Source: a virus
DNA: 64,000 nucleotides
Direction: 5' to 3' (one strand)
Virus record (IMG/VR): IMGVR_UViG_3300045747_000158
Location: 1-64,000 of that record
The notes below the pieces were generated by a model that saw only the letters and a program-made list of their open reading frames with translations, was not told the DNA's origin and ran no database searches. A program made the position numbers and the translations under genes. Position 1 is the stretch's first letter; each line of letters opens with the position of its first letter. Shown here piece by piece: positions 1 to 64,000 of this stretch.

Positions 1-575
1 GTTTGTGATAATACTAAGTTGTTAGTACCTGCAGTTGCATTAACTACACTAACCCCTAAGATACCAGCAGATTCTGCAATGTGAGTGTTGGTAACACCTT
101 GCCCTAAGGCAACTGCAGTAGCTACTCCACTTACATCTTTAGCTAAACCAGCACTAGTTTGTAGCATAGAGATCTGACCTTGCAGATTCTGTACTTGAGA
201 GATGGTGTTAGCATCTGTTACTGCTTTAGTAATTTGAGATTGACCATTTAGATTGGAGATAGTGTTTTGTGCTATAGCTAATTGTACTTGGCCTTCAGCA
301 CCCCAAATCTCACCTTTTAGAGTACCTAGAGTTTGAGAGTTTAAACCATCAGATACAATCCCTTGTACAGCAGCTGTATCTAAAGTGTTGTTATTACCAT
401 TTCTATTACCAAACATATTACCATTGTTCAAGAGTGAACCTAAAATCAATCCACCAATCAAACCACCTTCATTATCACCACCAAACAAATTACCCATATT
501 ATCACCACCATTTAAAAGAGAAGAAAGATTACCACCATCACTGGTGGCAGTTGTTGTTTCAGAGAGTACAGCCAT
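1..575 (-). CDS. Structural protein, N-terminal part (runs off the left end)
   Basis: A leftward frame opens with ATG at 573-575 and stays open to base 1, giving 191 residues and no stop. A GGAGA ribosome site lies at 581-585. The first 60 residues are rich in Gly and Asn (GGDNMGNLFGGDNEGG, then GGLIGGLILGSLLNNG). The rest is Ala/Gln/Thr/Ser-rich with long stretches of predicted helix. There are no cysteines or charged catalytic patterns. Composition and the leftward orientation fit a virion (head or tail) component; no family is recognised. A two-hairpin leader precedes it, which fits a strongly expressed late gene. The C-terminus lies outside the window. Confidence 0.7.
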   Translation of the reverse strand, partial: MAVLSETTTATSDGGNLSSLLNGGDNMGNLFGGDNEGGLIGGLILGSLLNNGNMFGNRNGNNNTLDTAAVQGIVSDGLNSQTLGTLKGEIWGAEGQVQLAIAQNTISNLNGQSQITKAVTDANTISQVQNLQGQISMLQTSAGLAKDVSGVATAVALGQGVTNTHIAESAGILGVSVVNATAGTNNLVLSQ

Positions 576-589
576 ATTTATCTCCTATT

Positions 590-630
590 GTAGAGAAGGA
601 CTCTACGTCCTTTAGGGATAATCCCCTAAA
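590..630 (-). promoter_or_regulatory. Two-hairpin 5' leader of the leftward structural gene
   Basis: Two perfect small stems lie just upstream of the ribosome site of the gene starting at 575: GTAGAG/CTCTAC (590-595 with 601-606, loop of 5) and TTTAGGG/CCCTAAA (611-617 with 624-630, loop of 6). Neither is followed by a U-tract in the leftward direction, so they look like mRNA-stabilising or processing hairpins rather than terminators. The role is inferred from position only. Confidence 0.4.
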
Positions 631-735
631 CTATTAACTCCGTGTCAGGCCATGATCAATCCAAACTTCCCTTACTCTTTCCCGCTTCCTTTATCTGTGG
701 CTTACTAATTTTAAAACTTTTAATACTTTAAATCT

Positions 736-1008
736 TTAGGCAGTTTTATACTTCTTAGAAGCATTTTTACTTCTAGGATAACTTCGATTATCTGCTTTGG
801 TTGTTACCTTTAGGTTAGAGGGAGAGTTATCTAAAGCATTTCCACTCTTATGATCAACATCCAATCCGTCTCCTAACCTTACTTTCCCCTTCTTGGCTAG
901 TCCATATCTAGCTCTTCCTCGAGCAGCCCTCTTTTTCTTTTGGGTAGGACTAGACTCATATTTAGCTTCTTGCTTATAATCTCTGATGTAGTTAGGGGAT
1001 GAGGGCAT
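736..1008 (-). CDS. Small HNH-type protein
   Basis: 90 residues, strongly basic. The C-terminal half carries an HNH-like core: DVDHKSGNALDNSPSNLKV followed by NRS, i.e. D-H, a central Asn (DNxxxNL) and a terminal Asn. The N-terminal half (KKKRAARGRARYGLAKKG) is a basic DNA-contacting stretch. Small HNH proteins of this type are common in podophages and some assist terminase; others are free endonucleases. It is the first leftward gene after the control region, preceded by an AGAGA site. Which of the two roles applies cannot be read from sequence. Confidence 0.7.
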   Translation of the reverse strand: MPSSPNYIRDYKQEAKYESSPTQKKKRAARGRARYGLAKKGKVRLGDGLDVDHKSGNALDNSPSNLKVTTKADNRSYPRSKNASKKYKTA

Positions 1009-2695
1009 AATGTTCTCTTAGTTTATTTCAATAAGGGTTAGATTAGGATTAGAGAATTAAGTTCCATACCTATAGTTACCTATAATTCTAATTACCTTAA
1101 TCTATAGGTATATCCTTTAGTATATTACTTAGTTACTATAATAAAGATCTATAGTAATTACCTTATTATCTTATTAGAGTATATAGTATTATATCCATAG
1201 GTACTATAAGGTACTAATAGAGTACCTATAGATATATAGTTACCTTAGGATCCGGCAGTATAGCCTTTAGACTATCGAAGTAATACTTTGGTTCCATTTT
1301 AAATTTAAAGTAAATTTCTATATTTTTATTTTTAAATTTTAAGAACTGGAATAAGGAACTATAGGTACTACCAATCTTATTTGCTTCGCTACAAATGATA
1401 CTGGTATAGGACCTATAATTACCTTAAAAACTTTAAGGTATTGTCAGCTTCTTCTTTCTCTTTCTTTACTCTTAATTACCGCCCGAAGTGGTCGCTTTCT
1501 CTGAAAGCTCAAAGAGCTTGATGGCAACTGGGAGATGATGGCTAACCTATTGATTTCTATAGGGCTATTGTTTTCTGCTATTTCTATTTTTATATTTTGG
1601 TAAATAGAGAGACTGTGGGTCCGATTATATAGTACTCATTGAATCGACAGGTACCCTCCCTAACCCAATCCCCTACCTTTTGACATATTCCACTTCTAGA
1701 ACTGTTAGAACTATTAAAACTCTTTTAACATGCAGAACTGTTAGAAGCTGACAGAGCTGGAGACGTAGAGGATTGGCCTGTAGATTGCTACAGATTCTAT
1801 TGGGAATCGTTATGTACCGAGGGTTACAGCGGGACTGGGTGTCAGATATCCCTACCAACTCACTTTACTCTTATATACTATAATCCCTTGATTTGGGAGG
1901 GCTTGTATTGTCCAGTAGATCTACTAGAATATGAAGTGTCAGACGGAACATTGTTTGACAAGTTGTTTAGGTAGTTGTTAGAGGTTGTACTCCCTACTCT
2001 TTCAACTATAATATGTTTGTAGGCAGGACGCTTGCATGTAGTACAACAGGGTAGCTGGTAGGCGGTAACTACTATTGAATGTGACAGATTCATTGATACA
2101 TCAAAACCCCAAGCCTCGCTAGGAGTAACATACCATACTTAATTGCTGGTAGTAGGACTAGTAGAGAGATAATATAGGCTGGGTCATACTCTAGTAATGT
2201 TTAAAGCATTGTCTAGGGTATTAGTGGAAACCCGAAAGATTTGTAGGGTTAGAGTGCCGTGGGCGGCATCGTGTTAGGTCTATAGGCATATTGTGTCTAC
2301 AGTAATACCTACATATTGAGAGTGACTAGGGATTATTTATAACCTTGAAAGCTAGCAATTAACACTTTGAGCAGAAAAAAGGAGCAATATAAATATATTG
2401 TAAGTGATAGGAAGTCTTACACATCAAATGAGGTTAGTTGATAACATACAGCAGATTAGCAAAAAAACTGTAGACTCTAACGGTTTGATAAAAATTCCTA
2501 AAGGATGACTTTAGGTAATTAAATAAAAGGTGGGAATGGTGACTAAGAAGTTCACTAGCACTGTAGATATCTAGCAAGTATCTGGCAGTGCTTTCGTGTG
2601 TCCACGCTTTCTGTAACTCCACCTAGTTTAATTCTGTAGTATCTTTAATAAGGGTATTATGGAATAAAGACTAACCATTAACTTGGAGTAATAAA
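1009..2695. other. 1.7 kb control region without convincing genes
   Basis: Between divergent gene blocks. No ORF here combines a start, a ribosome site and protein-like composition. The first 260 bp are very AT-rich and dense in CTATAGG/CCTATAG palindromes (for example 1196-1231 and around 1356-1366). Positions 1698-1710 and 1734-1746 carry a direct repeat of AGAACTGTTAGAA. TTGACA at 1680-1685 lacks a good -10 element. TATAAT at about 2011-2016 has only a weak -35 (TTGTAC, 16 bp). The position, between leftward late and rightward early genes, suggests promoters and possibly a replication origin; neither is proven. Confidence 0.6.
1196..1265 (-). promoter_or_regulatory. Third, partial copy of the leftward promoter-leader element
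   Basis: Read leftward, 1265 to about 1200 matches the initially transcribed part of the elements at 6134-6217 and 30214-30347: a CTGCCGGATCCTAAGG block followed by CTATATATCTATAGGTA. A stem ATAGGTACT/AGTACCTAT (1197-1205 with 1221-1229) repeats the hairpin theme. The consensus -35/-10 pair of the other two copies is absent; only TATACT with no TTGACA is seen. It would lead into the 736-1008 gene, so it may be a weaker or activator-dependent late promoter. Confidence 0.35.
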
Positions 2696-2842
2696 ATGAC
2701 TAACAAACAATTGTTGGAGCTTGCAATTAAAATATATGGGCTCAACGTAAAATTCTACTTTCACAATGTCAACCATAAAATGGTGATATTAGTAGAATCA
2801 ATAGATAACCAACTCATTAGAGAAGTAAAATGGATGAAATAA
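2696..2842 (+). CDS. Small unknown protein (first rightward gene)
   Basis: 48 residues from ATG at 2696 with TTGGAG seven bases upstream. Starts MTNKQLLELAIKIYG and ends REVKWMK. Mixed helix/strand character, no signal peptide or cysteine. Its stop overlaps the next gene. As the first gene of the rightward block it may be an immediate-early host-takeover protein, by position only. Confidence 0.55.
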   Translation: MTNKQLLELAIKIYGLNVKFYFHNVNHKMVILVESIDNQLIREVKWMK

Positions 2843-2964
2843 ATTACCCTGAATACCACTACGGTAATGTAGTGTACTATATCTACAAATCAATCCATCT
2901 TTGGTATAAAGTAGATGGATTGATAGACGGTAAGTTTAGTGAAACCGTTTATATGCCTAGATAA
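2830..2964 (+). CDS. Small Tyr-rich unknown protein
   Basis: 44 residues, ATG at 2830 inside the end of the preceding gene in another frame. Very rich in Tyr (NYPEYHYGNVVYYIYK). Translation is probably coupled to the upstream gene, since no separate strong ribosome site is seen. No family recognised. Confidence 0.5.
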   Translation: MDEINYPEYHYGNVVYYIYKSIHLWYKVDGLIDGKFSETVYMPR

Positions 2965-2967
2965 TAC

Positions 2968-2987
2968 TTACCCATAGGTACTATTAG
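2968..2987. repeat. 20-bp direct repeat, copy 1
   Basis: TTACCCATAGGTACTATTAG occurs here and again, identical over all 20 bases, at 4726-4745. Shorter relatives (CCATAGGTACTATA) lie at 1195-1208. Both full copies sit in gaps between early genes in the same orientation, which suggests a regulatory site. Confidence 0.7.
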
Positions 2988-3221
2988 AACTAATAAAACT
3001 CTAGTAGTATCTATCAATAAGTGCTATTTCATAGATACCTAGTCCTAGCTATTAGGACTTAAAAGATAATAGATAACCTTGAGAAAGTTATTAGGTGAAA
3101 CCGTAAGATCCACTACACCCCTCTAAATATTAACCCTTAGTCCCCTTAGCCTTATAGGTTTAGGATACTAACAGATAATATTTATTATCACTTTATTAAT
3201 CCTTAAATTGGAAGGTGTATC

Positions 3222-3926
3222 ATGGCACAAACAGACAAACAAAAAGCGGTGGCAATGGCAGCTATTGACCTTAAGTTGACAGAACTCAATAAGGCAATCA
3301 ACACCATTCAAGGTAATGTTCATGACGTTATGATTATGACTTGCATTTATGCTTGGCAAAATAATGATGCTGACATTGTATCTAAGGTTCTCAACAACTT
3401 AACAGGAGTTAAAGGTTCATTCAGGGTTGAAAGTGTAGCCTACTGGTTCAAACAAATAGCAGGTATGAACTGTACTTTCAACGAAAAATTGGATAAGTAC
3501 ACAACCAAGTTTTGCAAGGCTGGTGAGTATGCTAGCAGTCATGGTGTAATCTTTAGCTTTGACAAAGCACATTTAGCTGTCCTTAAACTTGACAAAAACA
3601 GGTTCTGGAAGATAGCCCCTATCACTATAAAGGAACTGAAACTCCAAGATGATATTGCTAAAGTTACAGGCAATGCTGAGATACAACTGGCCCGTAGTTT
3701 TGCCGCTGGTCACATTGATCAAGCTGCCTTATCTCTCCATATTGCCGGCATGGTAGCTCGCATTACTAACCTTGCTAACACTGGCAAGACTAAAGAATGG
3801 CTGGAAGAGTTTTATACTCAGCATCCAGAACAAAAGCCAGCAGTTACTCTTGACCTTGTAGAAGCTGAATTGGCTGCCCTGGCTAAAGCTGAATTGGAAG
3901 CTGAGCTGGAAGAGTTGGAGGCTTAA
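3222..3926 (+). CDS. Early protein of unknown function, Glu-rich C-terminus
   Basis: 234 residues, start supported by GGAAGG upstream (about 3210-3215). The N-terminal part is helical with basic and acidic residues alternating; the middle contains two cysteines (FCKAGEYASSHG). The last 30 residues are a repeating acidic helix (LVEAELAALAKAELEAELE). It stands alone: a 257-bp leader precedes it and two strong tandem hairpins follow. That arrangement is typical of an abundantly made early protein. No catalytic motif is visible and no family is recognised. Confidence 0.75.
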   Translation: MAQTDKQKAVAMAAIDLKLTELNKAINTIQGNVHDVMIMTCIYAWQNNDADIVSKVLNNLTGVKGSFRVESVAYWFKQIAGMNCTFNEKLDKYTTKFCKAGEYASSHGVIFSFDKAHLAVLKLDKNRFWKIAPITIKELKLQDDIAKVTGNAEIQLARSFAAGHIDQAALSLHIAGMVARITNLANTGKTKEWLEEFYTQHPEQKPAVTLDLVEAELAALAKAELEAELEELEA

Positions 3927-3974
3927 CATAAACATAGTCATGTTGCCTAATATGGCTTGATTATAATTAATACT

Positions 3975-4048
3975 ATACCCTTAGTTTACATTAGATACTC
4001 TAAGGGTATCATTATTTAAAGGTATTAAATTAGTATCTTTAAATAATG
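3975..4048 (+). terminator. Two tandem hairpins after the 234-residue early gene
   Basis: Hairpin 1: ATACCCTTAG (3975-3984) pairs perfectly with CTAAGGGTAT (4000-4009). Hairpin 2 starts at the next base: CATTATTTAAAG (4010-4021) pairs with CTTTAAATAATG (4037-4048), extended by three more pairs including a G-U. Neither ends in a clean U-run, so they may attenuate, protect the 3' end, or be an RNase processing site rather than a full terminator. Confidence 0.5.
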
Positions 4049-4076
4049 AATTAAAATTAAATCTTAGGAGAATAAA

Positions 4077-4214
4077 ATGTACCGTATTCTTTTTAAACCA
4101 ATCACCTCTAAAACTTGGGTTCAATCCTCAGAGTTTAAAAAGGTAGATTACTCTCTCTCTCAAGCTCAAAAGATTGTTAGCTCCCATCCTTCACATCGCT
4201 TTGCTAAGTCTTAA
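4077..4214 (+). CDS. Small unknown protein
   Basis: 45 residues with TTAGGAG eight bases upstream of ATG. Basic and Ser-rich (ITSKTWVQSSEFKKVDYSLS). The stop codon overlaps the start of the next gene (TAATG), so the two are translationally coupled. Family unknown. Confidence 0.55.
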   Translation: MYRILFKPITSKTWVQSSEFKKVDYSLSQAQKIVSSHPSHRFAKS

Positions 4215-4432
4215 TGATCACTTTAGAAATGATAAGGGACAGATTAATCCTAGAGTTTACAAACCAGCGTAATCAGCAAGGCTTCTATGTCCCTTTAGCT
4301 ACCACCTTCTCACCTACCCTAAAGGGTTACATAAAAGAACGAAAGTTAAGTGATGACCAGTTGAGAAGGGTTATGTTATTAGCCATTGATAAATTACCAG
4401 CTTTGGAGTACCCTAATGAAACAAAGTATTAA
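4214..4432 (+). CDS. Small unknown helical protein
   Basis: 72 residues (MITLEMIRDRLILEFTNQR...). Predominantly helical with a basic middle (GYIKERKLSDDQLRRVMLLAI). The start overlaps the previous stop. The 3' end overlaps the next small gene. No family recognised; a small regulator or binding protein is possible but unproved. Confidence 0.6.
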   Translation: MITLEMIRDRLILEFTNQRNQQGFYVPLATTFSPTLKGYIKERKLSDDQLRRVMLLAIDKLPALEYPNETKY

Positions 4433-4520
4433 AGATGAGCGCAGTAAAATTAATGCAGCTCGTATGAAACAAGTGATTGCTCGTATTAAAGTTCAGGCTA
4501 TCTTGGATCGCCAACCCTAG
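4416..4520 (+). CDS. Tiny basic helical protein
   Basis: 34 residues from ATG at 4416 in a different frame from the preceding gene. One amphipathic basic helix (MKQSIKDERSKINAARMKQV). Preceded by TTTGGAG at a suitable distance. Function unknown. Confidence 0.45.
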   Translation: MKQSIKDERSKINAARMKQVIARIKVQAILDRQP

Positions 4521-4527
4521 CCACACC

Positions 4528-4538
4528 ACTACTATCAG
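4528..4538 (+). repeat. ACTACTATCAG motif, first of at least nine copies
   Basis: The 11-mer ACTACTATCAG occurs on the + strand at 4528, 6016, 8206, 10966, 13306, 15137, 18667, 23785 and 36117 (start positions). Copies 2-6 read Leu-Leu-Ser, copy 7 Thr-Thr-Ile, copy 8 Tyr-Tyr-Gln, copy 1 is non-coding and copy 9 lies antisense to a leftward gene. Use of all frames shows selection at DNA or RNA level, not protein level. I saw no reverse-complement copies by eye. Confidence 0.75.
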
Positions 4539-4725
4539 GATGCCCTAAAGGAGGTTTATATGTAGCCTTGGCTATACACAATAAGCGTACAGGAACTGCC
4601 CCCTGCTGAAACTAATAACTAATAGAGATATATAAGTTGTAGGTACAATACACTCAAAACCTTCACTAATTGTTGACACCTAAGTGGTATTACGAGTCAA
4701 GCTGGATAACCATAACCAGCACTAA

Positions 4726-4745
4726 TTACCCATAGGTACTATTAG
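4726..4745. repeat. 20-bp direct repeat, copy 2
   Basis: Identical to 2968-2987 in sequence and orientation. It precedes the gene at 4815 by 70 bases, as copy 1 precedes the 3222 gene by about 235 bases. Confidence 0.7.
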
Positions 4746-4814
4746 TATCTATAGTTAATTATTAAATAATAAATCCCTCAAATGAGGGCTTGTAAAGCAC
4801 GATAGGAGAACGGA

Positions 4815-4988
4815 ATGCTAGCTTTTGATTACAATAAGGCATCACAATGGCACATGATTATGAGCAGGGATAACATAACTCCTGTTCGTTTCCCCCAATT
4901 TGATCTACCTTACCCTCAACCAGATGATGAAGACACTAAAGTTCTCCATGAATCTGCCCATTATTTTAATCGTGTATTACCTGAATAA
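4815..4988 (+). CDS. Small unknown acidic protein
   Basis: 57 residues, ATG at 4815 with TAGGAGAA upstream. The middle is Pro/Asp-rich (FPQFDLPYPQPDDEDTK). Soluble, no cysteine. First gene after the 4521-4814 gap, so it may head a new transcript. No family recognised. Confidence 0.55.
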   Translation: MLAFDYNKASQWHMIMSRDNITPVRFPQFDLPYPQPDDEDTKVLHESAHYFNRVLPE

Positions 4989-4996
4989 GGAGTGAA

Positions 4997-5278
4997 ATGC
5001 TTTTATCTAATCAAATTATAGTTTGTCCTAAAGGTGAGCTAGAGAGATATATACCCTTAAGGCTCACCATCCCTCCTCACCAAACCATAACTCTCTATAG
5101 AAAAGGGAATATTACCCTCTTTTATAAGACAGGTGAGTTCTTTAATCCAAACCCAAGTATCTGGGAGCATATCATCATTACTACAATCAATAGAGATCTT
5201 AATGAGATTAATGTGCTGGAAGTAATTGCTGAACCTTACTCCCCCTCTGGTATAGAGGTATGTGATTATGACTGTTAA
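4997..5278 (+). CDS. Unknown protein, beta-rich
   Basis: 93 residues; AAGGAG lies just upstream. Alternating hydrophobic strands (RLTIPPHQTITLYRKGNITL) suggest a small beta fold. Ends with CDYDC. No family or catalytic pattern recognised. It overlaps the next gene by eleven bases. Confidence 0.6.
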   Translation: MLLSNQIIVCPKGELERYIPLRLTIPPHQTITLYRKGNITLFYKTGEFFNPNPSIWEHIIITTINRDLNEINVLEVIAEPYSPSGIEVCDYDC

Positions 5279-5462
5279 CAGTAGCCTACAAATGGTGCAA
5301 ACCCTCAACACTAATACCGTTAGTTATGTCAAAGATATTGATGGATTGTATAGAGTAGTAATAAGGAATAACCTTAATCAAGTTATCTTTGATCGTCCAT
5401 CTTATCCATCACTCTACTCGGCAGTTAAAGATGCTATTTTATTCGAGGAGAATAACAAATGA
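5268..5462 (+). CDS. Small unknown protein
   Basis: 64 residues if ATG at 5268 is used; a GTG two codons upstream (5262) is possible but lies too close to the GAGG at about 5252-5255. Contains SYVKDIDGLYRVVIRNNLNQ, typical of small beta-rich phage proteins. Function unknown. Confidence 0.55.
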   Translation: MTVNSSLQMVQTLNTNTVSYVKDIDGLYRVVIRNNLNQVIFDRPSYPSLYSAVKDAILFEENNK

Positions 5463-5626
5463 AAGAAATAGTAATAACAACATTCATATGGACATTAGTA
5501 ATAATGGCTGCCAATTCAGCTCTAACCACCCAACCTTTACCTAAGTCCCAACCTATCCCTCATCAACGCTTAGATTGCAGTAATGAGCAATGGCACGCAA
5601 GCATACCTTGTTCGTATGAGATATGA
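5459..5626 (+). CDS. Small exported or membrane-anchored protein
   Basis: 55 residues, start overlapping the previous stop, with GAGGAG at a good distance. Residues 3-22 are a hydrophobic segment (IVITTFIWTLVIMAANSA) resembling a signal peptide or anchor, followed by a Pro-rich linker (QPLPKSQPIP) and two cysteines. Probably sits in or across the inner membrane. A lysis accessory role is conceivable but not supported by a motif. Confidence 0.55.
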   Translation: MKEIVITTFIWTLVIMAANSALTTQPLPKSQPIPHQRLDCSNEQWHASIPCSYEI

Positions 5627-5769
5627 AAACCTACAAAATTGAGAGTAGGTACAGTGATGTGCCTTACTTTGTAGTATACACAGATAACTTAGATCTATTT
5701 AAGTTATTTACTGGCCCAAGATGCAAAATAACAGATATCACCCCTGAAACTGGAGAAGATGATGAGTAA
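5623..5769 (+). CDS. Small unknown protein
   Basis: 48 residues, ATG at 5623 overlapping the previous stop. Sequence MKTYKIESRYSDVPYFVVYT, acidic C-terminus ending GEDDE. Coupled both upstream and downstream by overlaps. No family recognised. Confidence 0.5.
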   Translation: MKTYKIESRYSDVPYFVVYTDNLDLFKLFTGPRCKITDITPETGEDDE

Positions 5770-6064
5770 AAGATTAGTACACCCTAAAGGCCCGAGTAAT
5801 ATGTTACCTGCTTTTAGTTTAGCTGTGTTAAAGGATGGTAAACCTGCCCTTCAACGCTTTCAAGGATTCACTGGTTACAATGGCTGGCGCTTGCATCCTA
5901 CTCGTGGTTGGAAGAAGATGGAGGGGTATATAGCAACTACTAAATCTGAGGTACTTAAACAACATACTACCTCTAAACCTAATGAACTGAGTGAGGTAGA
6001 TGCAGAACTGCAGGCACTACTATCAGATCTTCCTGAAGATGTATTGGAGGGTGAGTTGTGTTAG
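5759..6064 (+). CDS. Unknown basic/acidic early protein
   Basis: 101 residues; ATG at 5759 (second ATG at 5762) follows GGAGAAG. The N-terminal 60 residues are basic and aromatic (GFTGYNGWRLHPTRGWKK); the C-terminal 30 are acidic helix (SEVDAELQALLSDLPEDVLE). Contains an ACTACTATCAG copy at 6016-6026. No known family. Confidence 0.6.
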   Translation: MMSKRLVHPKGPSNMLPAFSLAVLKDGKPALQRFQGFTGYNGWRLHPTRGWKKMEGYIATTKSEVLKQHTTSKPNELSEVDAELQALLSDLPEDVLEGELC

Positions 6065-6123
6065 GTATAGTATTAGCATTAGGTATGATAACTATAATTA
6101 CTATATGTATCTTATCTAGTTAA
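6058..6123 (+). CDS. Possible 21-residue membrane peptide
   Basis: GTG at 6058 overlaps the previous stop; the peptide is almost wholly hydrophobic (LGIVLALGMITIITICILSS). GGAGGGTGA precedes it closely. Very small, so coding status is uncertain. Confidence 0.3.
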   Translation: MLGIVLALGMITIITICILSS

Positions 6124-6133
6124 TAAGGAATAA

Positions 6134-6152
6134 CTATAAGAACTACTTATAG
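6134..6152 (-). promoter_or_regulatory. Leader hairpin downstream of the leftward promoter
   Basis: CTATAAG (6134-6140) pairs perfectly with CTTATAG (6146-6152), loop AACTA. It lies about 35-55 bases downstream of the leftward start from the 6189-6217 promoter. The equivalent promoter copy at 30319-30347 has a longer hairpin at the same relative place. Confidence 0.45.
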
Positions 6153-6188
6153 ATACTATAGATCCCCTCAGGCTCTGGCAGTGGGGTT

Positions 6189-6217
6189 ATTATAACACGC
6201 CTTCCCTAATTTGTCAA
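6189..6217 (-). promoter_or_regulatory. Perfect sigma-70 promoter reading leftward (against the early genes)
   Basis: On the minus strand, TTGACA (6217-6212), a 17-bp spacer, and TATAAT (6194-6189). Both hexamers match the consensus exactly. Transcription would run leftward, antisense to the rightward early genes 2696-6123 and towards 1-1008. The promoter and about 60 bases downstream are duplicated at 30319-30347. Confidence 0.8.
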
Positions 6218-6227
6218 CCCCTATACT

Positions 6228-6512
6228 ATGTTCGATTTATTTAAAGCTAAACACTCCCGCAAACTGCCAGTAAATGAGAGGGTAGAGTGGGTCATTGAAT
6301 CTCGTCATTTACCTAAAACCCACGCTATCCACTATTTTCCTAGGGATCATGGAGGATTTATAGATTATGATGAGTCTGCTGATTACAATGGGATATTAGT
6401 AGACTACTCAGGGATAGTAACTGATGAAGAACATGCAGCCTTTGAGAGACAACGACCTAATAAATTACCTAAATACGAATCTGAATTAACCTTAGTTCCA
6501 TTAGGTTGTTAA
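6228..6512 (+). CDS. Unknown early protein
   Basis: 94 residues, MFDLFKAKHSRKLP at the N-terminus and acidic afterwards (FIDYDESADYNGILVDYSG). No ribosome site precedes ATG at 6228, where the leftward promoter sequence sits, so this start is weakly supported. No other in-frame ATG is better. Soluble; no family recognised. Confidence 0.55.
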   Translation: MFDLFKAKHSRKLPVNERVEWVIESRHLPKTHAIHYFPRDHGGFIDYDESADYNGILVDYSGIVTDEEHAAFERQRPNKLPKYESELTLVPLGC

Positions 6513-6528
6513 AATAATTGGAGGATTT

Positions 6529-6711
6529 ATGAATCTCGAAGCTCAGTTTAAAAGAGAGAGAGACTTTAAAAAACAAGTTATTACTCAATGTAATAGATAT
6601 TGGTACATTCGTAAACAAACTATTACCCAATGTAATGAAGAAAAGGTTGCTATTAATAAAGACTTAGCCAAAGTTAATAGCTTTAGTCGCCCTTGGCAAG
6701 TATTCCTTTAG
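6529..6711 (+). CDS. Small basic helical protein
   Basis: 60 residues with GGAGG upstream. An internal near-repeat is visible: KKQVITQCNRYWYIRKQTITQCNEEK, where VITQCN and TITQCN are spaced 15 residues apart. Likely two similar helices. Function unknown. Confidence 0.55.
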   Translation: MNLEAQFKRERDFKKQVITQCNRYWYIRKQTITQCNEEKVAINKDLAKVNSFSRPWQVFL

Positions 6712-6723
6712 GAGGAAACTAAC

Positions 6724-6906
6724 GTGTCAGCTCTAAAATTAAAGAATAAGTTTGATCAAGTAATTTATACTGGTCAAATGCCAATTATTAAAGATGTAAA
6801 GAGTGTCTATAGTCATAGTGAAGGCTTTATGACTGGCACTATCTCTCTCCACTCTAAAAAGGTGAAGGTATCTTGTACTCGCGGTTTATGGAGAATCAAT
6901 GAATAA
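6724..6906 (+). CDS. Small unknown protein, GTG start
   Basis: 60 residues from GTG at 6724; AGGAGGAAAC is well placed upstream, which decides the start. Beta-rich with basic C-terminus (SLHSKKVKVSCTRGLWRI). No family recognised. Confidence 0.55.
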   Translation: MSALKLKNKFDQVIYTGQMPIIKDVKSVYSHSEGFMTGTISLHSKKVKVSCTRGLWRINE

Positions 6907-7030
6907 TGTATTTAAAGCGATTACTTATCCAGCCTATCTCATAGGTCACATTCAAGTAGTTCTCATCACTAAGGCTATCTTACTTGCCTTTAAAGGTATA
7001 CTCAAACTTATCTCCTTTAAAAAAAAGTAG
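6899..7030 (+). CDS. Small amphipathic membrane-associated protein
   Basis: 43 residues, start overlapping the previous stop by eight bases. Mostly hydrophobic with scattered Lys and a KKK end (LIGHIQVVLITKAILLAFKG). Could insert into or lie on the membrane. Unknown function. Confidence 0.45.
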   Translation: MNNVFKAITYPAYLIGHIQVVLITKAILLAFKGILKLISFKKK

Positions 7031-7068
7031 GGAAAATAGTTAAGGCATATGGGATATGCATAAAGTAT

Positions 7069-7152
7069 ATGTCCTTGTCTTATTGGCACTACACCAAATA
7101 TGAGAGAAATACTGGGGACTTTAAAATCCCTAAGTTTGATATTAAAGAATGA
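7069..7152 (+). CDS. Possible 27-residue peptide
   Basis: ATG at 7069 opens MSLSYWHYTKYERNTGDFKI and ends DIKE. Only a weak AAAG ribosome site. Its stop lies in the GAGG site of the next gene, as is usual in this block. Coding status uncertain. Confidence 0.3.
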   Translation: MSLSYWHYTKYERNTGDFKIPKFDIKE

Positions 7153-7159
7153 GGTATTT

Positions 7160-7414
7160 ATGGACGCAATTACTCAATACTCCTCCACCCTAAAGCACCT
7201 TAAAAAGGAGTGTAGGAAAGTAGCTCTAAAGCTAAGATCAACTCGCAAAACCAAAGTGGCCTGTGAAGATGCAGGTTATCTAATGTATTACCCCCATTTA
7301 CTCTCTGATCTCATTGATCTATCAGATACTAAACGTATCATTAGAAAGGATATCAGAGTTTATTCACAACTTTTAAAAGAAGAACTTAAAGATGAACATA
7401 TTAAAGCTATCTAA
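7160..7414 (+). CDS. Small basic helical protein
   Basis: 84 residues from ATG at 7160, chosen because GAGG lies five bases upstream; an ATG 60 bases earlier has no ribosome site. Basic and helical (LKHLKKECRKVALKLRSTRK), consistent with nucleic-acid binding or a coiled coil. No family recognised. Confidence 0.55.
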   Translation: MDAITQYSSTLKHLKKECRKVALKLRSTRKTKVACEDAGYLMYYPHLLSDLIDLSDTKRIIRKDIRVYSQLLKEELKDEHIKAI

Positions 7415-7568
7415 ACAACATGCCTTACCCTTTGCTACTGCCTGGGCTAACGAACTATCAAAAATTACTGGTATCTATCACACTGCCATTCGTAATGAAG
7501 ATGATACTGCCTGGATTGTAACGGCTACCTATGGCAAAATAGTATCTGATAACTTTGGTAAGAAATAA
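7392..7568 (+). CDS. Small unknown protein
   Basis: 58 residues, ATG at 7392 within the end of the previous gene in another frame. Sequence includes HALPFATAWANELSKITG and a beta-like second half (DTAWIVTATYGKIVS). Stop overlaps the next start. Unknown function. Confidence 0.5.
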   Translation: MNILKLSKQHALPFATAWANELSKITGIYHTAIRNEDDTAWIVTATYGKIVSDNFGKK

Positions 7569-7738
7569 TGAACACTCAATACCTTGGTAAGACCGCAACT
7601 CCTCCTCGACGCCTCCAATTCTCTACTTACTCCTATAAAACAGGAGAGTCTTTAGTAGCTAAACAGTGCTGGTTTGAGTCTGTAGATCCAAATCATGAAT
7701 ACCATCGGGCAAGACAACTTAAAATATTGGAGTCATGA
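7568..7738 (+). CDS. Small unknown protein
   Basis: 56 residues, TAATG overlap with the previous gene. Basic N-terminus (GKTATPPRRLQFSTYSYK), single Cys, acidic middle. Coupled to the next gene by overlapping TGA/ATG. Unknown. Confidence 0.5.
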   Translation: MNTQYLGKTATPPRRLQFSTYSYKTGESLVAKQCWFESVDPNHEYHRARQLKILES

Positions 7739-7851
7739 TGTCACTCTTCGTAATTATAGCCAGCTTTGTGGCTGGATGTGTAGTAGGTAAATCCTTTAGT
7801 TCTAATAAACTATTGGAAGATTTAATTAAGGAGGCAAACGATGTTCATTGA
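7735..7851 (+). CDS. Small membrane protein or lipoprotein candidate
   Basis: 38 residues: MMSLFVIIASFVAGCVVGKS. The VAGC around Cys15 resembles a lipobox after a short hydrophobic signal; alternatively it is a one-pass membrane peptide. The C-terminal half is charged (LLEDLIKEAND). Confidence 0.45.
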   Translation: MMSLFVIIASFVAGCVVGKSFSSNKLLEDLIKEANDVH

Positions 7852-7945
7852 TGTAATGATTAATGTACTCTTATTAGCAATAGGGGTATTCATAGGTATA
7901 CTAATAGGTATTGATGCTACTGTTAGAGATGAAGAAGATGATTAA
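7841..7945 (+). CDS. Tiny one-pass membrane protein
   Basis: 34 residues with an excellent AAGGAGG eight bases before ATG. Hydrophobic segment (INVLLLAIGVFIGILIGI) followed by an acidic tail (RDEEDD). Topology N-out/C-in is plausible. Function unknown. Confidence 0.5.
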   Translation: MFIDVMINVLLLAIGVFIGILIGIDATVRDEEDD

Positions 7946-8147
7946 TATAGATACAGTCTATAAGGTAGGCAATAGAACCTTCTCTACTTACCTTGAAGCT
8001 AAAAAAGAGGAGGAGGTACAATCAATACTGGCCTGTTGTTATGGTTATCGAGATAACTTAGTATCAGATAATGGTAGTACTAATGCTCGATCATTGTTGT
8101 ATAGATTATTAGAGCACCACGACATTCAACCAAAGAGGAAAGGATAA
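7938..8147 (+). CDS. Small unknown protein
   Basis: 69 residues from ATG at 7938; upstream in-frame starts are not better placed. Contains NRTFSTYLEAKKEEE, which resembles short lysis- or host-control peptides only in composition, and a Cys pair (ACCYG). Its stop overlaps the start of the GGCT-like gene. Confidence 0.5.
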   Translation: MINIDTVYKVGNRTFSTYLEAKKEEEVQSILACCYGYRDNLVSDNGSTNARSLLYRLLEHHDIQPKRKG

Positions 8148-8563
8148 TGAGTAAATGTAGTGTAGCAGTCTACGGAACCCTTAAGAAAACCCAGTCCAAT
8201 CATGGACTACTATCAGGTTCCAAGTTTGTAGGGGTAGGTACTACACCAGCCTCCTACTCCCTGCTTGAGCTTGGGTCATTCCCTGGAGCTATCTGGGGTA
8301 ATCATCAGTTAATGGTTGAGGTATATGAGGTTGATGATCGGATACTGGCTAGGTTAGATAGATTAGAAGGTCATCCTTCATTCTATGAACGTCATTTAAT
8401 TCAGGTTAAAATGGATGATGAAGGAGAAGGAAGTGAGGTTAAGGAGGCATGGCTTTACACTATAGCTCACCTTGGCTCTAACTACTCTCATCGTCCTGAG
8501 TGTGTTGATAAAGACCATCTTAATCGAATTGATTGGAGTTACAAACGTGCGAATAATTGGTAA
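8147..8563 (+). CDS. Gamma-glutamylcyclotransferase-like (GGCT/AIG2) protein
   Basis: 138 residues. Has the family's N-terminal VYGTLKK motif (residues 8-14), the SFPGAIWG strand-turn and the conserved Glu context DRLEGHPSFYER (residues 71-82) that supplies the catalytic Glu. Known members act on gamma-glutamyl amines or peptides, or deprotect gamma-glutamyl groups as BtrG does. It begins a run of peptide-ligase genes (8147-15824), so it probably cuts or recycles a gamma-linked product of those ligases (inference). TAATG overlap with the upstream gene; one ACTACTATCAG copy lies inside. Confidence 0.85.
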   Translation: MSKCSVAVYGTLKKTQSNHGLLSGSKFVGVGTTPASYSLLELGSFPGAIWGNHQLMVEVYEVDDRILARLDRLEGHPSFYERHLIQVKMDDEGEGSEVKEAWLYTIAHLGSNYSHRPECVDKDHLNRIDWSYKRANNW

Positions 8564-8654
8564 GTTAAAGGTTGTAGGTTACTTTCTAACCTTAGCCACC
8601 TTAGCATTAGTGGTAAGCCTAAGGGATCTATATCAGGCTCTTAAGGAGGTATGA
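8547..8654 (+). CDS. Small membrane peptide, GTG start
   Basis: 35 residues from GTG at 8547 with TTGGAG eight bases upstream. One hydrophobic helix (VVGYFLTLATLALVVSL) and a charged tail. Overlaps the end of the GGCT-like gene in another frame. Function unknown. Confidence 0.45.
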   Translation: MRIIGKLKVVGYFLTLATLALVVSLRDLYQALKEV

Positions 8655-8797
8655 TGCTTCACAAGTTCTTATTGTTCATAACAAAACCCTTAGTTAAGAG
8701 AAGGATAGCTACATATTGCTACCCTTACTCTGAAGCTATGTACTTTAATCTCAGGGAGTATTTACATGATATTAGTACAACACCAAAAATACTCTAA
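8651..8797 (+). CDS. Small unknown protein
   Basis: 48 residues with AAGGAGGT next to ATG at 8651 and a second ATG right after. Basic, aromatic (KRRIATYCYPYSEAMYF). Its 3' end overlaps the ATP-grasp gene by 32 bases. Unknown. Confidence 0.45.
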   Translation: MMLHKFLLFITKPLVKRRIATYCYPYSEAMYFNLREYLHDISTTPKIL

Positions 8798-9590
8798 AGG
8801 TCTAAAGACTAACGGTCCTTTGGATGTATCAGGTACTCGTTTAGCTCAAGCCTTAGATATAAGGGTATACACGCCACGTATTAAATGTAGGAATAGCAAT
8901 AGATCAATCATTAATTATGGCTGCTCCTATATACCTTGGCTTAGCCCTAATCAAGTGATCTACAATAAACCTGAGGCTATCATTAAAGCCTGTAACAAAA
9001 TAGCTACCTTTGCTCAATTAACACAAAGTGAAGTGCCTATTCCCCACTGGACTCACTTAAAAATTGCTGCAGAATTATGGTTTGAAGTACCTAAGGCTAT
9101 AGTATTTTGCAGAACAATCATTAATGGTTCTAAGGGTAAGGGGATTGTAGTAGCTCGAAAGATAGAAGAGTTGGTAGATGCACCTCTCTATACCCTATAC
9201 ATCCCCAAGAATGAGGAATATAGAGTACACGTAGCCTTCAATAAAGCTATTCATATCCAAAAGAAATTGAAACTTACCCCTCAGGAATTAGAGAATAGAG
9301 GTATCACTGACACTAACCCCTTAGTTCGTAATAGCTCTAATGGGTATGTCTTCTCTTCTAATCTCACCTTTGAATACGAAGAGGATGGTAGCTATACAGA
9401 CACTAAATACTTCTGGCTTACTGAGTATGCAATCAAAGCTGTTCGTAGCTTAGGTTTAGATTTTGGTGCTGTAGATTTGATTGTAGGTAAAGATGGTAAA
9501 TGCTATGTACTTGAAGTTAATACCGCGCCTGCTTTAGAGGAGCCCACGCTCTCTAAATATAAGAATGCTATAAATGAAAATATCTCATGA
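8766..9590 (+). CDS. ATP-grasp ligase (RimK/peptide-ligase type)
   Basis: 274 residues; GGGAG lies eight bases upstream of ATG. The central Gly-rich loop is GSKGKGIVVA (about residues 122-131); the C-terminal metal/ATP site is VDLIVGKDGKCYVLEVNT with the family's E-x-N. Known relatives join a carboxylate to an amine through an acyl-phosphate using ATP. Placed between a GGCT-like protein and two amidoligases, it most likely adds an amino acid or amine to a peptide or glutamyl substrate. The 5' part before residue 60 is divergent and probably gives substrate specificity. Substrate unknown. Confidence 0.85.
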   Translation: MILVQHQKYSKGLKTNGPLDVSGTRLAQALDIRVYTPRIKCRNSNRSIINYGCSYIPWLSPNQVIYNKPEAIIKACNKIATFAQLTQSEVPIPHWTHLKIAAELWFEVPKAIVFCRTIINGSKGKGIVVARKIEELVDAPLYTLYIPKNEEYRVHVAFNKAIHIQKKLKLTPQELENRGITDTNPLVRNSSNGYVFSSNLTFEYEEDGSYTDTKYFWLTEYAIKAVRSLGLDFGAVDLIVGKDGKCYVLEVNTAPALEEPTLSKYKNAINENIS

Positions 9591-10173
9591 AGAGTTATTA
9601 AATACGCTTAATTACGATAGTGAAAGTGGTATATTTACTTGGTTAATTAAGCCTTGCAGTAATGTTATAATTAACTCAATTGCTGGATGTATTCGAGGTG
9701 ATGGATATATCTCTATAAGATTTAATAAAACTACTTACTTAGCTCATAGATTAGCATGGTTTTACCACTTTGGTATATGGCCTGAATTAAACATAGATCA
9801 CATAGATACTATTAAACACCATAACTTTATAAGTAATTTAAGGGAGTGTACTCAATCAGAAAATAATCAAAACCAAACAAAGGCATCAATTAGAAGTAAG
9901 AGTGGATTTCTAGGAGTATCTTATGATAAAAGATATAATAGTTATCTAGCAAGAATAGAGATAGATAATAAAAGATTTTATCTTGGAAGTTACAAAACGC
10001 CTGAAGAAGCACATCAAGTTTATCTAAAAGCAAAGCAAGAATTACACCCCTATTCCAACTGTTTCCTAGGAGGAAATAATGAACCCAATCGTAAAAGTAT
10101 TTATCTATCAAGTTGTAGTGGGAGTTGTAATGCTCCTTATCTTATTAGCAATCAAAGCGGTGGCTTAACATGA
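9574..10173 (+). CDS. HNH homing-type endonuclease with AP2 domain (1)
   Basis: 199 residues. N-terminal LNYDSESGIFTW and YLAHRLAWFY lead into the HNH core (LNIDHIDTIKHHNFISNLR, residues about 68-86), then a C-terminal AP2-like DNA-binding domain (GFLGVSYDK to FYLGSYKTPEEAHQVY). Free-standing nucleases of this kind spread by homing. It overlaps the ATP-grasp end by 17 bases. The last 30 or so residues read in another frame through a small membrane-protein gene (10079-10168), so this C-terminal extension may not be functional. Confidence 0.85.
   Translation: MKISHEELLNTLNYDSESGIFTWLIKPCSNVIINSIAGCIRGDGYISIRFNKTTYLAHRLAWFYHFGIWPELNIDHIDTIKHHNFISNLRECTQSENNQNQTKASIRSKSGFLGVSYDKRYNSYLARIEIDNKRFYLGSYKTPEEAHQVYLKAKQELHPYSNCFLGGNNEPNRKSIYLSSCSGSCNAPYLISNQSGGLT
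10079..10168 (+). CDS. Tiny membrane protein inside the HNH reading frame
   Basis: 29 residues from ATG at 10079 with a perfect TAGGAGGAA site. Almost entirely hydrophobic (IYQVVVGVVMLLILLAIKAVA). It lies in a different frame from the HNH gene that runs over it, and its ribosome site is far better than expected by chance. Probably the original gene at this spot. Confidence 0.5.
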   Translation: MNPIVKVFIYQVVVGVVMLLILLAIKAVA

Positions 10174-10670
10174 AAGAAAGAATATCTCATGAGAGATTGT
10201 TAGAACTATTAGATTATAATAGTGACTCTGGGATATTTACTAGAAGAATAACAGCAGGTGGTCAAGTAATAGGTGATAGAGTAGGTGCTATTACTACTAA
10301 AGGGTATTTATATACTTCTGTAGACACTAGAAAGTATATGTGCCACGTATTAGCTTGGTTCTATCACTATAAAGCATGGCCTACTAATCAAATAGATCAT
10401 ATAGATCGAGTTAAAACTCACAATTGGATAAGTAATTTACAGGATGTGACACAAAATGTTAATCAACATAATAGAATTATCCCTAGAAAAGATAATAAAA
10501 GTGGTTTTATAGGCGTATCTTTCTATCCTAAACTTAATAAATTTGCGGCAAAGATAAGGGTTAATAAAATGGGTATACATCTGGGTTATCATAATACACC
10601 CGAAGAAGCACATCAAGCATACTTAAATGCTAAAGCAATATATCATCCATCATTTACACTAGAGGTATAA
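10170..10670 (+). CDS. HNH homing-type endonuclease with AP2 domain (2)
   Basis: 166 residues, paralogous to the preceding nuclease. HNH core INQ-IDHIDRVKTHNWISNLQ-DVTQNVNQ (about residues 71-95, with the DH, N and N of the motif) followed by an AP2-like domain (GFIGVSFYPK to GIHLGYHNTPEEAHQAY). It starts inside the stop of the first nuclease (ATGA) with no clear ribosome site, so it depends on coupling. Likely an independent or duplicated homing insertion between ATP-grasp and the next ligase. Confidence 0.85.
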   Translation: MKERISHERLLELLDYNSDSGIFTRRITAGGQVIGDRVGAITTKGYLYTSVDTRKYMCHVLAWFYHYKAWPTNQIDHIDRVKTHNWISNLQDVTQNVNQHNRIIPRKDNKSGFIGVSFYPKLNKFAAKIRVNKMGIHLGYHNTPEEAHQAYLNAKAIYHPSFTLEV

Positions 10671-10672
10671 CA

Positions 10673-11509
10673 ATGAATACTAAGTTTTTAACAGTGGGTT
10701 CGGACCCAGAAAGTTTTTTACGCAACTCTAAAGGTGAATTGGTGAGTGCCATAGGTTTAATTCCAGGCACTAAATCATCTCCCTTTAAAACAACTAATGG
10801 TAGCATTCAACATGATAACATACTTGCAGAATTTAATTCTAGACCATCCAATACTCTTCTTGAATTTATTAATAATCATAGACTTATCATTGGCGATCTT
10901 AATAGTATACTCAATCCTTTGGATCTTAAGCTAGACTTTATAGCAAGTGCTATGTGTTCAGATGAACTACTATCAGATCCAATAGCTAAGGTAGCAGGTT
11001 GTGATCCTGATTATAACGCATGGCTTTTATGCAGGAACAATCCTGTCTCTTATACCTATACTAGTCTGAGGGCTGCTGGTGGACATGTACACATTGCTTT
11101 TGACCAATCCGTTAACAATCCTAAAGCCCGTATTGATTTTGTTAGGGCTCTTGACATGGTACTGGGCGTTCCAAGTGTTGTTGTCGATAATGATAATGCC
11201 AGAAGAACAGTTTATGGTAAAGCGGGTTCATTCCGCCCAAAAGATACTATCAATTTCAATGATGATATTGGCCCTGACCCTTATGATGGTGTAGAGTATC
11301 GTACCCTCTCTAACTTCTGGTTACGCTCTGAGTCCCTCATGGAGTTCGTCTGGAATGGAGTTGAAAGAGTTTACAATAATCTTGAAGAATTGAGTGAAAG
11401 GGCAGAGTTCTATAAAGATGCAATCATTGATATTATCAATACTGGCAATTCAGCTAAGGCAGATTTATTCTGCAGAGTAGAAGGTATCTATGCTCCAGGC
11501 ACAATTTGA
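10673..11509 (+). CDS. COOH-NH2 ligase, type 2 (amidoligase superfamily)
   Basis: 278 residues with glutamine-synthetase-like fold motifs in order: VGSDPESFL (residues 7-15), LAEFNSRPS (about 50), AAGGHVHIAF (about 138-147) and VEYRTLSNFWL (about 205-215). These supply the Glu, His and Arg residues that bind metal-ATP and activate a carboxylate. The family is predicted to form amide bonds between carboxyl and amino groups of peptides or amino acids. It neighbours ATP-grasp, a second ligase and GAT-II, which supports a multi-step peptide or amide synthesis. Exact substrate unknown. Confidence 0.82.
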   Translation: MNTKFLTVGSDPESFLRNSKGELVSAIGLIPGTKSSPFKTTNGSIQHDNILAEFNSRPSNTLLEFINNHRLIIGDLNSILNPLDLKLDFIASAMCSDELLSDPIAKVAGCDPDYNAWLLCRNNPVSYTYTSLRAAGGHVHIAFDQSVNNPKARIDFVRALDMVLGVPSVVVDNDNARRTVYGKAGSFRPKDTINFNDDIGPDPYDGVEYRTLSNFWLRSESLMEFVWNGVERVYNNLEELSERAEFYKDAIIDIINTGNSAKADLFCRVEGIYAPGTI

Positions 11510-12533
11510 GTCACTATCTGGCCCACAACTCAAGTTTTTCTCTAAGTATCTTAGAAGTACCCTAAGGCTTTGGGACTTTAGCTCTGATCAGATAGATGCT
11601 ATAAAGTGGTATGGAAATATAGGTATGACTGAAGCCTTACCTCCTCTTTGGTTTCTTGGGACGAATGCATATATTAATTCAGGTATATCTATCTCTAGTA
11701 ATCCACCTATAACCCCAACCCCCTCACCTTATAACCCCATGACCCCTATAGACATAGCAGCTCTCTTTGATGATGAGCCTGAATATGAAGATGGGGGGAA
11801 TGAAGATGGGGGGAATGAAGATGGGGATGAAGAGGATGTTTATGGATCATCCCCTCAGCCCTTAGATGCTAATAGAGAAACCTCTCATGATCTACAGGTA
11901 AAATATTTACATACCTATGGCCTATTAGAAGGTAAGCCAGTATATATTACAGATATTGTTTCTAGTTCTGCTTCCCTTAAAGGTTATAAAATCTATACTC
12001 ATACCCTTGGGGAGGATGGTAGTTTTATAGCCAGTGGTATCTCCCAAGATATAAATGATTTTAATATGGTAATCCCTAAACTTGGGTACATCAATCACTC
12101 TAACCTTACTATCTACTTAGAGCGTAAGCATAAGAAGAATAGTCCTAGCAGGTACAGAAGGGGATTAAGGGCTGATACCCTTATTATTACCAATCCATCA
12201 GCTGCTGAGTATAAGGAAGCCTATTCCTCTTCTGATCCATATAGTACCTATGATTATGGTGAAGAAAAAGTTTTACAAAAGATATTATACTCTCTTTTCT
12301 TTCCTGTTCATTACCCTTATCCTCAGGCCCTTGCATCTCTCTTAGAGTTTAAGAGATTGAGTTGTGCCATATCAGCCACCTTCTCGCTATCTCTTGACTT
12401 TAAGACTAACAAGATTGTATTATATCGCAATCAGTTTGCCATTGGTCATTACAATCAGAAAGCATTAGGGATTATTTTAACAACAGATCTATTTAAAGAT
12501 GAGGTCATAGCATCGGGAGTTATAGTCAAATGA
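11490..12533 (+). CDS. Unknown protein of the ligase cluster
   Basis: 347 residues, overlapping the upstream ligase by 20 bases; GAAGG precedes ATG at 11490. Three parts: an N-terminal helical domain (residues 1-70), a Pro-rich then acidic linker with a tandem EDGGN repeat (about 75-120), and a C-terminal globular domain (about 130-347) with RYRRGLRADTLIITNP. No cysteine-based or ATP site recognised. The position between two ligases and the flexible linker suggest a scaffold, carrier or substrate-recognition protein (inference). Confidence 0.7.
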   Translation: MLQAQFESLSGPQLKFFSKYLRSTLRLWDFSSDQIDAIKWYGNIGMTEALPPLWFLGTNAYINSGISISSNPPITPTPSPYNPMTPIDIAALFDDEPEYEDGGNEDGGNEDGDEEDVYGSSPQPLDANRETSHDLQVKYLHTYGLLEGKPVYITDIVSSSASLKGYKIYTHTLGEDGSFIASGISQDINDFNMVIPKLGYINHSNLTIYLERKHKKNSPSRYRRGLRADTLIITNPSAAEYKEAYSSSDPYSTYDYGEEKVLQKILYSLFFPVHYPYPQALASLLEFKRLSCAISATFSLSLDFKTNKIVLYRNQFAIGHYNQKALGIILTTDLFKDEVIASGVIVK

Positions 12534-13507
12534 CAGAGAAAATTGCAAGACTCTTAGGTAAACAAATAGACGCTAAGCGTTATATGGAGTCTACAAAGTT
12601 AGTGAGTAGTACAATAGGGGTAGGTGTTGAGCTGGAGCTTGAGAACATTGAGTATATGCAGCATTTTCCTGGTATGGGTTATCCTAATATCTTTGGGTTA
12701 TGGAAGGCAGTACATGATGGTAGCTTAAGGGAGGGTACTGAGTACACTTTTAATGGTCCATTGGTTGGTATTAATATAGCTGATGCCCTAGATGTTATGC
12801 AGGAGTTCTTGGGGGTATATCGACGCTATGAGTTACCTGCTAAGATAACAGATAGATGTTCAGTACACGTTCACCTAGATGTATCTGATTTAGATAAAGA
12901 TCAATTAAATAATCTAATTCAGGTATACTATTTAGTTGAAAGAATACTATTTCAGTACATCAACCCCCTTCGTATCAAAAACAATTATTGTAGGGCTCTA
13001 ACTGACTCCTCTTTCAAGTATACCCTTAAGAATCTCTTGAAGAATCAAAGTTCCTATGATCTCATCCATATCATTAAGAATGAATGTGATAAGTACTCAG
13101 CCTTAAATGTGCTGCCTGTATCTCACTTTGGTAGTGTAGAATTTCGGCATCATCATGGTACTCTAGAGATGAATAGGATTTTGGAGTGGATTAATATTAT
13201 TATGAGTATTAAGGTAACATCCCTTAACTATCCTATTGAAGAGCTATTAGGTATATACAAAGAGAAGGGTAGTCTGGATTTATTACAAACTATCTTCCAA
13301 GGCTCACTACTATCAGATCTTGAAATCATTAATTCACTTTTTGATTATGATCGTTTAGTGTTTATGGGTGTATCAGACCTAAAAGAAATACATAATATGG
13401 ATGAGCTCAAAGCTTTGAATACTGCCAATGCTCGAGGTAGAAAGAGTAAGAACAGAATCTTCTTAGATTCCTTCAAAAAAGAAAACAATTTAATGGGAAG
13501 TGAATAA
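12530..13507 (+). CDS. Amidoligase enzyme (Amidoligase_2 type)
   Basis: 325 residues. Motifs of the family appear in order: VGVELELEN (residues 26-34), VHDGSLREGTEYTFNGPL (about 64-81), SVHVHLDVS (about 107-115) and GSVEFRHHHGTL (about 202-213). They match the Glu-Glu, Asp-Gly-Ser, His-x-His and Arg-His positions that build the ATP/metal site. The ATGA overlap with the upstream gene and abutting GAT-II gene imply coordinated synthesis. It probably uses glutamyl or ammonia groups prepared by GAT-II. Contains an ACTACTATCAG copy at 13306. Confidence 0.85.
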   Translation: MTEKIARLLGKQIDAKRYMESTKLVSSTIGVGVELELENIEYMQHFPGMGYPNIFGLWKAVHDGSLREGTEYTFNGPLVGINIADALDVMQEFLGVYRRYELPAKITDRCSVHVHLDVSDLDKDQLNNLIQVYYLVERILFQYINPLRIKNNYCRALTDSSFKYTLKNLLKNQSSYDLIHIIKNECDKYSALNVLPVSHFGSVEFRHHHGTLEMNRILEWINIIMSIKVTSLNYPIEELLGIYKEKGSLDLLQTIFQGSLLSDLEIINSLFDYDRLVFMGVSDLKEIHNMDELKALNTANARGRKSKNRIFLDSFKKENNLMGSE

Positions 13508-14872
13508 ATGTGCGGATTAATCGGCGTTATAAACAGAGAAAAGGTGATAGGAAACTCTGAGAAACTCTTAAAATTCTTTTATCAAGGGTTATATTGTGAT
13601 GCTGTTAGAGGTCAACATGGTACTGGTATATGCGCTGTAGAGGATGATGGAACCTATAGAATGTTTAAGAGGGCATTAGCCTCAGCAGATTTCATAGAGC
13701 TGTCAACTGCCAAGAAGATTATGAGTGACAATAACAATGTGTTTCTGCTAGGTCATAATCGACATGCAACCTATGGGCAACATACCGACGATAATTCTCA
13801 TCCATTCGTCAATGATAACATTACTCTTTTCCATAATGGTACTCTCACCTCTCACTCTTCCCTTAATCCTGGTAAGACCTTTAGTGTAGACTCCAATGCA
13901 ATCTCCTATCTCCTCTCTAATACTGATGATACCATCACCGATCTAGAGAAGTTGAGGGGCGCATTTGCTTTAGTCTGGTATGATGATATTGATGAGTCTC
14001 TTAACTTTGCTCGTAACAATGATAGAACCCTATTCTTAGCAACTATCAAAAACTCTCAGTCCATACTCTATGCTTCTGAAAAGGGTATGATTGAGTGGTT
14101 AGCCCAAAGAAATAGTATTGAGATAGATGAGATCAAACCATTGGCAGCAGGTATCCTACTCTCTTTCCCTTTAGATCCTACTAGAAAAGCTAAGTCCAAG
14201 ACCTTTAAGATCTATACTGCACCAATAACTAATAACTACTACCAAAAAACCTACTTTTATCCTGGTCCAGCTGTGGTGATTGATGGGGTTAAGGTCAATG
14301 ATGTTATTATAGTTGACAATATAACTTGGCAGCCTTATAATGGTGGTATGCCTGTTAAAGATGTAGTTCGCTATGGTTATCTGAAGTGTGAGTATAAGAA
14401 GGGTGTGTGCTTTCATGTTGCAGGCACTTCTGAATCAGAGTCTAAAAAGTATTTGGGTAAAATATATAGTCTACAGGTACAATCAGTAACATCAGCCAAT
14501 GCAGGTTATGGTAAATTGTTGGAAGAGATTACAGAAAACGATTTATTGGAATATTCTCTCCTTAAAATGGAAAAGGAAAAGGTGATAGACATACAATCAA
14601 AAAAGGAAGAAGAAAAGGTAGAAGACGTAAAAAAGCTGGGTTATACCCCACTGACTAAAGATGAATTGGATATTGATTCAGAGGATGAGGGCTATATAAT
14701 GGTACAAGGTCCGGGAGGTAAGTTTATCTCTGAACCTGATTTTTTAAAAAAAGTTCATGGTGGGTGCAGTAATTGTTCGGATGATATTATCGTGGATGAT
14801 GCCCCAAACATAAAGTGGGACTATGAGAATAGCCCGTTCTGTTCAGATTGTGCAGCATTTTATAATTTATAA
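13508..14872 (+). CDS. Class II glutamine amidotransferase (Ntn-hydrolase) with C-terminal zinc ribbon
   Basis: 454 residues beginning MCGLIGV: Cys2 becomes the N-terminal nucleophile after Met removal. Other GAT-II marks: RGQHGTGI (residues 34-41), GHNRHATYG (about 79-87), FHNGTL (about 107-112). This domain frees ammonia from glutamine. No synthetase domain of the asparagine-synthetase or GlmS kind follows; instead there is a long charged segment and a Cys4 pair (CSNC ... CSDC) near the end. In this cluster it probably supplies ammonia or glutamyl groups to the adjacent amidoligases. Confidence 0.88.
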   Translation: MCGLIGVINREKVIGNSEKLLKFFYQGLYCDAVRGQHGTGICAVEDDGTYRMFKRALASADFIELSTAKKIMSDNNNVFLLGHNRHATYGQHTDDNSHPFVNDNITLFHNGTLTSHSSLNPGKTFSVDSNAISYLLSNTDDTITDLEKLRGAFALVWYDDIDESLNFARNNDRTLFLATIKNSQSILYASEKGMIEWLAQRNSIEIDEIKPLAAGILLSFPLDPTRKAKSKTFKIYTAPITNNYYQKTYFYPGPAVVIDGVKVNDVIIVDNITWQPYNGGMPVKDVVRYGYLKCEYKKGVCFHVAGTSESESKKYLGKIYSLQVQSVTSANAGYGKLLEEITENDLLEYSLLKMEKEKVIDIQSKKEEEKVEDVKKLGYTPLTKDELDIDSEDEGYIMVQGPGGKFISEPDFLKKVHGGCSNCSDDIIVDDAPNIKWDYENSPFCSDCAAFYNL

Positions 14873-14885
14873 TTTAGGAAAGACA

Positions 14886-15824
14886 ATGTTAAAACAAGTA
14901 AAATTAAAAGTAATAACTGAAGACAACTATTACAACCAAATCTCCCAGACCTCTGAGATTCACTGGTCCTTTTTAAACAGGGTAAAGGGAGATAAATGGA
15001 GCTTCCAAGAGCTCTTTTTGAAGGTTAAATGTAGAGAGTACCTTGGGGATTTAGTGGTTTGTGGTAACTTGGATATTGATGTGCCAATGATCTATGGTAT
15101 GTCCTTAAGGAAGAAAAGAATCTCTATCAAGGAGACACTACTATCAGTATCCCTGTATCAAGAGAGTGTGCCTACTTTCATTAAGAACATGAAGTATCTG
15201 CGTAGAATTGAGAAATCTATGGGTATCCCAATGACTCGTATTTACTCCACTCAACATCAAGGTGCTTTTGATACTCGTTTGGTATTGATAGGTGATAAAA
15301 AGTGGGTATCATCTCCCCTCCTCATCTCTATTTATTCCCTGATAATTAGAGCAATGACCTATTCACTTAGAGGCAATTCATTCAAGAGCCATATCAAAGC
15401 ATTGGTCATTAGTTCTTGGAGTTATGGCAATGATGCTCAAGCTTTCAAGACTATAGATAGAAATGGAGTAGATCTGATTCACCTCCTCCAAAATATTGAT
15501 AAGGTAATCTCTGATAATCCATTAACCGGATTAAATGATGAGAATCTTCGTGCTGATAAACGCCTTTTAACTGCTGAATATCAAAATGTTGTGTTAAACT
15601 ATGAGGGCCACAGTCATTCTTGGTGTATGTCAAACAATCATAGTCAGCATGGCATCATCAACTTTGTAGATGGTGTGAACTATACCAACTCTAGAGGCCA
15701 TAGAAAAAATTATGGTATTAATAGTAGTTGGGTTAATAACTATATCCAGCTTATTAAAGATGAAAAAGAACTAATTTCCAATCCAGTTGTCCAACCTATT
15801 CCGGCTTATAGTTTAGAGTGGTAG
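14886..15824 (+). CDS. Unknown protein ending the ligase cluster
   Basis: 312 residues from ATG at 14886, chosen for AGGAAAG upstream; an earlier in-frame start would overlap the GAT-II gene. Contains His/Ser-rich stretches (YEGHSHSWCMSNNHSQHG, about residues 240-257) and RIYSTQHQGAFDTRLVLIG (about 117-135), which could form a metal site. No family recognised. The tight placement after GAT-II and before the replication genes suggests it belongs to the amide-ligase system. ACTACTATCAG at 15137 lies within. Confidence 0.7.
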   Translation: MLKQVKLKVITEDNYYNQISQTSEIHWSFLNRVKGDKWSFQELFLKVKCREYLGDLVVCGNLDIDVPMIYGMSLRKKRISIKETLLSVSLYQESVPTFIKNMKYLRRIEKSMGIPMTRIYSTQHQGAFDTRLVLIGDKKWVSSPLLISIYSLIIRAMTYSLRGNSFKSHIKALVISSWSYGNDAQAFKTIDRNGVDLIHLLQNIDKVISDNPLTGLNDENLRADKRLLTAEYQNVVLNYEGHSHSWCMSNNHSQHGIINFVDGVNYTNSRGHRKNYGINSSWVNNYIQLIKDEKELISNPVVQPIPAYSLEW

Positions 15825-15848
15825 GATAGGCATTAATGAAGGTAGGGT

Positions 15849-17501
15849 ATGTCAGAGAAAGAGAGTATTTATATTGAAAATGTAGGCTGTCCTGAGTGTG
15901 GCAGCAGTGATGCTGTAGGTGTTTACAAAAGGGATGATGGAAGTATCTACGGGAATTGTTTTAGTTGTGGAAAGTATATACCGGAGCCTTATGGAGCTGA
16001 AGAACCTGAAGTAATTGAAGAAGATGTAGAGTTTGAAGAGGAGGAAATTATCCCTGAGATACCCTCTTCCTTCAACAAACTTATGTCTCGTGGAATATCT
16101 AAAGAGGTCTGCGAGAAATATGGAGTTAAATCTATCCTTAATAAAGCTGGAATTGATGAGGTTCACTTTTATCCTCACTACAACAAAACAGGAGAGCGCT
16201 TTGATTGTAAAAGGGTAGTGGAAGGCAAGAAGTTTAGTTGGTCGGGCAAACCTAAAGACTTAGAGTTCTTTGGTCAGAGACTATGTGGTTCAGGTGGCAA
16301 GATGATACTGGTCACTGAGGGGGTATTAGATGCTCTAGCAGCTACAGAAATGTTGGCTAAGTGTGATAAGCAGTATAGAGTTTGTAGTATCATTAATGGT
16401 GCATCAGCTGCCATAAAAGACTTCAAGAACAACTATGAATGGATTAATAGCTTTGAGTCTATCTTCCTAGCCTTTGATCAGGATGAACCAGGCCAGAAGC
16501 ATATCCAGGAAATCTCTAATCTCTTTAGTCCCAATAAAGTTAAGAACATAATCTATTCTGAGAATGATCCTAATGATATGTTGGTTAGAGGTAAGCACAA
16601 AGAGTTTCTGCAGGCTATATTCTCTGCTAAAGAGTCTAGACCTACAGGTATTGTAAGTGTTGATGATATCTTTGATGAAGCTATTAAACCGCCAGTTATG
16701 GGCAAGTCATTCCCTTGGCATACCTTAACTGAATGTACCTATGGCTACCGAACTGGTGAGATCTGGGGGGTAGGTGCAGGTTCTGGCTGTGGTAAGACAG
16801 AGTGGTTTAAAGAGATGATTAATCATACCATCTACCATCATAAAGAAGTGGCTGGTGTGATATTCCTGGAAGAACCAGCTGCCAAAACTCTCAAGGTACT
16901 AGCAGGAAAGAGAGTTAACAAACGCTTTCATATTCCTCAGGATAAAGGAGGAGATTGGACAGTAGAAGAATTGGTAGATGGTATTAATGATTTGAAGGGT
17001 AAGGTGTTTCTTTACAATCACTTTGGCTCTAAGGACTGGGAATCCATTAAATCTAAAATTAAATTTATGGTGGTAGGGTTAGGTGTTAAAACTATCTATC
17101 TCGATCACTTAACTGCATTGGTAGCACAGGAAGATAATGAATATAAAGCACTTAATAAACTCATGGAAGAAATGTCTAGCCTTTGTCAAGAGCTTGATTG
17201 TACTATATTTTACGTCAGTCATCTACGTAAAGCGTCTGGCACTCCACATGAAGAAGGGGGAAGGGTTACAGCAGATCAATTTAAAGGAAGTGGAGCAATT
17301 GTCTTCTGGTCTAACTTCCTCATTGGTCTCGAAAGAAACCAGCAAGCTGCAGATGAAGACGAAAGAAATACAACAACTCTCAGAGTTCTTAAAGACCGAA
17401 ATACGGGACTAGCAACTGGTGTAACCTTTGAGTTAAGTTATAACCATGATACTGGTAGATGGATGGAGAAGGATAATGATGAATTTAATGAGGCATTTTA
17501 G
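15849..17501 (+). CDS. Primase-helicase (T7 gp4-like)
   Basis: 550 residues. N-terminal zinc-binding part: CPECG (residues 14-18) with CFSCGKYI (about 37-44). TOPRIM primase core: ILVTEGVLDAL (about 154-164) and FLAFDQDEPGQ. C-terminal DnaB/gp4-type helicase: Walker A GAGSGCGKTEW (about 312-322), VIFLEEPAAKT, Walker B TIYLDHLT (about 414-421) and FYVSHLRK. It unwinds DNA and primes lagging-strand synthesis at the fork with the polymerase at 19556-20917. Slightly smaller than T7 gp4 but all core motifs are present. Confidence 0.93.
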   Translation: MSEKESIYIENVGCPECGSSDAVGVYKRDDGSIYGNCFSCGKYIPEPYGAEEPEVIEEDVEFEEEEIIPEIPSSFNKLMSRGISKEVCEKYGVKSILNKAGIDEVHFYPHYNKTGERFDCKRVVEGKKFSWSGKPKDLEFFGQRLCGSGGKMILVTEGVLDALAATEMLAKCDKQYRVCSIINGASAAIKDFKNNYEWINSFESIFLAFDQDEPGQKHIQEISNLFSPNKVKNIIYSENDPNDMLVRGKHKEFLQAIFSAKESRPTGIVSVDDIFDEAIKPPVMGKSFPWHTLTECTYGYRTGEIWGVGAGSGCGKTEWFKEMINHTIYHHKEVAGVIFLEEPAAKTLKVLAGKRVNKRFHIPQDKGGDWTVEELVDGINDLKGKVFLYNHFGSKDWESIKSKIKFMVVGLGVKTIYLDHLTALVAQEDNEYKALNKLMEEMSSLCQELDCTIFYVSHLRKASGTPHEEGGRVTADQFKGSGAIVFWSNFLIGLERNQQAADEDERNTTTLRVLKDRNTGLATGVTFELSYNHDTGRWMEKDNDEFNEAF

Positions 17502-17705
17502 GTGAAGAAAGTTTATATAATAGATGTGCCTTTATACATTGAATATACCACCAAACCATCATCCTATAAACCATACGACACCTATTATTTAATAACAAAG
17601 GTATATGTACCTAATAGTGGGATTGATGTAGCTCCTATTATAGGTGAAAGTACTAGGATTATGATTGAAAATGAATTGAGGAAATTAGATGAAGAAACTA
17701 AGTAA
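17502..17705 (+). CDS. Small unknown protein, GTG start
   Basis: 67 residues from GTG directly after the primase-helicase stop. Beta-like, Tyr-rich (YIEYTTKPSSYKPYDTYYLI). No separate ribosome site is obvious, suggesting coupling. Unknown. Confidence 0.55.
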   Translation: MKKVYIIDVPLYIEYTTKPSSYKPYDTYYLITKVYVPNSGIDVAPIIGESTRIMIENELRKLDEETK

Positions 17706-17850
17706 TACTCCAGTAGAGGGATGGTTAGTGTGGTATAGTGAATATGAGATACATCCAGTACTCTTTTACTATAAACCTACCAGACCAGAAGATTACTATC
17801 GAATTGATAGTGTGTTAATAATGAATAACCCAAAGGAACAAGATGAGTAA
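17689..17850 (+). CDS. Small aromatic unknown protein
   Basis: 53 residues, ATG at 17689 with TTGAGGAAA seven bases upstream. Trp/Tyr-rich (VEGWLVWYSEYEIHPVLFYY). Overlaps both neighbours. Unknown. Confidence 0.5.
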   Translation: MKKLSNTPVEGWLVWYSEYEIHPVLFYYKPTRPEDYYRIDSVLIMNNPKEQDE

Positions 17851-18157
17851 CCATATTGTAGACACAGATCTATTTCAAGCAGTATTCAGGATGATAGAGA
17901 AAGAGAATGAGGATCAGTACTTAGTTAAAACTTTAGCTGAAAAAGCTGTTATTACTCAATTAGAACCTGAAGTATTCTCCTTAAACTTTGGGAATGGATT
18001 TATTGTAAGTATCGTTGGAGATTTGGAGATCTATAGATTAATCTCTACTAATCCATTAGTATATTGTAATGGAGAAGATGAGAGTACTAAGCTTAGCGGG
18101 GATAGAGTTTACTTCTATCTGAAAAGAATATTAGATTTGGTGAGGTATGGAAGATAG
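17843..18157 (+). CDS. Unknown replication-region protein
   Basis: 104 residues, start overlapping the preceding stop. Helix followed by beta segment (EVFSLNFGNGFIVSIVGDLE). AAAGGAA lies upstream of ATG. No motif that assigns a role; the position between helicase and exonuclease is the only clue. Confidence 0.6.
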   Translation: MSNHIVDTDLFQAVFRMIEKENEDQYLVKTLAEKAVITQLEPEVFSLNFGNGFIVSIVGDLEIYRLISTNPLVYCNGEDESTKLSGDRVYFYLKRILDLVRYGR

Positions 18158-18353
18158 TATGTTTATTAAAAAGATTAAATCACCTAACCAACCCTTCTCG
18201 CCTTTCCACTTAATATTGGAGATGCATTGTCCTGCAGATCGTCAAGATCTAAATGATATTTTACATGATTATGTTACTAGATATCCTAATCAAACTACAG
18301 ATAGGATTATTTTAGCTAAAAGAATTCTTAAGCTACTGGGACCTGATGAATAG
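18147..18353 (+). CDS. Small unknown protein
   Basis: 68 residues (MEDSMFIKKIKSPNQPFSPF...). A second Met at residue 5 is also possible. C-terminal helix basic (TTDRIILAKRILKLLG). Overlaps the exonuclease gene start by eight bases. Unknown. Confidence 0.5.
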   Translation: MEDSMFIKKIKSPNQPFSPFHLILEMHCPADRQDLNDILHDYVTRYPNQTTDRIILAKRILKLLGPDE

Positions 18354-18879
18354 ATTAGTATTTGATATTGAGGCTAATGGTTTGCTGGATGATGTGAGTG
18401 AGGTATGGTGTATATCATTTAAGAATATAGATACTCAAGACTCCATGACACTTTCAGGGGATACTTTAACTTCCGATAATATTCGTCAAGCCTTTAGTTT
18501 AAAAGATAGGATTATAGGCCACAACATTATAGGGTATGATCTACCCCTCCTAAACCAAATGTATGGGATAGATCTAATAAATCTCTTAGGTAAAGAAGCA
18601 ATAGTAGACACCCTCATTCTCTCTCAAACCCTCAATCCAGATAGAGAGTTACCTGGGGGTTGCCCAACTACTATCAGGAATCCAGTTACCCTCCGTTCTA
18701 AGATGATTGGTCCACATGGCTTGGAGGCTTGGGGTTATAGAGTAGGTAATAGGAAGATTGAGATACACGACTGGCGTACCTTCACTCCTGAGATAATTGA
18801 GAGGTGTGAGGTGGATGTTTTAATTAATGAGAAAGTATACTATGCTTTACTTAAGGAGGCTGGACTTGAAGCTTTATGA
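18346..18879 (+). CDS. 3'-5' exonuclease (proofreading domain as a separate protein)
   Basis: 177 residues resembling the N-terminal exonuclease half of T7 DNA polymerase. Exo I is VFDIEANGL (residues 4-12, catalytic Asp and Glu), Exo II IIGHNIIGYDLPLL (about 60-73), and the Exo III-like RCEVDVLINEKVYYAL (about 155-170) retains the Asp. In T7 these motifs and the polymerase are one chain; here the polymerase lies 680 bases downstream as its own gene. The two chains probably form a complex. ACTACTATCAG at 18667 is inside. Confidence 0.85.
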   Translation: MNRLVFDIEANGLLDDVSEVWCISFKNIDTQDSMTLSGDTLTSDNIRQAFSLKDRIIGHNIIGYDLPLLNQMYGIDLINLLGKEAIVDTLILSQTLNPDRELPGGCPTTIRNPVTLRSKMIGPHGLEAWGYRVGNRKIEIHDWRTFTPEIIERCEVDVLINEKVYYALLKEAGLEAL

Positions 18880-19036
18880 TTTACCTAGAAACACCTACTT
18901 TACTTTGGTGGGAGACGATAGCAAAGAAATATTCTTCTTTGAGAGGATAGATGGTATGTACTCATTTTGTAGAGCTTCATCTAACCAAGCTGTACATTTC
19001 TCTGCAACTGCTGAGGTAGAATTACTTGATCACTAA
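18866..19036 (+). CDS. Small unknown protein, TTG start
   Basis: 56 residues starting at TTG 18866: AAGGAGG lies six bases before it, which fixes the start better than an ATG further upstream lacking a site. Protein begins (M)KLYDLPRNTYFTLVGDD and has an FFFERIDGMYSFC core. Similar small proteins occur near podophage polymerases; function unknown to me. Confidence 0.6.
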   Translation: MKLYDLPRNTYFTLVGDDSKEIFFFERIDGMYSFCRASSNQAVHFSATAEVELLDH

Positions 19037-19205
19037 AAATCAAAATATACCATTTAAGTGTTCCAAAAATTATCATGGAATATGTATGCATCTTTGTTTG
19101 GAGGGATCTAGTGGTACTTTAGCTAAACCCTTTTGTAATCTGTATGGCACAGATACCGAAAGAGTAGTAGATATTTGCACTAAATATAAACCCAAAAACA
19201 AATGA
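19026..19205 (+). CDS. Small Cys-rich protein, TTG start
   Basis: 59 residues from TTG at 19026 with GAGG nine bases upstream. Five cysteines (KCSKNYHGICMHLCLEG, then PFCNLYG and VDICTKY) plus His suggest a zinc-binding fold. Lies between the exonuclease and polymerase genes. Unknown role. Confidence 0.5.
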   Translation: MITKNQNIPFKCSKNYHGICMHLCLEGSSGTLAKPFCNLYGTDTERVVDICTKYKPKNK

Positions 19206-19306
19206 AATGTATACCTTGTAGATTTAAATGGCATGAAAGGTATGGGAAGTGTAGTTGTAAATTCATATGGGAGAAACCTAAATGGAAAATAAGATTGGTG
19301 AGTTAA
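19202..19306 (+). CDS. Tiny zinc-finger-like protein
   Basis: 34 residues: CIPC ... CSCK, giving four cysteines in a CxxC/CxC arrangement, with many Lys and Trp (FIWEKPKWKIRL). Start overlaps the previous stop. Probably folds around one zinc ion. Confidence 0.45.
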   Translation: MKCIPCRFKWHERYGKCSCKFIWEKPKWKIRLVS

Positions 19307-19383
19307 TTAGTATACTTACTATTAATTTAGATTATTATATCCTTTGGTTCTGGACAGTTTATATTGTAGTTAAGAGGTTCTAA
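19282..19383 (+). CDS. Tiny membrane peptide
   Basis: 33 residues, hydrophobic (YYILWFWTVYIVVKRF). ATG at 19282 overlaps the previous gene in another frame; no strong ribosome site. Its TAA overlaps the ATG of the next gene. Confidence 0.35.
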   Translation: MENKIGELISILTINLDYYILWFWTVYIVVKRF

Positions 19384-19568
19384 TGAATAGGAGGATAGAG
19401 TGGTTGTTAATGCTTCGAGATCGTTGTTATGATAGATTACATAGGATAAAGGAGGATTATGAATTATATCCAGAAGATCCTCCAATATTTAATCTTGATC
19501 AAACTAAAAAGGATATGGCTAGAATAAAGTGTAAACTCAATCAAGAGCGACAGAAATGGCTACCATAG
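19383..19568 (+). CDS. Small basic helical protein
   Basis: 61 residues, TAATG-coupled. Basic helix (RIEWLLMLRDRCYDRLHRIK) and a C-terminal helix (MARIKCKLNQERQK). It overlaps the polymerase start by 13 bases. It could bridge the separate exonuclease and polymerase, but that is only a positional guess. Confidence 0.5.
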   Translation: MNRRIEWLLMLRDRCYDRLHRIKEDYELYPEDPPIFNLDQTKKDMARIKCKLNQERQKWLP

Positions 19569-20917
19569 ATTGGAGAGAGGCATTTGCCCTAGAAAGAGAT
19601 GTGTCTATACTAATTAGAGAACAGGAGAGATCTGGAGTTTACTTTAACATTGGTAAGGCTAAGTACTACATCTCCCTCCTTGAAAAGATGAAGGACGAGA
19701 AATATGATTTGATTAGGCCGCACTTAGGTTACGATCTTATTAATCTCGAAAAGAAAATTAAAGAGGGTTTTACTAACTTAGAGATATATACATATGTTAA
19801 AAAGATTTATCTCAAAAATGGAAAGTTTACTACATCTGTCATTAATCATTACCCTAACAATCCTGATATTGTTGGAGGTCCTTTTAGTAGAGTATGCTTA
19901 GAAGAACCTTCTATATCTAAACGTGGCTTAATAATTAAGCAACTCCTAAAAATGGGTTGGGTTCCTGAAGAGTTTACAGAAAAAGGGCAACCTAAGCTCA
20001 CCAACAAAGATGGGCCTGTTCCTACTCTAGATAAGGTGGGTGATTTTGGGAAAGATTTAAGTCTATGGTACATTTACTCACACAGACAATCTCAGATATC
20101 TGGATTCTTACCTCATGTTAGTAAAGATGGTAGGATAGCAGCTCAGATGAATACTGTAGGAACAAACACGTATCGCTGTGCACATAAAATAGTTGCAAAC
20201 ATACCACGTCCCACTTCTACCTTTGGAAAAGAAATGAGACAGCTTTTTTGTGTACCTAATGGAAGAAGATTTGTAGGTGCTGATGCTTCAGGTTTAGAAC
20301 TGAGGATGTTAGCTCACCACCTAAATGATAAAGATTATATAGATCAAATACTTAATGGAGATGTGCATTCATACAACCAACAATTAGCGGGGCTGCAAAC
20401 TAGAGACCAAAGTAAAACTTTTATTTACGCCTTCCTTTATGGGGCAGGTGTGACCAAATTAGGTAGTATTGTTGGTGGTGGTATTAAGCAAGGTAAGATA
20501 TTGCAAGAGCAGTTTTTTGCTGCCTTACCATCATTAGCAGTGCTATCTAATAAAGTTAAGGGTTTTGCAGAAAAAAGAGGCTACTTACCCTCTATAGATG
20601 GTAGAAAGATAAGAGTAAGAAGTTGGGAAGGGAAAGTGCTAGTGCACACTGCTTTAAACTGTCTCTTACAAGCTAATGGTAGTATTGTAGTAAAAAGAGC
20701 AATGCTTATAGCTAATGAAGAAATAAAGCGTAGAGCTTTGGATGCCTTTCAAATCTTGTTCTACCATGACGAATTAGCTTTTGAGACTTCAGAAGAATGT
20801 GCTGAAGAGGTAGGTCTTATCATCAAAGATTCCTTTAGGTTAGCTGGAGAATACTATAACTTAAACATACCTATTGATGGTGAATATAAAATAGGATTAG
20901 ATTGGTCAATACATTAA
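19556..20917 (+). CDS. A-family DNA polymerase (polymerase domain only)
   Basis: 453 residues. Motif A FVGADASGLELRMLAHHL (about residues 238-255), motif B RDQSKTFIYAFLYGAG (about 285-300) and motif C FYHDELAFE (about 402-410) match T7-type PolA. There is no exonuclease domain: the protein starts near the thumb region of T7 polymerase, and the exonuclease is encoded at 18346-18879. T7's full chain is about 700 residues, so 177 + 453 roughly accounts for it. It replicates the phage genome with the primase-helicase at 15849. Confidence 0.93.
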   Translation: MATIDWREAFALERDVSILIREQERSGVYFNIGKAKYYISLLEKMKDEKYDLIRPHLGYDLINLEKKIKEGFTNLEIYTYVKKIYLKNGKFTTSVINHYPNNPDIVGGPFSRVCLEEPSISKRGLIIKQLLKMGWVPEEFTEKGQPKLTNKDGPVPTLDKVGDFGKDLSLWYIYSHRQSQISGFLPHVSKDGRIAAQMNTVGTNTYRCAHKIVANIPRPTSTFGKEMRQLFCVPNGRRFVGADASGLELRMLAHHLNDKDYIDQILNGDVHSYNQQLAGLQTRDQSKTFIYAFLYGAGVTKLGSIVGGGIKQGKILQEQFFAALPSLAVLSNKVKGFAEKRGYLPSIDGRKIRVRSWEGKVLVHTALNCLLQANGSIVVKRAMLIANEEIKRRALDAFQILFYHDELAFETSEECAEEVGLIIKDSFRLAGEYYNLNIPIDGEYKIGLDWSIH

Positions 20918-21075
20918 TGAATATTAAAGACTTAGAAAATAAATTAGATATACTAAATATACAAATGCAATCGTTACAACATCGCCTAAAAGCTTTGGGT
21001 GGTGAGTTTGATTCTACTCAACGCCAGTTGTATAGGGCTAGATTAAAGGAAGAACAAAGTGAACATTCGGTTTAA
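20917..21075 (+). CDS. Small coiled-coil protein
   Basis: 52 residues, TAATG-coupled to the polymerase. Heptad-like Leu spacing (DLENKLDILNIQMQSLQHRL). Probably oligomerises. No known family. Confidence 0.5.
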   Translation: MNIKDLENKLDILNIQMQSLQHRLKALGGEFDSTQRQLYRARLKEEQSEHSV

Positions 21076-21259
21076 CGAGGCTATAGTGGATGAACCTGAA
21101 GAGGAGATAGAGGAGGAGCCTGAAGAGTATGATGATACTTGTACTCACTGCTCCGGTACAGGTGAGGGTAGAACAGAATACCAGAGCTGTGTGTACTGTA
21201 GAGGGTCTGGTAGAAATCCTAAACAATCCTCAGATGACTATTGGGACTATGATGATTAA
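21059..21259 (+). CDS. DnaJ-type zinc-ribbon small protein, GTG start
   Basis: 66 residues from GTG at 21059; AAGGAAG upstream supports it. Acidic first half (DEPEEEIEEEPEEYDD) followed by CTHCSGTGEG and CVYCRGSGRN, two copies of the CxxCxGxG repeat of the DnaJ central zinc domain. One pair of repeats binds one zinc. Such mini-ribbons may bind partner proteins or nucleic acid. Confidence 0.65.
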   Translation: MNIRFNEAIVDEPEEEIEEEPEEYDDTCTHCSGTGEGRTEYQSCVYCRGSGRNPKQSSDDYWDYDD

Positions 21260-21488
21260 AAATAACCAAGATCAAATAATAACTGAACTAAGGAAAAAGA
21301 TGAATAGAGAAATGACAGGACAAGATTTAGTAAATATTGCCTCAGAGACTGTAAGTACAGTAGAAGGTGGCTTTGGATTAGGATTGGAGTATGAGGATAT
21401 TGTGGATGTGGTCTGTGAGTTATTCATAGAGAAGTTTGGGGTAGTCTTGATACCAGAAGAGATTACAGTACTTGACAAATTAGAATGA
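21249..21488 (+). CDS. Small acidic helical protein
   Basis: 79 residues from ATG 21249 (a second ATG follows). Helical throughout (QIITELRKKMNREMTGQDLV), with ETVSTVEGGFGLGLEYEDIV in the middle. The ribosome site is weak, so coupling is likely. Unknown. Confidence 0.5.
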   Translation: MMIKNNQDQIITELRKKMNREMTGQDLVNIASETVSTVEGGFGLGLEYEDIVDVVCELFIEKFGVVLIPEEITVLDKLE

Positions 21489-21498
21489 GGGTGGTATA

Positions 21499-21678
21499 AT
21501 GTATCCAAGATCTTATAAATCGTTTAGGAATACTATGAAGGCTGTGGGTTTATTGGTAGTAGTGGTTGGTGGGTTTGTAGTATTACTAATTGGGATGGGT
21601 GAGTTCTTACCAGACTTCCAGCTTGATGAGAATCACTATGATCTTTGTGAGTGTTTAGCAAATAGTTGTAGAAGATAA
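21499..21678 (+). CDS. One-pass membrane protein
   Basis: 59 residues, GAGGGTGG upstream of ATG. Basic N-terminus (YPRSYKSFRN), a Val/Gly-rich membrane helix (GLLVVVVGGFVVLLIGMG, residues 17-34) and a tail with three cysteines. Predicted N-in. Function unknown. Confidence 0.55.
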   Translation: MYPRSYKSFRNTMKAVGLLVVVVGGFVVLLIGMGEFLPDFQLDENHYDLCECLANSCRR

Positions 21679-21679
21679 A

Positions 21680-21856
21680 ATGAGTATAGAAACAACAAAA
21701 GTGAGTAAGTGCAATTGTGATAACCCTGGTCAGGATAAGTTACATGGCACTAAGAATAGAGTATTCAATCAAACCTCAAAGTCCTCTCAGAAGAAAGGTG
21801 AAACTGGGGAATTTCGATGCAGTGTGTGTAACGTAACTGTAAAACTTATTAACTAA
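21680..21856 (+). CDS. Small zinc-ribbon protein
   Basis: 58 residues: CNC near residues 11-13 and CSVC near 47-50 frame a basic Gln/Lys/Ser-rich loop (DKLHGTKNRVFNQTSKSSQK). Small phage proteins with this Cys-x-Cys ... CxxC pattern are common near polymerases. Its TAA overlaps the HNH start. Confidence 0.55.
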   Translation: MSIETTKVSKCNCDNPGQDKLHGTKNRVFNQTSKSSQKKGETGEFRCSVCNVTVKLIN

Positions 21857-22329
21857 TGATAACAGCAGATAGACTAAAAGAACTATTGTACTATGATAGC
21901 TATACTGGAATCTTTACTAGGAAATTAAGAACAGGAAGAACAGTTCATATTGGTGATATTGCTGGTGGAATTGGATCTGATGGTTACATCTCAATTAGTA
22001 TAGACAATGAAAGGTATAGAGCACATAGATTAGCTTGGTTATATTCATATGGACATTGGCCTATAAATCAAATAGATCATATTAATGGTAAGCGAGATGA
22101 TAATAGAATAGATAACTTAAGAGATGTATCTGCTCTAGGTAATGCAAGAAACCAGACTATACCAAAAAGTGGCAGCACTACGGGGTATATAGGTGTCTTT
22201 AAAAAGAGAAATAAATTTATAGCCTGTATAGGCATGAATTATAAAAAGATTCATATAGGCACATTTAGTACAGCTGAAGAAGCTAGTGAAGCCTATCAAT
22301 CTTACAAACAAAAATTACATACAATTTAA
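21856..22329 (+). CDS. HNH homing-type endonuclease with AP2 domain (3)
   Basis: 157 residues. HNH core: INQIDHINGKRDDNRIDNLR (about residues 73-92) with ARNQ following; AP2-like domain GYIGVFKKRNKF to IHIGTFSTAEEASEAY. Shares the layout of the nucleases at 9574 and 10170 but is clearly diverged. Inserted immediately before the SSB gene; a homing role is inferred. Confidence 0.85.
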   Translation: MITADRLKELLYYDSYTGIFTRKLRTGRTVHIGDIAGGIGSDGYISISIDNERYRAHRLAWLYSYGHWPINQIDHINGKRDDNRIDNLRDVSALGNARNQTIPKSGSTTGYIGVFKKRNKFIACIGMNYKKIHIGTFSTAEEASEAYQSYKQKLHTI

Positions 22330-22344
22330 TTAGGAAAAATAAAG

Positions 22345-22833
22345 ATGGCAATATTAAGAAATGTACCTGTCCAATGGGCTTCAGTAACTAAACCTAACAT
22401 CCAATTCGAGCCAGCATGGGAAATACAAGTTACTCTTACCACAGAGCAAGCCAAAGAATTGGTAGCAGAAGCTAAAGCTATTAACCCTAAGGGTATCAAG
22501 ATTAAAAATGAGGATGATGGTACTAAAACCTATCGCTTCAAAAGGAAGGTTAAGAAGGCTGATGGTGTCACTGAGAATAAAGCTCCAGTGGTATGTGGTC
22601 CTGGTGGGAAAGATGATGTATTTGATAAGTTGATAGGTAATGGCAGCATCTGTAATATCCAATATGGATTTGCAGCCTATGATAATAAGTTTGGTAAGGG
22701 CGTTGTATCTGATCTGAAGGGTGTACAGGTTATTGTTCATGTACCATTTGGTGTGCAAGATGGTGATGAGTTTGGTGCTACAGATTCTACTCCACCCAAA
22801 AAAGATGAAAGCTATGATGATGGTGACTTCTAG
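22345..22833 (+). CDS. Single-stranded DNA-binding protein
   Basis: 162 residues with AGGAAAAAT upstream. A beta-rich OB-like body (ILRNVPVQWASVTKPN ... CGPGGKDDVFDKLIGNGS ... VQVIVHVPFGV) and a strongly acidic tail (KKDESYDDGDF), the hallmark of T7 gp2.5-like and other SSBs that contact helicase and polymerase through that tail. It sits between polymerase and 5'-3' exonuclease genes. Assignment rests on fold pattern, tail and context. Confidence 0.75.
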   Translation: MAILRNVPVQWASVTKPNIQFEPAWEIQVTLTTEQAKELVAEAKAINPKGIKIKNEDDGTKTYRFKRKVKKADGVTENKAPVVCGPGGKDDVFDKLIGNGSICNIQYGFAAYDNKFGKGVVSDLKGVQVIVHVPFGVQDGDEFGATDSTPPKKDESYDDGDF

Positions 22834-22902
22834 CCTCTAACCACTCCCTGAATAAACTATAGCCAAGGATGGCTCCTTAAAACTAATGTTGAGAAATATT
22901 AA
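22834..22902 (+). other. Short gap with an AGCCA/TGGCT stem
   Basis: 69 bases after the SSB gene. AGCCAAGGATGGCT can form a 5-bp stem but lacks a U-run, so it may only modulate read-through. The next gene has only a weak GAGAA ribosome site. Confidence 0.3.
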
Positions 22903-23103
22903 ATGTCAATTAAAGAAACAAAAAATTACGTATTGGTAGTAGCAAATAATAAAGATAAAACTGGATTTAGCTATCAGATAGTGAACAAAGAGCACAAGGT
23001 TATTGAGATAGAGACTACTCTGTTGCCCCAAGCCCTTAGTCACATTGTGGATCTTCAGGAAGCTTTAGATGCTTGGAGTACACCAGCAACCCTTAGAGCA
23101 TGA
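22903..23103 (+). CDS. Small unknown protein
   Basis: 66 residues (MSIKETKNYVLVVANNKDKT...). A beta hairpin then helix (SHIVDLQEALDAW). Overlaps the exonuclease gene by four bases (ATGA). Unknown. Confidence 0.55.
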   Translation: MSIKETKNYVLVVANNKDKTGFSYQIVNKEHKVIEIETTLLPQALSHIVDLQEALDAWSTPATLRA

Positions 23104-23987
23104 GTAGGGTATGCTTGATTGATGGTGATGAGATAGCCTACAAAGTAGCCCTTAGATACCAACAGACTTGGTGGTGTACAGTTGATAAGGGTATGGTACT
23201 TCATCGCTTTAAGAATAAAGAAGAAGCTGTAGAGTCTATAGGTAATAACCAAGAACTAGATCTAATCCAAGAGGTAGAGGCATTAGCCCCTAATGGTATG
23301 GAGGATATGATTGACACTTATATCTCTGGAATACTATTAGCGACTAATGCTACCGATCTTAGATTGTATTTGTCAGGTTGTTGTAACTTTAGGTATCCCT
23401 TTGCAACTCTCACTCCCTATAAAGGTAATAGAGTCAAAGAGAATAAACCTATCTATTTAGAACAAGTAAAGAATGAATTGAGAGATAGAGGTGCTGAATC
23501 TTTAGACTTCTTAGAGGCTGATGATATGATGTCATCGGGAATATCACTCTTTAAAGATTCAGTGATTTGTAGTACTGACAAGGACTTAAGAACAGTTCCT
23601 TCTCTTAACTTCAACATTTCTACTAAACTCCTTCAAGAAATTAAACCTGAGGTAGCTCGTTACAACTTCTTTAAACAATTGTTGATTGGTGATACTACAG
23701 ACGCTATTCCCTCACCATTCAACCTAGGTGAAGTAGGAGCCGAGAAGTTCTTAAGGTCGCTGAATGGATATGGTAAAGAGAGGGACTACTATCAGGCAAT
23801 TGTCCCATTCTATCAAGGGTGGTTAAATAAAAAAGATAAAGATGGCAACTACAAAACTAAATGGTACAATAATAACTTGGATATCCATGATATCCTCTTT
23901 GAAATTGGTAATCTACTCTGGATGCGGAGAACAAGAGATGAAAGTGAGAGATGGAATGTACCATTGGACTTTAAAGCAAATGTGTAA
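23100..23987 (+). CDS. 5'-3' exonuclease / flap endonuclease (T7 gp6-like)
   Basis: 295 residues with FEN-family acidic motifs: VCLIDGDEIAYK (residues 4-15), TPYKGNRVKENKP (about 107-119), FLEADDMMSSG (about 139-149), ICSTDKDLRTVPS (about 158-170) and LIGDTTDAIPSP (about 196-207). It removes RNA primers and degrades host or recombination DNA. Start overlaps the small upstream gene. ACTACTATCAG at 23785 is inside. Length matches T7 gp6. Confidence 0.9.
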   Translation: MSRVCLIDGDEIAYKVALRYQQTWWCTVDKGMVLHRFKNKEEAVESIGNNQELDLIQEVEALAPNGMEDMIDTYISGILLATNATDLRLYLSGCCNFRYPFATLTPYKGNRVKENKPIYLEQVKNELRDRGAESLDFLEADDMMSSGISLFKDSVICSTDKDLRTVPSLNFNISTKLLQEIKPEVARYNFFKQLLIGDTTDAIPSPFNLGEVGAEKFLRSLNGYGKERDYYQAIVPFYQGWLNKKDKDGNYKTKWYNNNLDIHDILFEIGNLLWMRRTRDESERWNVPLDFKANV

Positions 23988-24168
23988 ACCTAAGAAGAAA
24001 GAAGAAGTTAAGCCTTGTCCCAACTGTACAGAAGGTAATGGAGTAGTTAGAAGTAACTATGGAGCACGTATGATGGTAAATGGTAAAACAAAACATCTAG
24101 GATATTTCTTAACAGTTCAAGATGCTGAAAGAGCATACATCAATTATAAGGAGACTCTTAGTGCCTAA
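23980..24168 (+). CDS. Small protein with CxxC and AP2-like DNA-binding segment
   Basis: 62 residues if ATG 23980 (overlapping the exonuclease stop) is used. CPNCTEG near residue 13 resembles a zinc knuckle; the second half, SNYGARMMVNGKTKHLGYF and TVQDAERAYINY, is an AP2-like domain of the kind fused to HNH nucleases. No nuclease motif remains, so it may be a shed or free-standing DNA-binding module next to the HNH gene at 24161. Confidence 0.6.
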   Translation: MCKPKKKEEVKPCPNCTEGNGVVRSNYGARMMVNGKTKHLGYFLTVQDAERAYINYKETLSA

Positions 24169-24592
24169 GAGGATATCAAAGAACCCGATGAAACAAACTA
24201 ATTGGGCTCAGTATAAATCTACTCAACTTCGTAGTTCTTGGAGATCTAGAGCCATGAAATATGGGGAAAATTTAGATAACATACCTACTCGTATAGAGAT
24301 ACAAGCATGGTTAGAAGCTCAGCAGCCTATCTCTTGTTATATAGCTGGTACATTTATAAGTACAGAGGTTGTTGAGGTAGATCATAAGATCCCAATTTGT
24401 AGAGGTGGTAGTTTTGCCCTAGATAATATGGGCTGTACCTCCAGGTACTACAATAATGTAAAGGGCTCTATGACTGAAGAGGAGTTTAGATCCCTACTGA
24501 AAACTGTTAAAACTTGGGAGGATAAGGGTGATGCACTCTTCAAAAGGTTAATGGCCTCCAATCACATCTACTCTAAATTTAGAAGGAAGTAA
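24161..24592 (+). CDS. HNH endonuclease, GTG start
   Basis: 143 residues from GTG 24161, fixed by AAGGAGA six bases upstream. HNH core: VEVDHKIPICRGGSFALDNM (about residues 81-100, with D-H, then Asn) and SRYYNNVKGSMTEEEF. The basic N-terminus (PKRISKNPMKQTNWAQYKS) should bind DNA. No AP2 domain, unlike the other HNH genes here, but one is encoded just upstream (23980). Possibly an endonuclease VII-like or homing enzyme. Confidence 0.8.
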   Translation: MPKRISKNPMKQTNWAQYKSTQLRSSWRSRAMKYGENLDNIPTRIEIQAWLEAQQPISCYIAGTFISTEVVEVDHKIPICRGGSFALDNMGCTSRYYNNVKGSMTEEEFRSLLKTVKTWEDKGDALFKRLMASNHIYSKFRRK

Positions 24593-24593
24593 A

Positions 24594-24776
24594 ATGAATA
24601 TAAATGAAGTACTTAAAGCAATTAATGAAGCACAGAGATTTATAAATAAGGCAGATGCTTATATTGAAGCTGAGAGAGGTAAAAGTGCAAGTTATCTTAT
24701 AATCCCTAAAGAATCTGGTGCTCTTAGAAGGAGTAGTATGGATCTAACAAGGGCTTTAGCGGAACTTAGAAAATGA
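24594..24776 (+). CDS. Small helical unknown protein
   Basis: 60 residues; AAGGAAG upstream of ATG. Helical (INEVLKAINEAQRFINKADA). Overlaps the next gene (ATGA). Unknown. Confidence 0.5.
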   Translation: MNINEVLKAINEAQRFINKADAYIEAERGKSASYLIIPKESGALRRSSMDLTRALAELRK

Positions 24777-24931
24777 ATAAAATTAAAGATGCCCTATACC
24801 TCTTAGATACCATCAGAGAAATGTTGTTGATGGAGAGTATACACGGAGGTAGTTTATATGGGTTGGATGAGTACTCACAGCCTATTATTATTTTAAATGA
24901 GTGTATGAAACGACTGGAGAAAGAAGAATGA
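24773..24931 (+). CDS. Small helical unknown protein
   Basis: 52 residues, ATGA-coupled to the previous gene. Leu/Met-rich helix (DALYLLDTIREMLLMESIHG) then an acidic-basic tail (RLEKEE). Resembles its upstream neighbour in general plan. Unknown. Confidence 0.45.
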   Translation: MNKIKDALYLLDTIREMLLMESIHGGSLYGLDEYSQPIIILNECMKRLEKEE

Positions 24932-25011
24932 TGAAATTAATAGCAGATATAGTAATACTGGCAGCAATCTTTCTCTTCTTTTACTTTATAAATGTAGAGA
25001 GAAAGAAGTAG
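24928..25011 (+). CDS. Tiny membrane peptide
   Basis: 27 residues: one hydrophobic helix (LIADIVILAAIFLFFYFI) and a basic tail (ERKK). AAAGAAG upstream. Function unknown. Confidence 0.4.
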   Translation: MMKLIADIVILAAIFLFFYFINVERKK

Positions 25012-25277
25012 TGCTGACTTTGGTAGGGGATACAGATACAAAAGAAGCAAAGAAGTGCTTTAGGATAACCTACACTTCTGGGGAGGTAGAGGTAATACTA
25101 GCTACTTCTCTAGGGGTTACAGAGGACTTAGGGGGATTTGTTACTTTCTATATAGAAAACAGGATATTTGAAGAGGAGTTGGTGTGTTTAGTAAATCAAT
25201 CTACAATCAGAAAAATAGAGACTATTGTAGCACCTAAGGTTACTTTTATAGTTAATGGAGAGAAGAGGTATGAATGA
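25011..25277 (+). CDS. Unknown beta-rich protein, GTG start
   Basis: 88 residues from GTG 25011 overlapping the previous TAG. Repeated strands (FRITYTSGEVEVILATSLGV). GAAAGAAG upstream. No family recognised. Confidence 0.5.
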   Translation: MLTLVGDTDTKEAKKCFRITYTSGEVEVILATSLGVTEDLGGFVTFYIENRIFEEELVCLVNQSTIRKIETIVAPKVTFIVNGEKRYE

Positions 25278-25867
25278 TTGTTAGAAAACTAAGTGAATAT
25301 GGAAGAGAGGAGGCTCTATTAGGCTTATCTCTCTCCTTCTATGATCACCAAGACAATATACAAGACTGGTGGTACGAGAGTGGTAAGGAGGTTAAAGCAG
25401 CTAAACAAGCAGGGGTTCTAGCCTTTAAAGGTTTAGGGCATAACAAATACCTTGCAAGTATAGGTGTCTGGTTGTACATACAGGCTGCTAGATGCTGGTG
25501 GTCTGAGTTTGATACCTATAAAGTTGGAGTTACAGCTAACTCTTCTTCTACCATGCATACCCTTTCCCGTAGGCAAACAAATGAAAACGATTTTGAACAA
25601 GGTACTTCTTTATCTTCTATTGAGGCATTCAACTCTTGCCTTCAAGATTATAAAGATCCTGAATCTACTTTCTATCACGATATAACCCGACTAAAACTTA
25701 ATTTACCTGAGGGTTGGTTGCAGGAGAGACAAGTGTTTTGTAACTATATGTCCCTTCAAAATATTATTAAACAACGAACTGGTCATCGACTAGATTACTG
25801 GGATATCTTTTGTGATAGAGTATTAGAACAAGTAGATTATCCAGAATTATTAAAGGAACAAGAATGA
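25274..25867 (+). CDS. Conserved phage protein, possibly ThyX-fold related
   Basis: 197 residues. Features: WWSEFDTYKVGVTANSSSTM (about residues 77-96) and QERQVFCNYMSLQNIIKQR (about 156-174), with many aromatic residues. The arrangement of a helix-rich body with a Ser/Thr-rich central motif faintly recalls phage proteins related to flavin-dependent thymidylate synthase, but the ThyX RHRxxS signature is not present. Its neighbours (dNTP pyrophosphohydrolase-like, RNR) fit nucleotide metabolism. Treat as unknown otherwise. Confidence 0.4.
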   Translation: MIVRKLSEYGREEALLGLSLSFYDHQDNIQDWWYESGKEVKAAKQAGVLAFKGLGHNKYLASIGVWLYIQAARCWWSEFDTYKVGVTANSSSTMHTLSRRQTNENDFEQGTSLSSIEAFNSCLQDYKDPESTFYHDITRLKLNLPEGWLQERQVFCNYMSLQNIIKQRTGHRLDYWDIFCDRVLEQVDYPELLKEQE

Positions 25868-26277
25868 AAGAGACAATATATTTTTCAGATGGAAGTTATA
25901 AGTATGTATTCCCAGAGCCTAAAGTACCTGAAGTAGCTGGAGGAATAACTTTAGTCGACTCTATTAACCCTCATATACCTGGAGCCAAGTTAGACTCCGA
26001 GAAGCCTATGATGGATTTGGTATTTGGTGATTTCTCTAAGGCACTGGTAGAGGTAACTAAGGTAGGAACTATGGGAGCTAAGAAATACAGTGAACATGGT
26101 TGGCTGGAAGTACCTGATGCTAAAACCCGTTATCTATCAGCTATGCAGCGTCACTATTACAATCATAAAGATAGTGATATAAATGATGTGGACGATGAAT
26201 CTCACTTACTCCACTTAGCTCACATGGCTTGGAATGCTTTGGCCTCACTAGAGCTTCACCTTAGGACTCTAGGATGA
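25864..26277 (+). CDS. dATP/dGTP diphosphohydrolase-like protein (MazG-related)
   Basis: 137 residues. The segment GAKLDSEKPMMDLVFGDF (residues 39-56), GTMGAKKYSEHGWLEV and the His/Glu-rich DDESHLLHLAHMAWNALAS (about 107-125) match a phage family related to MazG-type dNTP pyrophosphohydrolases. Known relatives split dATP or dGTP to the monophosphate, shaping dNTP pools. Located four genes before the RNR. Family assignment is from motif memory only. Confidence 0.6.
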   Translation: MKETIYFSDGSYKYVFPEPKVPEVAGGITLVDSINPHIPGAKLDSEKPMMDLVFGDFSKALVEVTKVGTMGAKKYSEHGWLEVPDAKTRYLSAMQRHYYNHKDSDINDVDDESHLLHLAHMAWNALASLELHLRTLG

Positions 26278-26630
26278 TCACTACAACTCTTCTCTGTCTT
26301 ACTCTAAACATATATCATGAGAGCAGAGGAGAATCTATAGAAACCCAAGAGGCAGTAGCTACCATTACCCTAAACAGATCTAAGAAATTAGGGAAGGGTG
26401 TTTGTAAGGTAGTCTACACTCCCTCAGCTTTCTCTTGGACTCGACATGGCTCCATGAAGATAAGGGATAAGGTAGCCTTTGAGAGAGCTAAGAGAGTGGC
26501 AGAAGGGTGTCTAAGGGGTAGGGTTAATGGTAAGGTGGGTGACAGACTTTACTTTAACGAGAAGAGATTAGGTAAACGATTTAAAACTAAACATAAACCT
26601 ATTGTTATAGGTAAACTAATAATGTATTAA
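26274..26630 (+). CDS. Cell-wall hydrolase (SleB-type endolysin)
   Basis: 118 residues. The N-terminus carries NIYHESRGESIETQEAVA (residues 11-28) and TLNRSKK, the SleB hydrolase signature with the catalytic Glu, and later VYTPSAFSWTRHG. The first ten residues (MITTTLLCLTL) are hydrophobic and could be part of a short signal, but no clear cleavage site is present. It would cleave peptidoglycan at lysis. Unusually it sits in the rightward early block, while holin-like genes are in the leftward late block. Confidence 0.85.
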   Translation: MITTTLLCLTLNIYHESRGESIETQEAVATITLNRSKKLGKGVCKVVYTPSAFSWTRHGSMKIRDKVAFERAKRVAEGCLRGRVNGKVGDRLYFNEKRLGKRFKTKHKPIVIGKLIMY

Positions 26631-26638
26631 GGAAATAA

Positions 26639-28612
26639 ATGAATAAGAAACCTTCGGCGCGAGCAGAAATAATAACACGTAGAACCTATAATAGAAATTT
26701 GAATGATGAAGGTACTAAGTTTGAAACATGGGAACAAACAGTAGATAGAGTTATCTTTCATCAAGAGTGGCTATGGACTAGAGCTAAGAAAAGTATACTG
26801 TCTGAAGAAGAAGCAGAGGAGTTAGAGCAACTCAGACTCTTAATGCTATCTAGAAAAATGAGCGTATCCGGTAGAACTCTCTGGCTAGGGGGTACTGAGG
26901 TAGCTCGAAAAAGAGAGGCATCACAGTTCAATTGTGCTCATACCTATGTTGAAACTGTATATGACGTAGTAGATTGTCTATGGCTATTATTGCAGGGGTG
27001 TGGTGTAGGATTCACTCCAGTAATAGGAAGTTTAAACGGCTTCTCTAAACCAATAAAAGAGATAGAAGTAATTAGATCAGTTAGGACATGTAAAGGTGGT
27101 GATGAGAACAATTCAGAGGAGTGGGATTCAACCAACAGAATTTGGACAATTAGAGTTGGAGATAGTGCAGAAGCTTGGGCCAAAAGTATTGGCAAGTTGC
27201 TTGCTGGAAAGTATCCCGCCAATAAACTTATACTCGATTACTCAAGTATACGGCCTGCTGGCGAGCGTCTTAAAGGTTACGGATGGATATCATCAGGGGA
27301 TGCATCAATAAGTACTGCCTATTCTGCCATTGCCACTATCATGAATAAGAGAGCTGGCAGCCTATTGACAGCTATAGATATATTGGATATACTCAACTGG
27401 TTAGGTACTGTTCTTTCGTCCCGTAGATCAGCTGAGATTGCCTTGATGGATGCCTCTAATCCTGAATGGAGAGCATTTGTAACTGCCAAGAAAGATATTG
27501 ATGTTGCAGGTAACTACCAACGCTATCAATCCAATAATTCTTTAGTATTCTATACCAAACCAAGCTATGAGAGATTAACAGAAATCTTTGACTTGATGAT
27601 AGAATCTGGTGGGTCAGAGCCAGGATTTATAAATGGTGAAGCAGCTTTAAGAAGAGCCCCTTGGTTCAAAGGTGTTAATCCATGTGGAGAGATACTCTTA
27701 GGTAACAAATCATTCTGTAATTTAGTAGAGGTTGATGTAGGTAAGTTTCATGGTAATGATTCAGGACTTAGAGAAGCTATTATTATTGCAGCTCGAGCTA
27801 ACTACAGACAGACCTGTGTTAATTTAGAAGATGGAATACTGCAGGAGGCTTGGCATTTAAACAATGAGTTCCTAAGGTTATGTGGTGTAGGTATTACAGG
27901 TATAGCACGTAGACCTGACTTAAATGAATATGACTACACTAACCTCCAAAGAATAGCTACAAGTGCAGCTTATGGTATGGCAGAAGAATTAAATACCCCT
28001 TACCCCAAGAATGTAACTACAGTTAAACCATCTGGTACTCTCTCTAAGATTATGGATACTACTGAAGGAGTTCATACCCCCCTTGGTAGGTACATATTTA
28101 ACAATGTCAACTTTGGGAAGCATGATCCTTTACTATCCAAGTTGAAAGACGCTGGCTATAAGGTACTACCTAATCCTGCAGATAGAGAAGGTGTGTTAGT
28201 AACTTTTCCGGTATGTTGGGAAGATGTAGATTTTACTGAAGTTAATGGTACTCTAATCAACACTACCTCTGCTGTAGATCAGTTGAAGAAGTATAAGCTC
28301 CTCCAGAACAATTGGACCCAGCATAATACCTCAGTAACTATTTCCTATGATCTGGATGAAGTAGAGTCTATTAAAGAGTGGTTATTATCTAATTGGAATA
28401 GTTATGTAGGCGTATCCTTTATTTATCGTACAGATCCTACTAAAACTGCTAAGGACTTAGGTTATCTATACCTACCCCAGGAAGTAGTTACTAAAGAGGT
28501 CTTTGAAGAATATGCTGCCCGATTAGAACCAGTAAGTATAGATGAAGGTACTGACTCATTCTTTGAGTTAGAAAGTGATGAATGTATTTCAGGTGTGTGC
28601 CCAGTAAAATGA
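26639..28612 (+). CDS. nrdJ: Class II (adenosylcobalamin-dependent) ribonucleotide reductase, monomeric RTPR type
   Basis: 657 residues. N-terminal redox Cys in SQFNCAHTYVET (about residue 101); catalytic centre NPCGEILLGNKSFCNLVEVD (about 349-368) with thiyl-radical and redox Cys; VKPSGTLSKIMDTTEGVH (about 463-480); C-terminal thioredoxin-like pair CISGVC at the end. No small subunit is needed. It reduces ribonucleoside triphosphates using coenzyme B12 from the host, giving dNTPs in air or without it. L. leichmannii enzyme is longer (about 740), but the key residues are all here. Confidence 0.92.
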   Translation: MNKKPSARAEIITRRTYNRNLNDEGTKFETWEQTVDRVIFHQEWLWTRAKKSILSEEEAEELEQLRLLMLSRKMSVSGRTLWLGGTEVARKREASQFNCAHTYVETVYDVVDCLWLLLQGCGVGFTPVIGSLNGFSKPIKEIEVIRSVRTCKGGDENNSEEWDSTNRIWTIRVGDSAEAWAKSIGKLLAGKYPANKLILDYSSIRPAGERLKGYGWISSGDASISTAYSAIATIMNKRAGSLLTAIDILDILNWLGTVLSSRRSAEIALMDASNPEWRAFVTAKKDIDVAGNYQRYQSNNSLVFYTKPSYERLTEIFDLMIESGGSEPGFINGEAALRRAPWFKGVNPCGEILLGNKSFCNLVEVDVGKFHGNDSGLREAIIIAARANYRQTCVNLEDGILQEAWHLNNEFLRLCGVGITGIARRPDLNEYDYTNLQRIATSAAYGMAEELNTPYPKNVTTVKPSGTLSKIMDTTEGVHTPLGRYIFNNVNFGKHDPLLSKLKDAGYKVLPNPADREGVLVTFPVCWEDVDFTEVNGTLINTTSAVDQLKKYKLLQNNWTQHNTSVTISYDLDEVESIKEWLLSNWNSYVGVSFIYRTDPTKTAKDLGYLYLPQEVVTKEVFEEYAARLEPVSIDEGTDSFFELESDECISGVCPVK

Positions 28613-28770
28613 TAGACTCAAGATATTATATAGAATACCTACCCCTAATGAAAACCCATGTAATCCGTGATAACCATCAGCCTAAATTAGTTAAGCTGGT
28701 AGAACATTGGGAAGATGCAATAATGATTTTAGATAATCTCACTAAGGAATATAATGAAAAAAATAAGTAA
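28609..28770 (+). CDS. Small unknown protein after RNR
   Basis: 53 residues from ATG 28609 overlapping the RNR stop. Sequence MIDSRYYIEYLPLMKTHVI, then a helix (LVEHWEDAIMILDNL). Coupled downstream too. Unknown; a role with RNR is only positional. Confidence 0.5.
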   Translation: MIDSRYYIEYLPLMKTHVIRDNHQPKLVKLVEHWEDAIMILDNLTKEYNEKNK

Positions 28771-29041
28771 GAAACAATTTAAGCTAGCAATCACTGCAGT
28801 ATCTAATGGAGTTTATTACTCTGCCAATCCAGATAGACAAGAGGTGCTGCAAGACGCTGCTATCTCTGACCTAAAAGATCTAAGTCCAGAGGAGAAAGAG
28901 AAGTACATGGAGCTGCGGGAGTTTGGTAAGAACCTTTATTTAGTATATCCTAAGGGTACTACAGAAGATGAGGTATTACTGGAATATGTAGATACAGTCT
29001 TCAACTTTATTAAGAAGGAGGAAGATAATGAAGGTATTTGA
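28754..29041 (+). CDS. Unknown acidic helical protein
   Basis: 95 residues; AAGGAAT upstream of ATG. Central LSPEEKEKYMELREFGKNLY and an acidic C-terminus. No known motif. Confidence 0.55.
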   Translation: MKKISKKQFKLAITAVSNGVYYSANPDRQEVLQDAAISDLKDLSPEEKEKYMELREFGKNLYLVYPKGTTEDEVLLEYVDTVFNFIKKEEDNEGI

Positions 29042-29183
29042 AGGTAGTTATTCAGAAGAAAAGATCTATGAAGACTTAACAGACGATATATTCGTAGTGT
29101 TAAGTGATGCAGACTATATCCCTGAAAGTCCTCAAGGAATCAAGTCAGGTACATTTACAATTTCAATTGACTGGGAGAGATGA
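29028..29183 (+). CDS. Small acidic unknown protein
   Basis: 51 residues, AAGGAGGAAG right before ATG 29028. Acidic (YEDLTDDIFVVLSDADYIPE). Overlaps both neighbours. Unknown. Confidence 0.5.
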   Translation: MKVFEGSYSEEKIYEDLTDDIFVVLSDADYIPESPQGIKSGTFTISIDWER

Positions 29184-29338
29184 TGTTAAAGATGATAATG
29201 TTTATAGGTTGGTGTGTGGTTGGAATAGAGTTGTTTATCGGCTTGAACATACTAGTCTCTCAAGATAATCCTTGTTCTACATTTACCCATCATCCAGCTG
29301 CTTGTAGCTCAGATCTTACTCAAGATATAGGTAAATAG
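29183..29338 (+). CDS. Small membrane-anchored protein
   Basis: 51 residues: hydrophobic N-terminus (LKMIMFIGWCVVGIELFIGL) and a short polar domain with two further Cys (NPCSTFTHHPAACSS). Probably anchored with the polar part outside. Function unknown. Confidence 0.45.
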   Translation: MLKMIMFIGWCVVGIELFIGLNILVSQDNPCSTFTHHPAACSSDLTQDIGK

Positions 29339-29348
29339 GAGAAGTGTC

Positions 29349-29975
29349 ATTGCAAAGGTAAAAATTAACTATGACCAACAAAAATCTTGGTTTGATACTC
29401 CTACAGGCACACCAGAAGAGATGGGGGAAGCGTTTGAAGTAGCATCTAGTTATATGTATAAACTATTGGACTACTCAGATAAAAAGGAGGAGATACCTGA
29501 TGATGTACTAGCTAAGGAGAGAAGGATCTTTTCTTTCTGTAAGGTAGGTCCTAGGGCTGGCTACTTTAGGTTAGATCCAATGAGCAAGTTGGTAAGTGCA
29601 GATGTATTGTATATGCTAACCTCTACCCTACCTGCCAAGTATATAGCTGCTAAATTTGGGATGTGTGAGAGGAAAGTTAGAGCTATTAGATGTGGAGAGA
29701 CGGAGGAGTGGTATTGGGAGTATCTATTGATCAGACGATTAAAAACGATAATTCGAGCTACCTACAGACTCTCCAAGAAGACTACTAGCTCTGCAGCCTA
29801 TTCCCTTTCTAAGTTGGTAGGTATAGATAAGTATGAAATACTACTCTATGCTTCAGGTAAATATAAGTTAGTCAGACTTCGTAAGGATATAATTAAACCT
29901 AAAGAGTATGATGAACTAGTTAAGAATAAAACATTAGATATTATATATCCCATTAAACAAATAGAATTATTATGA
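29349..29975 (+). CDS. DNA-binding-like protein with HTH segment, probable ATT start
   Basis: 208 residues if translation begins at ATT 29349, which has GGAG seven bases upstream; the first ATG (29421) is preceded by GAAGAG with no spacer. The ATT start gives (M)AKVKINYDQQKSWFDTPTG. A helix-turn-helix-like stretch LPAKYIAAKFGMCERKVRAI (about residues 94-113) and a basic helix (LLIRRLKTIIRATYRLSKK) follow. Likely a DNA-binding regulator at the end of the early block; could govern the late switch (inference). Confidence 0.6.
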   Translation: MAKVKINYDQQKSWFDTPTGTPEEMGEAFEVASSYMYKLLDYSDKKEEIPDDVLAKERRIFSFCKVGPRAGYFRLDPMSKLVSADVLYMLTSTLPAKYIAAKFGMCERKVRAIRCGETEEWYWEYLLIRRLKTIIRATYRLSKKTTSSAAYSLSKLVGIDKYEILLYASGKYKLVRLRKDIIKPKEYDELVKNKTLDIIYPIKQIELL

Positions 29976-30196
29976 TAGAAAGATTTTTAAGAGTGCAAGA
30001 ACAAAAAGAAGTTCTTAAAGAAAGAATAAAGTTACTCGAGAGACTACTGGGCAGTAGCAATCAATGTAAAGAAGATTTAATATTAGTTATTAAAGATATG
30101 AATAATGCCCTTAATCATAAAGAAGAAGAGCTAACTCATGTATCTGATAGACTTAATAGACTATATACTCTTAAGGGTAATGGAGGATGGGACTAA
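29972..30196 (+). CDS. Small coiled-coil protein
   Basis: 74 residues, ATGA-coupled. Strong heptads (EQKEVLKERIKLLERLL, then NHKEEELTHVSDRLNRLY). Last rightward gene before the convergent terminator. Likely a homo- or hetero-dimer partner of the upstream protein. Confidence 0.55.
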   Translation: MIERFLRVQEQKEVLKERIKLLERLLGSSNQCKEDLILVIKDMNNALNHKEEELTHVSDRLNRLYTLKGNGGWD

Positions 30197-30213
30197 GGGA
30201 TAACTAAATAAAG

Positions 30214-30292
30214 ATCTATATGTCTATAGGTACTATATAGTTATATTAATAAGATATATAATAACTAAATAACTACCTATAGATATATAGAT
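30214..30292 (-). promoter_or_regulatory. Long imperfect hairpin (19-bp arms)
   Basis: ATCTATATGTCTATAGGTA (30214-30232) pairs with TACCTATAGATATATAGAT (30274-30292) with a single G-U-type mismatch; inner AGTTAT/ATAACT adds pairing. It lies 27-105 bases downstream of the leftward promoter at 30319-30347, and after the last rightward gene, so it could be the 5' leader structure of a leftward RNA or a 3' end structure of the early mRNA. Confidence 0.6.
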
Positions 30293-30318
30293 TCACCCTA
30301 GGCTACCGCAGTGAGGTT

Positions 30319-30347
30319 ATTATACCACACCTTTTCCATTTTGTCAA
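30319..30347 (-). promoter_or_regulatory. Perfect sigma-70 promoter reading leftward, second copy
   Basis: On the minus strand TTGACA (30347-30342), 17-bp spacer, TATAAT (30324-30319). Sequence around it and about 60 bases downstream match the copy at 6189-6217 (shared ACTGC, AGCCT and ATCTATA blocks). It sits just beyond the terminator of the late genes and points into the antisense strand of the early genes. Confidence 0.8.
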
Positions 30348-30369
30348 CCCCCCTAAATTTTAGGCAACA

Positions 30370-30409
30370 AAAAGCCCCTATAGATCACTTAAGATCTATA
30401 GGGGCTTTT
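30370..30409. terminator. Bidirectional rho-independent terminator between early and late blocks
   Basis: AAAAGCCCCTATAGATC (30370-30386), loop ACTTAA, then the perfect reverse complement (30393-30409). A-run on one side and T-run on the other make it work for rightward early and leftward late transcripts. Confidence 0.92.
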
Positions 30410-30410
30410 C

Positions 30411-33400
30411 TTATTTTAGAGCATCCATCATTTGTCTTCTAATCATTTTCTCTCTAGTATTAAGTTCCTTAATCTTATTGACCTTGTTAGCTTCATTACG
30501 ATCCATAAAGACTTTACTACGAAGGGTAGCAACTTCCTTAAGTCTAGCTTCAAATCCTAGCCTACGGTTAGCTCTTCCAGCCTCTACATTAACTGCAGTA
30601 GCTCTAAAGCCAGTGATATCAGAGACTGCTTGGCCTGGAGTAAATTTGATATTACCAAAGCGATCTGTGGTAGGCTTATCTTTGAATGCATCATACATCT
30701 TAGCAAACCAACCGTGACTACTAAGCCATGCAGGTGTAACCATATTATAGGCATATAACATTGACTCTCCTACCTGCTGCGAAGCAGATGCTCCAGGAGT
30801 AACAATATCTCTGCCAGTAAAATCATCTTTACCTGAAAGCATTGCAGCTATACCAGTTGGAGTAGGACCACCTAAGAACCCAAATTGGTTAAGAGCAGTA
30901 CCTACAGACTTCACTGAAGTTGATACAGGACTTTCACCTCCATCCTCTACAAAGTTCTCATAGATCTTACGAGCTGCAGTACTATACTGACTCCAAGGAA
31001 TCATATAATCCAATCCTAAAATCTGAGGTCTACCTTTGGCATCTTTAAATGGAAGGTAGGCAACTCCGGGATTCAGACGCTGATAGTCTGTAAGGCTCGA
31101 ATTAAATTTGGCTATATCATCATCATCCCAATCATTAAACGCCATTGCTATCATAGTCATAAGGGCTGGAAGGGTAGCATACTGAGCAAACTTGATGGGG
31201 TGATTAACCATTGCTCTGATAGCAGCAGGCCCTGCCTTATAGCTAAAGGTAATAAATGGTGAACCAAAAGGAATACGTCTTAAGGTTTTCACCATACCAT
31301 TAACTTGACTATAATCAAAGATAGCATCGTTAGCGTGAGCAGCTGCCTTAGCTAAAAGTATCTGAGCTAAATTAGGTTCTAAGGATTTGTACCCCCGGGG
31401 GTATTTTTCTTTGTTCTGCTCTTCCCAAATATTAAGATAGTCTCTCATTGCTACAGTCTTAAATGCACCTTCAACTAAACTATAAGATTTAGAAGTCGCT
31501 GCACCTACCTTACCTGCCATCATCTTACCAACACTAATCAACCTTTCATCTAAAAAGTGAAGTTGTTTATCTAAACTACTCCCTCCATTTCTAGCTTCAA
31601 ATCTTCGTTTAGCGTCTGCCAGATCAGAACCATAGGTACTTTGTAAGTCTTGAAGTTCAATAGCACTCCAAGTACTTCCAAATAAACCATACTTTGTTGC
31701 TAACTTCCAGTACTCACTTTGCTTCCCTGATATAGAACTATGAATTTCTTCATGTAACATACCAATCAACTTCATTTTGTTAGTGGAGGTAGATAGATCC
31801 AGTAATGAAAAGTTACCCATCACGTTTCTAACCCAAGACCCAGGATTAAGAGCTACCATACTCATCTTCCAAAGCTGATTGATCCTTTCTAAAGTACCTC
31901 CTCTAGCAAAGAACTTCTCAATGTTATTCTTATCTGAGAGGTTATAGGCAGAAGTAACAGCATCTAGATCATTGGCAATTTCCTTACGGACCCACTTATT
32001 ACTTAAAGCACCCATTTGTTTCTTATTAGGGAGTCGTACATATTTCTCTAACAAGAATTTACTAGGATCTTCTGCATTAGTTTCACCTTTCTTCTTGGCA
32101 GACTCATAAGCCTCTCTCAACATTGCAGCTTCTGCAGTTGCTACCTCAGCTATATTCTTATCTAAGATAACTGTATTAGCTCTAAGTTCTTCAATTAATT
32201 TATCTTTACCTTCAGTACCAAACTCAGAGGTATGATTCTTATCGTGCATATCCAATATAAACTTATTTTGTTCTAGTTGTTCATAAGCCTGCTCTAAAGT
32301 TAGTTTACCTCTACGACCAGGGTACTTAATTTTAATATCCTTAGCCATAACCCAATACAAGTTATTCTTAGCACTCATCTTACCTATGGTATCAAACATC
32401 TGGAGTAGAACCTGATCTCGAGCCATAGTGCCTAGAGTTTCTGGTATTAAGAATTTAACATCTTTGATTTCTCCTAAAGCCAGTTTTTCTCTATCAGATA
32501 AATTAGATCTCTTCTTCCACCAAGACATTACAGAAGTTTTCTTGTTTGATCCTTTATACTGATCTATATACTTCATGTAAACTACATGCAAATATTGGTC
32601 TTCATTAGCCTCATAGGACTCATCACTAATCATACCCATTTCATGAAGGGTTGCACCAATAGTCCTAATAGATTCTTTAGCCTTAATGATGTTAGCTCTT
32701 TGGATAGGAGTAACTGGCATTAGGGCAGGATCAGATCCTTTGGTTGTCATGTACTCAAAGACTGCTTGGTTCTGCATAGAATTAAGGTTTCTAATAGAAG
32801 CTACAAATCCTTTAACATACTCCTCAGCTTGCGATATCTCCCCTTTAAAGATAGTACCCATAGCTTCATAAGCCTGTTGGGAATTCAAGTTACCTAGAGC
32901 TTTAAAGGCTGATAGAATTGAATTGTTATTGATAGATTCATTAAGCTTCTCCCAGAACCTAGATCTTACATTTTCTGTTTGAGATCCAAATCCACTCATA
33001 ACTCCATTATGGAATACTTGTAGATCCTCTATGCGACTGGGGGTATAAGGGTTTACTATTTCCTCTTGAACCAACTGACCTACACTCTCCATTACTTCCC
33101 CTGAAGAGTTGTTAGGAGTAGGCTGTAGTTTAGTAACTAAAGGAGATGTTCCGATTCTAGTGCTACCAAAGAGAGCATCAGGATTAATGATAGAGAAGGT
33201 ATTATCAATAGATTGAGCTACTAATTTAGCCAAGTCCAAGTTAGAGATGTGATCAAAGGTATTACCAAATACACTTCTTAAAAGGTGTTTAATCTTACCT
33301 AAAAAGAGTTTAAGCCAACCCTGTCTTTCTTTACTAATAGCAATCCTATTATTAACTTGAGCATCACTCATACCCATACCAACCATTCTTTCCATGAACT

Positions 33401-36400
33401 CTTGAGAGGCTACGTAATCCTTAGCTAACTCAGCCATATACTCATCACCTAGTTGAATAGCAATATCTCTAGGTATAATAACACCCTCATGAACAATCCG
33501 TGATCCTCCGCTCTTCTTCCAGTAATCATTAATTAATCTATCTTTCTCTAATTGAGATAACTTAGTGGAGTAGTTAGTGATGTGTTTAATATTCCAGTTC
33601 TCTAAGTAACTACTCCATCTCTTAGATAAATCTAGGATAGACTTAATCATCTTAGGGTTATTGGAGAGAAGGTTCATTATGAAGTTATCATACTTATCTT
33701 TGGTACTAAACAGATCTCTGAAGCCATAGTGACCTACAGTTTCATGAGCTAAAGTATCTATCATCAGTTGTTTGTTAACCATCAGACTTCCGTTAATATA
33801 AACTCTACCTTTAACCAATCTACCCATAGCATCCTTAGAGGCTTCTACATGAATACCACCTACTGTATTTGAAGCAGATCGAGTGGTTATACCATTAGCA
33901 GCTAGTTCTGTGGGGGAGAAAGAAGTTAAGAAGATTATATCTACCTTAGAGTTTGTATGGGCCGATAGCATCTCTACAAAGTCATCAAACACACCTTTCT
34001 TGTCATAGGCCACCACTTCATGACCAAACATATCTATAGTAGTCTCAGAGATAGTATTACCATTCTCATCTACATAGGTTAAGGTATCTCCAGAGAGAGT
34101 AGGCACTACTTCACCTTGACTTTGAGTAGAACTCATAGTAACCAATTGAGCTTTAAGTTCTGCAATCTTAGCACGAGCCTCAGCTTTCTCTTGGGGAGTA
34201 GCAGTCTTGGAAGTATTGATAGCACGTTGTGTATTAATTGCATATTCCAAATCTAGAATAGCATCTTCATGCACCTGAGCTTTCTTAGTATCAAGGACAG
34301 GTACTATTTCTTCTACTTCATCCTCTATCACACTAGCTAAATCTTGGAGTGAAGGTTCTAGGTCGGCTTCTACCACTATTTCTGCTTTAGTATTCTTTAG
34401 GGCAGAGTCTTTAGATACTTTATTAAGTAAGCTATCAAAATGGGAAGTATCACCTTCAGGTAATGAGTTCTTAAAGTTATTAATTACTTTATTGAGAGCT
34501 TGTTTGTCCTCTCCTGCTCTAAGATCTAAGTTACCCTTAGGGGTAGTTTCAGTCTTTTTGGTTCTAGGTTTACTAACTTTCTTAGTAGCTTTAGGAGCAG
34601 CCTCAGCTAATATAGCATCCCTGATGGAAGTAGCTTGTACCACCTCAGAAGCAATAGCAGTCATATCAATCTTGTGGGGACCACCTGCATTCCTACTATC
34701 CTTCTCAGCTTCTAGTTGAGCCATGAGAGAGGAGATGTGGGAGTTAAGATAGGTTACTTGTATCTCTTGTTCTTCTGTTATACTCAGTTCTGCTTTAAGC
34801 TGACGAGTGGTTGCAGGTTTACGAGGTTTAGTTACTTTCTCTTTCTGAGCAGCAGCTACCTTTTGAGCATTAGTTACCTTAGGTTCTACTTTAACCTCTG
34901 GAACAACGAAGGCATCAGGCTCTCTATTCTTTTCAGTTCTACCCTCTTGTTTAATTGACTCGGGGTTCTTAAGGAGAATGTAAGAGTGGGAACCATGTCC
35001 TTCTTTATTGTTAATGTATTTAATACCATCAACCCCTAAGATACTTAGAGTCTTAGCTAGCTCATGGTTTACCTTAGCAATCCTACCTTTAGGATCTAAA
35101 GACATTTTAGCAATACGATAGGCATTAACCAGTTTAGTCTTTTGAGCTTCCCAGTAATCAACCCCCTTTTTGTCTGTAGGTATTACCTTATCCTTCAGCG
35201 CTTTAATAATATCTGGAGTCTGCCATGAATCTAGGTCAGGTAGTTCTACAAAGTTGGAGGTGTCTATTTGGGTAGATACAATATTATTTTTGTTAGAGGT
35301 TTCAGCTATATATTTAGCAGTTGCTTCATCACCTAAGTGTATACCAAAGTCAGTAGATTTAGATACATCTAGATTCTCAAATTGAGCAGGAGTAGCATGG
35401 TAAAGAGTAGTCCTATTATCTTCTACCTTAACTTCAGGCACAGCTCCACCTTGGGTTATGACAGGTGCACCTTGAGTCTTAGCAGCTCTACCTACCCTAA
35501 ATGCTTCACCATCCTCTGAACGATTAGTAGTATCTGAATCTACTCCAGGAATAACAGCACCAGTGCCTTCTGCTAAATCATAGAGGGCTGAGGCGACACC
35601 TTTCCTTCTCCACTTCTCGTCTACATTTACTGTAGGCTCGGTATCATATTGATCTAAACGATAAGACAATAGACCTATTCTGTTTCCCTCACCATCAAAT
35701 GCACCCACCAATCCATTGTTCTCATCATCCTGTAGGTTTACTAAGTGTACTTCTTCTCCAGTCTTTAGGGTTACTTTATTAGTTTTATCCTCAATGAAAG
35801 CAGAGGTTAATTGTTTTTTAGCTTCTTGGGTAGAGGAAAGACCAGTGGTTTTAATTGCTCTATTGTCTACAGGAGCTTCAGGTGTTACAGGAGCTTCAGG
35901 AGTTACAACCTCTTCAGGTTTAGTTAATCCAAAATCTTCATGAGTACCTACACCAACTTCCACCAACCTTTGTTTAGAGGTATCAGTTAATTCTCTAATA
36001 GGTAATTGAGAGAGGCCGTCTGTATGTAGTTCGTCTTGATTAAGAGTGGTAGGCTCTGTAGTTACTATAGGTTCTATTGGAGCTGTAGGTTCAACCACAG
36101 GCTGAGTTTCTACTTTACTACTATCAGCTTCAAAGTTAGTGCCTACCTTATTAGCATCATACCCCCTCATAATATCTAAAGGTCTAGTAATCTTATTACC
36201 AGCTTCATCTACATAATCTTCTCCACCTACACTCTTAACAGGAATACCTGTGGTAGTTAGATGGGTAGGTTGAAAGATACTGCTATCAGTTTTGGTTTGG
36301 TTCTTTGCAGCTTCTCGTTGTTGAATAGAAGAGAGAAGGTTATGGGCATTATCAATTTGTTTAAGAGCTGCTTCAGCTTCTTGTACCTTAACATGATCAG

Positions 36401-37673
36401 CTACTTTACCCTCAGGGGTATGGGTCCTCTCATTTAAGGAATTACGGATTGCATTAACCTGTTTCAGATAATCTTCGTTGGAGGTATCAGGTTGAGTAGA
36501 GTGTAAAGCATCATAGGTATTGATAAGTTTAGCAATATCTTTGTTGACTATAGGCTTACCAGTGTTCATGTCAATAGCATCACTAGTAATCTTAGGAAGT
36601 TCTTTCTTTTCTCTAGGACCAAAGACAGAAGAGGCAGCATGTACCCCACCCATCATACCACCACTTAACCCACCTACCAATCCACCTTCTATCGCAGAGT
36701 TGATAACTCCTTTCATTGGATCTATAGAGGCATCTCCATACTTCTTATTGGCTAAGTTTTGGATAAGGGTTTCATTATAAGATTGTGGGGCTTCTTGAGC
36801 CATTTCAGAGAGGGCATCTTTACCTAGGGTCTTAACTAGATTCTTAGTGACTGATCCAAAACCTTTAGTCAAAGCTCCGCCAGTAGCATCATTAGCTTCT
36901 CTAATTATATTACCTAAAGCACCACCACCAGTTATAATACCTAAGGCCCCTGTAGAAGCTACAGTCTTACCGTACACATCAGATGCAATTTGATCAGCCA
37001 TATCCTTCTTGGCTAGTTCTTCTCTTTGCTCTAATGGGAGTAATGAATCTTGTTTAGCTACAGACTTCTGGAACTCTGGATTAGTACGATAGGTTTCTAT
37101 AGGAACATTAAGAGCTTCCTGCCTAGACTGAGATGCATTCTGAGAACCTGCTTCCAATCCTTCAATACCACCTGAGGCATATGCACCTACCACACCAGCA
37201 GTCTTATCAGCTACTCCTAAAGCTTTCATCCCTTTAGAGATACCCATACCTGGAGCAGCCATAGCTAAAATACCAGGAGTAGACTCAACTAACTGACCAC
37301 CTAGTTTTCTAAGAGAAGGTATGGTAAAATTGCCTTGGTCATCAAAGGTAGGTACGGCATCTACTTTCTGCTGTTCAGGAGACAGGTGGCTCAGTATCTT
37401 CTCTGAGGTTTGAGCACCTTCAGTTTGCCATTGGGTAGCTGTATATCTAGGAATTATTCCCAGTTTAGCACCTTGTTCAATTAACCCTGAACCTTCATTA
37501 ATAGTACCTGCCAGAAACTTTCTACCGTAGTCGCCTGCAACCCCACTAGATTGATTTGAGGTATCTTGAGTGGTTACAGGAGTAGAGAAGGCACTAGCAA
37601 CGGCGCTATCAATATCGCTAGTAGTTCCAAGTTTAGTTTTTGAGGGTGCAGCTTTTTGGCCTAAAGTAATCAT
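30411..37673 (-). CDS. Giant polyvalent virion protein (acetyltransferase-, ADP-ribosyltransferase- and metallopeptidase-like domains, LPD38-like C-terminus)
   Basis: 2420 residues, the last late gene. Gly/Ala-rich hydrophobic segments near residues 120-380. About 660-710: GNAT-like motif A, VDEKWRRKGVASALYDLAE. About 755-910: ART-like segment starting TTLYHATPAQFENLDV. About 1290-1340: zinc-peptidase signature LAHETVGHYGF (HExxH-like with His-Glu-x-x-x-His spacing HETVGH). About 1930-1960: NPGSWVRNVMGNFSLLDLS, like the LPD38 region of polyvalent proteins, then membrane-like stretches (about 2140-2190). Such proteins are packed in the head and injected with DNA. Activities are inferred from motifs. 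Confidence 0.8.
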   Translation of the reverse strand: MITLGQKAAPSKTKLGTTSDIDSAVASAFSTPVTTQDTSNQSSGVAGDYGRKFLAGTINEGSGLIEQGAKLGIIPRYTATQWQTEGAQTSEKILSHLSPEQQKVDAVPTFDDQGNFTIPSLRKLGGQLVESTPGILAMAAPGMGISKGMKALGVADKTAGVVGAYASGGIEGLEAGSQNASQSRQEALNVPIETYRTNPEFQKSVAKQDSLLPLEQREELAKKDMADQIASDVYGKTVASTGALGIITGGGALGNIIREANDATGGALTKGFGSVTKNLVKTLGKDALSEMAQEAPQSYNETLIQNLANKKYGDASIDPMKGVINSAIEGGLVGGLSGGMMGGVHAASSVFGPREKKELPKITSDAIDMNTGKPIVNKDIAKLINTYDALHSTQPDTSNEDYLKQVNAIRNSLNERTHTPEGKVADHVKVQEAEAALKQIDNAHNLLSSIQQREAAKNQTKTDSSIFQPTHLTTTGIPVKSVGGEDYVDEAGNKITRPLDIMRGYDANKVGTNFEADSSKVETQPVVEPTAPIEPIVTTEPTTLNQDELHTDGLSQLPIRELTDTSKQRLVEVGVGTHEDFGLTKPEEVVTPEAPVTPEAPVDNRAIKTTGLSSTQEAKKQLTSAFIEDKTNKVTLKTGEEVHLVNLQDDENNGLVGAFDGEGNRIGLLSYRLDQYDTEPTVNVDEKWRRKGVASALYDLAEGTGAVIPGVDSDTTNRSEDGEAFRVGRAAKTQGAPVITQGGAVPEVKVEDNRTTLYHATPAQFENLDVSKSTDFGIHLGDEATAKYIAETSNKNNIVSTQIDTSNFVELPDLDSWQTPDIIKALKDKVIPTDKKGVDYWEAQKTKLVNAYRIAKMSLDPKGRIAKVNHELAKTLSILGVDGIKYINNKEGHGSHSYILLKNPESIKQEGRTEKNREPDAFVVPEVKVEPKVTNAQKVAAAQKEKVTKPRKPATTRQLKAELSITEEQEIQVTYLNSHISSLMAQLEAEKDSRNAGGPHKIDMTAIASEVVQATSIRDAILAEAAPKATKKVSKPRTKKTETTPKGNLDLRAGEDKQALNKVINNFKNSLPEGDTSHFDSLLNKVSKDSALKNTKAEIVVEADLEPSLQDLASVIEDEVEEIVPVLDTKKAQVHEDAILDLEYAINTQRAINTSKTATPQEKAEARAKIAELKAQLVTMSSTQSQGEVVPTLSGDTLTYVDENGNTISETTIDMFGHEVVAYDKKGVFDDFVEMLSAHTNSKVDIIFLTSFSPTELAANGITTRSASNTVGGIHVEASKDAMGRLVKGRVYINGSLMVNKQLMIDTLAHETVGHYGFRDLFSTKDKYDNFIMNLLSNNPKMIKSILDLSKRWSSYLENWNIKHITNYSTKLSQLEKDRLINDYWKKSGGSRIVHEGVIIPRDIAIQLGDEYMAELAKDYVASQEFMERMVGMGMSDAQVNNRIAISKERQGWLKLFLGKIKHLLRSVFGNTFDHISNLDLAKLVAQSIDNTFSIINPDALFGSTRIGTSPLVTKLQPTPNNSSGEVMESVGQLVQEEIVNPYTPSRIEDLQVFHNGVMSGFGSQTENVRSRFWEKLNESINNNSILSAFKALGNLNSQQAYEAMGTIFKGEISQAEEYVKGFVASIRNLNSMQNQAVFEYMTTKGSDPALMPVTPIQRANIIKAKESIRTIGATLHEMGMISDESYEANEDQYLHVVYMKYIDQYKGSNKKTSVMSWWKKRSNLSDREKLALGEIKDVKFLIPETLGTMARDQVLLQMFDTIGKMSAKNNLYWVMAKDIKIKYPGRRGKLTLEQAYEQLEQNKFILDMHDKNHTSEFGTEGKDKLIEELRANTVILDKNIAEVATAEAAMLREAYESAKKKGETNAEDPSKFLLEKYVRLPNKKQMGALSNKWVRKEIANDLDAVTSAYNLSDKNNIEKFFARGGTLERINQLWKMSMVALNPGSWVRNVMGNFSLLDLSTSTNKMKLIGMLHEEIHSSISGKQSEYWKLATKYGLFGSTWSAIELQDLQSTYGSDLADAKRRFEARNGGSSLDKQLHFLDERLISVGKMMAGKVGAATSKSYSLVEGAFKTVAMRDYLNIWEEQNKEKYPRGYKSLEPNLAQILLAKAAAHANDAIFDYSQVNGMVKTLRRIPFGSPFITFSYKAGPAAIRAMVNHPIKFAQYATLPALMTMIAMAFNDWDDDDIAKFNSSLTDYQRLNPGVAYLPFKDAKGRPQILGLDYMIPWSQYSTAARKIYENFVEDGGESPVSTSVKSVGTALNQFGFLGGPTPTGIAAMLSGKDDFTGRDIVTPGASASQQVGESMLYAYNMVTPAWLSSHGWFAKMYDAFKDKPTTDRFGNIKFTPGQAVSDITGFRATAVNVEAGRANRRLGFEARLKEVATLRSKVFMDRNEANKVNKIKELNTREKMIRRQMMDALK

Positions 37674-37680
37674 TACGATC

Positions 37681-39210
37681 CTATTGTTGTAAACTCATTA
37701 ATAGTTGTTTAACTTGATCTGGAGAAAGACCTAAGGCCTGAAGACGCTGTGCCCTCTTATTAACATCAGGTTCTCTTCTCATCCCTTCTGCTGTTTGTGG
37801 ACCTACTATCTTACCTAGGTGAGCGCCTAGATTTCCATTCTGTGAGGCAACAAACTCAAATGACTGAGCAGGGGACCAAGAGGTAGCCATGTTAGCAGGG
37901 TTATTGTATTGCTCATTAATACTCTTATCAATATTAGATTGGGCTTTCTGAATTTCTATTGATTGATCATTTTGTTTATTGGTTTGAGTAGCTCCAAAGT
38001 TTCTTTCGTCTTTAGATATATCATAACCCAGTTTGGCATTAGCAGATTGAGTAGAAAGCTTATTACCTTCTGCTGTAACATCTTGACCCCTCTTAGTAGT
38101 CTCATTGCCTAACTGTTCTAACCAACCTTTCTTATTTGCTATGAATCCAGACATATCCCCCCTAGATTGAGAGTCTAACATGGCTAACCTTAAGTTGTTA
38201 GCTGAATTAGGATTCTCATATTCTGCTCTAGTCAATCCACCTCTATAGGCATCATTATATCTTTGATCTGCCATAGCTGCTGACTCAGCCCTTAACCTAG
38301 CTCTCTCAGGATCAGCATTATTGGCAATAGTCTTATCTAAATCTGCTAATCTCTGAGGTGAGGAATTACCAAAGTTAGGGGAGGAAGAAGAGATAGAACC
38401 TCCTGCAACATTTAATGTTTTAACCCCATTATTATTAGTCATGTAACTAGCACCACCTAATTGACCTAGGTTAGGGGTAGGTGTAGAGGAGATAGTATTC
38501 TGAGCAGCGGTTACAGTACCTGCCCGAATAGGAGTCCCATTAGCACTAAGAAGAGCTATTGGTGAGGTAGTAGGCTCAGGAGTTAAAGGTGTTACAGGAT
38601 TAATGTTAGAAGCTAAGGTAGGCCTATCTAAAGTTGTTAAGCCAGGATTAGATCCACGAGTAGCTGTTCTATCAGCTTCTATAGGTCTAGTAACAGGACC
38701 ACCTCTAGTATTAATAGTTTCAGTAGTAGGTAAAGCAGGGATGGTAGGTGTCGGAGATACAGCAGCAATAGGCTGTCCTGACTTATTCAACATACCATTG
38801 TTAGAACCTGTGGGGTAATTACCAAGGGTAGGAGCACCTGCAGGTTTAGGATTTGTACCTGCTGTATCCATTAGCTTATTAATTGATTGTAGACCAGAGT
38901 TAATCTCATTCTTTACTGCATCTATTCTTTGAGTATTAAACTCTACCATAGGTGGCTTAGGGCCTGTAGGTAAAGGTGCATTAGGTTGATAGCTTACAGT
39001 TTGATTGGGAGTAGGAAACTTAGGTACTAAGTTATCTGCAGATGATCCAACCAAATCACCAACCGTTTGTGGCTTGGGTACATTAAAGTTATTAGAACCT
39101 AAGGCAGCAGTACTATCACCACCAGCTCCACCAGCCCTTAATTGATTAATGGCAGGAGCTTTTATGTCCTTAGGTTTTTTAGTTTGATTGGGTGTATCGC
39201 CAAGAGCCAT
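37681..39210 (-). CDS. Low-complexity internal virion protein
   Basis: 509 residues. First 300 residues are Pro/Asn/Thr/Gly-rich and probably disordered (NPVTPLTPEPTTSPIALL is typical); the C-terminal 200 are helical with Gln/Asn (QNDQSIEIQKAQSNIDKSI). It abuts the giant polyvalent gene and overlaps the preceding gene by one base. Likely co-packaged with it or part of the ejection apparatus. No family recognised. Confidence 0.65.
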   Translation of the reverse strand: MALGDTPNQTKKPKDIKAPAINQLRAGGAGGDSTAALGSNNFNVPKPQTVGDLVGSSADNLVPKFPTPNQTVSYQPNAPLPTGPKPPMVEFNTQRIDAVKNEINSGLQSINKLMDTAGTNPKPAGAPTLGNYPTGSNNGMLNKSGQPIAAVSPTPTIPALPTTETINTRGGPVTRPIEADRTATRGSNPGLTTLDRPTLASNINPVTPLTPEPTTSPIALLSANGTPIRAGTVTAAQNTISSTPTPNLGQLGGASYMTNNNGVKTLNVAGGSISSSSPNFGNSSPQRLADLDKTIANNADPERARLRAESAAMADQRYNDAYRGGLTRAEYENPNSANNLRLAMLDSQSRGDMSGFIANKKGWLEQLGNETTKRGQDVTAEGNKLSTQSANAKLGYDISKDERNFGATQTNKQNDQSIEIQKAQSNIDKSINEQYNNPANMATSWSPAQSFEFVASQNGNLGAHLGKIVGPQTAEGMRREPDVNKRAQRLQALGLSPDQVKQLLMSLQQ

Positions 39211-39674
39211 TATTCTTTTCCTATATAGGGGTTATGATGTATACTATCTCTACTGAATAAGAAGGTAATATACTCCTCGGGAGACATAGTACTAACATCT
39301 TTAGTTGATAGGGGTTTAGAGTCTGATGAGGAGGGTATAGTTCCATCTAGCCCACTGTAATCACTGGTACTCCCATCCATAGGAGAAGTAGGTGATACTG
39401 AAACTGGAGATGGAGCAATACCCTTTAGTACACTTGGTTTGCCAGGATTATCCTCTCCATTGATGGGTTGTCTATCATTCCATCCAGGTAATCCCAGAGG
39501 CTCTCTACTACCAGTTGATCCCTGATTTGTATCCCAGGCTGGACTTTGTTGGTATGATGAGCCACCATAACTTCTAGATACTATTCCTAATCCTGGCGTC
39601 TCATCGGTTTGGTTGTTTTCATTTACTGATGAACCATAGTATTTATCTTTATAATTAGAGTCTCCTAATCTCAT
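39210..39674 (-). CDS. Disordered small virion protein
   Basis: 154 residues, rich in Ser/Gly/Pro (GLGIVSRSYGGSSYQQSPAW), ending with a short helical part (MSPEEYITFLFSRDSIHHN). Linked by overlap to both neighbours. Probably structural. Confidence 0.55.
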   Translation of the reverse strand: MRLGDSNYKDKYYGSSVNENNQTDETPGLGIVSRSYGGSSYQQSPAWDTNQGSTGSREPLGLPGWNDRQPINGEDNPGKPSVLKGIAPSPVSVSPTSPMDGSTSDYSGLDGTIPSSSDSKPLSTKDVSTMSPEEYITFLFSRDSIHHNPYIGKE

Positions 39675-41531
39675 TTAGATGCCTTCGTAGCTATGTGATT
39701 CAGAAGCAGAGAGTGAAGCTTGACCTTGAGTTTGAGCAGATACATTAATTGCTTGGAGAGCAGAAGAGCCTATTTGAGCATACATGCTTCCAGCAGCTTT
39801 CCTGCCCTCTAGGGTAGCGTTATAAGAGGCTATCATAGACTGTAAGGTTACTTTAGCATTCTCTATGGCAATATCTGATTTATATTTGTTTTGTTGGATA
39901 GTATTATCTATATCCTTCAAGAGTACTTCAGCAGATGCTTTATTAAATCCTATCTGACTCATATAAATATCTGCTTCACCTTTATAAACATCTATTGCAG
40001 ACTGGTAAATTAACTGATCTGTTTGAACTTGTTTGATATATCCATCCATCTCTGCCGTAAACTTCTTGAGAAATAAATCTTCTATATCAACTTGAGTAGT
40101 AGCAGTTTTGATTGCAACATCACTTTGAGCAGAGTAAGCTTGGATTTTAGTAGCGAATGCCTTAACCTGTGAATCATAAACATCTACCTTTCCTAGTTCA
40201 CCTTTAATTTGTTCTGAGTACATAGTATACTCAGAGGCTTTAGCTCTAACACCTTCAGCATATGCTTCAACCTGAGTCTTAAAGATTTGGAGTTTAAGTT
40301 GTTCTGCATCTATCCTAGATTTAACTGAGTCTATAATGGTCTTGTAGATATCAGCACCAGTCTTAACACCTTCTATCTGAGCAAGGTACATAGAAATAGT
40401 ATTCTTATTTACTTCACTAATTAATCTTTGAGCATCTATTTCAGCCTTAAAGATCTCTATCTTTGCTAATTCAGCTTGTACCTTATAGTTAAAGGCAGCA
40501 GCATAGGCTTGATAGGCAGTTACTTCAGCAGTAAAGAGAGTTACTTGACTCTTGAATATCTCTATGGCAACATCTTGAGTATACTTAGCAACCTCAAAAC
40601 TACGTTGATTAACATTATTATTTTGTCTGATCAATACATCTTCTAAAGCAATGACTTGCTGAATAGAGTTCTTTAAGTTCTCTTGTTCTAACTCAGCTTG
40701 CTTTATCATTATCTCTCTACCCAAATCAATAAGTTTGGATTGAGTTTCTTGAACTACCTGAGTTAAAGCAGACATTTGAGAACCTGTAGGTCTACTAAAG
40801 CCTACCCCACTTCTCTCTACTAACAAAGTTCTTTCAGATTGTAGGGAGGCAGTCTGTTCTCTATCTCTCTCTCTATTCCATATTGCAGCTTCTACCACAG
40901 GAGGTAGACCAGTAGAACCTTGGAGCCTATAGATCAATAAGTCTTTAACATCTGTCAATAATTGGTCAGAGTAAGCAGACTCATTAAAGTTAAAGGTTAT
41001 ATCGGGTACTCTAATTCCATTGGAAGTAGGGAAATCTAAGGAGAATATAGGTAAGACTATGGAAGCAGGGGTAGGTAAGTTTAGATCATATAAGCTAGGA
41101 ACTGGGGGGAGGACGTAGGTATAATCATCAGGGAAGTTAAAGTCAGTTTGGATGATATAATCTAAAGTTGGGAGGGTAGAAGAAAGAGGCGCAGGTACAC
41201 TAGGAAAGTTAATGGAAGGTGGAGCAGTGGTAAAGGTAGGCGCTGACCCTATAGCAATTGTAGGTGTAGTAAATGGTGAAAGGGTAGGTATAGTTTTAGC
41301 AGCAACATTTAATATGGGAGCTACAGGCGCATTAGGAGAGGTTAGAGTTATGTTGGAAGGAGTAACTAACATCTCCACTTCACTCTGATAATAAGGAGAG
41401 TAGAAGTAGTTTAAATTATTAGCTATACTCTCAGCATGGGTGATTGCATTAGATGCATAACCATTAAGGGTAGTTAACCAACTATCTATATCAGGAACAG
41501 TTACTGAGATATCTACATTATTTAAGGCCAT
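39675..41531 (-). CDS. Long helical tail/virion protein
   Basis: 618 residues. Residues 1-190 are beta/Pro-rich with repeated TLP/APxxF patterns; about 200-600 is almost continuous helix (for example IKQAELEQENLKNSIQQVIA), consistent with a coiled-coil rod. Abuts the adhesin gene at 41531. Likely part of a tail needle, fibre connector or ejection channel; no family recognised. Confidence 0.6.
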   Translation of the reverse strand: MALNNVDISVTVPDIDSWLTTLNGYASNAITHAESIANNLNYFYSPYYQSEVEMLVTPSNITLTSPNAPVAPILNVAAKTIPTLSPFTTPTIAIGSAPTFTTAPPSINFPSVPAPLSSTLPTLDYIIQTDFNFPDDYTYVLPPVPSLYDLNLPTPASIVLPIFSLDFPTSNGIRVPDITFNFNESAYSDQLLTDVKDLLIYRLQGSTGLPPVVEAAIWNRERDREQTASLQSERTLLVERSGVGFSRPTGSQMSALTQVVQETQSKLIDLGREIMIKQAELEQENLKNSIQQVIALEDVLIRQNNNVNQRSFEVAKYTQDVAIEIFKSQVTLFTAEVTAYQAYAAAFNYKVQAELAKIEIFKAEIDAQRLISEVNKNTISMYLAQIEGVKTGADIYKTIIDSVKSRIDAEQLKLQIFKTQVEAYAEGVRAKASEYTMYSEQIKGELGKVDVYDSQVKAFATKIQAYSAQSDVAIKTATTQVDIEDLFLKKFTAEMDGYIKQVQTDQLIYQSAIDVYKGEADIYMSQIGFNKASAEVLLKDIDNTIQQNKYKSDIAIENAKVTLQSMIASYNATLEGRKAAGSMYAQIGSSALQAINVSAQTQGQASLSASESHSYEGI

Positions 41532-44500
41532 TATAATTTCCGACGAAGAACGATTGGGTAGAATTCTATAGACTCTAAATCAGTATCTGTAGAATTAGTT
41601 ATTAATTCAAATTGAAAGTACCTACCTATTAATCCCTTACCAAATTTGACACGTTGAGTATGTAGATCCTTTATTTTGTTGGAGACTTTATAGTACACTG
41701 ATGCCTTATTATCTACAGACACCTTCACTATCATTTGATCTGATCCCACCCCTCCAATATACATATCAGGTATTTGTTTAAGGTTTGATGTACCAAAGTT
41801 GTAGGCCAATGTTTTTACTCTAGCCTCTATCACTTCTCCAGCATCTGTAGTACCACCATACTCATAGAGTCCTGATGAATTACCTAATAGATATTTACCA
41901 TTAAAGAGAGTAGAACACTTGAAAGAATAGTTGGTGTAGGTAGAGACAGAGTTGGTTTCTGTATTTAAGAGGTAGGCTAAATAGGTATCCTGTCCAGAGG
42001 CAGTAGGTATACTTATTATAAATGAATCTAATAACGCATTATTGAAGATAGAGGTATGGAGAATGCTAGGATCTATTGCAACTGAATCTGCTAAAGATAC
42101 CATGTGAATGTAGGTACTACCATCTTCTCCTAATACTGCTAGGTTCTCTAAGACCCTGTTTACCATGTTAAATAGGGTATCTAGCAAAACCTGGAGGCCC
42201 AAGTCTTCTGAAATGCCTACTGCCAAACCATATCTTACAGAGTCTGCCAGTCTTATTACATCTATTATAGTACCTAGTACACTCCCAGATGTTTGGGTGG
42301 AGTCCAGAAAAGATAATGTTTCTACAATATATTCTAGTTGGTGTATAATACCTGATAGAGTCGATAGGACACCTATGCTTTCAGAGATCACCAGAGTACT
42401 AGAATTTAAAAGAGAATCTAGTGCTCTGAGATACTCTGAGACTAATATTTTAGTTATAGATGGAGCAGAACTAGAATCTATAGATCTTATATTCTCAAAT
42501 ATGTTATGTACTTCTTTAAATAGAAGACTACCAGATAGAGCGAATGTTTCATTAATACTAATATATACAGTAGGTGATGATACCAATATCATAGTAGAAT
42601 GAGGTGTAACTACTATAGAAGAACTACCTGCTATTGATAAAGCTAAAGAGTGAAAAGTTATAGTAGAGCTAGGTATTATAGTTAAAGTAACACTTCCATT
42701 TATGGAGTTTTCTGTAGATGGTATAGGCTCAGTTATAGTACCTGCAGCTATAGCCCAATTTCCAGACCCAGGTAATGTTGTATCTGTCCAAGTAATACCA
42801 TCAGGAGAGGTCATGGCACTAGTTGAATTTATGGCTAAGGCACAAAATACTGCCCCATTCCAAGCGATAGCCCCCCAGATATCATTGGTACTAAAAGTTG
42901 TTTCAGTCCAAGTTATACCATCTGTTGAAATTGCTCCATGTATCCATCCAGCAATAAGTGCACAAAATACTGAACCATTTGAAGCTATAGCTTGCCAATT
43001 ATCACTTCTTGGTAGAGTTCTTTCAGTCCAAGTAATACCATCTGAGGAAGTTGCTACTACATTAGATCCTGCTCCAGGTAAAGCAAACATAGATCCTTTA
43101 GCAGCTATAACAGACCATTCCCTTGAAGCAGGTAGGGTTCTTGCTGTCCAGGTTATACCATCTGGGGAAGTTGCAGCCTTATTTGTTACAGCTCCTAGTT
43201 TTGGTACTGTACAAAACACAGATCCATTCCAGGCTATCATTGCCCACCAGTCTACCGAAGGCAGTGTTCCAAGTGTCCAAGTAATACCATCTGGGGAAGT
43301 TGCAGATTTATTTGAATCTCCATAAACTATACAAAATACCGATCCATTCCAAGCTATACTAGTTACCCATCCTCCAGTTGTTGGAATTGTTCTTTCAGTC
43401 CAGGTAATACCATCAGATGAAGTGTAAACAAGATCAGCTGCCCCACTTGGAACACAAAATACTGAACCACTCCAAGCTATCCCTCCTATAAACTCAAGAT
43501 TTGGGAAGGAACTTCTTGCAGTCCAAGTTGTACCATTTAGAGAGGTTGTTGAAACCCCTGTTGGAGCTACTGCACAAAAATTTAGGGGGGCTGGATCAGG
43601 GAAAGCTGCTGTGGGCGGGGTGAAACTGGTTACGTAACGTCCGACCCCCTTGGTGATTCTAAATTCGTCTATGTAATAGCCAGATCCCCAGTTAGGTGTA
43701 GGATCGCTTCCAAGGTTGCCAATAATCGGTCTGTTAGTACCGACGCTTAAATAATTATTACCGTCGGTATAGGTACTCCCTTCTTGTGAGCCATTCAGGA
43801 ACAATTTTGTATTGCCAGACGACCTGGATGCTGCAACATGATACCAGACGTTTGCGACTAAAGGTGTACTTCCAATAATGGTTGCGCTCCCATTAGTCGA
43901 AAACCTAAGAACATCTGATGAATCTACTAACAGGTTTATGTAATATCCTGTAGTACCAAGTGGCGTACCAGAAAATATGAATGCATAACTTCCCACAGCA
44001 TCTCTGCGAATGAAAGCTTCAATCGTAAAATCACCTGTACCAAAGGTAAATGCACTTTCCCCATTTAGTTTTAAATAATCACCATTACCATCAAAATATG
44101 CACTAGCCCCTCCAAATTTACTTTGCGCCGTTGATATTGAGGCATTGCCAATAGGCGTAACGGTATATCCTGCATTGGAATTATCTGTAAAAGTGGTAGA
44201 CCCATTAGTTCCATCACAGTGCAGTAACAGGCTTACATTCGCACCATAAGGGTCGGTGGGGTCAGTTAATGTATATTCTTGTGATAAGGTATAGTCACCT
44301 GGATAAGTTGCACCCGATACTGTACAAAGTGTTTTCCATGTAGCGTTATCAGACGACCCCTCTACTACAAAGCCCGTGGGATACCGCCCTGAAAAATTCA
44401 TGGGGGATAATTTAAAACCTGTTGCAGTAGTATTAGACCCAAAATCTAGTTTATACCAAAATGATGGATCTTGTGCTACTGATAAACCCCAAGTGCACCC

Positions 44501-44677
44501 TGAAAATAGACCACCATCATTCAAACTATCTACAGTACCGGTTGGAGCACTACTCGCTGTAGGTGTGGCACCCGCAATACGAGTCCCTGCATTTACAATT
44601 TGAAATTCAGATAAATTAAGTATATCTGTCAGCCCAGATATGCTTTTTAATCGGTAATATCTATAACTGACACTCAT
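41531..44677 (-). CDS. Multidomain adhesin: discoidin-like, LamG-like, seven-repeat propeller
   Basis: 1048 residues. N-terminus (5-140) resembles a discoidin/F5-8C domain (YRYYRLKSISGLTDILNLSE, later FVVEGSSDNATWKTLC). About 145-355: LamG/concanavalin-like (VSLLLHCDGTNGSTTF, SAYFDGNGDYLKL, NVWYHVAASRSSGNTKLFLN). About 365-655: seven repeats around DGITWT (as SSDGITWTER, SPDGITWTLG ...) with WNGSVFC, fitting a seven-bladed propeller. The last 390 residues are rich in Ser/Leu/Val. Likely binds host surface glycans. Base composition in the N-terminal half looks richer in G/C than neighbours. Confidence 0.75.
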   Translation of the reverse strand: MSVSYRYYRLKSISGLTDILNLSEFQIVNAGTRIAGATPTASSAPTGTVDSLNDGGLFSGCTWGLSVAQDPSFWYKLDFGSNTTATGFKLSPMNFSGRYPTGFVVEGSSDNATWKTLCTVSGATYPGDYTLSQEYTLTDPTDPYGANVSLLLHCDGTNGSTTFTDNSNAGYTVTPIGNASISTAQSKFGGASAYFDGNGDYLKLNGESAFTFGTGDFTIEAFIRRDAVGSYAFIFSGTPLGTTGYYINLLVDSSDVLRFSTNGSATIIGSTPLVANVWYHVAASRSSGNTKLFLNGSQEGSTYTDGNNYLSVGTNRPIIGNLGSDPTPNWGSGYYIDEFRITKGVGRYVTSFTPPTAAFPDPAPLNFCAVAPTGVSTTSLNGTTWTARSSFPNLEFIGGIAWSGSVFCVPSGAADLVYTSSDGITWTERTIPTTGGWVTSIAWNGSVFCIVYGDSNKSATSPDGITWTLGTLPSVDWWAMIAWNGSVFCTVPKLGAVTNKAATSPDGITWTARTLPASREWSVIAAKGSMFALPGAGSNVVATSSDGITWTERTLPRSDNWQAIASNGSVFCALIAGWIHGAISTDGITWTETTFSTNDIWGAIAWNGAVFCALAINSTSAMTSPDGITWTDTTLPGSGNWAIAAGTITEPIPSTENSINGSVTLTIIPSSTITFHSLALSIAGSSSIVVTPHSTMILVSSPTVYISINETFALSGSLLFKEVHNIFENIRSIDSSSAPSITKILVSEYLRALDSLLNSSTLVISESIGVLSTLSGIIHQLEYIVETLSFLDSTQTSGSVLGTIIDVIRLADSVRYGLAVGISEDLGLQVLLDTLFNMVNRVLENLAVLGEDGSTYIHMVSLADSVAIDPSILHTSIFNNALLDSFIISIPTASGQDTYLAYLLNTETNSVSTYTNYSFKCSTLFNGKYLLGNSSGLYEYGGTTDAGEVIEARVKTLAYNFGTSNLKQIPDMYIGGVGSDQMIVKVSVDNKASVYYKVSNKIKDLHTQRVKFGKGLIGRYFQFELITNSTDTDLESIEFYPIVLRRKL

Positions 44678-44681
44678 TGGA

Positions 44682-45083
44682 TTAGGCTACTGTAATATTT
44701 GGGGTGATGGTATAGGTGTCGTTTTGAGCTAGGGTATAAGGGCCTGCAGTATCAACCTCAATTGCAATGATACGGGGGGTAGTACCCTTAGTTACTATAA
44801 AGTACCCATAGATACTTCCAGTCATAGCAGAACCTGTAGCTGTAAATACTTGAGCAGCATAGGAAGCCACATCAGCAGTAATAGTCCAAGATGCGTCTGT
44901 TAAAGTTTTACGTGCATAACTACCACCTGTAGGTTCTGTGAGAGTGGCAGCAGTTATAGTTTCTGGGGCAGTGGTATTTGTAAATAGACCTAGATCTAAA
45001 TTAGTACCTCTATCTACACTCGTATTTTTGAAGAGTAAATTAGCTACTAAGTTTTCGCCTTCATTGGGTAGTAAACCAGCCAT
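44682..45083 (-). CDS. Small structural (tail-type) protein
   Basis: 133 residues. Starts MAGLLPNEGENLVANLLF, with TEPTGGSYARKTL in the middle and a beta-rich Thr-rich remainder. Proteins of this pattern sit next to tail fibres in many phages. It is partnered by the similar 46742-47251 gene. Role within the tail unassigned. Confidence 0.6.
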   Translation of the reverse strand: MAGLLPNEGENLVANLLFKNTSVDRGTNLDLGLFTNTTAPETITAATLTEPTGGSYARKTLTDASWTITADVASYAAQVFTATGSAMTGSIYGYFIVTKGTTPRIIAIEVDTAGPYTLAQNDTYTITPNITVA

Positions 45084-45122
45084 TGTATTTCCTTTGTAGA
45101 TTGTTTAAGTGGGTATATAGAG

Positions 45123-46736
45123 CTATAGTAGTGTTAGCGTCAGTGGAGTAACACTAAGTGGGATAGTGATTTCCCTATCAACCCTATAGTTATAAAATTT
45201 ATGGGTTAAAATTAGTTTAGAGGTATCTATTAGTATTGTCATTGGGGAACCTCCAAAGGTATAACAAAATATAAAGGTTCTATTATCCAGTGCCATTTGA
45301 AAAGACAATAGGGAGTCTGCTCCATCTTTATATGTGTTGGCCATACTACCATCAATAAATACAGTAGAGATAGTAGATGTACTAATAACTGTATTCATTC
45401 CATTATATTCTATATTTAAAGTTACGGTGTAAGCATCTCCAGTACGGACACGCTTTAGGTAGATAGTAAAATCTGTTGTGGTGGCAGACCCTACTCTTTT
45501 AATTGATTCAGAGTGAAGTACATTAATAGCTACCTCTTCATATGACCAAGATTCTGTATGAGTATCAGTCTTTGCGGGATCAGCATAATAAACCCAAGTT
45601 TGGTTAAGTACAGAGTTCCATAGAATTGGGTATTCCTTAATGGTGGTAAAGGTGTCTGAACTATCTAAAGATTTTATGATAGTCTTACCAGTCCTGTTTG
45701 TAGTACTACTTGAAGTTATATATCTAGTTATATACCCATCCTCTAAAACAGAAGTTGTAAATGATTCCCCAACACTAGATACAAAATAGTTATTAAAAAT
45801 TACTACTACATTATTATTTGTAACGACCACTTTTGTTATATATTCTTTAGGCTTTGCATAGGAAGATGATAATCGGCTATAGTCAGGAGTTTCTATAATC
45901 TCTTCTACATATGGAGTAACAGCCTCATTTCCAGTATATAGAGTGGTGGTTGTATGCGAAGTATAATCCCCACTAAAAATAATCTTCTTTAATGTTTGTA
46001 TACCGCCTTCATCTCCATTTACTACATCTGTATAGTATAGAGTAATACCATCTTTTTTAAATCCCCAAAAGGTTACATTAAGGTAGATAATAGATAAATT
46101 TATAGATACTAGTACAACCTTTCTAGGTGTTATTACTTCTAAAAAACAAATCTCTTTACCCTCAAACATCCTTGTTCCAATAATTATAGTATTACCACTT
46201 TTAATACAACAAATAAGTGCCCTCAGAAGTGTGTTGCTAACTTCTCTATTATTATTATAAATTATATTAGCAGACCAATTAACTAGTTGTGTTGGTTCTG
46301 ATAGAGAGTCTACCCAATAAGTAGATCTGGGCTTTATTTGATTACCTCCCCATAAAAATTCAAACTCTTGTATATTTGAAATACTATTTAGTTTAGTAAG
46401 ATAATTTGGAATATTTAGTGAACCATATCTATAGAATTTAAGAATGGGCGAAGATCTCACATCAACAGAGGTTACTAATAGTTCTAAGATTGGGTTTACA
46501 GAACTATAATTACCAAAGATTGATATATTGCCAGTTCTAAGGGAATAGTTTCCTTCTTTATAGGAACTTATCTTAATCAAAGAACCATCGGGCAGTGGTA
46601 AGGATCTAGAAACAAATGGAACTCCTGATATCTCAGCTTGCCTAGCAACAAACTGATAGAACTGCATAGCCCTAGATTTAAGGGCGGTAGCAGTATATTG
46701 ATCACCAGTAAAAGAGATAGCAGGAGGTACAATCAT
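45123..46736 (-). CDS. Unknown tail-region protein
   Basis: 537 residues, beta-rich and Ser/Thr/Ile/Tyr-rich throughout (for example YITSSSTTNRTGKTIIKSLD). Begins MIVPPAISFTGDQYTATALK. No cysteine-based or enzymatic motif. Placed between two small structural genes, so probably a fibre or hub component. No family recognised. Confidence 0.6.
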   Translation of the reverse strand: MIVPPAISFTGDQYTATALKSRAMQFYQFVARQAEISGVPFVSRSLPLPDGSLIKISSYKEGNYSLRTGNISIFGNYSSVNPILELLVTSVDVRSSPILKFYRYGSLNIPNYLTKLNSISNIQEFEFLWGGNQIKPRSTYWVDSLSEPTQLVNWSANIIYNNNREVSNTLLRALICCIKSGNTIIIGTRMFEGKEICFLEVITPRKVVLVSINLSIIYLNVTFWGFKKDGITLYYTDVVNGDEGGIQTLKKIIFSGDYTSHTTTTLYTGNEAVTPYVEEIIETPDYSRLSSSYAKPKEYITKVVVTNNNVVVIFNNYFVSSVGESFTTSVLEDGYITRYITSSSTTNRTGKTIIKSLDSSDTFTTIKEYPILWNSVLNQTWVYYADPAKTDTHTESWSYEEVAINVLHSESIKRVGSATTTDFTIYLKRVRTGDAYTVTLNIEYNGMNTVISTSTISTVFIDGSMANTYKDGADSLLSFQMALDNRTFIFCYTFGGSPMTILIDTSKLILTHKFYNYRVDREITIPLSVTPLTLTLL

Positions 46737-46741
46737 AATTA

Positions 46742-47251
46742 TTAGATACTAGAGATAGTTAAGGTATAGGTTACATTTAATACATCAGCAGCCAGCATAT
46801 TTCTTACTGATGCAAACTTAGAAGCAGCTGCTAACTTACCTGAAGTAGATGCTTTAGTTGATACTGAAGTTAGAAATGCACCATAGATAGCAATAGGCGA
46901 AGCAAAAGTGAAAACAGCAGGTGATGCAGTATTAGTAATCACTTGACTTACAACTCCAGCATCAACCCATGCAACCCTAGCAGATTCTGAGTATTCAGAG
47001 GTAGCTTCATTAGCTACACCAACCCCAGGAAATGTAGCAGCTACATCAGATGCTTGAGGAGCGTAGTTATTTTTGAAGAGACCAATATACCAAGAGGTAA
47101 TGGGTGAACCTGCAGAGAATGCAGAGTCTAGGGTATAATTCAAGCCTTCATTAACAACTATATTTTTCTCTTGCCAAGTATCAATAACTTCACCATCTCT
47201 AATTTGTTCGTAAGCAAAGACACCACCAATTTTAAGTTCTATTTCGTTCAT
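46742..47251 (-). CDS. Structural (tail-type) protein
   Basis: 169 residues. N-terminus IGGVFAYEQIRDGEVIDTW, then ITSWYIGLFKNNYAPQASD; Ala/Ser/Thr-rich beta body. This is a common phage structural-protein pattern of unclear exact role, resembling the 44682 gene in its GLFxNxxAP segment. Likely a tail or fibre-attachment component. Confidence 0.6.
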   Translation of the reverse strand: MNEIELKIGGVFAYEQIRDGEVIDTWQEKNIVVNEGLNYTLDSAFSAGSPITSWYIGLFKNNYAPQASDVAATFPGVGVANEATSEYSESARVAWVDAGVVSQVITNTASPAVFTFASPIAIYGAFLTSVSTKASTSGKLAAASKFASVRNMLAADVLNVTYTLTISSI

Positions 47252-47259
47252 TTGTTTTC

Positions 47260-48537
47260 CTATTTAATTATAATGCCATTACGGACGATTGTTGTTTCCA
47301 CCAGATCTCCTACAACTTGATTGTTAGGAGTGCTATTTGATTTCAACATTGAAAGGTATTGATTAATACCATTAGCCCTTAGAAACAATCCATTTCCAGA
47401 GTTTGAGTTTTCTAATTCTACATTAGGGAGAGTTTGGTTTATTAAGGAGCCTTGTTCCTTTAAAGCATAAATACCTAGGTTGGTAGTTACTAACCAATAG
47501 TATTCACTGTTCATCATAGGTTGTATAGAGTATATTCCAGGCACTTTAGTTCCCGTACCTTCTACTACCTCTGCAACATCTTTAGTTATTCTAGTAAAAC
47601 TCTTAGGATCAGTTCCAGAGAGAAAGTAGAGTTTATCAGAGCCTATCCACACTCCAGACTCTAAAGGCATTACCTCTTTGATTCTAGTAGGAAATTCTAT
47701 ATAGTTCTCTGCTAAATTGAAGTGTTGATATTGATATTTCTCTGAGTACCATAAGATATTATCTTGGGCTACATAGATCCTACCGTTTTGATAACGAACT
47801 ATTTGACCTGAGGGGGCTTTATCTAAATTAAAGGTTCTTAATGGATTAGATAGATTGGAAGCAGAAGAAATAGTAAAAGAGGAGTTAGGGAGGCATATAC
47901 CAGAGTAATACAATACCCTACCATCTTGAGTAGAACAATATATTCGTGCATAAGCAATACTCGGATCTATTACATTAGCAAAGCTTGCTGTGATTCCTGA
48001 GGAGGAAGTGGATAGAGTAATAATTTGAGATTCGCTACAACCAGACTCTATCCCATCTATATTAACAAAGGTGTGATTGATCTGGTAATCTCCAGCATCC
48101 AAGTTGCCTGAAGTGATTGATAGGCCTAAAGTACCTTGGGTTTTAGTTATACCCCAAGTCTTTAGAAGACCATTATCTATGATACCAGTATAGCCTAGAG
48201 TAGAAAAGTAGATCTTATCATCTACCTCTTCAAAGGAGAGAGGGGAACCTGAGGGTAAGGTGAGTAATGGAGAGGAAAAGGAGTAATCTGAATAGACCTG
48301 AACCAATTCTCCATCAACCACTGCATAGCACCCTAAGCCTGAGGTAGAGGCCCATAGCGCACTGATATTACCTGTAGTCAATAGAGTATAGCCGTGTCTC
48401 TTTTGTACGTTACCAGTCTTATCTACGTCAACATTTATGGCTGCTTTAAGGTAATCATCTGGTGTTGTCTGAGCTGAGTTGGTAGTATTAATACCCTTCC
48501 ATTTATCGAAGGTTACTACCTTGGGATGCATTGACAT
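47260..48537 (-). CDS. Tail hub / connector protein (propeller-like)
   Basis: 425 residues. Begins MSMHPKVVTFDKWKGINTTN and contains repeated beta segments (LSFEEVDDKIYFSTLGYTG, RYQNGRIYVAQDNILWYSE, LESGVWIGSDKLYFLSG). The four-stranded repeats and the start resemble podophage tail-completion proteins such as P22 gp10-like hubs. It follows the adaptor gene, in the position expected for a connector. Assignment is by pattern and context. Confidence 0.6.
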   Translation of the reverse strand: MSMHPKVVTFDKWKGINTTNSAQTTPDDYLKAAINVDVDKTGNVQKRHGYTLLTTGNISALWASTSGLGCYAVVDGELVQVYSDYSFSSPLLTLPSGSPLSFEEVDDKIYFSTLGYTGIIDNGLLKTWGITKTQGTLGLSITSGNLDAGDYQINHTFVNIDGIESGCSESQIITLSTSSSGITASFANVIDPSIAYARIYCSTQDGRVLYYSGICLPNSSFTISSASNLSNPLRTFNLDKAPSGQIVRYQNGRIYVAQDNILWYSEKYQYQHFNLAENYIEFPTRIKEVMPLESGVWIGSDKLYFLSGTDPKSFTRITKDVAEVVEGTGTKVPGIYSIQPMMNSEYYWLVTTNLGIYALKEQGSLINQTLPNVELENSNSGNGLFLRANGINQYLSMLKSNSTPNNQVVGDLVETTIVRNGIIIK

Positions 48538-48647
48538 TAGTAACCTCCATCACCAGTATTGTACTGACCAAGTTTAGGTAGGGAAGGTGGTGGTAGCTTA
48601 GGCTTCTTAGGTTTAAAAGTCTTTTGTTTACGTACAGTCTTAGCCAT
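48537..48647 (-). CDS. Tiny Lys/Pro-rich protein
   Basis: 36 residues, basic (MAKTVRKQKTFKPKKPKLPP) with a short GQYNTGDGGY end. AGGA lies seven bases upstream; TAATG overlap with the next gene. Similar in kind to 51437-51529. Might neutralise DNA or bridge capsid parts. Confidence 0.55.
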   Translation of the reverse strand: MAKTVRKQKTFKPKKPKLPPPSLPKLGQYNTGDGGY

Positions 48648-48648
48648 C

Positions 48649-49407
48649 TTAATATCCTGAGTTTTGATTAGAGCCTGAATTTAAACCTGTTCTACGACCA
48701 TAACTAGGTTGAGAGATACCACCATAATTAATGGCTCTATTAGCTGTCTTAGATTTTCTCATTGTGCCATAGGCTGACAGAAATGGAAACTCTTGATCAA
48801 ACAAAGCTAGATATGTACCAGCCCTTTTAGGATCTAGGGTATTAGCCTCATCTTTCATATAACACAAATGAGCAGCATAGAACAACATTGGTAAATGAAA
48901 CTCTACCCTCAACTCTGGATTACCTGTGGGATTATTCCAAGATAATTGGGTCTTGGGTAAACGATAGTACATGTAGGTTAGGGTATCATTCTCTTTAGGA
49001 ATAGGATAGAGAGATATAGAATTAGCTTCCATATCAGGCATGTAGAATCTAGGCTCTGCTATATCCGTAAAGAAGGCTTGGTTATTCCAGAGGGAATCCA
49101 TATCCGTTTTACCTAGAGCTTTACCATTAGATAACTTAACTAACTCTACCTCTAAACAGTATATAGGTAAAGCATAGGTTCTGGTAGGAGCTGTTACAGC
49201 TATAGTTCCTATATCCTTAACGGGAGTAGTACGCCTATAAACTACATTAATAGCTTCATTAATATTATTAACTAACTCTTCATTTCCCCATCTTAACTGA
49301 ATAGAACCTGCATCATCATCTTCAAAGGACTCCCAGTCTGCTCCATTTCCTCCATTATCATCTAGTATATTAGTTCGTAGATGAGATACCAATTGTTCTG
49401 TATTCAT
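48649..49407 (-). CDS. Head-tail adaptor protein
   Basis: 252 residues. Helical start (TEQLVSHLRTNILDD, NINEAINVVYRRT), then RTYALPIYCLEVELVKLSNG and PRFYMPDMEANSISLYPIPK, ending with helix and an Asn/Gly/Ser-rich tail. This is the pattern of podophage adaptors that cap the portal (P22 gp4-like group). Located between the capsid genes and the hub, as expected. Confidence 0.65.
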   Translation of the reverse strand: MNTEQLVSHLRTNILDDNGGNGADWESFEDDDAGSIQLRWGNEELVNNINEAINVVYRRTTPVKDIGTIAVTAPTRTYALPIYCLEVELVKLSNGKALGKTDMDSLWNNQAFFTDIAEPRFYMPDMEANSISLYPIPKENDTLTYMYYRLPKTQLSWNNPTGNPELRVEFHLPMLFYAAHLCYMKDEANTLDPKRAGTYLALFDQEFPFLSAYGTMRKSKTANRAINYGGISQPSYGRRTGLNSGSNQNSGY

Positions 49408-49802
49408 TATTTGCTCTCATTCTCAGTAACGATTTCTGCCCATATCTCATCCATAAGGTCTCTTTTGATTGTTGCTTTTAATAGAGAAATGATTTTACGT
49501 TGTATCAATTTACCCTTAGCATCTAAATAGATTGCAGGGTTCTGATAAGCCACTTGCATCTTCTCCTTGATATCAGCACGCTCTTCAGCTTCCTTAGCCA
49601 GCATTTCTAATCTCTTTTCTTCTATATGATTTTTAACTGAAGTCACTTGCATGTCCTCTGATACAGCTCCGAGTGCATATGCCTGTGACCATAGAATATC
49701 AGGTACTTCTCTAAATTCTTTACCTAATACTACTGAATGGCCTGTGAGAGATTGTACATGGATAAATTCTCCACCAGCGCTTTTAAAGTTTTTGTATTCC
49801 AT
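49407..49802 (-). CDS. Unknown late structural-region protein
   Basis: 131 residues. N-terminal beta part (FIHVQSLTGHSVVLGKEF), then a long charged helix (KRLEMLAKEAEERADIKEKM). Overlaps the adaptor start by one base. Possibly a capsid-tail accessory; no family recognised. Confidence 0.55.
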   Translation of the reverse strand: MEYKNFKSAGGEFIHVQSLTGHSVVLGKEFREVPDILWSQAYALGAVSEDMQVTSVKNHIEEKRLEMLAKEAEERADIKEKMQVAYQNPAIYLDAKGKLIQRKIISLLKATIKRDLMDEIWAEIVTENESK

Positions 49803-49804
49803 AG

Positions 49805-50164
49805 TTATGATAGATTCTTTAGTTTATAAATAGTTGAGTTATTGAGATCTTGTAGTTCATCAATAATGTTTTGTATCTCTGAGTAGGTGGAACAAGCCTT
49901 TCTATTCTCATCTACCCAAGATCTTACCTCTTCTACTAGTTTAATAGGATTCTTTGCATCCAAGTGGACTAGTGGATAAACAGTGATTATTCCTTCTCTT
50001 CCCTGAAAGGCTTCTGCTAATGAATCAGCTATGCCTACAATACCATCATAGTACTCATTTAAAGCTTTGTGAGTAGCATAACTCTTAGTTTGTAGATGAG
50101 CCATGTGAGCTTTAGTTCTAGCCTCAAAGCAGAGAGCAATTAGATATGGCATTTTTATATTCAT
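49805..50164 (-). CDS. Small helical protein, possibly ferritin-like
   Basis: 119 residues, nearly all helix (RTKAHMAHLQTKSYATHKAL, GIVGIADSLAEAFQG). Begins MNIKMPYLIALCFEA. The helical-bundle plan with spaced His/Glu loosely recalls ferritin-like phage proteins, but no iron-site pattern is certain. It stands after a terminator, so it is probably served by its own promoter or read-through. Confidence 0.45.
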   Translation of the reverse strand: MNIKMPYLIALCFEARTKAHMAHLQTKSYATHKALNEYYDGIVGIADSLAEAFQGREGIITVYPLVHLDAKNPIKLVEEVRSWVDENRKACSTYSEIQNIIDELQDLNNSTIYKLKNLS

Positions 50165-50180
50165 GTGTTTCCTATAATTG

Positions 50181-50224
50181 AAAAAACCCTATAATCCTAC
50201 TATTACTAATGGGACTATAGGGTT
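50181..50224 (-). terminator. Rho-independent terminator after the decoration gene
   Basis: Leftward: AACCCTATA (50224-50216) pairs with TATAGGGTT (50193-50185), with further pairing inside, followed by TTTTTT (50186-50181). It closes the transcript of the 50233-51033 gene. Confidence 0.85.
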
Positions 50225-50232
50225 AATGTGGT

Positions 50233-51033
50233 TTAGCCTTCTGAGAACTGTGCTCTATTTTTTACATAGTATTGAATTTCCAGAATGAATGTACCAGCTG
50301 TAGGAGCTACAGTAGAAGTAGAAACTGCATCCCAAACTACATCAACATAAGTTTTGGAGGTAGTGGCTACACCAGTTGGAGTAAGAGCAGTACGACCTAA
50401 AGCATCTACAGTGGTAGCAGCGAGATAGGTAGTAGATCCTATTTTAACTGCAATGGTATCAGCAGGAACTACATAATCTACTAGAGTAGTAGCACCCCAT
50501 GCGCCTACAGCCATAGTTTCTGTAGTACCTAGGGTATCATTAGCAGTAGATGCTACCAAAGAAGTTACCTTAAGGGTATGAGAGCCAGCAACATGAACTG
50601 CAGATACCTTAGAGTTTACAGGAGTTCCAGTACCATAGAGAGTACCAGCACCTGCACTACCATTGATAGCAGCTGCCAAGTTGGTGAGAGCTACATCATC
50701 ACTAGCACCAATAACTACTTCATAAGGAGTAGGGGTACCAGATAAGGTAGTTTTGAAAGTGTAGACTTCAGTACCTATGGTTACTGTTTCATTGGCTGAG
50801 ACAGCAAAGGTAGATGAGACTGTTAGAGTACCATTAGATCTTACACCTTCTGTATTGAAGGGGGTAGTAACAATCAGATCACCTGAGGTAATAATAGAAC
50901 CTTCAGGTAATTCAATTGCATGAGCAGTAACATCAGTAGAAGTGCCTACAGGAGTAGTAGCGAAATCTACAGCATTAATAATGTTGTAGGCCACTACCTG
51001 TTCTTGACGACTAGATTTTTTAGTAATAGCCAT
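50233..51033 (-). CDS. Capsid decoration-like protein with inserted domain
   Basis: 266 residues. Its ends match the neighbour at 51038-51433: start MAITKKSSRQEQVVA, core AIELPEGSIITSGDLIV, end ILEIQYYVKNRAQFSEG. Between them (about residues 65-180) is an added Ig-like or beta domain (TVTIGTEVYTFKTTLSGTP, NLAAAINGSAGAGTLYGTG). A head surface or decoration role is inferred from position downstream of the capsid gene. The extra domain could face the outside. Confidence 0.65.
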   Translation of the reverse strand: MAITKKSSRQEQVVAYNIINAVDFATTPVGTSTDVTAHAIELPEGSIITSGDLIVTTPFNTEGVRSNGTLTVSSTFAVSANETVTIGTEVYTFKTTLSGTPTPYEVVIGASDDVALTNLAAAINGSAGAGTLYGTGTPVNSKVSAVHVAGSHTLKVTSLVASTANDTLGTTETMAVGAWGATTLVDYVVPADTIAVKIGSTTYLAATTVDALGRTALTPTGVATTSKTYVDVVWDAVSTSTVAPTAGTFILEIQYYVKNRAQFSEG

Positions 51034-51037
51034 GTTA

Positions 51038-51433
51038 TTAACCTTGTGAGAATTCTGTGCGATTAACTTTTAAGTATCTAATAATTAATTCAGCAGTACC
51101 AGCAGCAGCAGGGGTAGCACCAGCGACAGTAACTAACACATTACTTTGAGCAGTATACTTGTAACCTGTGGGGACTAAGGCAGTCAGACCAGTTGCATCT
51201 ACTGCAGTAGCACCTAAGTAACGAGTAGCTGCGCCTGAGTCACCAATAGCTACAGTGGTTGATGCAGTAGTTGCACCGTCAACATATAAGTGACCACCTA
51301 AGATGATTGCACCTTCAGGTACTTGGATAGCAGGGTAGGCACCTTGAGCAGCTACATCTTTACCAGAACCAAAGGTCCAAGAAACTCGTGCAGTAATTAC
51401 TTCCTGACGATCTGTATTTAATTTAATTGCCAT
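51038..51433 (-). CDS. Capsid decoration-like protein
   Basis: 131 residues. MAIKLNTDRQEVITARVSW, YPAIQVPEGAIILGGHLYV and the end LIIRYLKVNRTEFSQG mark the same fold as the larger neighbour at 50233. GGAGAA upstream within the tiny preceding gene. Abundantly expressed location beside the major capsid gene. No enzymatic motif. Confidence 0.65.
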   Translation of the reverse strand: MAIKLNTDRQEVITARVSWTFGSGKDVAAQGAYPAIQVPEGAIILGGHLYVDGATTASTTVAIGDSGAATRYLGATAVDATGLTALVPTGYKYTAQSNVLVTVAGATPAAAGTAELIIRYLKVNRTEFSQG

Positions 51434-51436
51434 TCT

Positions 51437-51529
51437 TTATTCTCCGAATTGGATACACATTTTTTTGCCCTTTGCTGGAACCTTAGGTTTAGCAGGAGGG
51501 AACGATTTTTTAGCAGGTTTTATTGCCAT
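51437..51529 (-). CDS. Tiny Lys/Pro-rich protein
   Basis: 30 residues: MAIKPAKKSFPPAKPKVPAK, then GKKMCIQFGE. Its end contains the ribosome site of the next gene. It comes right after the terminator that follows the capsid gene. Similar in composition to 48537-48647. Confidence 0.5.
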   Translation of the reverse strand: MAIKPAKKSFPPAKPKVPAKGKKMCIQFGE

Positions 51530-51542
51530 ATTATATCTCTAT

Positions 51543-51607
51543 AAAAAGTAACCCCTCATGGTGCGCTGTGCTTGACCCAGTGTTTAGGAGTGGGCAGCGT
51601 GAGGGGT
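51543..51607 (-). terminator. Terminator after the major capsid gene
   Basis: Leftward: ACCCCTCA (51607-51600) with TGAGGGGT (51558-51551), plus an inner CGCTG/CAGCG stem separated by a 5-base bulge, then TTTTT (51547-51543). The stem is long and looped, so it may be leaky. Confidence 0.75.
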
Positions 51608-51615
51608 GTTGTTTA

Positions 51616-52719
51616 TTAGATACTGAAGTCGCAGGTAATTACACCAAAGTCTTCAGTAGATTTATCATAGATAGAGTAAAATACAGGTTTCAAGAAACCG
51701 AACATTTTATCAATGTTTACACCAGGAGAAGAATCATAGTTGAACCATTTTTCTGACCATTCAGGAGCACCCAAGTCAGCGAAACCAAGGGCTTGAGCAC
51801 CACATAACAATAATCTAGAACCATCAACCAAACCGCCTGCACCCCATTTAGTAGTAGCACCTAAAGTATTATACACTAAACGATGTTCATGGAATACCAA
51901 GCCATCAATAGTTACGATACCACCAGTGAACCAAGGTGAGTTAGTACCATCTTTCAATGCTAAGTTGGTAACAGCACGTTGATAGTTATCATCTTTTTTG
52001 AGTTGAGCTAAACCTTCTGGACGAATGAAGCAAACATAGTATTCTTTGCCACCAACATTCAAAGGTTTGACGTAATGAGTTTTAGCATAAACAACTAAAT
52101 CAACTACAGCTTTGTAGGTGAGAGTATCAGTTGCTGCTAAGTCAGCATTGGTTTTACCCATAGCTGCTGTATACAATTTAGCACCTGACCATACCAATCC
52201 ACGTTTAGCAGAAGGGGCAGTTACATTAGCAGCAAAGGCTAAAGTAGAGAATGCACCTGAGGTACGAGCAGCACCATTGTTAGCGTAAGCATAAGAAATA
52301 CCTGAGAGGGTAAGGAATGCCAATTGATCCATTCTGTTAGCTAACCAATATGCCAAACGATCTTTAGCATTTTCTCTGAAGTTTACAACTGTCTTTTGTT
52401 CTGCTAATTTACCTTTTTGACGTACACCATGACTGATCAAATCAATAGTGATCTTTTGGTTGTAGGTCATCATTTCTTCTTCATTGCCTTCTCTTTCATT
52501 GTCTCCGATGACACCATCATCAACTAAGTCGGCTAACAGATGCATGATAACTAATTCACCACGTTCTGTTTTTGTTAACTCTGTAATTCTTTGAATGACT
52601 GCATCTGACCCACCAGTAAATTTATTGATGAAAGTCAAGTCACGAGCTGCTTGCCAAAGGTCTTTTGACCATACCATTTTTTGATCGGCTGTTAATGCAG
52701 CAAAATTAGTTAATGCCAT
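51616..52719 (-). CDS. Major capsid protein (N4-gp56 family)
   Basis: 367 residues. Opens MALTNFAALTADQKMVWSKD; NKFTGGSDAVIQRITELTKT, LVDDGVIGDNEREGNEEEM, and DLISHGVRQKGKLAEQKTVV match the N4-gp56 capsid family; later KEYYVCFIRPEGLAQLKKD and WSEKWFNYDSSPGVNIDKMF. It would form the HK97-fold head shell, built on the scaffold at 53376. The upstream ribosome site AGGAAC is good and a terminator follows, as expected for an abundant protein. Confidence 0.88.
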   Translation of the reverse strand: MALTNFAALTADQKMVWSKDLWQAARDLTFINKFTGGSDAVIQRITELTKTERGELVIMHLLADLVDDGVIGDNEREGNEEEMMTYNQKITIDLISHGVRQKGKLAEQKTVVNFRENAKDRLAYWLANRMDQLAFLTLSGISYAYANNGAARTSGAFSTLAFAANVTAPSAKRGLVWSGAKLYTAAMGKTNADLAATDTLTYKAVVDLVVYAKTHYVKPLNVGGKEYYVCFIRPEGLAQLKKDDNYQRAVTNLALKDGTNSPWFTGGIVTIDGLVFHEHRLVYNTLGATTKWGAGGLVDGSRLLLCGAQALGFADLGAPEWSEKWFNYDSSPGVNIDKMFGFLKPVFYSIYDKSTEDFGVITCDFSI

Positions 52720-52732
52720 TTTAGGTTCCTAT

Positions 52733-53167
52733 TTATATTATGTTTGATTTTATTAGATTGTCTTTTGCAGTTAGTATCTGTAAATTCCAAGGTACGTGCA
52801 AGCCACAAACAAGTTCGTTATTTAAGGGTATTATGTGATCTATGTGATGTTTAACTCCTGTAGTATCTGAAATAATCTTACATTCAAAATAGAGATTTTT
52901 TATATCCTTCTTTTGTTCATCAGTAAGCCAAGGCGGTGTTGCATTTATTTTCATACAACATCTTATATTACTTTTATAAGTTGAATCTGATATATGAGAT
53001 AAATAATATCTGTTATCATATTCTTTTTTCTTAACTCTATTATTTATAATATACTCTCTATCCTTTAAATATCTACACTGTTTGCAACCAGACTTATATT
53101 TATCAGTTCCTTCATATTTATAAAAATTAGAGAGATCCTTATCTTCATTACATATCTTACATAGCAC
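52733..53167 (-). CDS. HNH endonuclease with CxxC zinc finger
   Basis: 144 residues. N-terminal CKICNEDKDLSNFYKYEG and GCKQCRYLK form a CxxC...CxxC zinc unit; the HNH core is HHIDHIIPLNNELVCGLHVP then NLQILTAKDNLIKSN. Same architecture as 56423-56929. It separates the tRNA/scaffold side from the capsid gene and is probably a homing insertion. Confidence 0.85.
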   Translation of the reverse strand: MLCKICNEDKDLSNFYKYEGTDKYKSGCKQCRYLKDREYIINNRVKKKEYDNRYYLSHISDSTYKSNIRCCMKINATPPWLTDEQKKDIKNLYFECKIISDTTGVKHHIDHIIPLNNELVCGLHVPWNLQILTAKDNLIKSNII

Positions 53168-53239
53168 AACCTTTTATCTCCATAGTATTTCGGAACTATT
53201 TGCCGACCCTGTTATCGCTAGGGTATACGAAAGTTAAAC

Positions 53240-53313
53240 TGGCAGATCCTAGGTGACTCGAACACCTAATAGCTCCGTCAAAGGGAGATGTGTTACCATT
53301 ACACTAAGGATCA
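53240..53313 (-). tRNA. tRNA-Gln (anticodon TTG)
   Basis: 74 nt with encoded CCA. Seven-base acceptor arm pairs except U1-U72 (weak first pair is typical of tRNA-Gln recognition); D arm TTAGTGTAATGGTAA; anticodon stem CTCC/GGAG with loop CTTTGAC, anticodon TTG at positions 34-36; T arm AGGTG TTCGAGT CACCT. Lies between scaffold and HNH genes in the late block. Confidence 0.85.
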
Positions 53314-53375
53314 ATAATTTGGTGGGTCTATTATAATGCCGGACCCAACGGCAGCTCCAGGATCACCAGAGCGAA

Positions 53376-54305
53376 TTAATCACCTCTAAGAATACTTTTC
53401 TCTTTAGCTGTGAGTTTACTGAAGTCCCTATCACTCATTGTATTAACATTTACCTTACCCATGTCAGAGGTACGAGTAGTAATCTTCTGTTTGGTAGGTT
53501 GCTGTTTAGATGCTAAGGCAGCTTTCTTTCCTGCTTCAGTCTTACGTTGATCACCTAAGCTAACTTTAGTACCCTCTTTCTTTTCATAGAGAGGTAATAC
53601 TTTCTTGATGGCTAGTTGTAGTGATTCTACCTTACCCTTACCAGCTGCTAGATAACCTGCCAATAGAGTATTAACAGTTTCTACAGCCTCTTCATTGTAG
53701 GCTTTAGCCTTATGGTTAAGGAAGGGGTATTTAGCTTCCATGTTATTAATAGAACTTTCAAATCTTTCTTTCTCTAAGAGTTGAGAGCTCTGGGATTTAG
53801 CATTATCAGATGCCTCACTCTTAATACCACTAATCATCTCTTGTAAATCTTTTTGATGAAAGGCATTAATTTCATTGCGAAGTTTAGTGGCTTTAGTTAT
53901 ATCACCACCAATAATAAGATTAATATACTCCTCTTCAGCAGCATCATAATCATACTTAGGTACTTCAGGGGCTTTAGGTTCAGCGCGTTGCTGTTGTTGC
54001 TGAGAGTTATTAATTAGTTTCTCTAGCTGCTCTTCTAACCACAGATTCCTTTCATTTGCCTCCTTCATCCTATTGTTTATTTCATCAAATCGTGATTTAG
54101 GTATTCGAGGTTCCTTTTTAGGTGGAGCTACTTCTTCCTCTTCTTCATAATCCTCGTCGTCACCTTCAGCTTCACCATCAGAGGAATCATCCTCATCGGA
54201 ATCCTCATCTTCACTTTCCTCTTCACCATCCAACTCTTCAACTTCATCTTCGTCAGATCCTTCAAAGAAATCACCACGATCTACTACTTCTTCTTCAATG
54301 CTCAT
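53376..54305 (-). CDS. Scaffolding protein
   Basis: 309 residues. First 60 are extremely acidic (EELDGEEESEDEDSDEDDSS), then a Lys/Pro segment (PPKKEPRIPKSRFDEIN), long helices with a Gln-rich linker (SQQQQQRAEPKAPEV) and a basic end (LTAKEKSILRGD). Such an acidic-helical protein between portal and capsid genes is the usual podophage scaffold, which guides head assembly and leaves before or during packaging. No protease is seen nearby. Confidence 0.8.
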   Translation of the reverse strand: MSIEEEVVDRGDFFEGSDEDEVEELDGEEESEDEDSDEDDSSDGEAEGDDEDYEEEEEVAPPKKEPRIPKSRFDEINNRMKEANERNLWLEEQLEKLINNSQQQQQRAEPKAPEVPKYDYDAAEEEYINLIIGGDITKATKLRNEINAFHQKDLQEMISGIKSEASDNAKSQSSQLLEKERFESSINNMEAKYPFLNHKAKAYNEEAVETVNTLLAGYLAAGKGKVESLQLAIKKVLPLYEKKEGTKVSLGDQRKTEAGKKAALASKQQPTKQKITTRTSDMGKVNVNTMSDRDFSKLTAKEKSILRGD

Positions 54306-54386
54306 TTTTAGCCTTTATCGTTAATAACGGAAACACTCAATAACGCTTGAGAGGTGCGGGGTTAATTACATCCATGTAATCGGGGT

Positions 54387-56426
54387 TTACATCATACCTA
54401 GTTGTGGTTGTTGCCCTTGAACTTGGGGAGGAGAGAGAGGCATTTCATTTGCGCCTTCGCCTTGTTCCTCTTTGGGGTTCTCTATTGTAGCCATGAGTGC
54501 ATCCAATATAGGGGCTAATCTAGGATTAGCAGCAATCAATACTGCAACGTCAGCAACTTGTTTTAAAGTTTCAGCATCCTTTTCTTTTGTTTTACCTTCC
54601 ATCTCTTCTATAGTAGCCTTCATAGTTTCTACAGTTAATTGTAGTTGCTCTTTTTGTGCGTCTATAGTTTCTTGATCTGGAGCATTCTCCAGTTGTTTAG
54701 CTATCTCATTCTTACGTGAGAGAGTAGACATTCTTATCATCTCAGCATCAGGTATCATTACTCCATACTTCCTTAGTTCAACTGCTTGAGCAAACTGAGC
54801 ATTTTGGAAGGTGATTTGAGTTGGTACATCTGCAATAACTACATCATACTTACCTATACTAACATCGTTGATGAGAGTAGGATCTTCTGTACTTTGATCC
54901 TCTTGGTTAATCTTAACTGCATGTGGTACAGGTTTACCATTCTCATCTATACCTGTAATCATGAAGGTACGTTCTTGTGTATAGAATCCCTGTATCAATT
55001 TAAGGATTCTCTCAGCAATCATATTACGAGTTCTAAAGAGGTTATCTATAGGAGCTGCTAATTGAATGGCTGATTGATGTACCCTAGATTGAATAGCTGT
55101 ACCAGATACTTCAGGACCTTTACCACCTTGGAAGGTTTCAGATACACCTGATATTAATCTAATCAGATCTATTCCTGATGTTACTAGATCCTTTAGACCC
55201 GTAGGGACTTGATTAGGTTCAATCTTAGCTGGAGGAGCTGATCCTTTACGATGCTCTAATACCAACCCTGTTTGTGATCCAACATCTACTAGATCTTCAG
55301 TATCCATGTTTACGAGACTATTCTCCTCTACAATCCATCCAGAGTTGGCAGTAGTGTTTACTACATGTAGAATCTGAGAGTAAACCTTATTCAACATCTC
55401 CTGTGTTTTGATGAGGTTATCAACTATACCTAGCGTAACACCTCTTCTAAAATATGGAAAGTAAGGGACAATAGTAAAATGATCGTAAGGGCTCCACTCA
55501 TCAAAGAGAACAACGTCCCTAGTAGATACAGTCCAGCGGATACGTTTAGTAACTTTCTTAATGATTTCATAACTATTATCCTTAGCAAACTTAAGGCGAT
55601 CTTTAGGCTTCATATCATCAGGTACAGGATAAAGATCACCTGCAGCTGGATCAAAGTAGAAATCCCTGTTTTGTACCTTCCAGAATTGTCTGTTTACTAG
55701 TCGAGCATGTTGTATATCATTAGAGTCTGTATAGAAGGCAGAGTAGTTATTGGTAGTACCAAATTTGTTCCTCTCTTCTTCCAACGAACCTCTACCAAAG
55801 TCAGCTTCTGCAGAGATATTGTTTTCTATTTCTCTCCACTTCTTAAGGCCATAGGTTTCCTTAATGTCATCGAAGGTCATCCAGCTAGTTACCATTACAT
55901 CAGCCCAGTCGTCTGGGTCATAGGATTTAGAGTCTGGGTCTGGCAATACATCTAGCGGGTCTAATGTTTCTATAGCAATATCACCATATACATTCTCATT
56001 GAAATCCATTTTGACCTCAAAGTATCCTCGTTGTTGGATTAAACCATCGCTAAAGACTTGACTTTCTTTCCATGGAAACTTATTTTGATCTGTAACGAAC
56101 ATGGTAATCTTGGAGAGTATATCTGATATACCTTGATCATCTTGCTCTCTAGGCTTGTAAGACACATCCATCCTGGATTGGGTTTGGTAGCCTATAATGG
56201 TATTGACTGTAGAGAAGATAATGTTTTCTTCTAGTACTGGTCGACCCATAGCTTCTAAGGTTTGTTTATCTTGGTCAGTCCATTGCCTTCCGCCACCCAA
56301 ATAAAAATTCTCATTAATCTTAGCTTGTTGCTGGTAAGATTGATGCCCACGCCGAAGTGCAAGCATATACCTCATCCAAGTCCTATTTGCTAAATCTCTA
56401 TCGACTACAACCTGAAGATTACTCAT
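54387..56426 (-). CDS. Portal protein (P22 type)
   Basis: 679 residues. Starts with MRYMLALRRGHQSYQQQAKI, then FYLGGGRQWTDQDKQTLEAM and NTIIGYQTQSRMDVSY, the P22-portal beginning. The middle has LDPLDVLPDPDSKSYDPDDW and SPYDHFTIVPYFPYFRRG; the last 100 residues are coiled coil and a Gln/Pro-rich tail. It forms the ring through which DNA enters and leaves. Overlaps the HNH gene upstream by four bases. Confidence 0.9.
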   Translation of the reverse strand: MSNLQVVVDRDLANRTWMRYMLALRRGHQSYQQQAKINENFYLGGGRQWTDQDKQTLEAMGRPVLEENIIFSTVNTIIGYQTQSRMDVSYKPREQDDQGISDILSKITMFVTDQNKFPWKESQVFSDGLIQQRGYFEVKMDFNENVYGDIAIETLDPLDVLPDPDSKSYDPDDWADVMVTSWMTFDDIKETYGLKKWREIENNISAEADFGRGSLEEERNKFGTTNNYSAFYTDSNDIQHARLVNRQFWKVQNRDFYFDPAAGDLYPVPDDMKPKDRLKFAKDNSYEIIKKVTKRIRWTVSTRDVVLFDEWSPYDHFTIVPYFPYFRRGVTLGIVDNLIKTQEMLNKVYSQILHVVNTTANSGWIVEENSLVNMDTEDLVDVGSQTGLVLEHRKGSAPPAKIEPNQVPTGLKDLVTSGIDLIRLISGVSETFQGGKGPEVSGTAIQSRVHQSAIQLAAPIDNLFRTRNMIAERILKLIQGFYTQERTFMITGIDENGKPVPHAVKINQEDQSTEDPTLINDVSIGKYDVVIADVPTQITFQNAQFAQAVELRKYGVMIPDAEMIRMSTLSRKNEIAKQLENAPDQETIDAQKEQLQLTVETMKATIEEMEGKTKEKDAETLKQVADVAVLIAANPRLAPILDALMATIENPKEEQGEGANEMPLSPPQVQGQQPQLGMM

Positions 56427-56929
56427 TTGTTACCCTTTTGTAAGTTTATAATTGCGGGAATTACTCGCAGATTGTTTGGTATATGTAGACCAGACACAAA
56501 CTTACCTTGTAATGGTATGATATGATCTACATGAAATTTTATCCCTAAGCAATTAGATAACCTATTAGATAGCTTATATAAAGCCTCTATTTGCTTTAAA
56601 TCAGATTTAGATAGCCAAGATGGAGTTCTTTCTAGCTTACTGGCTCGTCTCTTAGACCACATTGCAACATGCTTTGGCCTAAGATCTTCCCAATTATTCT
56701 TTCTATACTCTTTTTGCCTCTCTCTACATTCACTGTGATTGTTGGAGTAATACTTTTTGCAACTTTCTGATTTCTTACTAGGATTATTTTTGTAGTATGT
56801 TTTTACTCGTTTAGCACAACAAGCCTTACACTTATTATGAAAGCCCCACTTACTTCCCTTATTTCTTGTGAACTCTGTAAATTCCTTTTCTTCACCACAA
56901 CAAGTACAAGCTTTAGTCAGTATCAACAT
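56423..56929 (-). CDS. HNH endonuclease with CxxC zinc finger
   Basis: 168 residues. N-terminal CTCCGEEKEFTEF and CKACCAKRVKTYYKNNP (zinc unit); basic helical middle; HNH core KFHVDHIIPLQGKFVSGLHI then NNLRVIPAIINLQKGNK. Similar to 52733-53167. Sits between terL and portal with a start/stop overlap to the portal gene (ATGA). Homing nuclease likely. Confidence 0.85.
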   Translation of the reverse strand: MLILTKACTCCGEEKEFTEFTRNKGSKWGFHNKCKACCAKRVKTYYKNNPSKKSESCKKYYSNNHSECRERQKEYRKNNWEDLRPKHVAMWSKRRASKLERTPSWLSKSDLKQIEALYKLSNRLSNCLGIKFHVDHIIPLQGKFVSGLHIPNNLRVIPAIINLQKGNK

Positions 56930-56985
56930 ATATTATAAGGTATCTCAAAATAAAGTTAGAGTACAATAAGTTAGAGTAAGTTCCC

Positions 56986-58323
56986 TTAGGCCACCCTCCA
57001 ATTCTTCGTATGTAAGGTTTTAATCTTATCCTTAAGGAAATCACTGCGATAAGATCTGGATTTAGGCATTGATATACCGATAGCTAAGTATCTGAAAGCA
57101 TCTGCCCCATCACTTGCCCAATTATGATTTGGTTGGTCCTTAAACATTTGCCCTTTCTCATCCCAAACTTTGGTATAATTACGGAGAGCATCTAGACCTG
57201 TAGAGCACTTAACCTTATCAAAGTGACATTGAGGTAAGATCATTCTCACTGCATTTATCCCTTCAGATACTGGCAGTTTAGATAGCACATTCAATCTAGT
57301 GCCTTTAAATAACTCTTCAGCTACTTCATATCGGGTTCTGCCACTACCAAACTCTATATTAACAATGTCATGAGGAAAGTTGTGAGTCTTGTAGACATAA
57401 TTCTTAGATTGTAGGACTTTGGCATAATGCTCTATCCCTTTGTTACATGCGGTATAGTAATCTACTACATGGATCTCCTTACCCATAACCTGAGTGAACC
57501 AGATTGAGGTAGCATCTCCACAACCTATATCCCACCAAGTTTCTACAGGGGCTGAAGGATCATGAAGTACTTTCCCTATCTGGCCATTCTTCTCTAGTTC
57601 TTCAATGTGAGAGAGATAGTAGAAGCCTTGAGCATTAGCAGTCCAAGAGTTATAGTATTCTTGTTGTATCAACTCTTCACTCATTCCAGAGTCCCTTTCT
57701 TCCTGAATCATCTCATCGGATACATACCTATTACCCTGCTCATCAAAGGTTTCTAGAACATTATAGTTCTGTACAAACCAATTTTGATTTTTGATAGCCA
57801 TTTGGGTTAGATCGTAGAAATGGTTCTTGCCGTTTGTAGAGGAGTTGAAAGCAGCCCAACCATTATTCTCTACTAAGATAGGCCTGATAATATTCCATGC
57901 CTTAGGGTTTTGGAAAGCAAACTCAGAGAATACACAACCAACTGGATTAGATCCACGTACCTTATCAAACTTATCAGTACCCATGATTTGAATGACACTT
58001 CCATTAGTTAATACTATCTTCATGTCGGTACTATTTTTACTTTGGACTAGAGGCTCTGGAATATGATCTAAGAACTTAAAACCCCCACCATCAATCCCAT
58101 CCCAAATTACCCGTCTACCTTGGGCATACTCAGGGAAGAAGTAGTAATATACCCCTTTCCTCTTAAGAGCTTCTTTGACAGTCAAATTAAACATTGTCTT
58201 GTCCTTTCCTGCCCTTCTGTGGTATATGGCAATTAGCCTTTTAAACCCTGAGTCTCTAGCAGTCATCAATTCACGTTGATAGGTACGAGGTTCAAAGCAA
58301 TAAGGTATCTGTATTATACCCAT
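56986..58323 (-). CDS. terL: Terminase large subunit
   Basis: 445 residues. ATPase: Walker A IYHRRAGKDKTMFN (about residues 33-46), Walker B VGCVFSEFAF (about 129-138) with catalytic Glu; motif NSSTNGKNHFY. Nuclease: WWDIGCGDAT (about 264-273) and NWASDGADAFRY (about 407-418) hold the metal-binding Asp residues. It packages DNA into the portal. The start lies inside the end of the GIY-YIG gene (ATGGGTATAA overlap of ten bases), so its translation may depend on that insertion. Confidence 0.92.
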   Translation of the reverse strand: MGIIQIPYCFEPRTYQRELMTARDSGFKRLIAIYHRRAGKDKTMFNLTVKEALKRKGVYYYFFPEYAQGRRVIWDGIDGGGFKFLDHIPEPLVQSKNSTDMKIVLTNGSVIQIMGTDKFDKVRGSNPVGCVFSEFAFQNPKAWNIIRPILVENNGWAAFNSSTNGKNHFYDLTQMAIKNQNWFVQNYNVLETFDEQGNRYVSDEMIQEERDSGMSEELIQQEYYNSWTANAQGFYYLSHIEELEKNGQIGKVLHDPSAPVETWWDIGCGDATSIWFTQVMGKEIHVVDYYTACNKGIEHYAKVLQSKNYVYKTHNFPHDIVNIEFGSGRTRYEVAEELFKGTRLNVLSKLPVSEGINAVRMILPQCHFDKVKCSTGLDALRNYTKVWDEKGQMFKDQPNHNWASDGADAFRYLAIGISMPKSRSYRSDFLKDKIKTLHTKNWRVA

Positions 58324-58931
58324 ATCTCACCTCTACTACATTTATAACCTTTATGCATCTTATAGAGCCCATTTGCTACTCGTAACATAGTACTATTATC
58401 TAAGTTATTGTCTTTGCAGTATTTGTTTAAACCACCAAATAATTCTATAACCTCTCCGGTTGGTGTAGTAACTATAAACAATTTAGATCCATTTTGGAAT
58501 CTATTTATAAATGAATCACGCATTTTTTGTTTTGTCTCTTCAGAGTGCTTACTACCATACCTATGATTTAGTTCTTTTGGCAATCCTTTTTGCTTACAAT
58601 TATTGGATATTTTTAATCTAGTTTCTATTGAGGGCTTTGAATTCTTTCCACCTGTTTGAAGATTATACCCATTAGGTGCTAAAGTATTATATTCCTTAAT
58701 AAAGTACTCTTCTAGATTATTTGCCTCATCTGTTGTTAGATTATCCTTTAATATTTCGTGCTTAAAAGAGTCCCACCCGTACTTATTTATAGCGTTATGG
58801 AATGCAAAAAGCTTCTTACGATTTGGGTTCTTATGCTGAGTACACCTTCTATTGTAATTATTAGTTTGCCCAATATACTTCTTACCTGAAGGTGATGTGT
58901 GGCAATAAATAAGATACTCTTTATCTTGCAT
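58314..58931 (-). CDS. GIY-YIG homing-type endonuclease
   Basis: 205 residues. GIY-YIG core: YLIYCHTSPSGKKYIGQTNN (residues 6-25), then RRCTQHKNPNRKKLF, Glu-containing FKHEILKDN and NLEEYFIKEYNT. C-terminal basic region with NUMOD-like repeats (SEETKQKMRDSFINRF; EVIELFGGLNKYCKDNN) contacts DNA. It is fused by overlap to terL. Such nucleases spread by cutting lacking neighbours. It looks intact. Confidence 0.9.
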   Translation of the reverse strand: MQDKEYLIYCHTSPSGKKYIGQTNNYNRRCTQHKNPNRKKLFAFHNAINKYGWDSFKHEILKDNLTTDEANNLEEYFIKEYNTLAPNGYNLQTGGKNSKPSIETRLKISNNCKQKGLPKELNHRYGSKHSEETKQKMRDSFINRFQNGSKLFIVTTPTGEVIELFGGLNKYCKDNNLDNSTMLRVANGLYKMHKGYKCSRGEIWV

Positions 58932-58939
58932 TTTATTCC

Positions 58940-59098
58940 TTAGTCAATATACTCTGAACTTAAAAGATGACCCCTAAACTCAGATATGTCACATTCATAT
59001 ATCTTATACCCTTTAAACATCATTTCTAATTTATGTTTATTGAAGGAGCCTTTAGTATAAAGTTTACCTCTATTTGCTATGATATAATATACTTTCAT
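58940..59098 (-). CDS. Small unknown protein
   Basis: 52 residues, beginning MKVYYIIANRGKLYTKGSFN; Tyr/Lys-rich. ATG at 59096-59098 is five bases after the holin-like stop; ribosome site weak. Unknown. Confidence 0.45.
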   Translation of the reverse strand: MKVYYIIANRGKLYTKGSFNKHKLEMMFKGYKIYECDISEFRGHLLSSEYID

Positions 59099-59103
59099 TT
59101 AGA

Positions 59104-59316
59104 TTACTCTACAGCATTCTTGGCTTTACCTACATTACCACCTACAATATTTATGTACTTATGAATAATAGAGTATACACCCTCTCCCTCAGGTACTGGT
59201 AATACTGCTGATAGCCAAGCGGCTCCACCAGATACTGAGAGCATCAAAGCCCCTAGAGAAGTCATAAGAACCTGGAGATTATTGGTTATGCTAATTACTT
59301 GATCTATGATTTCCAT
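59104..59316 (-). CDS. Holin-like small membrane protein
   Basis: 70 residues with one long hydrophobic helix (VLMTSLGALMLSVSGGAAWL, residues 17-42 overall), then a polar C-terminus (GGNVGKAKNAVE). Overlaps the next upstream gene by one base. Size, membrane helix and place beside another membrane protein suit a holin or phage membrane partner. No motif proves it; the endolysin is on the other strand at 26274. Confidence 0.5.
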   Translation of the reverse strand: MEIIDQVISITNNLQVLMTSLGALMLSVSGGAAWLSAVLPVPEGEGVYSIIHKYINIVGGNVGKAKNAVE

Positions 59317-59702
59317 TAGGGATTCCTATTATGTTGTTCAAACTGTTGAATATCAGAGGCTGTCTCATGGATTTGAGAGGTAATGAAGGTATGATAACCC
59401 CAGAGTCCTGCCAAGGAGGTGGTTGCAAATGCAGCACCTAACAACACTGTTTTGATGGCAATGTTTATTGAGGTAGTTAGCTTGGCTAAAGTAATATTTA
59501 GCTCATTCAATCCATCAACTAAAGTAACTATCTTTTTGGTTGTATCTATTTGAAATGCTTCTAGATAAGCCACCCTTCTTTCCAACTCCTCGGTTAATCT
59601 GTGATATCCATCACTACGCCTATCTACTTGTCCAGAACGTCTATCTTCCTCATTCATATTCACATTATAATCCTCTAGGGGGTATAAAGATAATAGCTCC
59701 AT
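59316..59702 (-). CDS. Coiled-coil protein with C-terminal membrane helix (XhlA-like plan)
   Basis: 128 residues. Acidic/basic N-terminus (NMNEEDRRSGQVDRRSDGYH), coiled coil (ELERRVAYLEAFQIDTTKKI), then a membrane helix (IKTVLLGAAFATTSLAGLWG, about 83-102). Same plan as XhlA-type lysis accessories. Paired with the holin-like gene. Role inferred. Confidence 0.5.
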   Translation of the reverse strand: MELLSLYPLEDYNVNMNEEDRRSGQVDRRSDGYHRLTEELERRVAYLEAFQIDTTKKIVTLVDGLNELNITLAKLTTSINIAIKTVLLGAAFATTSLAGLWGYHTFITSQIHETASDIQQFEQHNRNP

Positions 59703-59819
59703 AGGGCCTTTTCCCTTTTTGTCTATTAACTATAGGTTACTATCTCCATGTATTTGTCTAGTAACCTTATACTAGTTGTTAAAGTAGGTAAGACCAGTGG
59801 TTTGGGGTTAAGTTCATTA
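59703..59819 (-). other. Gap, no gene seen
   Basis: 117 bases between the XhlA-like gene and its upstream neighbour. No ribosome-supported ORF and no strong terminator; a loose CTAGTAACCTTATACTAG palindrome lies at about 59758-59775. Confidence 0.3.
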
Positions 59820-60137
59820 TTACCAGGGTAGGCCAGTTTGAACTTGAGCACGTTGGATATATGCCTCTAACTCACCTAGGGCCTGCTCTTCATTAGTGTT
59901 TGAGGGATTGCCGTCATCATCTACCACAGTAAACATTCCTTTAATCCAGTTTACTACTCTCTCCTCATTTAACTCTTCAAAAGGGATAATATTAGATTTA
60001 GGTGGAGCAAAGGCAGTATGAAAGATAGGGGTGTTACTATTAACACCATCATCAGCTGTTATAGTATAGCAGGCGAATATAATTATTCCTTCTGCATTAC
60101 GTTGTAGTTCTTTGATGGAGTAGGTATAAGTTATCAT
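59820..60137 (-). CDS. Unknown protein near tail fibre
   Basis: 105 residues. Beta-like start (MITYTYSIKELQRNAEG), FHTAFAPPKSNIIPFEELNE in the middle, WIKGMFTVVDDDGN at the C-terminal side. Small proteins of this pattern accompany podophage tail fibres; role unknown. Overlaps the upstream membrane gene by four bases (ATGA). Confidence 0.55.
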   Translation of the reverse strand: MITYTYSIKELQRNAEGIIIFACYTITADDGVNSNTPIFHTAFAPPKSNIIPFEELNEERVVNWIKGMFTVVDDDGNPSNTNEEQALGELEAYIQRAQVQTGLPW

Positions 60138-60421
60138 AATAATAGAGATGAGATAGTGGAAAGGTAAATAGGAAGGAAGAGGTTATAGAAGAGACTGTGG
60201 AAATCCCAAGATCTTTTAGTTAAGGTAGCCCACCAAGGCATATTAGCTCTAAGACCAGAAGAGTAGTGTTCTATATATCTATATTCGGCTTGAGCATGTT
60301 CTCTACCTATAAAGAAGATAGCAGAGGCCCAGACAAATAAAAGGGGATAACCCAAGCTCCAGCCTATAGCTAACATTAACAAGGAGAGAAAGGTGTGTTC
60401 TAGTTCAAATAGTAGTTTCAT
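60134..60421 (-). CDS. Membrane protein of unknown function
   Basis: 95 residues with a hydrophobic hairpin (LSLLMLAIGWSLGYPLLFVW then ASAIFFIG) and a final helix (LFLPIYLSTISSLLL). Central charged part (GREHAQAEYRYIEHYSSGLR). A lysis or membrane-docking role is possible. Sits between the collagen-like fibre and the 59820 gene. Confidence 0.5.
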   Translation of the reverse strand: MKLLFELEHTFLSLLMLAIGWSLGYPLLFVWASAIFFIGREHAQAEYRYIEHYSSGLRANMPWWATLTKRSWDFHSLFYNLFLPIYLSTISSLLL

Positions 60422-60424
60422 TAA

Positions 60425-62812
60425 TTAAGTCCAGAAAGTAGGTCCAGATTTAGCTTTAGTTCCAAGAGAGGTTGATTGGTAGTGAATATCAATAAATAAG
60501 ATAAAAGGCTCATTAGGAGTACCACCAGTTATAGTAGGTATGGTAGTCATTGTGAAGTTTACACCTAATATACCATCTGGTTCTAATAAAGCAGTATCTA
60601 AGAGGGTGGCTGAACCACCTGCAGAGGATAATTGCACTTCTTCTAAACGATGTTGATAACGAGGGGTTGTTGCTATATTTACAGTATTGTAGGTAGAGGT
60701 AATAGTTTTTTCAGCAGAGAAGGTAGCTTGATTATGGCCTTTGGCATAGGTATATGCAAATGTAGCTACAATATTGCCAGAGATAGCAGTACCATTATGG
60801 GACCAATGATAATGAATATAGAGATCAGTACCCATTGCATAATCATGAGGTAAATGAAACTCTATATCTGCTTTGTCAGTGGCAGAAAATGCCCATCGTC
60901 TAACACTGCCCCCCATAAAGGCAGAGAGAGTAGGAGCATTAGCCTCTGCAGCATCTACATTGATATTACCAATAAGATCGCGCCAAGGATAGGTAGGAGT
61001 TATTGAGTCTACTTTAATACCAGTGGTATTAGCTTTATCTAAGATAAGGGTGTTGGCTATGGTAGTTGCACCTGCCAAATAGTTAGCAGCACTACCTGAC
61101 ATATAAAGGTTATATCGGCCCGCAGCAGCTGATAAACTACCACTAAACCCATAGTTATTGGTAGCGCCTACCATTGAAGATATGGCAGCAAAACCATACT
61201 GAGAAGTAACAGTAGCAGATGCCCCAAATGTACCTTGACCTGCTGCATAATTATATAAAACAGGTAATGTAAAAACTGCATCTTCAACAACATGAGCTGT
61301 ACGAAATAAATAGGTTTGGGCAGTTACATCAGATCTTATAGTAGGGCTAATATACATCCCATAGGCTGTAGTAGCACCTGTTACACTCCCACTTAATAGA
61401 AGTCTTTGTGAAACTGCTGAGCTTACTCCTATACCAACATTACCTGTTGAACCAATCTCAAATCGTTGTGCAGAGTTAGTAGAGAGATTTAAGGTATTGG
61501 TTGTACGAGAGTACATCCCATTAGTAGGGATAGTGGCTGAATTAGGGATAAAAGAGTCAGCAGTTACTGGTCCAGTAAAAGTAGGAGACTCAAGGAAGGC
61601 AAGAGTTTTCCTAGCTGCTCCTGTAGTGGTAGTTGCATAAAAAGCATCCGTCAAAAACTCTATGGCTCCTGCTTCTGGAGTGGTTAGAAGAGGGCCTGAA
61701 GTAAGTTTTAGTGGAGCTGTGTTAGCTGTTGCGCTACCCGCTTTTAGGTGCAAGAAAGAGGTAGGTGTAGAAACTCCAATACCTATTTTACCACTAGCCT
61801 TTATAACCATTTTTTCTGTGCGAGCTCCTCCAGTAGTTTCAGAGGTTACAAATGAAATTCGTTGGGGGACGACACCGGCTGAAGGAGTTCCATCCACTCT
61901 AAAATCAATAGCAGCAGTACCTTGAGTAGCTACTCCATCATATGCAGCAGATAAGAAACTTAAAACTTGATCACTATCCGCGACTATTGTAGGGGCAGCT
62001 AACGTACCTCTAGCCTTAACCCCTTTAAATACAGGACGTGCAGTTGCAGAAGAGTTTGCAGCGATAATAGAAAGTCCAGGAGCACCTGTTTGAGTGCTGA
62101 TCACCTCATAATCTGTGGTAATTAACGTGGCTGCAGGTATATTACCATCTGATATGTGGAGAGGGGAAACTGGGGTGTTTAGAACAGTCCCTATACCTAC
62201 AGTAGTAAACGCAGCAGTGGCTGGAAACGTACCCTCGGGACCTTGAATACCTTGAGGACCTGTAGCACCAGTAAATCCTCTATCACCTTGAGGTCCTATA
62301 TCACCTTGAATACCCTGAGAACCTGTAGGACCTGTGGGACCAGTAGGACCTATATCCCCTTTAACTCCTTGTATTCCCTGAACACCTTGGATACCTCTAG
62401 GCCCAGTATCTCCAGTAATGCCAGTATCACCCCTGGGCCCTATAGGTCCTTGAGGTCCTGTAGAGCCAGTAGATCCTTGAGGTCCTGTAGAGCCAGTAGC
62501 TCCTATCAATCCTTGAACACCTTGAATACCCTGAGGTCCTATATCGCCTTGAGGACCTTGAGTACCTGTATTACCTTGGACACCTTGATCTCCCTTTTCT
62601 CCTTGGATACCTTGGATACCTTGAATACCTTGGATACCTTGAGGTCCTATATCCCCTTGATCCCCTTTTGCAACTGCTGTGCCAGGTATACCTTGAGGGC
62701 CCTGTGGTCCTTGAATGCCTTGTGGTCCTTGAGTGGCTGCTGCAATAACAACAGAACTGGATGAATCAGCAATTATTGTGTAACCCTCGGCACTGACAGA
62801 AATATTAGCCAT
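60425..62812 (-). CDS. Collagen-like tail fibre
   Basis: 795 residues. N-terminal 25 residues, then about 190 residues of Gly-x-y repeats ([16 protein letters not shown] and so on; about residues 33-215), giving a triple helix. The rest is Thr/Ala/Ser-rich beta, ending in a globular domain ([40 protein letters not shown]). Likely a trimeric receptor-binding fibre. The collagen repeat itself makes the DNA look repetitive; this is explained by the protein. Confidence 0.85.
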
Positions 62813-62825
62813 TATTTTTCCTATA

Positions 62826-63230
62826 TTATTTAGTTACTTCTTCAGAGGGGAGTAATACACCTTTTACAAATGGAAGAATTTGAGTGGATGGATCTATTAG
62901 TTCTATATCAAAGAGATAGGTGGTATCTGCAGAGAGAGAAGCGGTTTGAGTATCTGTTATTAGGAGTTTGATACCATAGGCTCCTACCACCTCACTTCCA
63001 TCTGATAAGTTGGCAGTACCTGTTATAATTTCTAGGCCACCTTTAGTTTGATCATCTAGATCTAAAATGGGGGAAGAGGAGTAAGAGATTCTTACTTGCA
63101 TTCTAGCATGATACCCAGTCAAATTAATGATGGTATTAGATGGAGATAGATAGTAGAAAGTGGGTGTTAGATCTTTACCTTTATCAAACTTTATGGTGAC
63201 TGAAGGTGCTCTTAGATCAAGTGTTGGCAT
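62826..63230 (-). CDS. Small structural protein with Ig/BppU-like domain
   Basis: 134 residues. Beta sandwich pattern: [60 protein letters not shown]. Similar domains sit at the base of phage fibres and baseplates. Overlaps terS by 14 bases and precedes the fibre, so a fibre-attachment role is likely. Confidence 0.55.
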
Positions 63231-63723
63231 TTGAGTAATCCTCTATAACAATATTTAGGGGTAGAGGAGTGGTGGAGTGATCCTCAATTTCTTCTATTTT
63301 CTCTTTTACTTCTAACTCTCTAGGACCATAATTAATAATTTGAATGGTATGAGATACATCCTCCTTTTTCTCTGTGAACATACCTAAATGTTTTCCAAGG
63401 ATCTGTAGGGCCTGAATACGGGCAGCATGATTCGATCCATTACCTTCTCGAGTAGCTTCTTTTAGGAGTTGAGAAAGAATTAGTTCTGGAGTGAGGGATA
63501 AGGCTTCTGCTTGCTCCTGTAACTTCAGGGAAATATGAAATTTGATATTCTCTTTTCGGGAGTAGGGGTTATCTGAGGGGTAGTGTTTTAGACCAGGATT
63601 AACTGATTGGTATGCCTTAGGATGGGAGAGAGTGTTTAGATAGACCCGTACATACAATTTTTCTAGAGCATTTAGGCGTGGGGTAGAGTAGGAAACTACT
63701 TCCCCTTCTTCTTTAGTTTCCAT
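63217..63723 (-). CDS. Terminase small subunit-like protein
   Basis: 168 residues. N-terminal basic helical part (TPRLNALEKLYVRVYL), then LSLTPELILSQLLKEATREG and HAARIQALQILGKHLGMFTE, the pattern of Terminase_2-type small subunits that recognise the packaging site. Here it is separated from terL by fibre and lysis genes, which is unusual. The acidic C-terminus may contact TerL. Confidence 0.75.
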   Translation of the reverse strand: METKEEGEVVSYSTPRLNALEKLYVRVYLNTLSHPKAYQSVNPGLKHYPSDNPYSRKENIKFHISLKLQEQAEALSLTPELILSQLLKEATREGNGSNHAARIQALQILGKHLGMFTEKKEDVSHTIQIINYGPRELEVKEKIEEIEDHSTTPLPLNIVIEDYSNANT

Positions 63724-63727
63724 AATT

Positions 63728-64000
63728 CTACAACAGTCCTGCTAATTTATTTGGTTTTAGTGCTTTGGGATAATAACTGATTCTACTAATGTTTGCTACG
63801 CCACCTGAAGATAGGAAGAGGGTGGTGGGGTTGGTAATGCCTGTAAATTCAGTTGGAGAGGATAGGGTATTTGCATTTACTAGGTAAGTGCTTCCTGATT
63901 TAGAGGAGAAGTTATAGTAAAGGGCATATTTAGATGTAGTATCTAAGGTTTGATTAAGCCCACCTAGGTTATAGGGGGCACTAAAAGCTGAACCACTAGC
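63728..64000 (-). CDS. C-terminal end of a fibre/spike protein (runs off the right end)
   Basis: The last 90 residues of a leftward gene, stop TAG at 63728-63730; the frame is open to base 64000. It ends VANISRISYYPKALKPNKL, the common finish of phage spike/LamG-type proteins (ISRISYYP-type strand). Ser/Thr/Gly-rich before that (NFSSKSGSTYLVNANTLSS). A tail spike or surface protein; its N-terminus lies outside the window. Confidence 0.65.
   Translation of the reverse strand, partial: ASGSAFSAPYNLGGLNQTLDTTSKYALYYNFSSKSGSTYLVNANTLSSPTEFTGITNPTTLFLSSGGVANISRISYYPKALKPNKLAGLL

Follow-up and report, generated by a model that had tools for sequence, protein, structure and literature searches.

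Podoviruses of the phiEco32/LUZ24 type carry an already described "peptidoglycan modification cassette". In phiEco32 (gp77–gp88 region; Iyer et al., 2009) it comprises a GGCT, an ATP-grasp protein, a class II glutamine amidotransferase (GAT-II), an Amidoligase_2, gp85 (the U1 protein described below) and a COOH-NH2 ligase, in one early block adjoining the primase/helicase. The cassette of LUZ24, tf and UFV-P2, and of RIO-1 and PSA-HP1, has the same enzyme set, with an uncharacterized gene between the two ligases (tf_20; UFV-P2 ORF22). The wall-modification hypothesis of Iyer et al. (2009) has been repeated for RIO-1/PSA-HP1-type phages, which have the same gene set (PMC5498523, PMC6256558, PMC11945000, PMC10580990), while a nitrogen-feeding role has been suggested for the Planctomycetes phage ZRK32 (PMC10945688). 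In the open literature we found the cell-wall role published as a hypothesis, no biochemical test of it, and no report of a cassette product.

Here we analyse a cluster within a 64,000-nucleotide window of viral DNA (positions 1 to 64,000 of IMG/VR record IMGVR_UViG_3300045747_000158). An earlier note, made from the letters of the window, had read it as an amide- or peptide-bond synthesis cluster that makes or remodels a gamma-glutamyl or isopeptide-linked molecule, which in turn modifies host wall, protein or DNA; that reading is partly supported by the results below, as regards a co-inherited module and a gamma-glutamyl step.

Results

The locus carries the full enzyme set of the described cassette

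Pfam and PHROG scans recovered all five enzyme families proposed in the earlier note, at the positions it gave and all co-oriented (Table 1), and alignments of 19–57 relatives showed their catalytic residues to be conserved. By its gene content the locus is thus identified as a cassette of the phiEco32/LUZ24 type, a gene combination that the note had rightly described as known from phages.

Table 1. Features of the cluster and its downstream border (positions in the window).
Feature	Position	Strand	Match
GGACT/AIG2 gamma-glutamylamine cyclotransferase-like protein	8147..8563	+	PF06094 2e-22
ATP-grasp ligase, RimK / D-Ala-D-Ala-ligase side of superfamily	8766..9590	+	phrog_2599 'S6 glutaminyl transferase' 3e-53
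Free-standing HNH+AP2 homing endonuclease	9574..10173	+	HNH_3 1e-11, AP2 1e-7
Second HNH+AP2 homing endonuclease	10170..10670	+	HNH_3 9e-7, AP2 8e-6
COOH-NH2 ligase type 2, phiEco32 type	10673..11509	+	PF14395 1.6e-8; phrog_3815 7e-64
U1, core protein, no assigned function	11490..12533	+	no Pfam family; phrog_11055 1e-5
Amidoligase_2-type ligase	12530..13507	+	PF12224 2e-12
Class II glutamine amidotransferase, GlmS-like glutaminase domain	13508..14872	+	GATase_6 4e-12, Cys2
U2, lineage-specific protein	14886..15824	+	no Pfam match
DNA primase/helicase, module border (replication region)	15849..17501	+	DnaB_C + Toprim_2; phrog_239 1e-167

The COOH-NH2 ligase, predicted from its family to adopt a glutamine-synthetase-like fold, has intact metal and catalytic residues (G9-x-D-P-E13, D48, E53, H138-x-H140 and E208-x-R210, conserved at 96–100%); relatives were found in 315 of 50,697 phage records. 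Downstream lies the second ligase, of the Amidoligase_2 type, with G32-x-E-x-E36, D63, S65, E71, H113-x-H115 and E204-F-R206 at 98–100%. The ATP-grasp protein matches Pfam only weakly, under the cut-offs (best 2e-4), and was placed on the RimK/Ddl side through PHROG; K78, E151, R153, K167, D237 and E250-x-N252 are present in 100% of 57 proteins. In GAT-II the N-terminal nucleophile C2, noted earlier, is conserved together with the glutaminase residues R85, T88, N110-G111 and D128; a search of the PDB matched GlmS (5e-6), and a C-terminal four-cysteine, zinc-ribbon-like motif (C420/C423/C445/C448) occurs in 80–85% of relatives. The GGACT has the YGxL motif (Y9-G10-x-L12) and catalytic Glu74 at 100% in 19 relatives, its nearest solved structures being YtfP and AIG2-like domain-containing protein 1.

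Among annotated relatives the closest is MW202615 (Podoviridae isolate ctwe8250, Manatee Spring), which has the identical order GGCT, ATP-grasp, COOH-NH2 ligase, U1, amidoligase, GAT-II, U2 and then a replication gene, with U1 unannotated in the record; unlike the studied phage, it lacks both HNH endonucleases. These two HNH/AP2 genes, which were missing from the gene list of the earlier note, are insertions inside the cluster and do not belong to its pathway. UFV-P2 has an HNH gene at a different position, whereas phiEco32 has none between the ligases. phiEco32 also differs in gene order, in its longer GAT-II and in having gp87/gp88 as extra proteins of no assigned function in place of U2; LUZ24/tf-type phages have tf_17/tf_18-type proteins there. 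PA11/CVT22-type cassettes (Zobellviridae) share the five-gene core, but encode a Peptidase_C26 class I amidotransferase in place of GGACT and have GAT-II 5' of the COOH-NH2 ligase.

The cassette genes are inherited together

The gene set was found in phiEco32, tf, PA11, CVT22, BUCT695, PQ867839 and MW202615, and in distant crAss-like phages. Fifty-seven loci were retrieved via the COOH-NH2 ligase, whose own frequency is therefore by construction; GAT-II was present in 55, ATP-grasp in 54, Amidoligase_2 in 53 and U1 in 50, several of the absences being due to contig ends. The co-occurrence anticipated earlier is thus conserved, which supports reading the cassette as one co-inherited amide-bond-forming module. 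A search for a bacterial operon with informative neighbours gave 12 matches among 84,980 species genomes. Each lay on a MAG contig, and 11 carry other module genes and are probably phage-derived; this lead was set aside.

Joint inheritance also bears on the possibility that these are metabolic helper genes, which would supply the phage with nitrogen by recycling glutamine, glutamate or gamma-glutamyl compounds. Glutaminase and gamma-glutamyl-cleaving enzymes free glutamate and ammonia, and such a role was proposed for ZRK32, a phage with the same set (locus L011; PMC10945688). Pure catabolism, however, leaves unexplained three ATP-consuming ligases and U1, kept together across distant phages, and we regard this account as improbable.

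U1 is a core component of the cassette

The earlier note had counted two large proteins of no assigned function as parts of the cluster. The first, U1, lies between the COOH-NH2 ligase and the amidoligase in 50/57 loci. In the reverse test, the amidoligase adjoined U1 in all 29 loci retrieved by U1 alone, and the COOH-NH2 ligase was present in each of the 26 that had upstream sequence. Because of this inter-ligase position and amidoligase adjacency, U1 is a core component of the cassette, together with COOH-NH2_lig and Amidoligase_2 (the glutamine-synthetase-like class), ATP-grasp and the glutamine-hydrolysing class II amidotransferase. Direct searches of viral contigs with the window's U1 and U2 gave no matches; U1 relatives were obtained solely via ligase loci and iterative profiles, and a narrower alignment was used for scanning, the broad one being too divergent. 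The conserved domain spans approximately residues 131–339, preceded in the studied phage by an N-terminal extension with an acidic linker. The predicted structure of one relative (L057; pLDDT 93.5) contains SH3-like barrel pieces, for which Foldseek returned partial matches resembling KOW/PWWP/EF-P-type domains (best E 0.011, TM 0.22). crAss-like phages have no free U1 and an amidoligase with an N-terminal extension of ~190 aa. The idea that this extension is a fused U1 found no support: its comparison with U1 gave an hhalign probability of ~0, and its weak model (pLDDT 68) matched only crAss amidoligases in Foldseek, with no match to U1.

It is also conceivable that ATP-grasp and the amidoligases have a protein substrate, either a host factor or U1, to which they add amino acids or a peptide, as RimK does on ribosomal protein S6. 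The ATP-grasp protein falls within phrog_2599, and U1, with the SH3-like pieces described above, is a small and obligate partner. Those matches are only partial, however, and U1 offers neither an invariant lysine nor a conserved tail as a likely acceptor; a small-molecule route is at least as compatible with a gamma-glutamyl group that can be removed. Protein tagging is in our view unlikely. The more specific idea of U1 as an EF-P-like modified carrier found no support, the structural matches being confined to SH3-barrel pieces and the conserved R-x-P-x-R-x-x-K-x-G-L loop having no invariant lysine.

The second protein, U2, did not hold up as a general part of the cluster. Its start codon is correctly placed, with AGGAAA upstream, but it occurs in 5/57 loci, all of them from close relatives apart from one weaker case, and its one phage match is MW202615 (2e-5). 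By these searches U2 is lineage-specific and weakly linked to the module. Kinship of U2 with tf_17/tf_18 was rejected (hhalign probability <1%).

The cassette lies in the early region beside replication genes, the primase/helicase and a DNA polymerase at 19556, and a primase/helicase relative was found in the flank of the 57 loci examined. Promoter-like sites in the region showed no excess over shuffles. This neighbourhood would suit a product that decorates nucleotides or phage DNA, but a partial scan of the window's proteins revealed no recognisable base-hypermodification gene, and we consider that role very improbable.

GGACT and C26 complement one another across records

The whole 66.8-kb record contains GGACT and lacks C26. 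When 84 whole records were scanned with independent Pfam models, 22 had GGACT only, 55 C26 only, 7 both and none neither (Fisher 1.7e-14, not corrected for kinship), absence here meaning a score below the Pfam cut-off and nothing more, and many IMG/VR records being fragments. GGCT is not universal because most relatives use instead the unrelated gamma-glutamyl-hydrolase-type Peptidase_C26, so that, by family assignment, GGCT is the minority solution. On the ligase tree C26 changes state at least six times and GGACT is present in every lineage without C26; with few independent swaps (~6), a tree-aware paired test is low in power. Both enzymes are rare in phages generally: tblastn against 50,697 phage records gave 63 and 114 records with a match. 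The nucleophile Cys and His-Pro-Glu of C26 are conserved at 99–100%; Lin1909 was the only solved relative found. The presence of GGACT or C26 in 84/84 records, given their rarity, suggests that gamma-glutamyl removal is an obligatory step of the cassette chemistry, which lends comparative evidence to the gamma-glutamyl chemistry proposed earlier. For both enzymes only family membership points to the substrate, and members of the C26 family are able to use other amides as well.

Discussion

We favour, with a probability of roughly 55%, reading the locus as a complete phiEco32-type cassette for cytosolic amide- or peptide-bond synthesis in which a gamma-glutamyl group is added and then removed. 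A ligase would attach the group to a primary amine, where it would serve for a time as protection or as a carrier. The product would be built by additional ATP-dependent ligations that draw nitrogen from glutamine, while U1 may hold the substrate or the partners. In the last step the group would be released, by GGACT in the form of 5-oxoproline or by C26 in the form of glutamate. Add-then-remove schemes of this kind, with a ligase adding gamma-glutamate to an amine, reportedly pair BtrJ with the GGCT-like BtrG in butirosin synthesis and PuuA with the C26-like PuuD in putrescine breakdown. These operons belong to different organisms, and the likeness to the cassette is functional, with no orthology claimed.

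The putative target, a soluble cell-wall precursor, is a published guess. One form of that proposal has the cassette altering peptidoglycan, in its precursors or its side chains, and thereby excluding other phages (superinfection exclusion); it has been put forward for the same gene set (PMC5498523, PMC6256558, PMC11945000, PMC10580990), and the named hosts among the matches listed are mostly diderm bacteria. That bias, however, may only reflect phage sampling, the module borders replication genes, no muropeptide-binding, Mur-ligase-like or exported component was found among its proteins, and no experiment was found in the literature. We hold superinfection exclusion to be a doubtful, though published, explanation. 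At somewhat below even odds, the add-then-remove pathway is confined to phages and makes an undescribed compound via an obligatory gamma-glutamyl-protected amine, with some six mutual replacements of GGACT and C26 along the ligase tree and with U1 as a dedicated non-catalytic subunit or carrier.

U1 as a core part and the complementarity of GGACT and C26 go beyond what the open literature was found to contain. The cassette is present in hundreds of sequenced phages, some of them tested for therapy against Pseudomonas, and the GGACT/C26 pattern is a concrete clue to its chemistry. With an apparently obligatory gamma-glutamyl removal, two unrelated candidate enzymes for it and U1 in the core, the wall-modification guess becomes a testable pathway.

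A phiEco32/LUZ24-type cassette in the window

Nine co-oriented ORFs, most of them abutting or overlapping, occupy positions 8147 to 15824 of the window, which derives from a 66.8-kb IMG/VR virus record. Profile scans agreed with the earlier note on all five enzyme families and their positions, and the start that it proposed for U2 (the protein of the last ORF) is indeed preceded by a ribosome-binding-like sequence. The two homing endonucleases, absent from its list, are missing in the nearest annotated syntenic relative, MW202615, and are best read as insertions in the cassette. One more HNH endonuclease from their family (phrog_99) is encoded elsewhere in the window.

Features of the window and of compared cassette loci (single numbers are ORF starts)
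Position	Feature	Evidence or remark
8147	GGACT-type cyclotransferase	Profile scans
8766	ATP-grasp ligase	PHROG clear, Pfam weak
9574	HNH+AP2 homing endonuclease	
10170	HNH+AP2 homing endonuclease	
10673	COOH-NH2 ligase type 2	Profile scans
11490	U1	Without Pfam family
12530	Amidoligase_2 ligase	Profile scans
13508	Class II glutamine amidotransferase (GAT-II)	Profile scans
14313-14341 (+)	Sigma-70 consensus TTGACA-N17-TATAAT	Within GAT-II gene
14886	U2	Without Pfam family; AGGAAA at start
21856-22329	HNH endonuclease	phrog_99
53240-53313 (-)	tRNA-Gln(ttg)	Late region
L010:988-3269	PRPP synthetase, nicotinate phosphoribosyltransferase	Slicky01
L093:1-2673	PRPP synthetase, nicotinate phosphoribosyltransferase	Leptolyngbya phage Lbo-JY46
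L017:8787-10794	U2 family, two tandem copies after GAT-II	Close relative

The sigma-70 consensus is perfect (12/12) and lies ~540 bp upstream of U2, ahead of the primase/helicase gene; promoter-like sites overall were no more frequent than in shuffles. The sole tRNA gene reads glutamine codons and the early cassette uses glutamine, a pairing in one phage that is possibly a coincidence.

In alignments of relatives, the window enzymes retain the strongly conserved positions required by all five families. These are G9-x-D-P-E13, D48, E53, H138-x-H140 and E208-x-R210 in the COOH-NH2 ligase; G32-x-E-x-E36, D63, S65, E71, H113-x-H115 and E204-F-R206 in Amidoligase_2; K78, K167, D237 and E250-x-N252 in ATP-grasp; and Y9-G10-x-L12 and E74 in GGACT. 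GAT-II, whose PDB relatives are GlmS, keeps C2, R85, T88, N110-G111 and D128, which we take to act as in the GlmS glutaminase domain, plus a C-terminal four-cysteine motif. The cassette chemistry is probably cytosolic, because the module protein sequences, read by eye, begin with no evident signal or membrane segment.

In RIO-1/PSA-HP1-like phages, gene sets of this kind have been termed a peptidoglycan modification cassette, and phiEco32, 7-11, PA11, tf, LUZ24, PaP3 and CW02 are among those listed (PMC5498523); the same description has been given for phiM6 (PMC6256558) and a LUZ24-like phage (PMC11945000). A superinfection idea is traced to Iyer et al. (2009) as cited in PMC10580990, and for phage ZRK32 the suggested role is nutritional (PMC10945688). 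In a directed-evolution study, two evolved lines of a LUZ24-like phage acquired missense changes in the genes for the amidoligase and GAT (PMC11450229), a hint of selection on the cassette. The literature searched yielded no biochemical test of the cassette.

Co-inheritance of the cassette genes and of U1

Relatives of the COOH-NH2 ligase were found in 315 of 50,697 phage records. With iterative profiles, 57 loci carrying this ligase also encoded GAT-II (55), ATP-grasp (54), Amidoligase_2 (53), U1 (50), GGCT (18) and U2 (5), several of the absences being contig ends; the co-occurrence that the earlier note had named as support was seen in most loci for its families other than GGCT. The same gene set is present in phiEco32, tf, BUCT695, PA11, CVT22, Slicky01 and PQ867839, and, in changed order and lacking free U1, in crAss-like cr108_1 and phi14:2. 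Matches in bacterial and archaeal species genomes numbered 12, every one on a MAG contig and 11 alongside other module genes; these look phage-derived.

When loci were retrieved by U1 alone, an amidoligase lay directly downstream in 29/29 and the COOH-NH2 ligase was found in all 26 having upstream sequence, these 29 contigs overlapping in part with the 57 loci. Both unknowns had been proposed as parts of the cluster. The proposal held for U1, which by these gene-content comparisons is a core component; U2 is only a neighbour confined to its lineage.

Members of the U1 family are ~190 residues long and strongly divergent; a loop, G-x-x-N ... R-x-P-x-R-x-x-K-x-G-L, is conserved. Thirty of 35 matched phrog_11055 (function unknown), while no Pfam family was matched by more than one member (and then at E 0.06 or worse). 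A confident model (pLDDT 93.5) was obtained for the relative from locus L057; the window protein differs from it by an additional N-terminal part that includes an acidic linker. Against solved structures this model gave only partial SH3-barrel matches (Kin17, PWWP, EF-P/eIF5A; best E 0.011), and against viral models it matched uncharacterised phage proteins, e.g. one from Salinivibrio phage CW02. We infer a non-catalytic role, as a binding or partner protein.

Several variations were also seen among the compared loci. In crAss-like and related cassettes (L009, L027, L054, L090-L094), free U1 is missing and the amidoligase has an uncharacterised ~190-aa N-terminal extension. A second ATP-grasp paralogue lies upstream of GAT-II in IMG/VR loci L051, L057, L058 and many of L059-L085. 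The unrelated phages Slicky01 and Lbo-JY46 both carry NAD-salvage-type genes near the cassette.

Complementary occurrence of GGACT and C26

PA11-, CVT22- and crAss-type cassettes encode, mostly at the module 5' edge, a class I amidotransferase belonging to Peptidase_C26, the gamma-glutamyl hydrolase family, in which the nucleophile Cys and His-Pro-Glu motif are 99-100% conserved. Among 84 whole records scored with independent Pfam models, 22 (the window phage included) had GGACT only, 55 C26 only, 7 both and none neither (Fisher's exact test, 1.7e-14, on related and hence non-independent phages). The ligase tree implied at least 6 state changes for C26 and 10 for GGACT, with GGACT in every record without C26; a paired tree test, having too few pairs, did not reach significance. 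Phage-wide, tblastn with one query each matched such C26 proteins in 63 of 50,697 records, among them a few Listeria and Enterococcus entries (scored for C26 only), and GGACT in 114. Both are so rare that this background falls far short of the cassette records, each of which has one or both enzymes. This complementarity was not found stated in the searchable open-access literature, a scope outside which Iyer et al. (2009) and Hardies et al. (2013) fall.

Proposed mechanism

Ligases, a glutaminase, U1 and a family predicted to cleave gamma-glutamyl groups are co-inherited. Butirosin biosynthesis (BtrJ/BtrG) and putrescine catabolism (PuuA/PuuD) add and then remove a gamma-glutamyl group. By a similar scheme, an amine would receive a gamma-glutamyl group, further ligations using ATP and glutamine nitrogen would build an amide or peptide product, and the gamma-glutamyl group would be taken off, by cyclisation via GGACT or hydrolysis via C26. 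The amide chemistry proposed in the earlier note is in part borne out by the co-inherited families; its suggested target in host wall, protein or DNA is unsupported. The cassette is of a kind already described, and the GGACT/C26 complementarity and the place of U1 in its core are the results worth pursuing.
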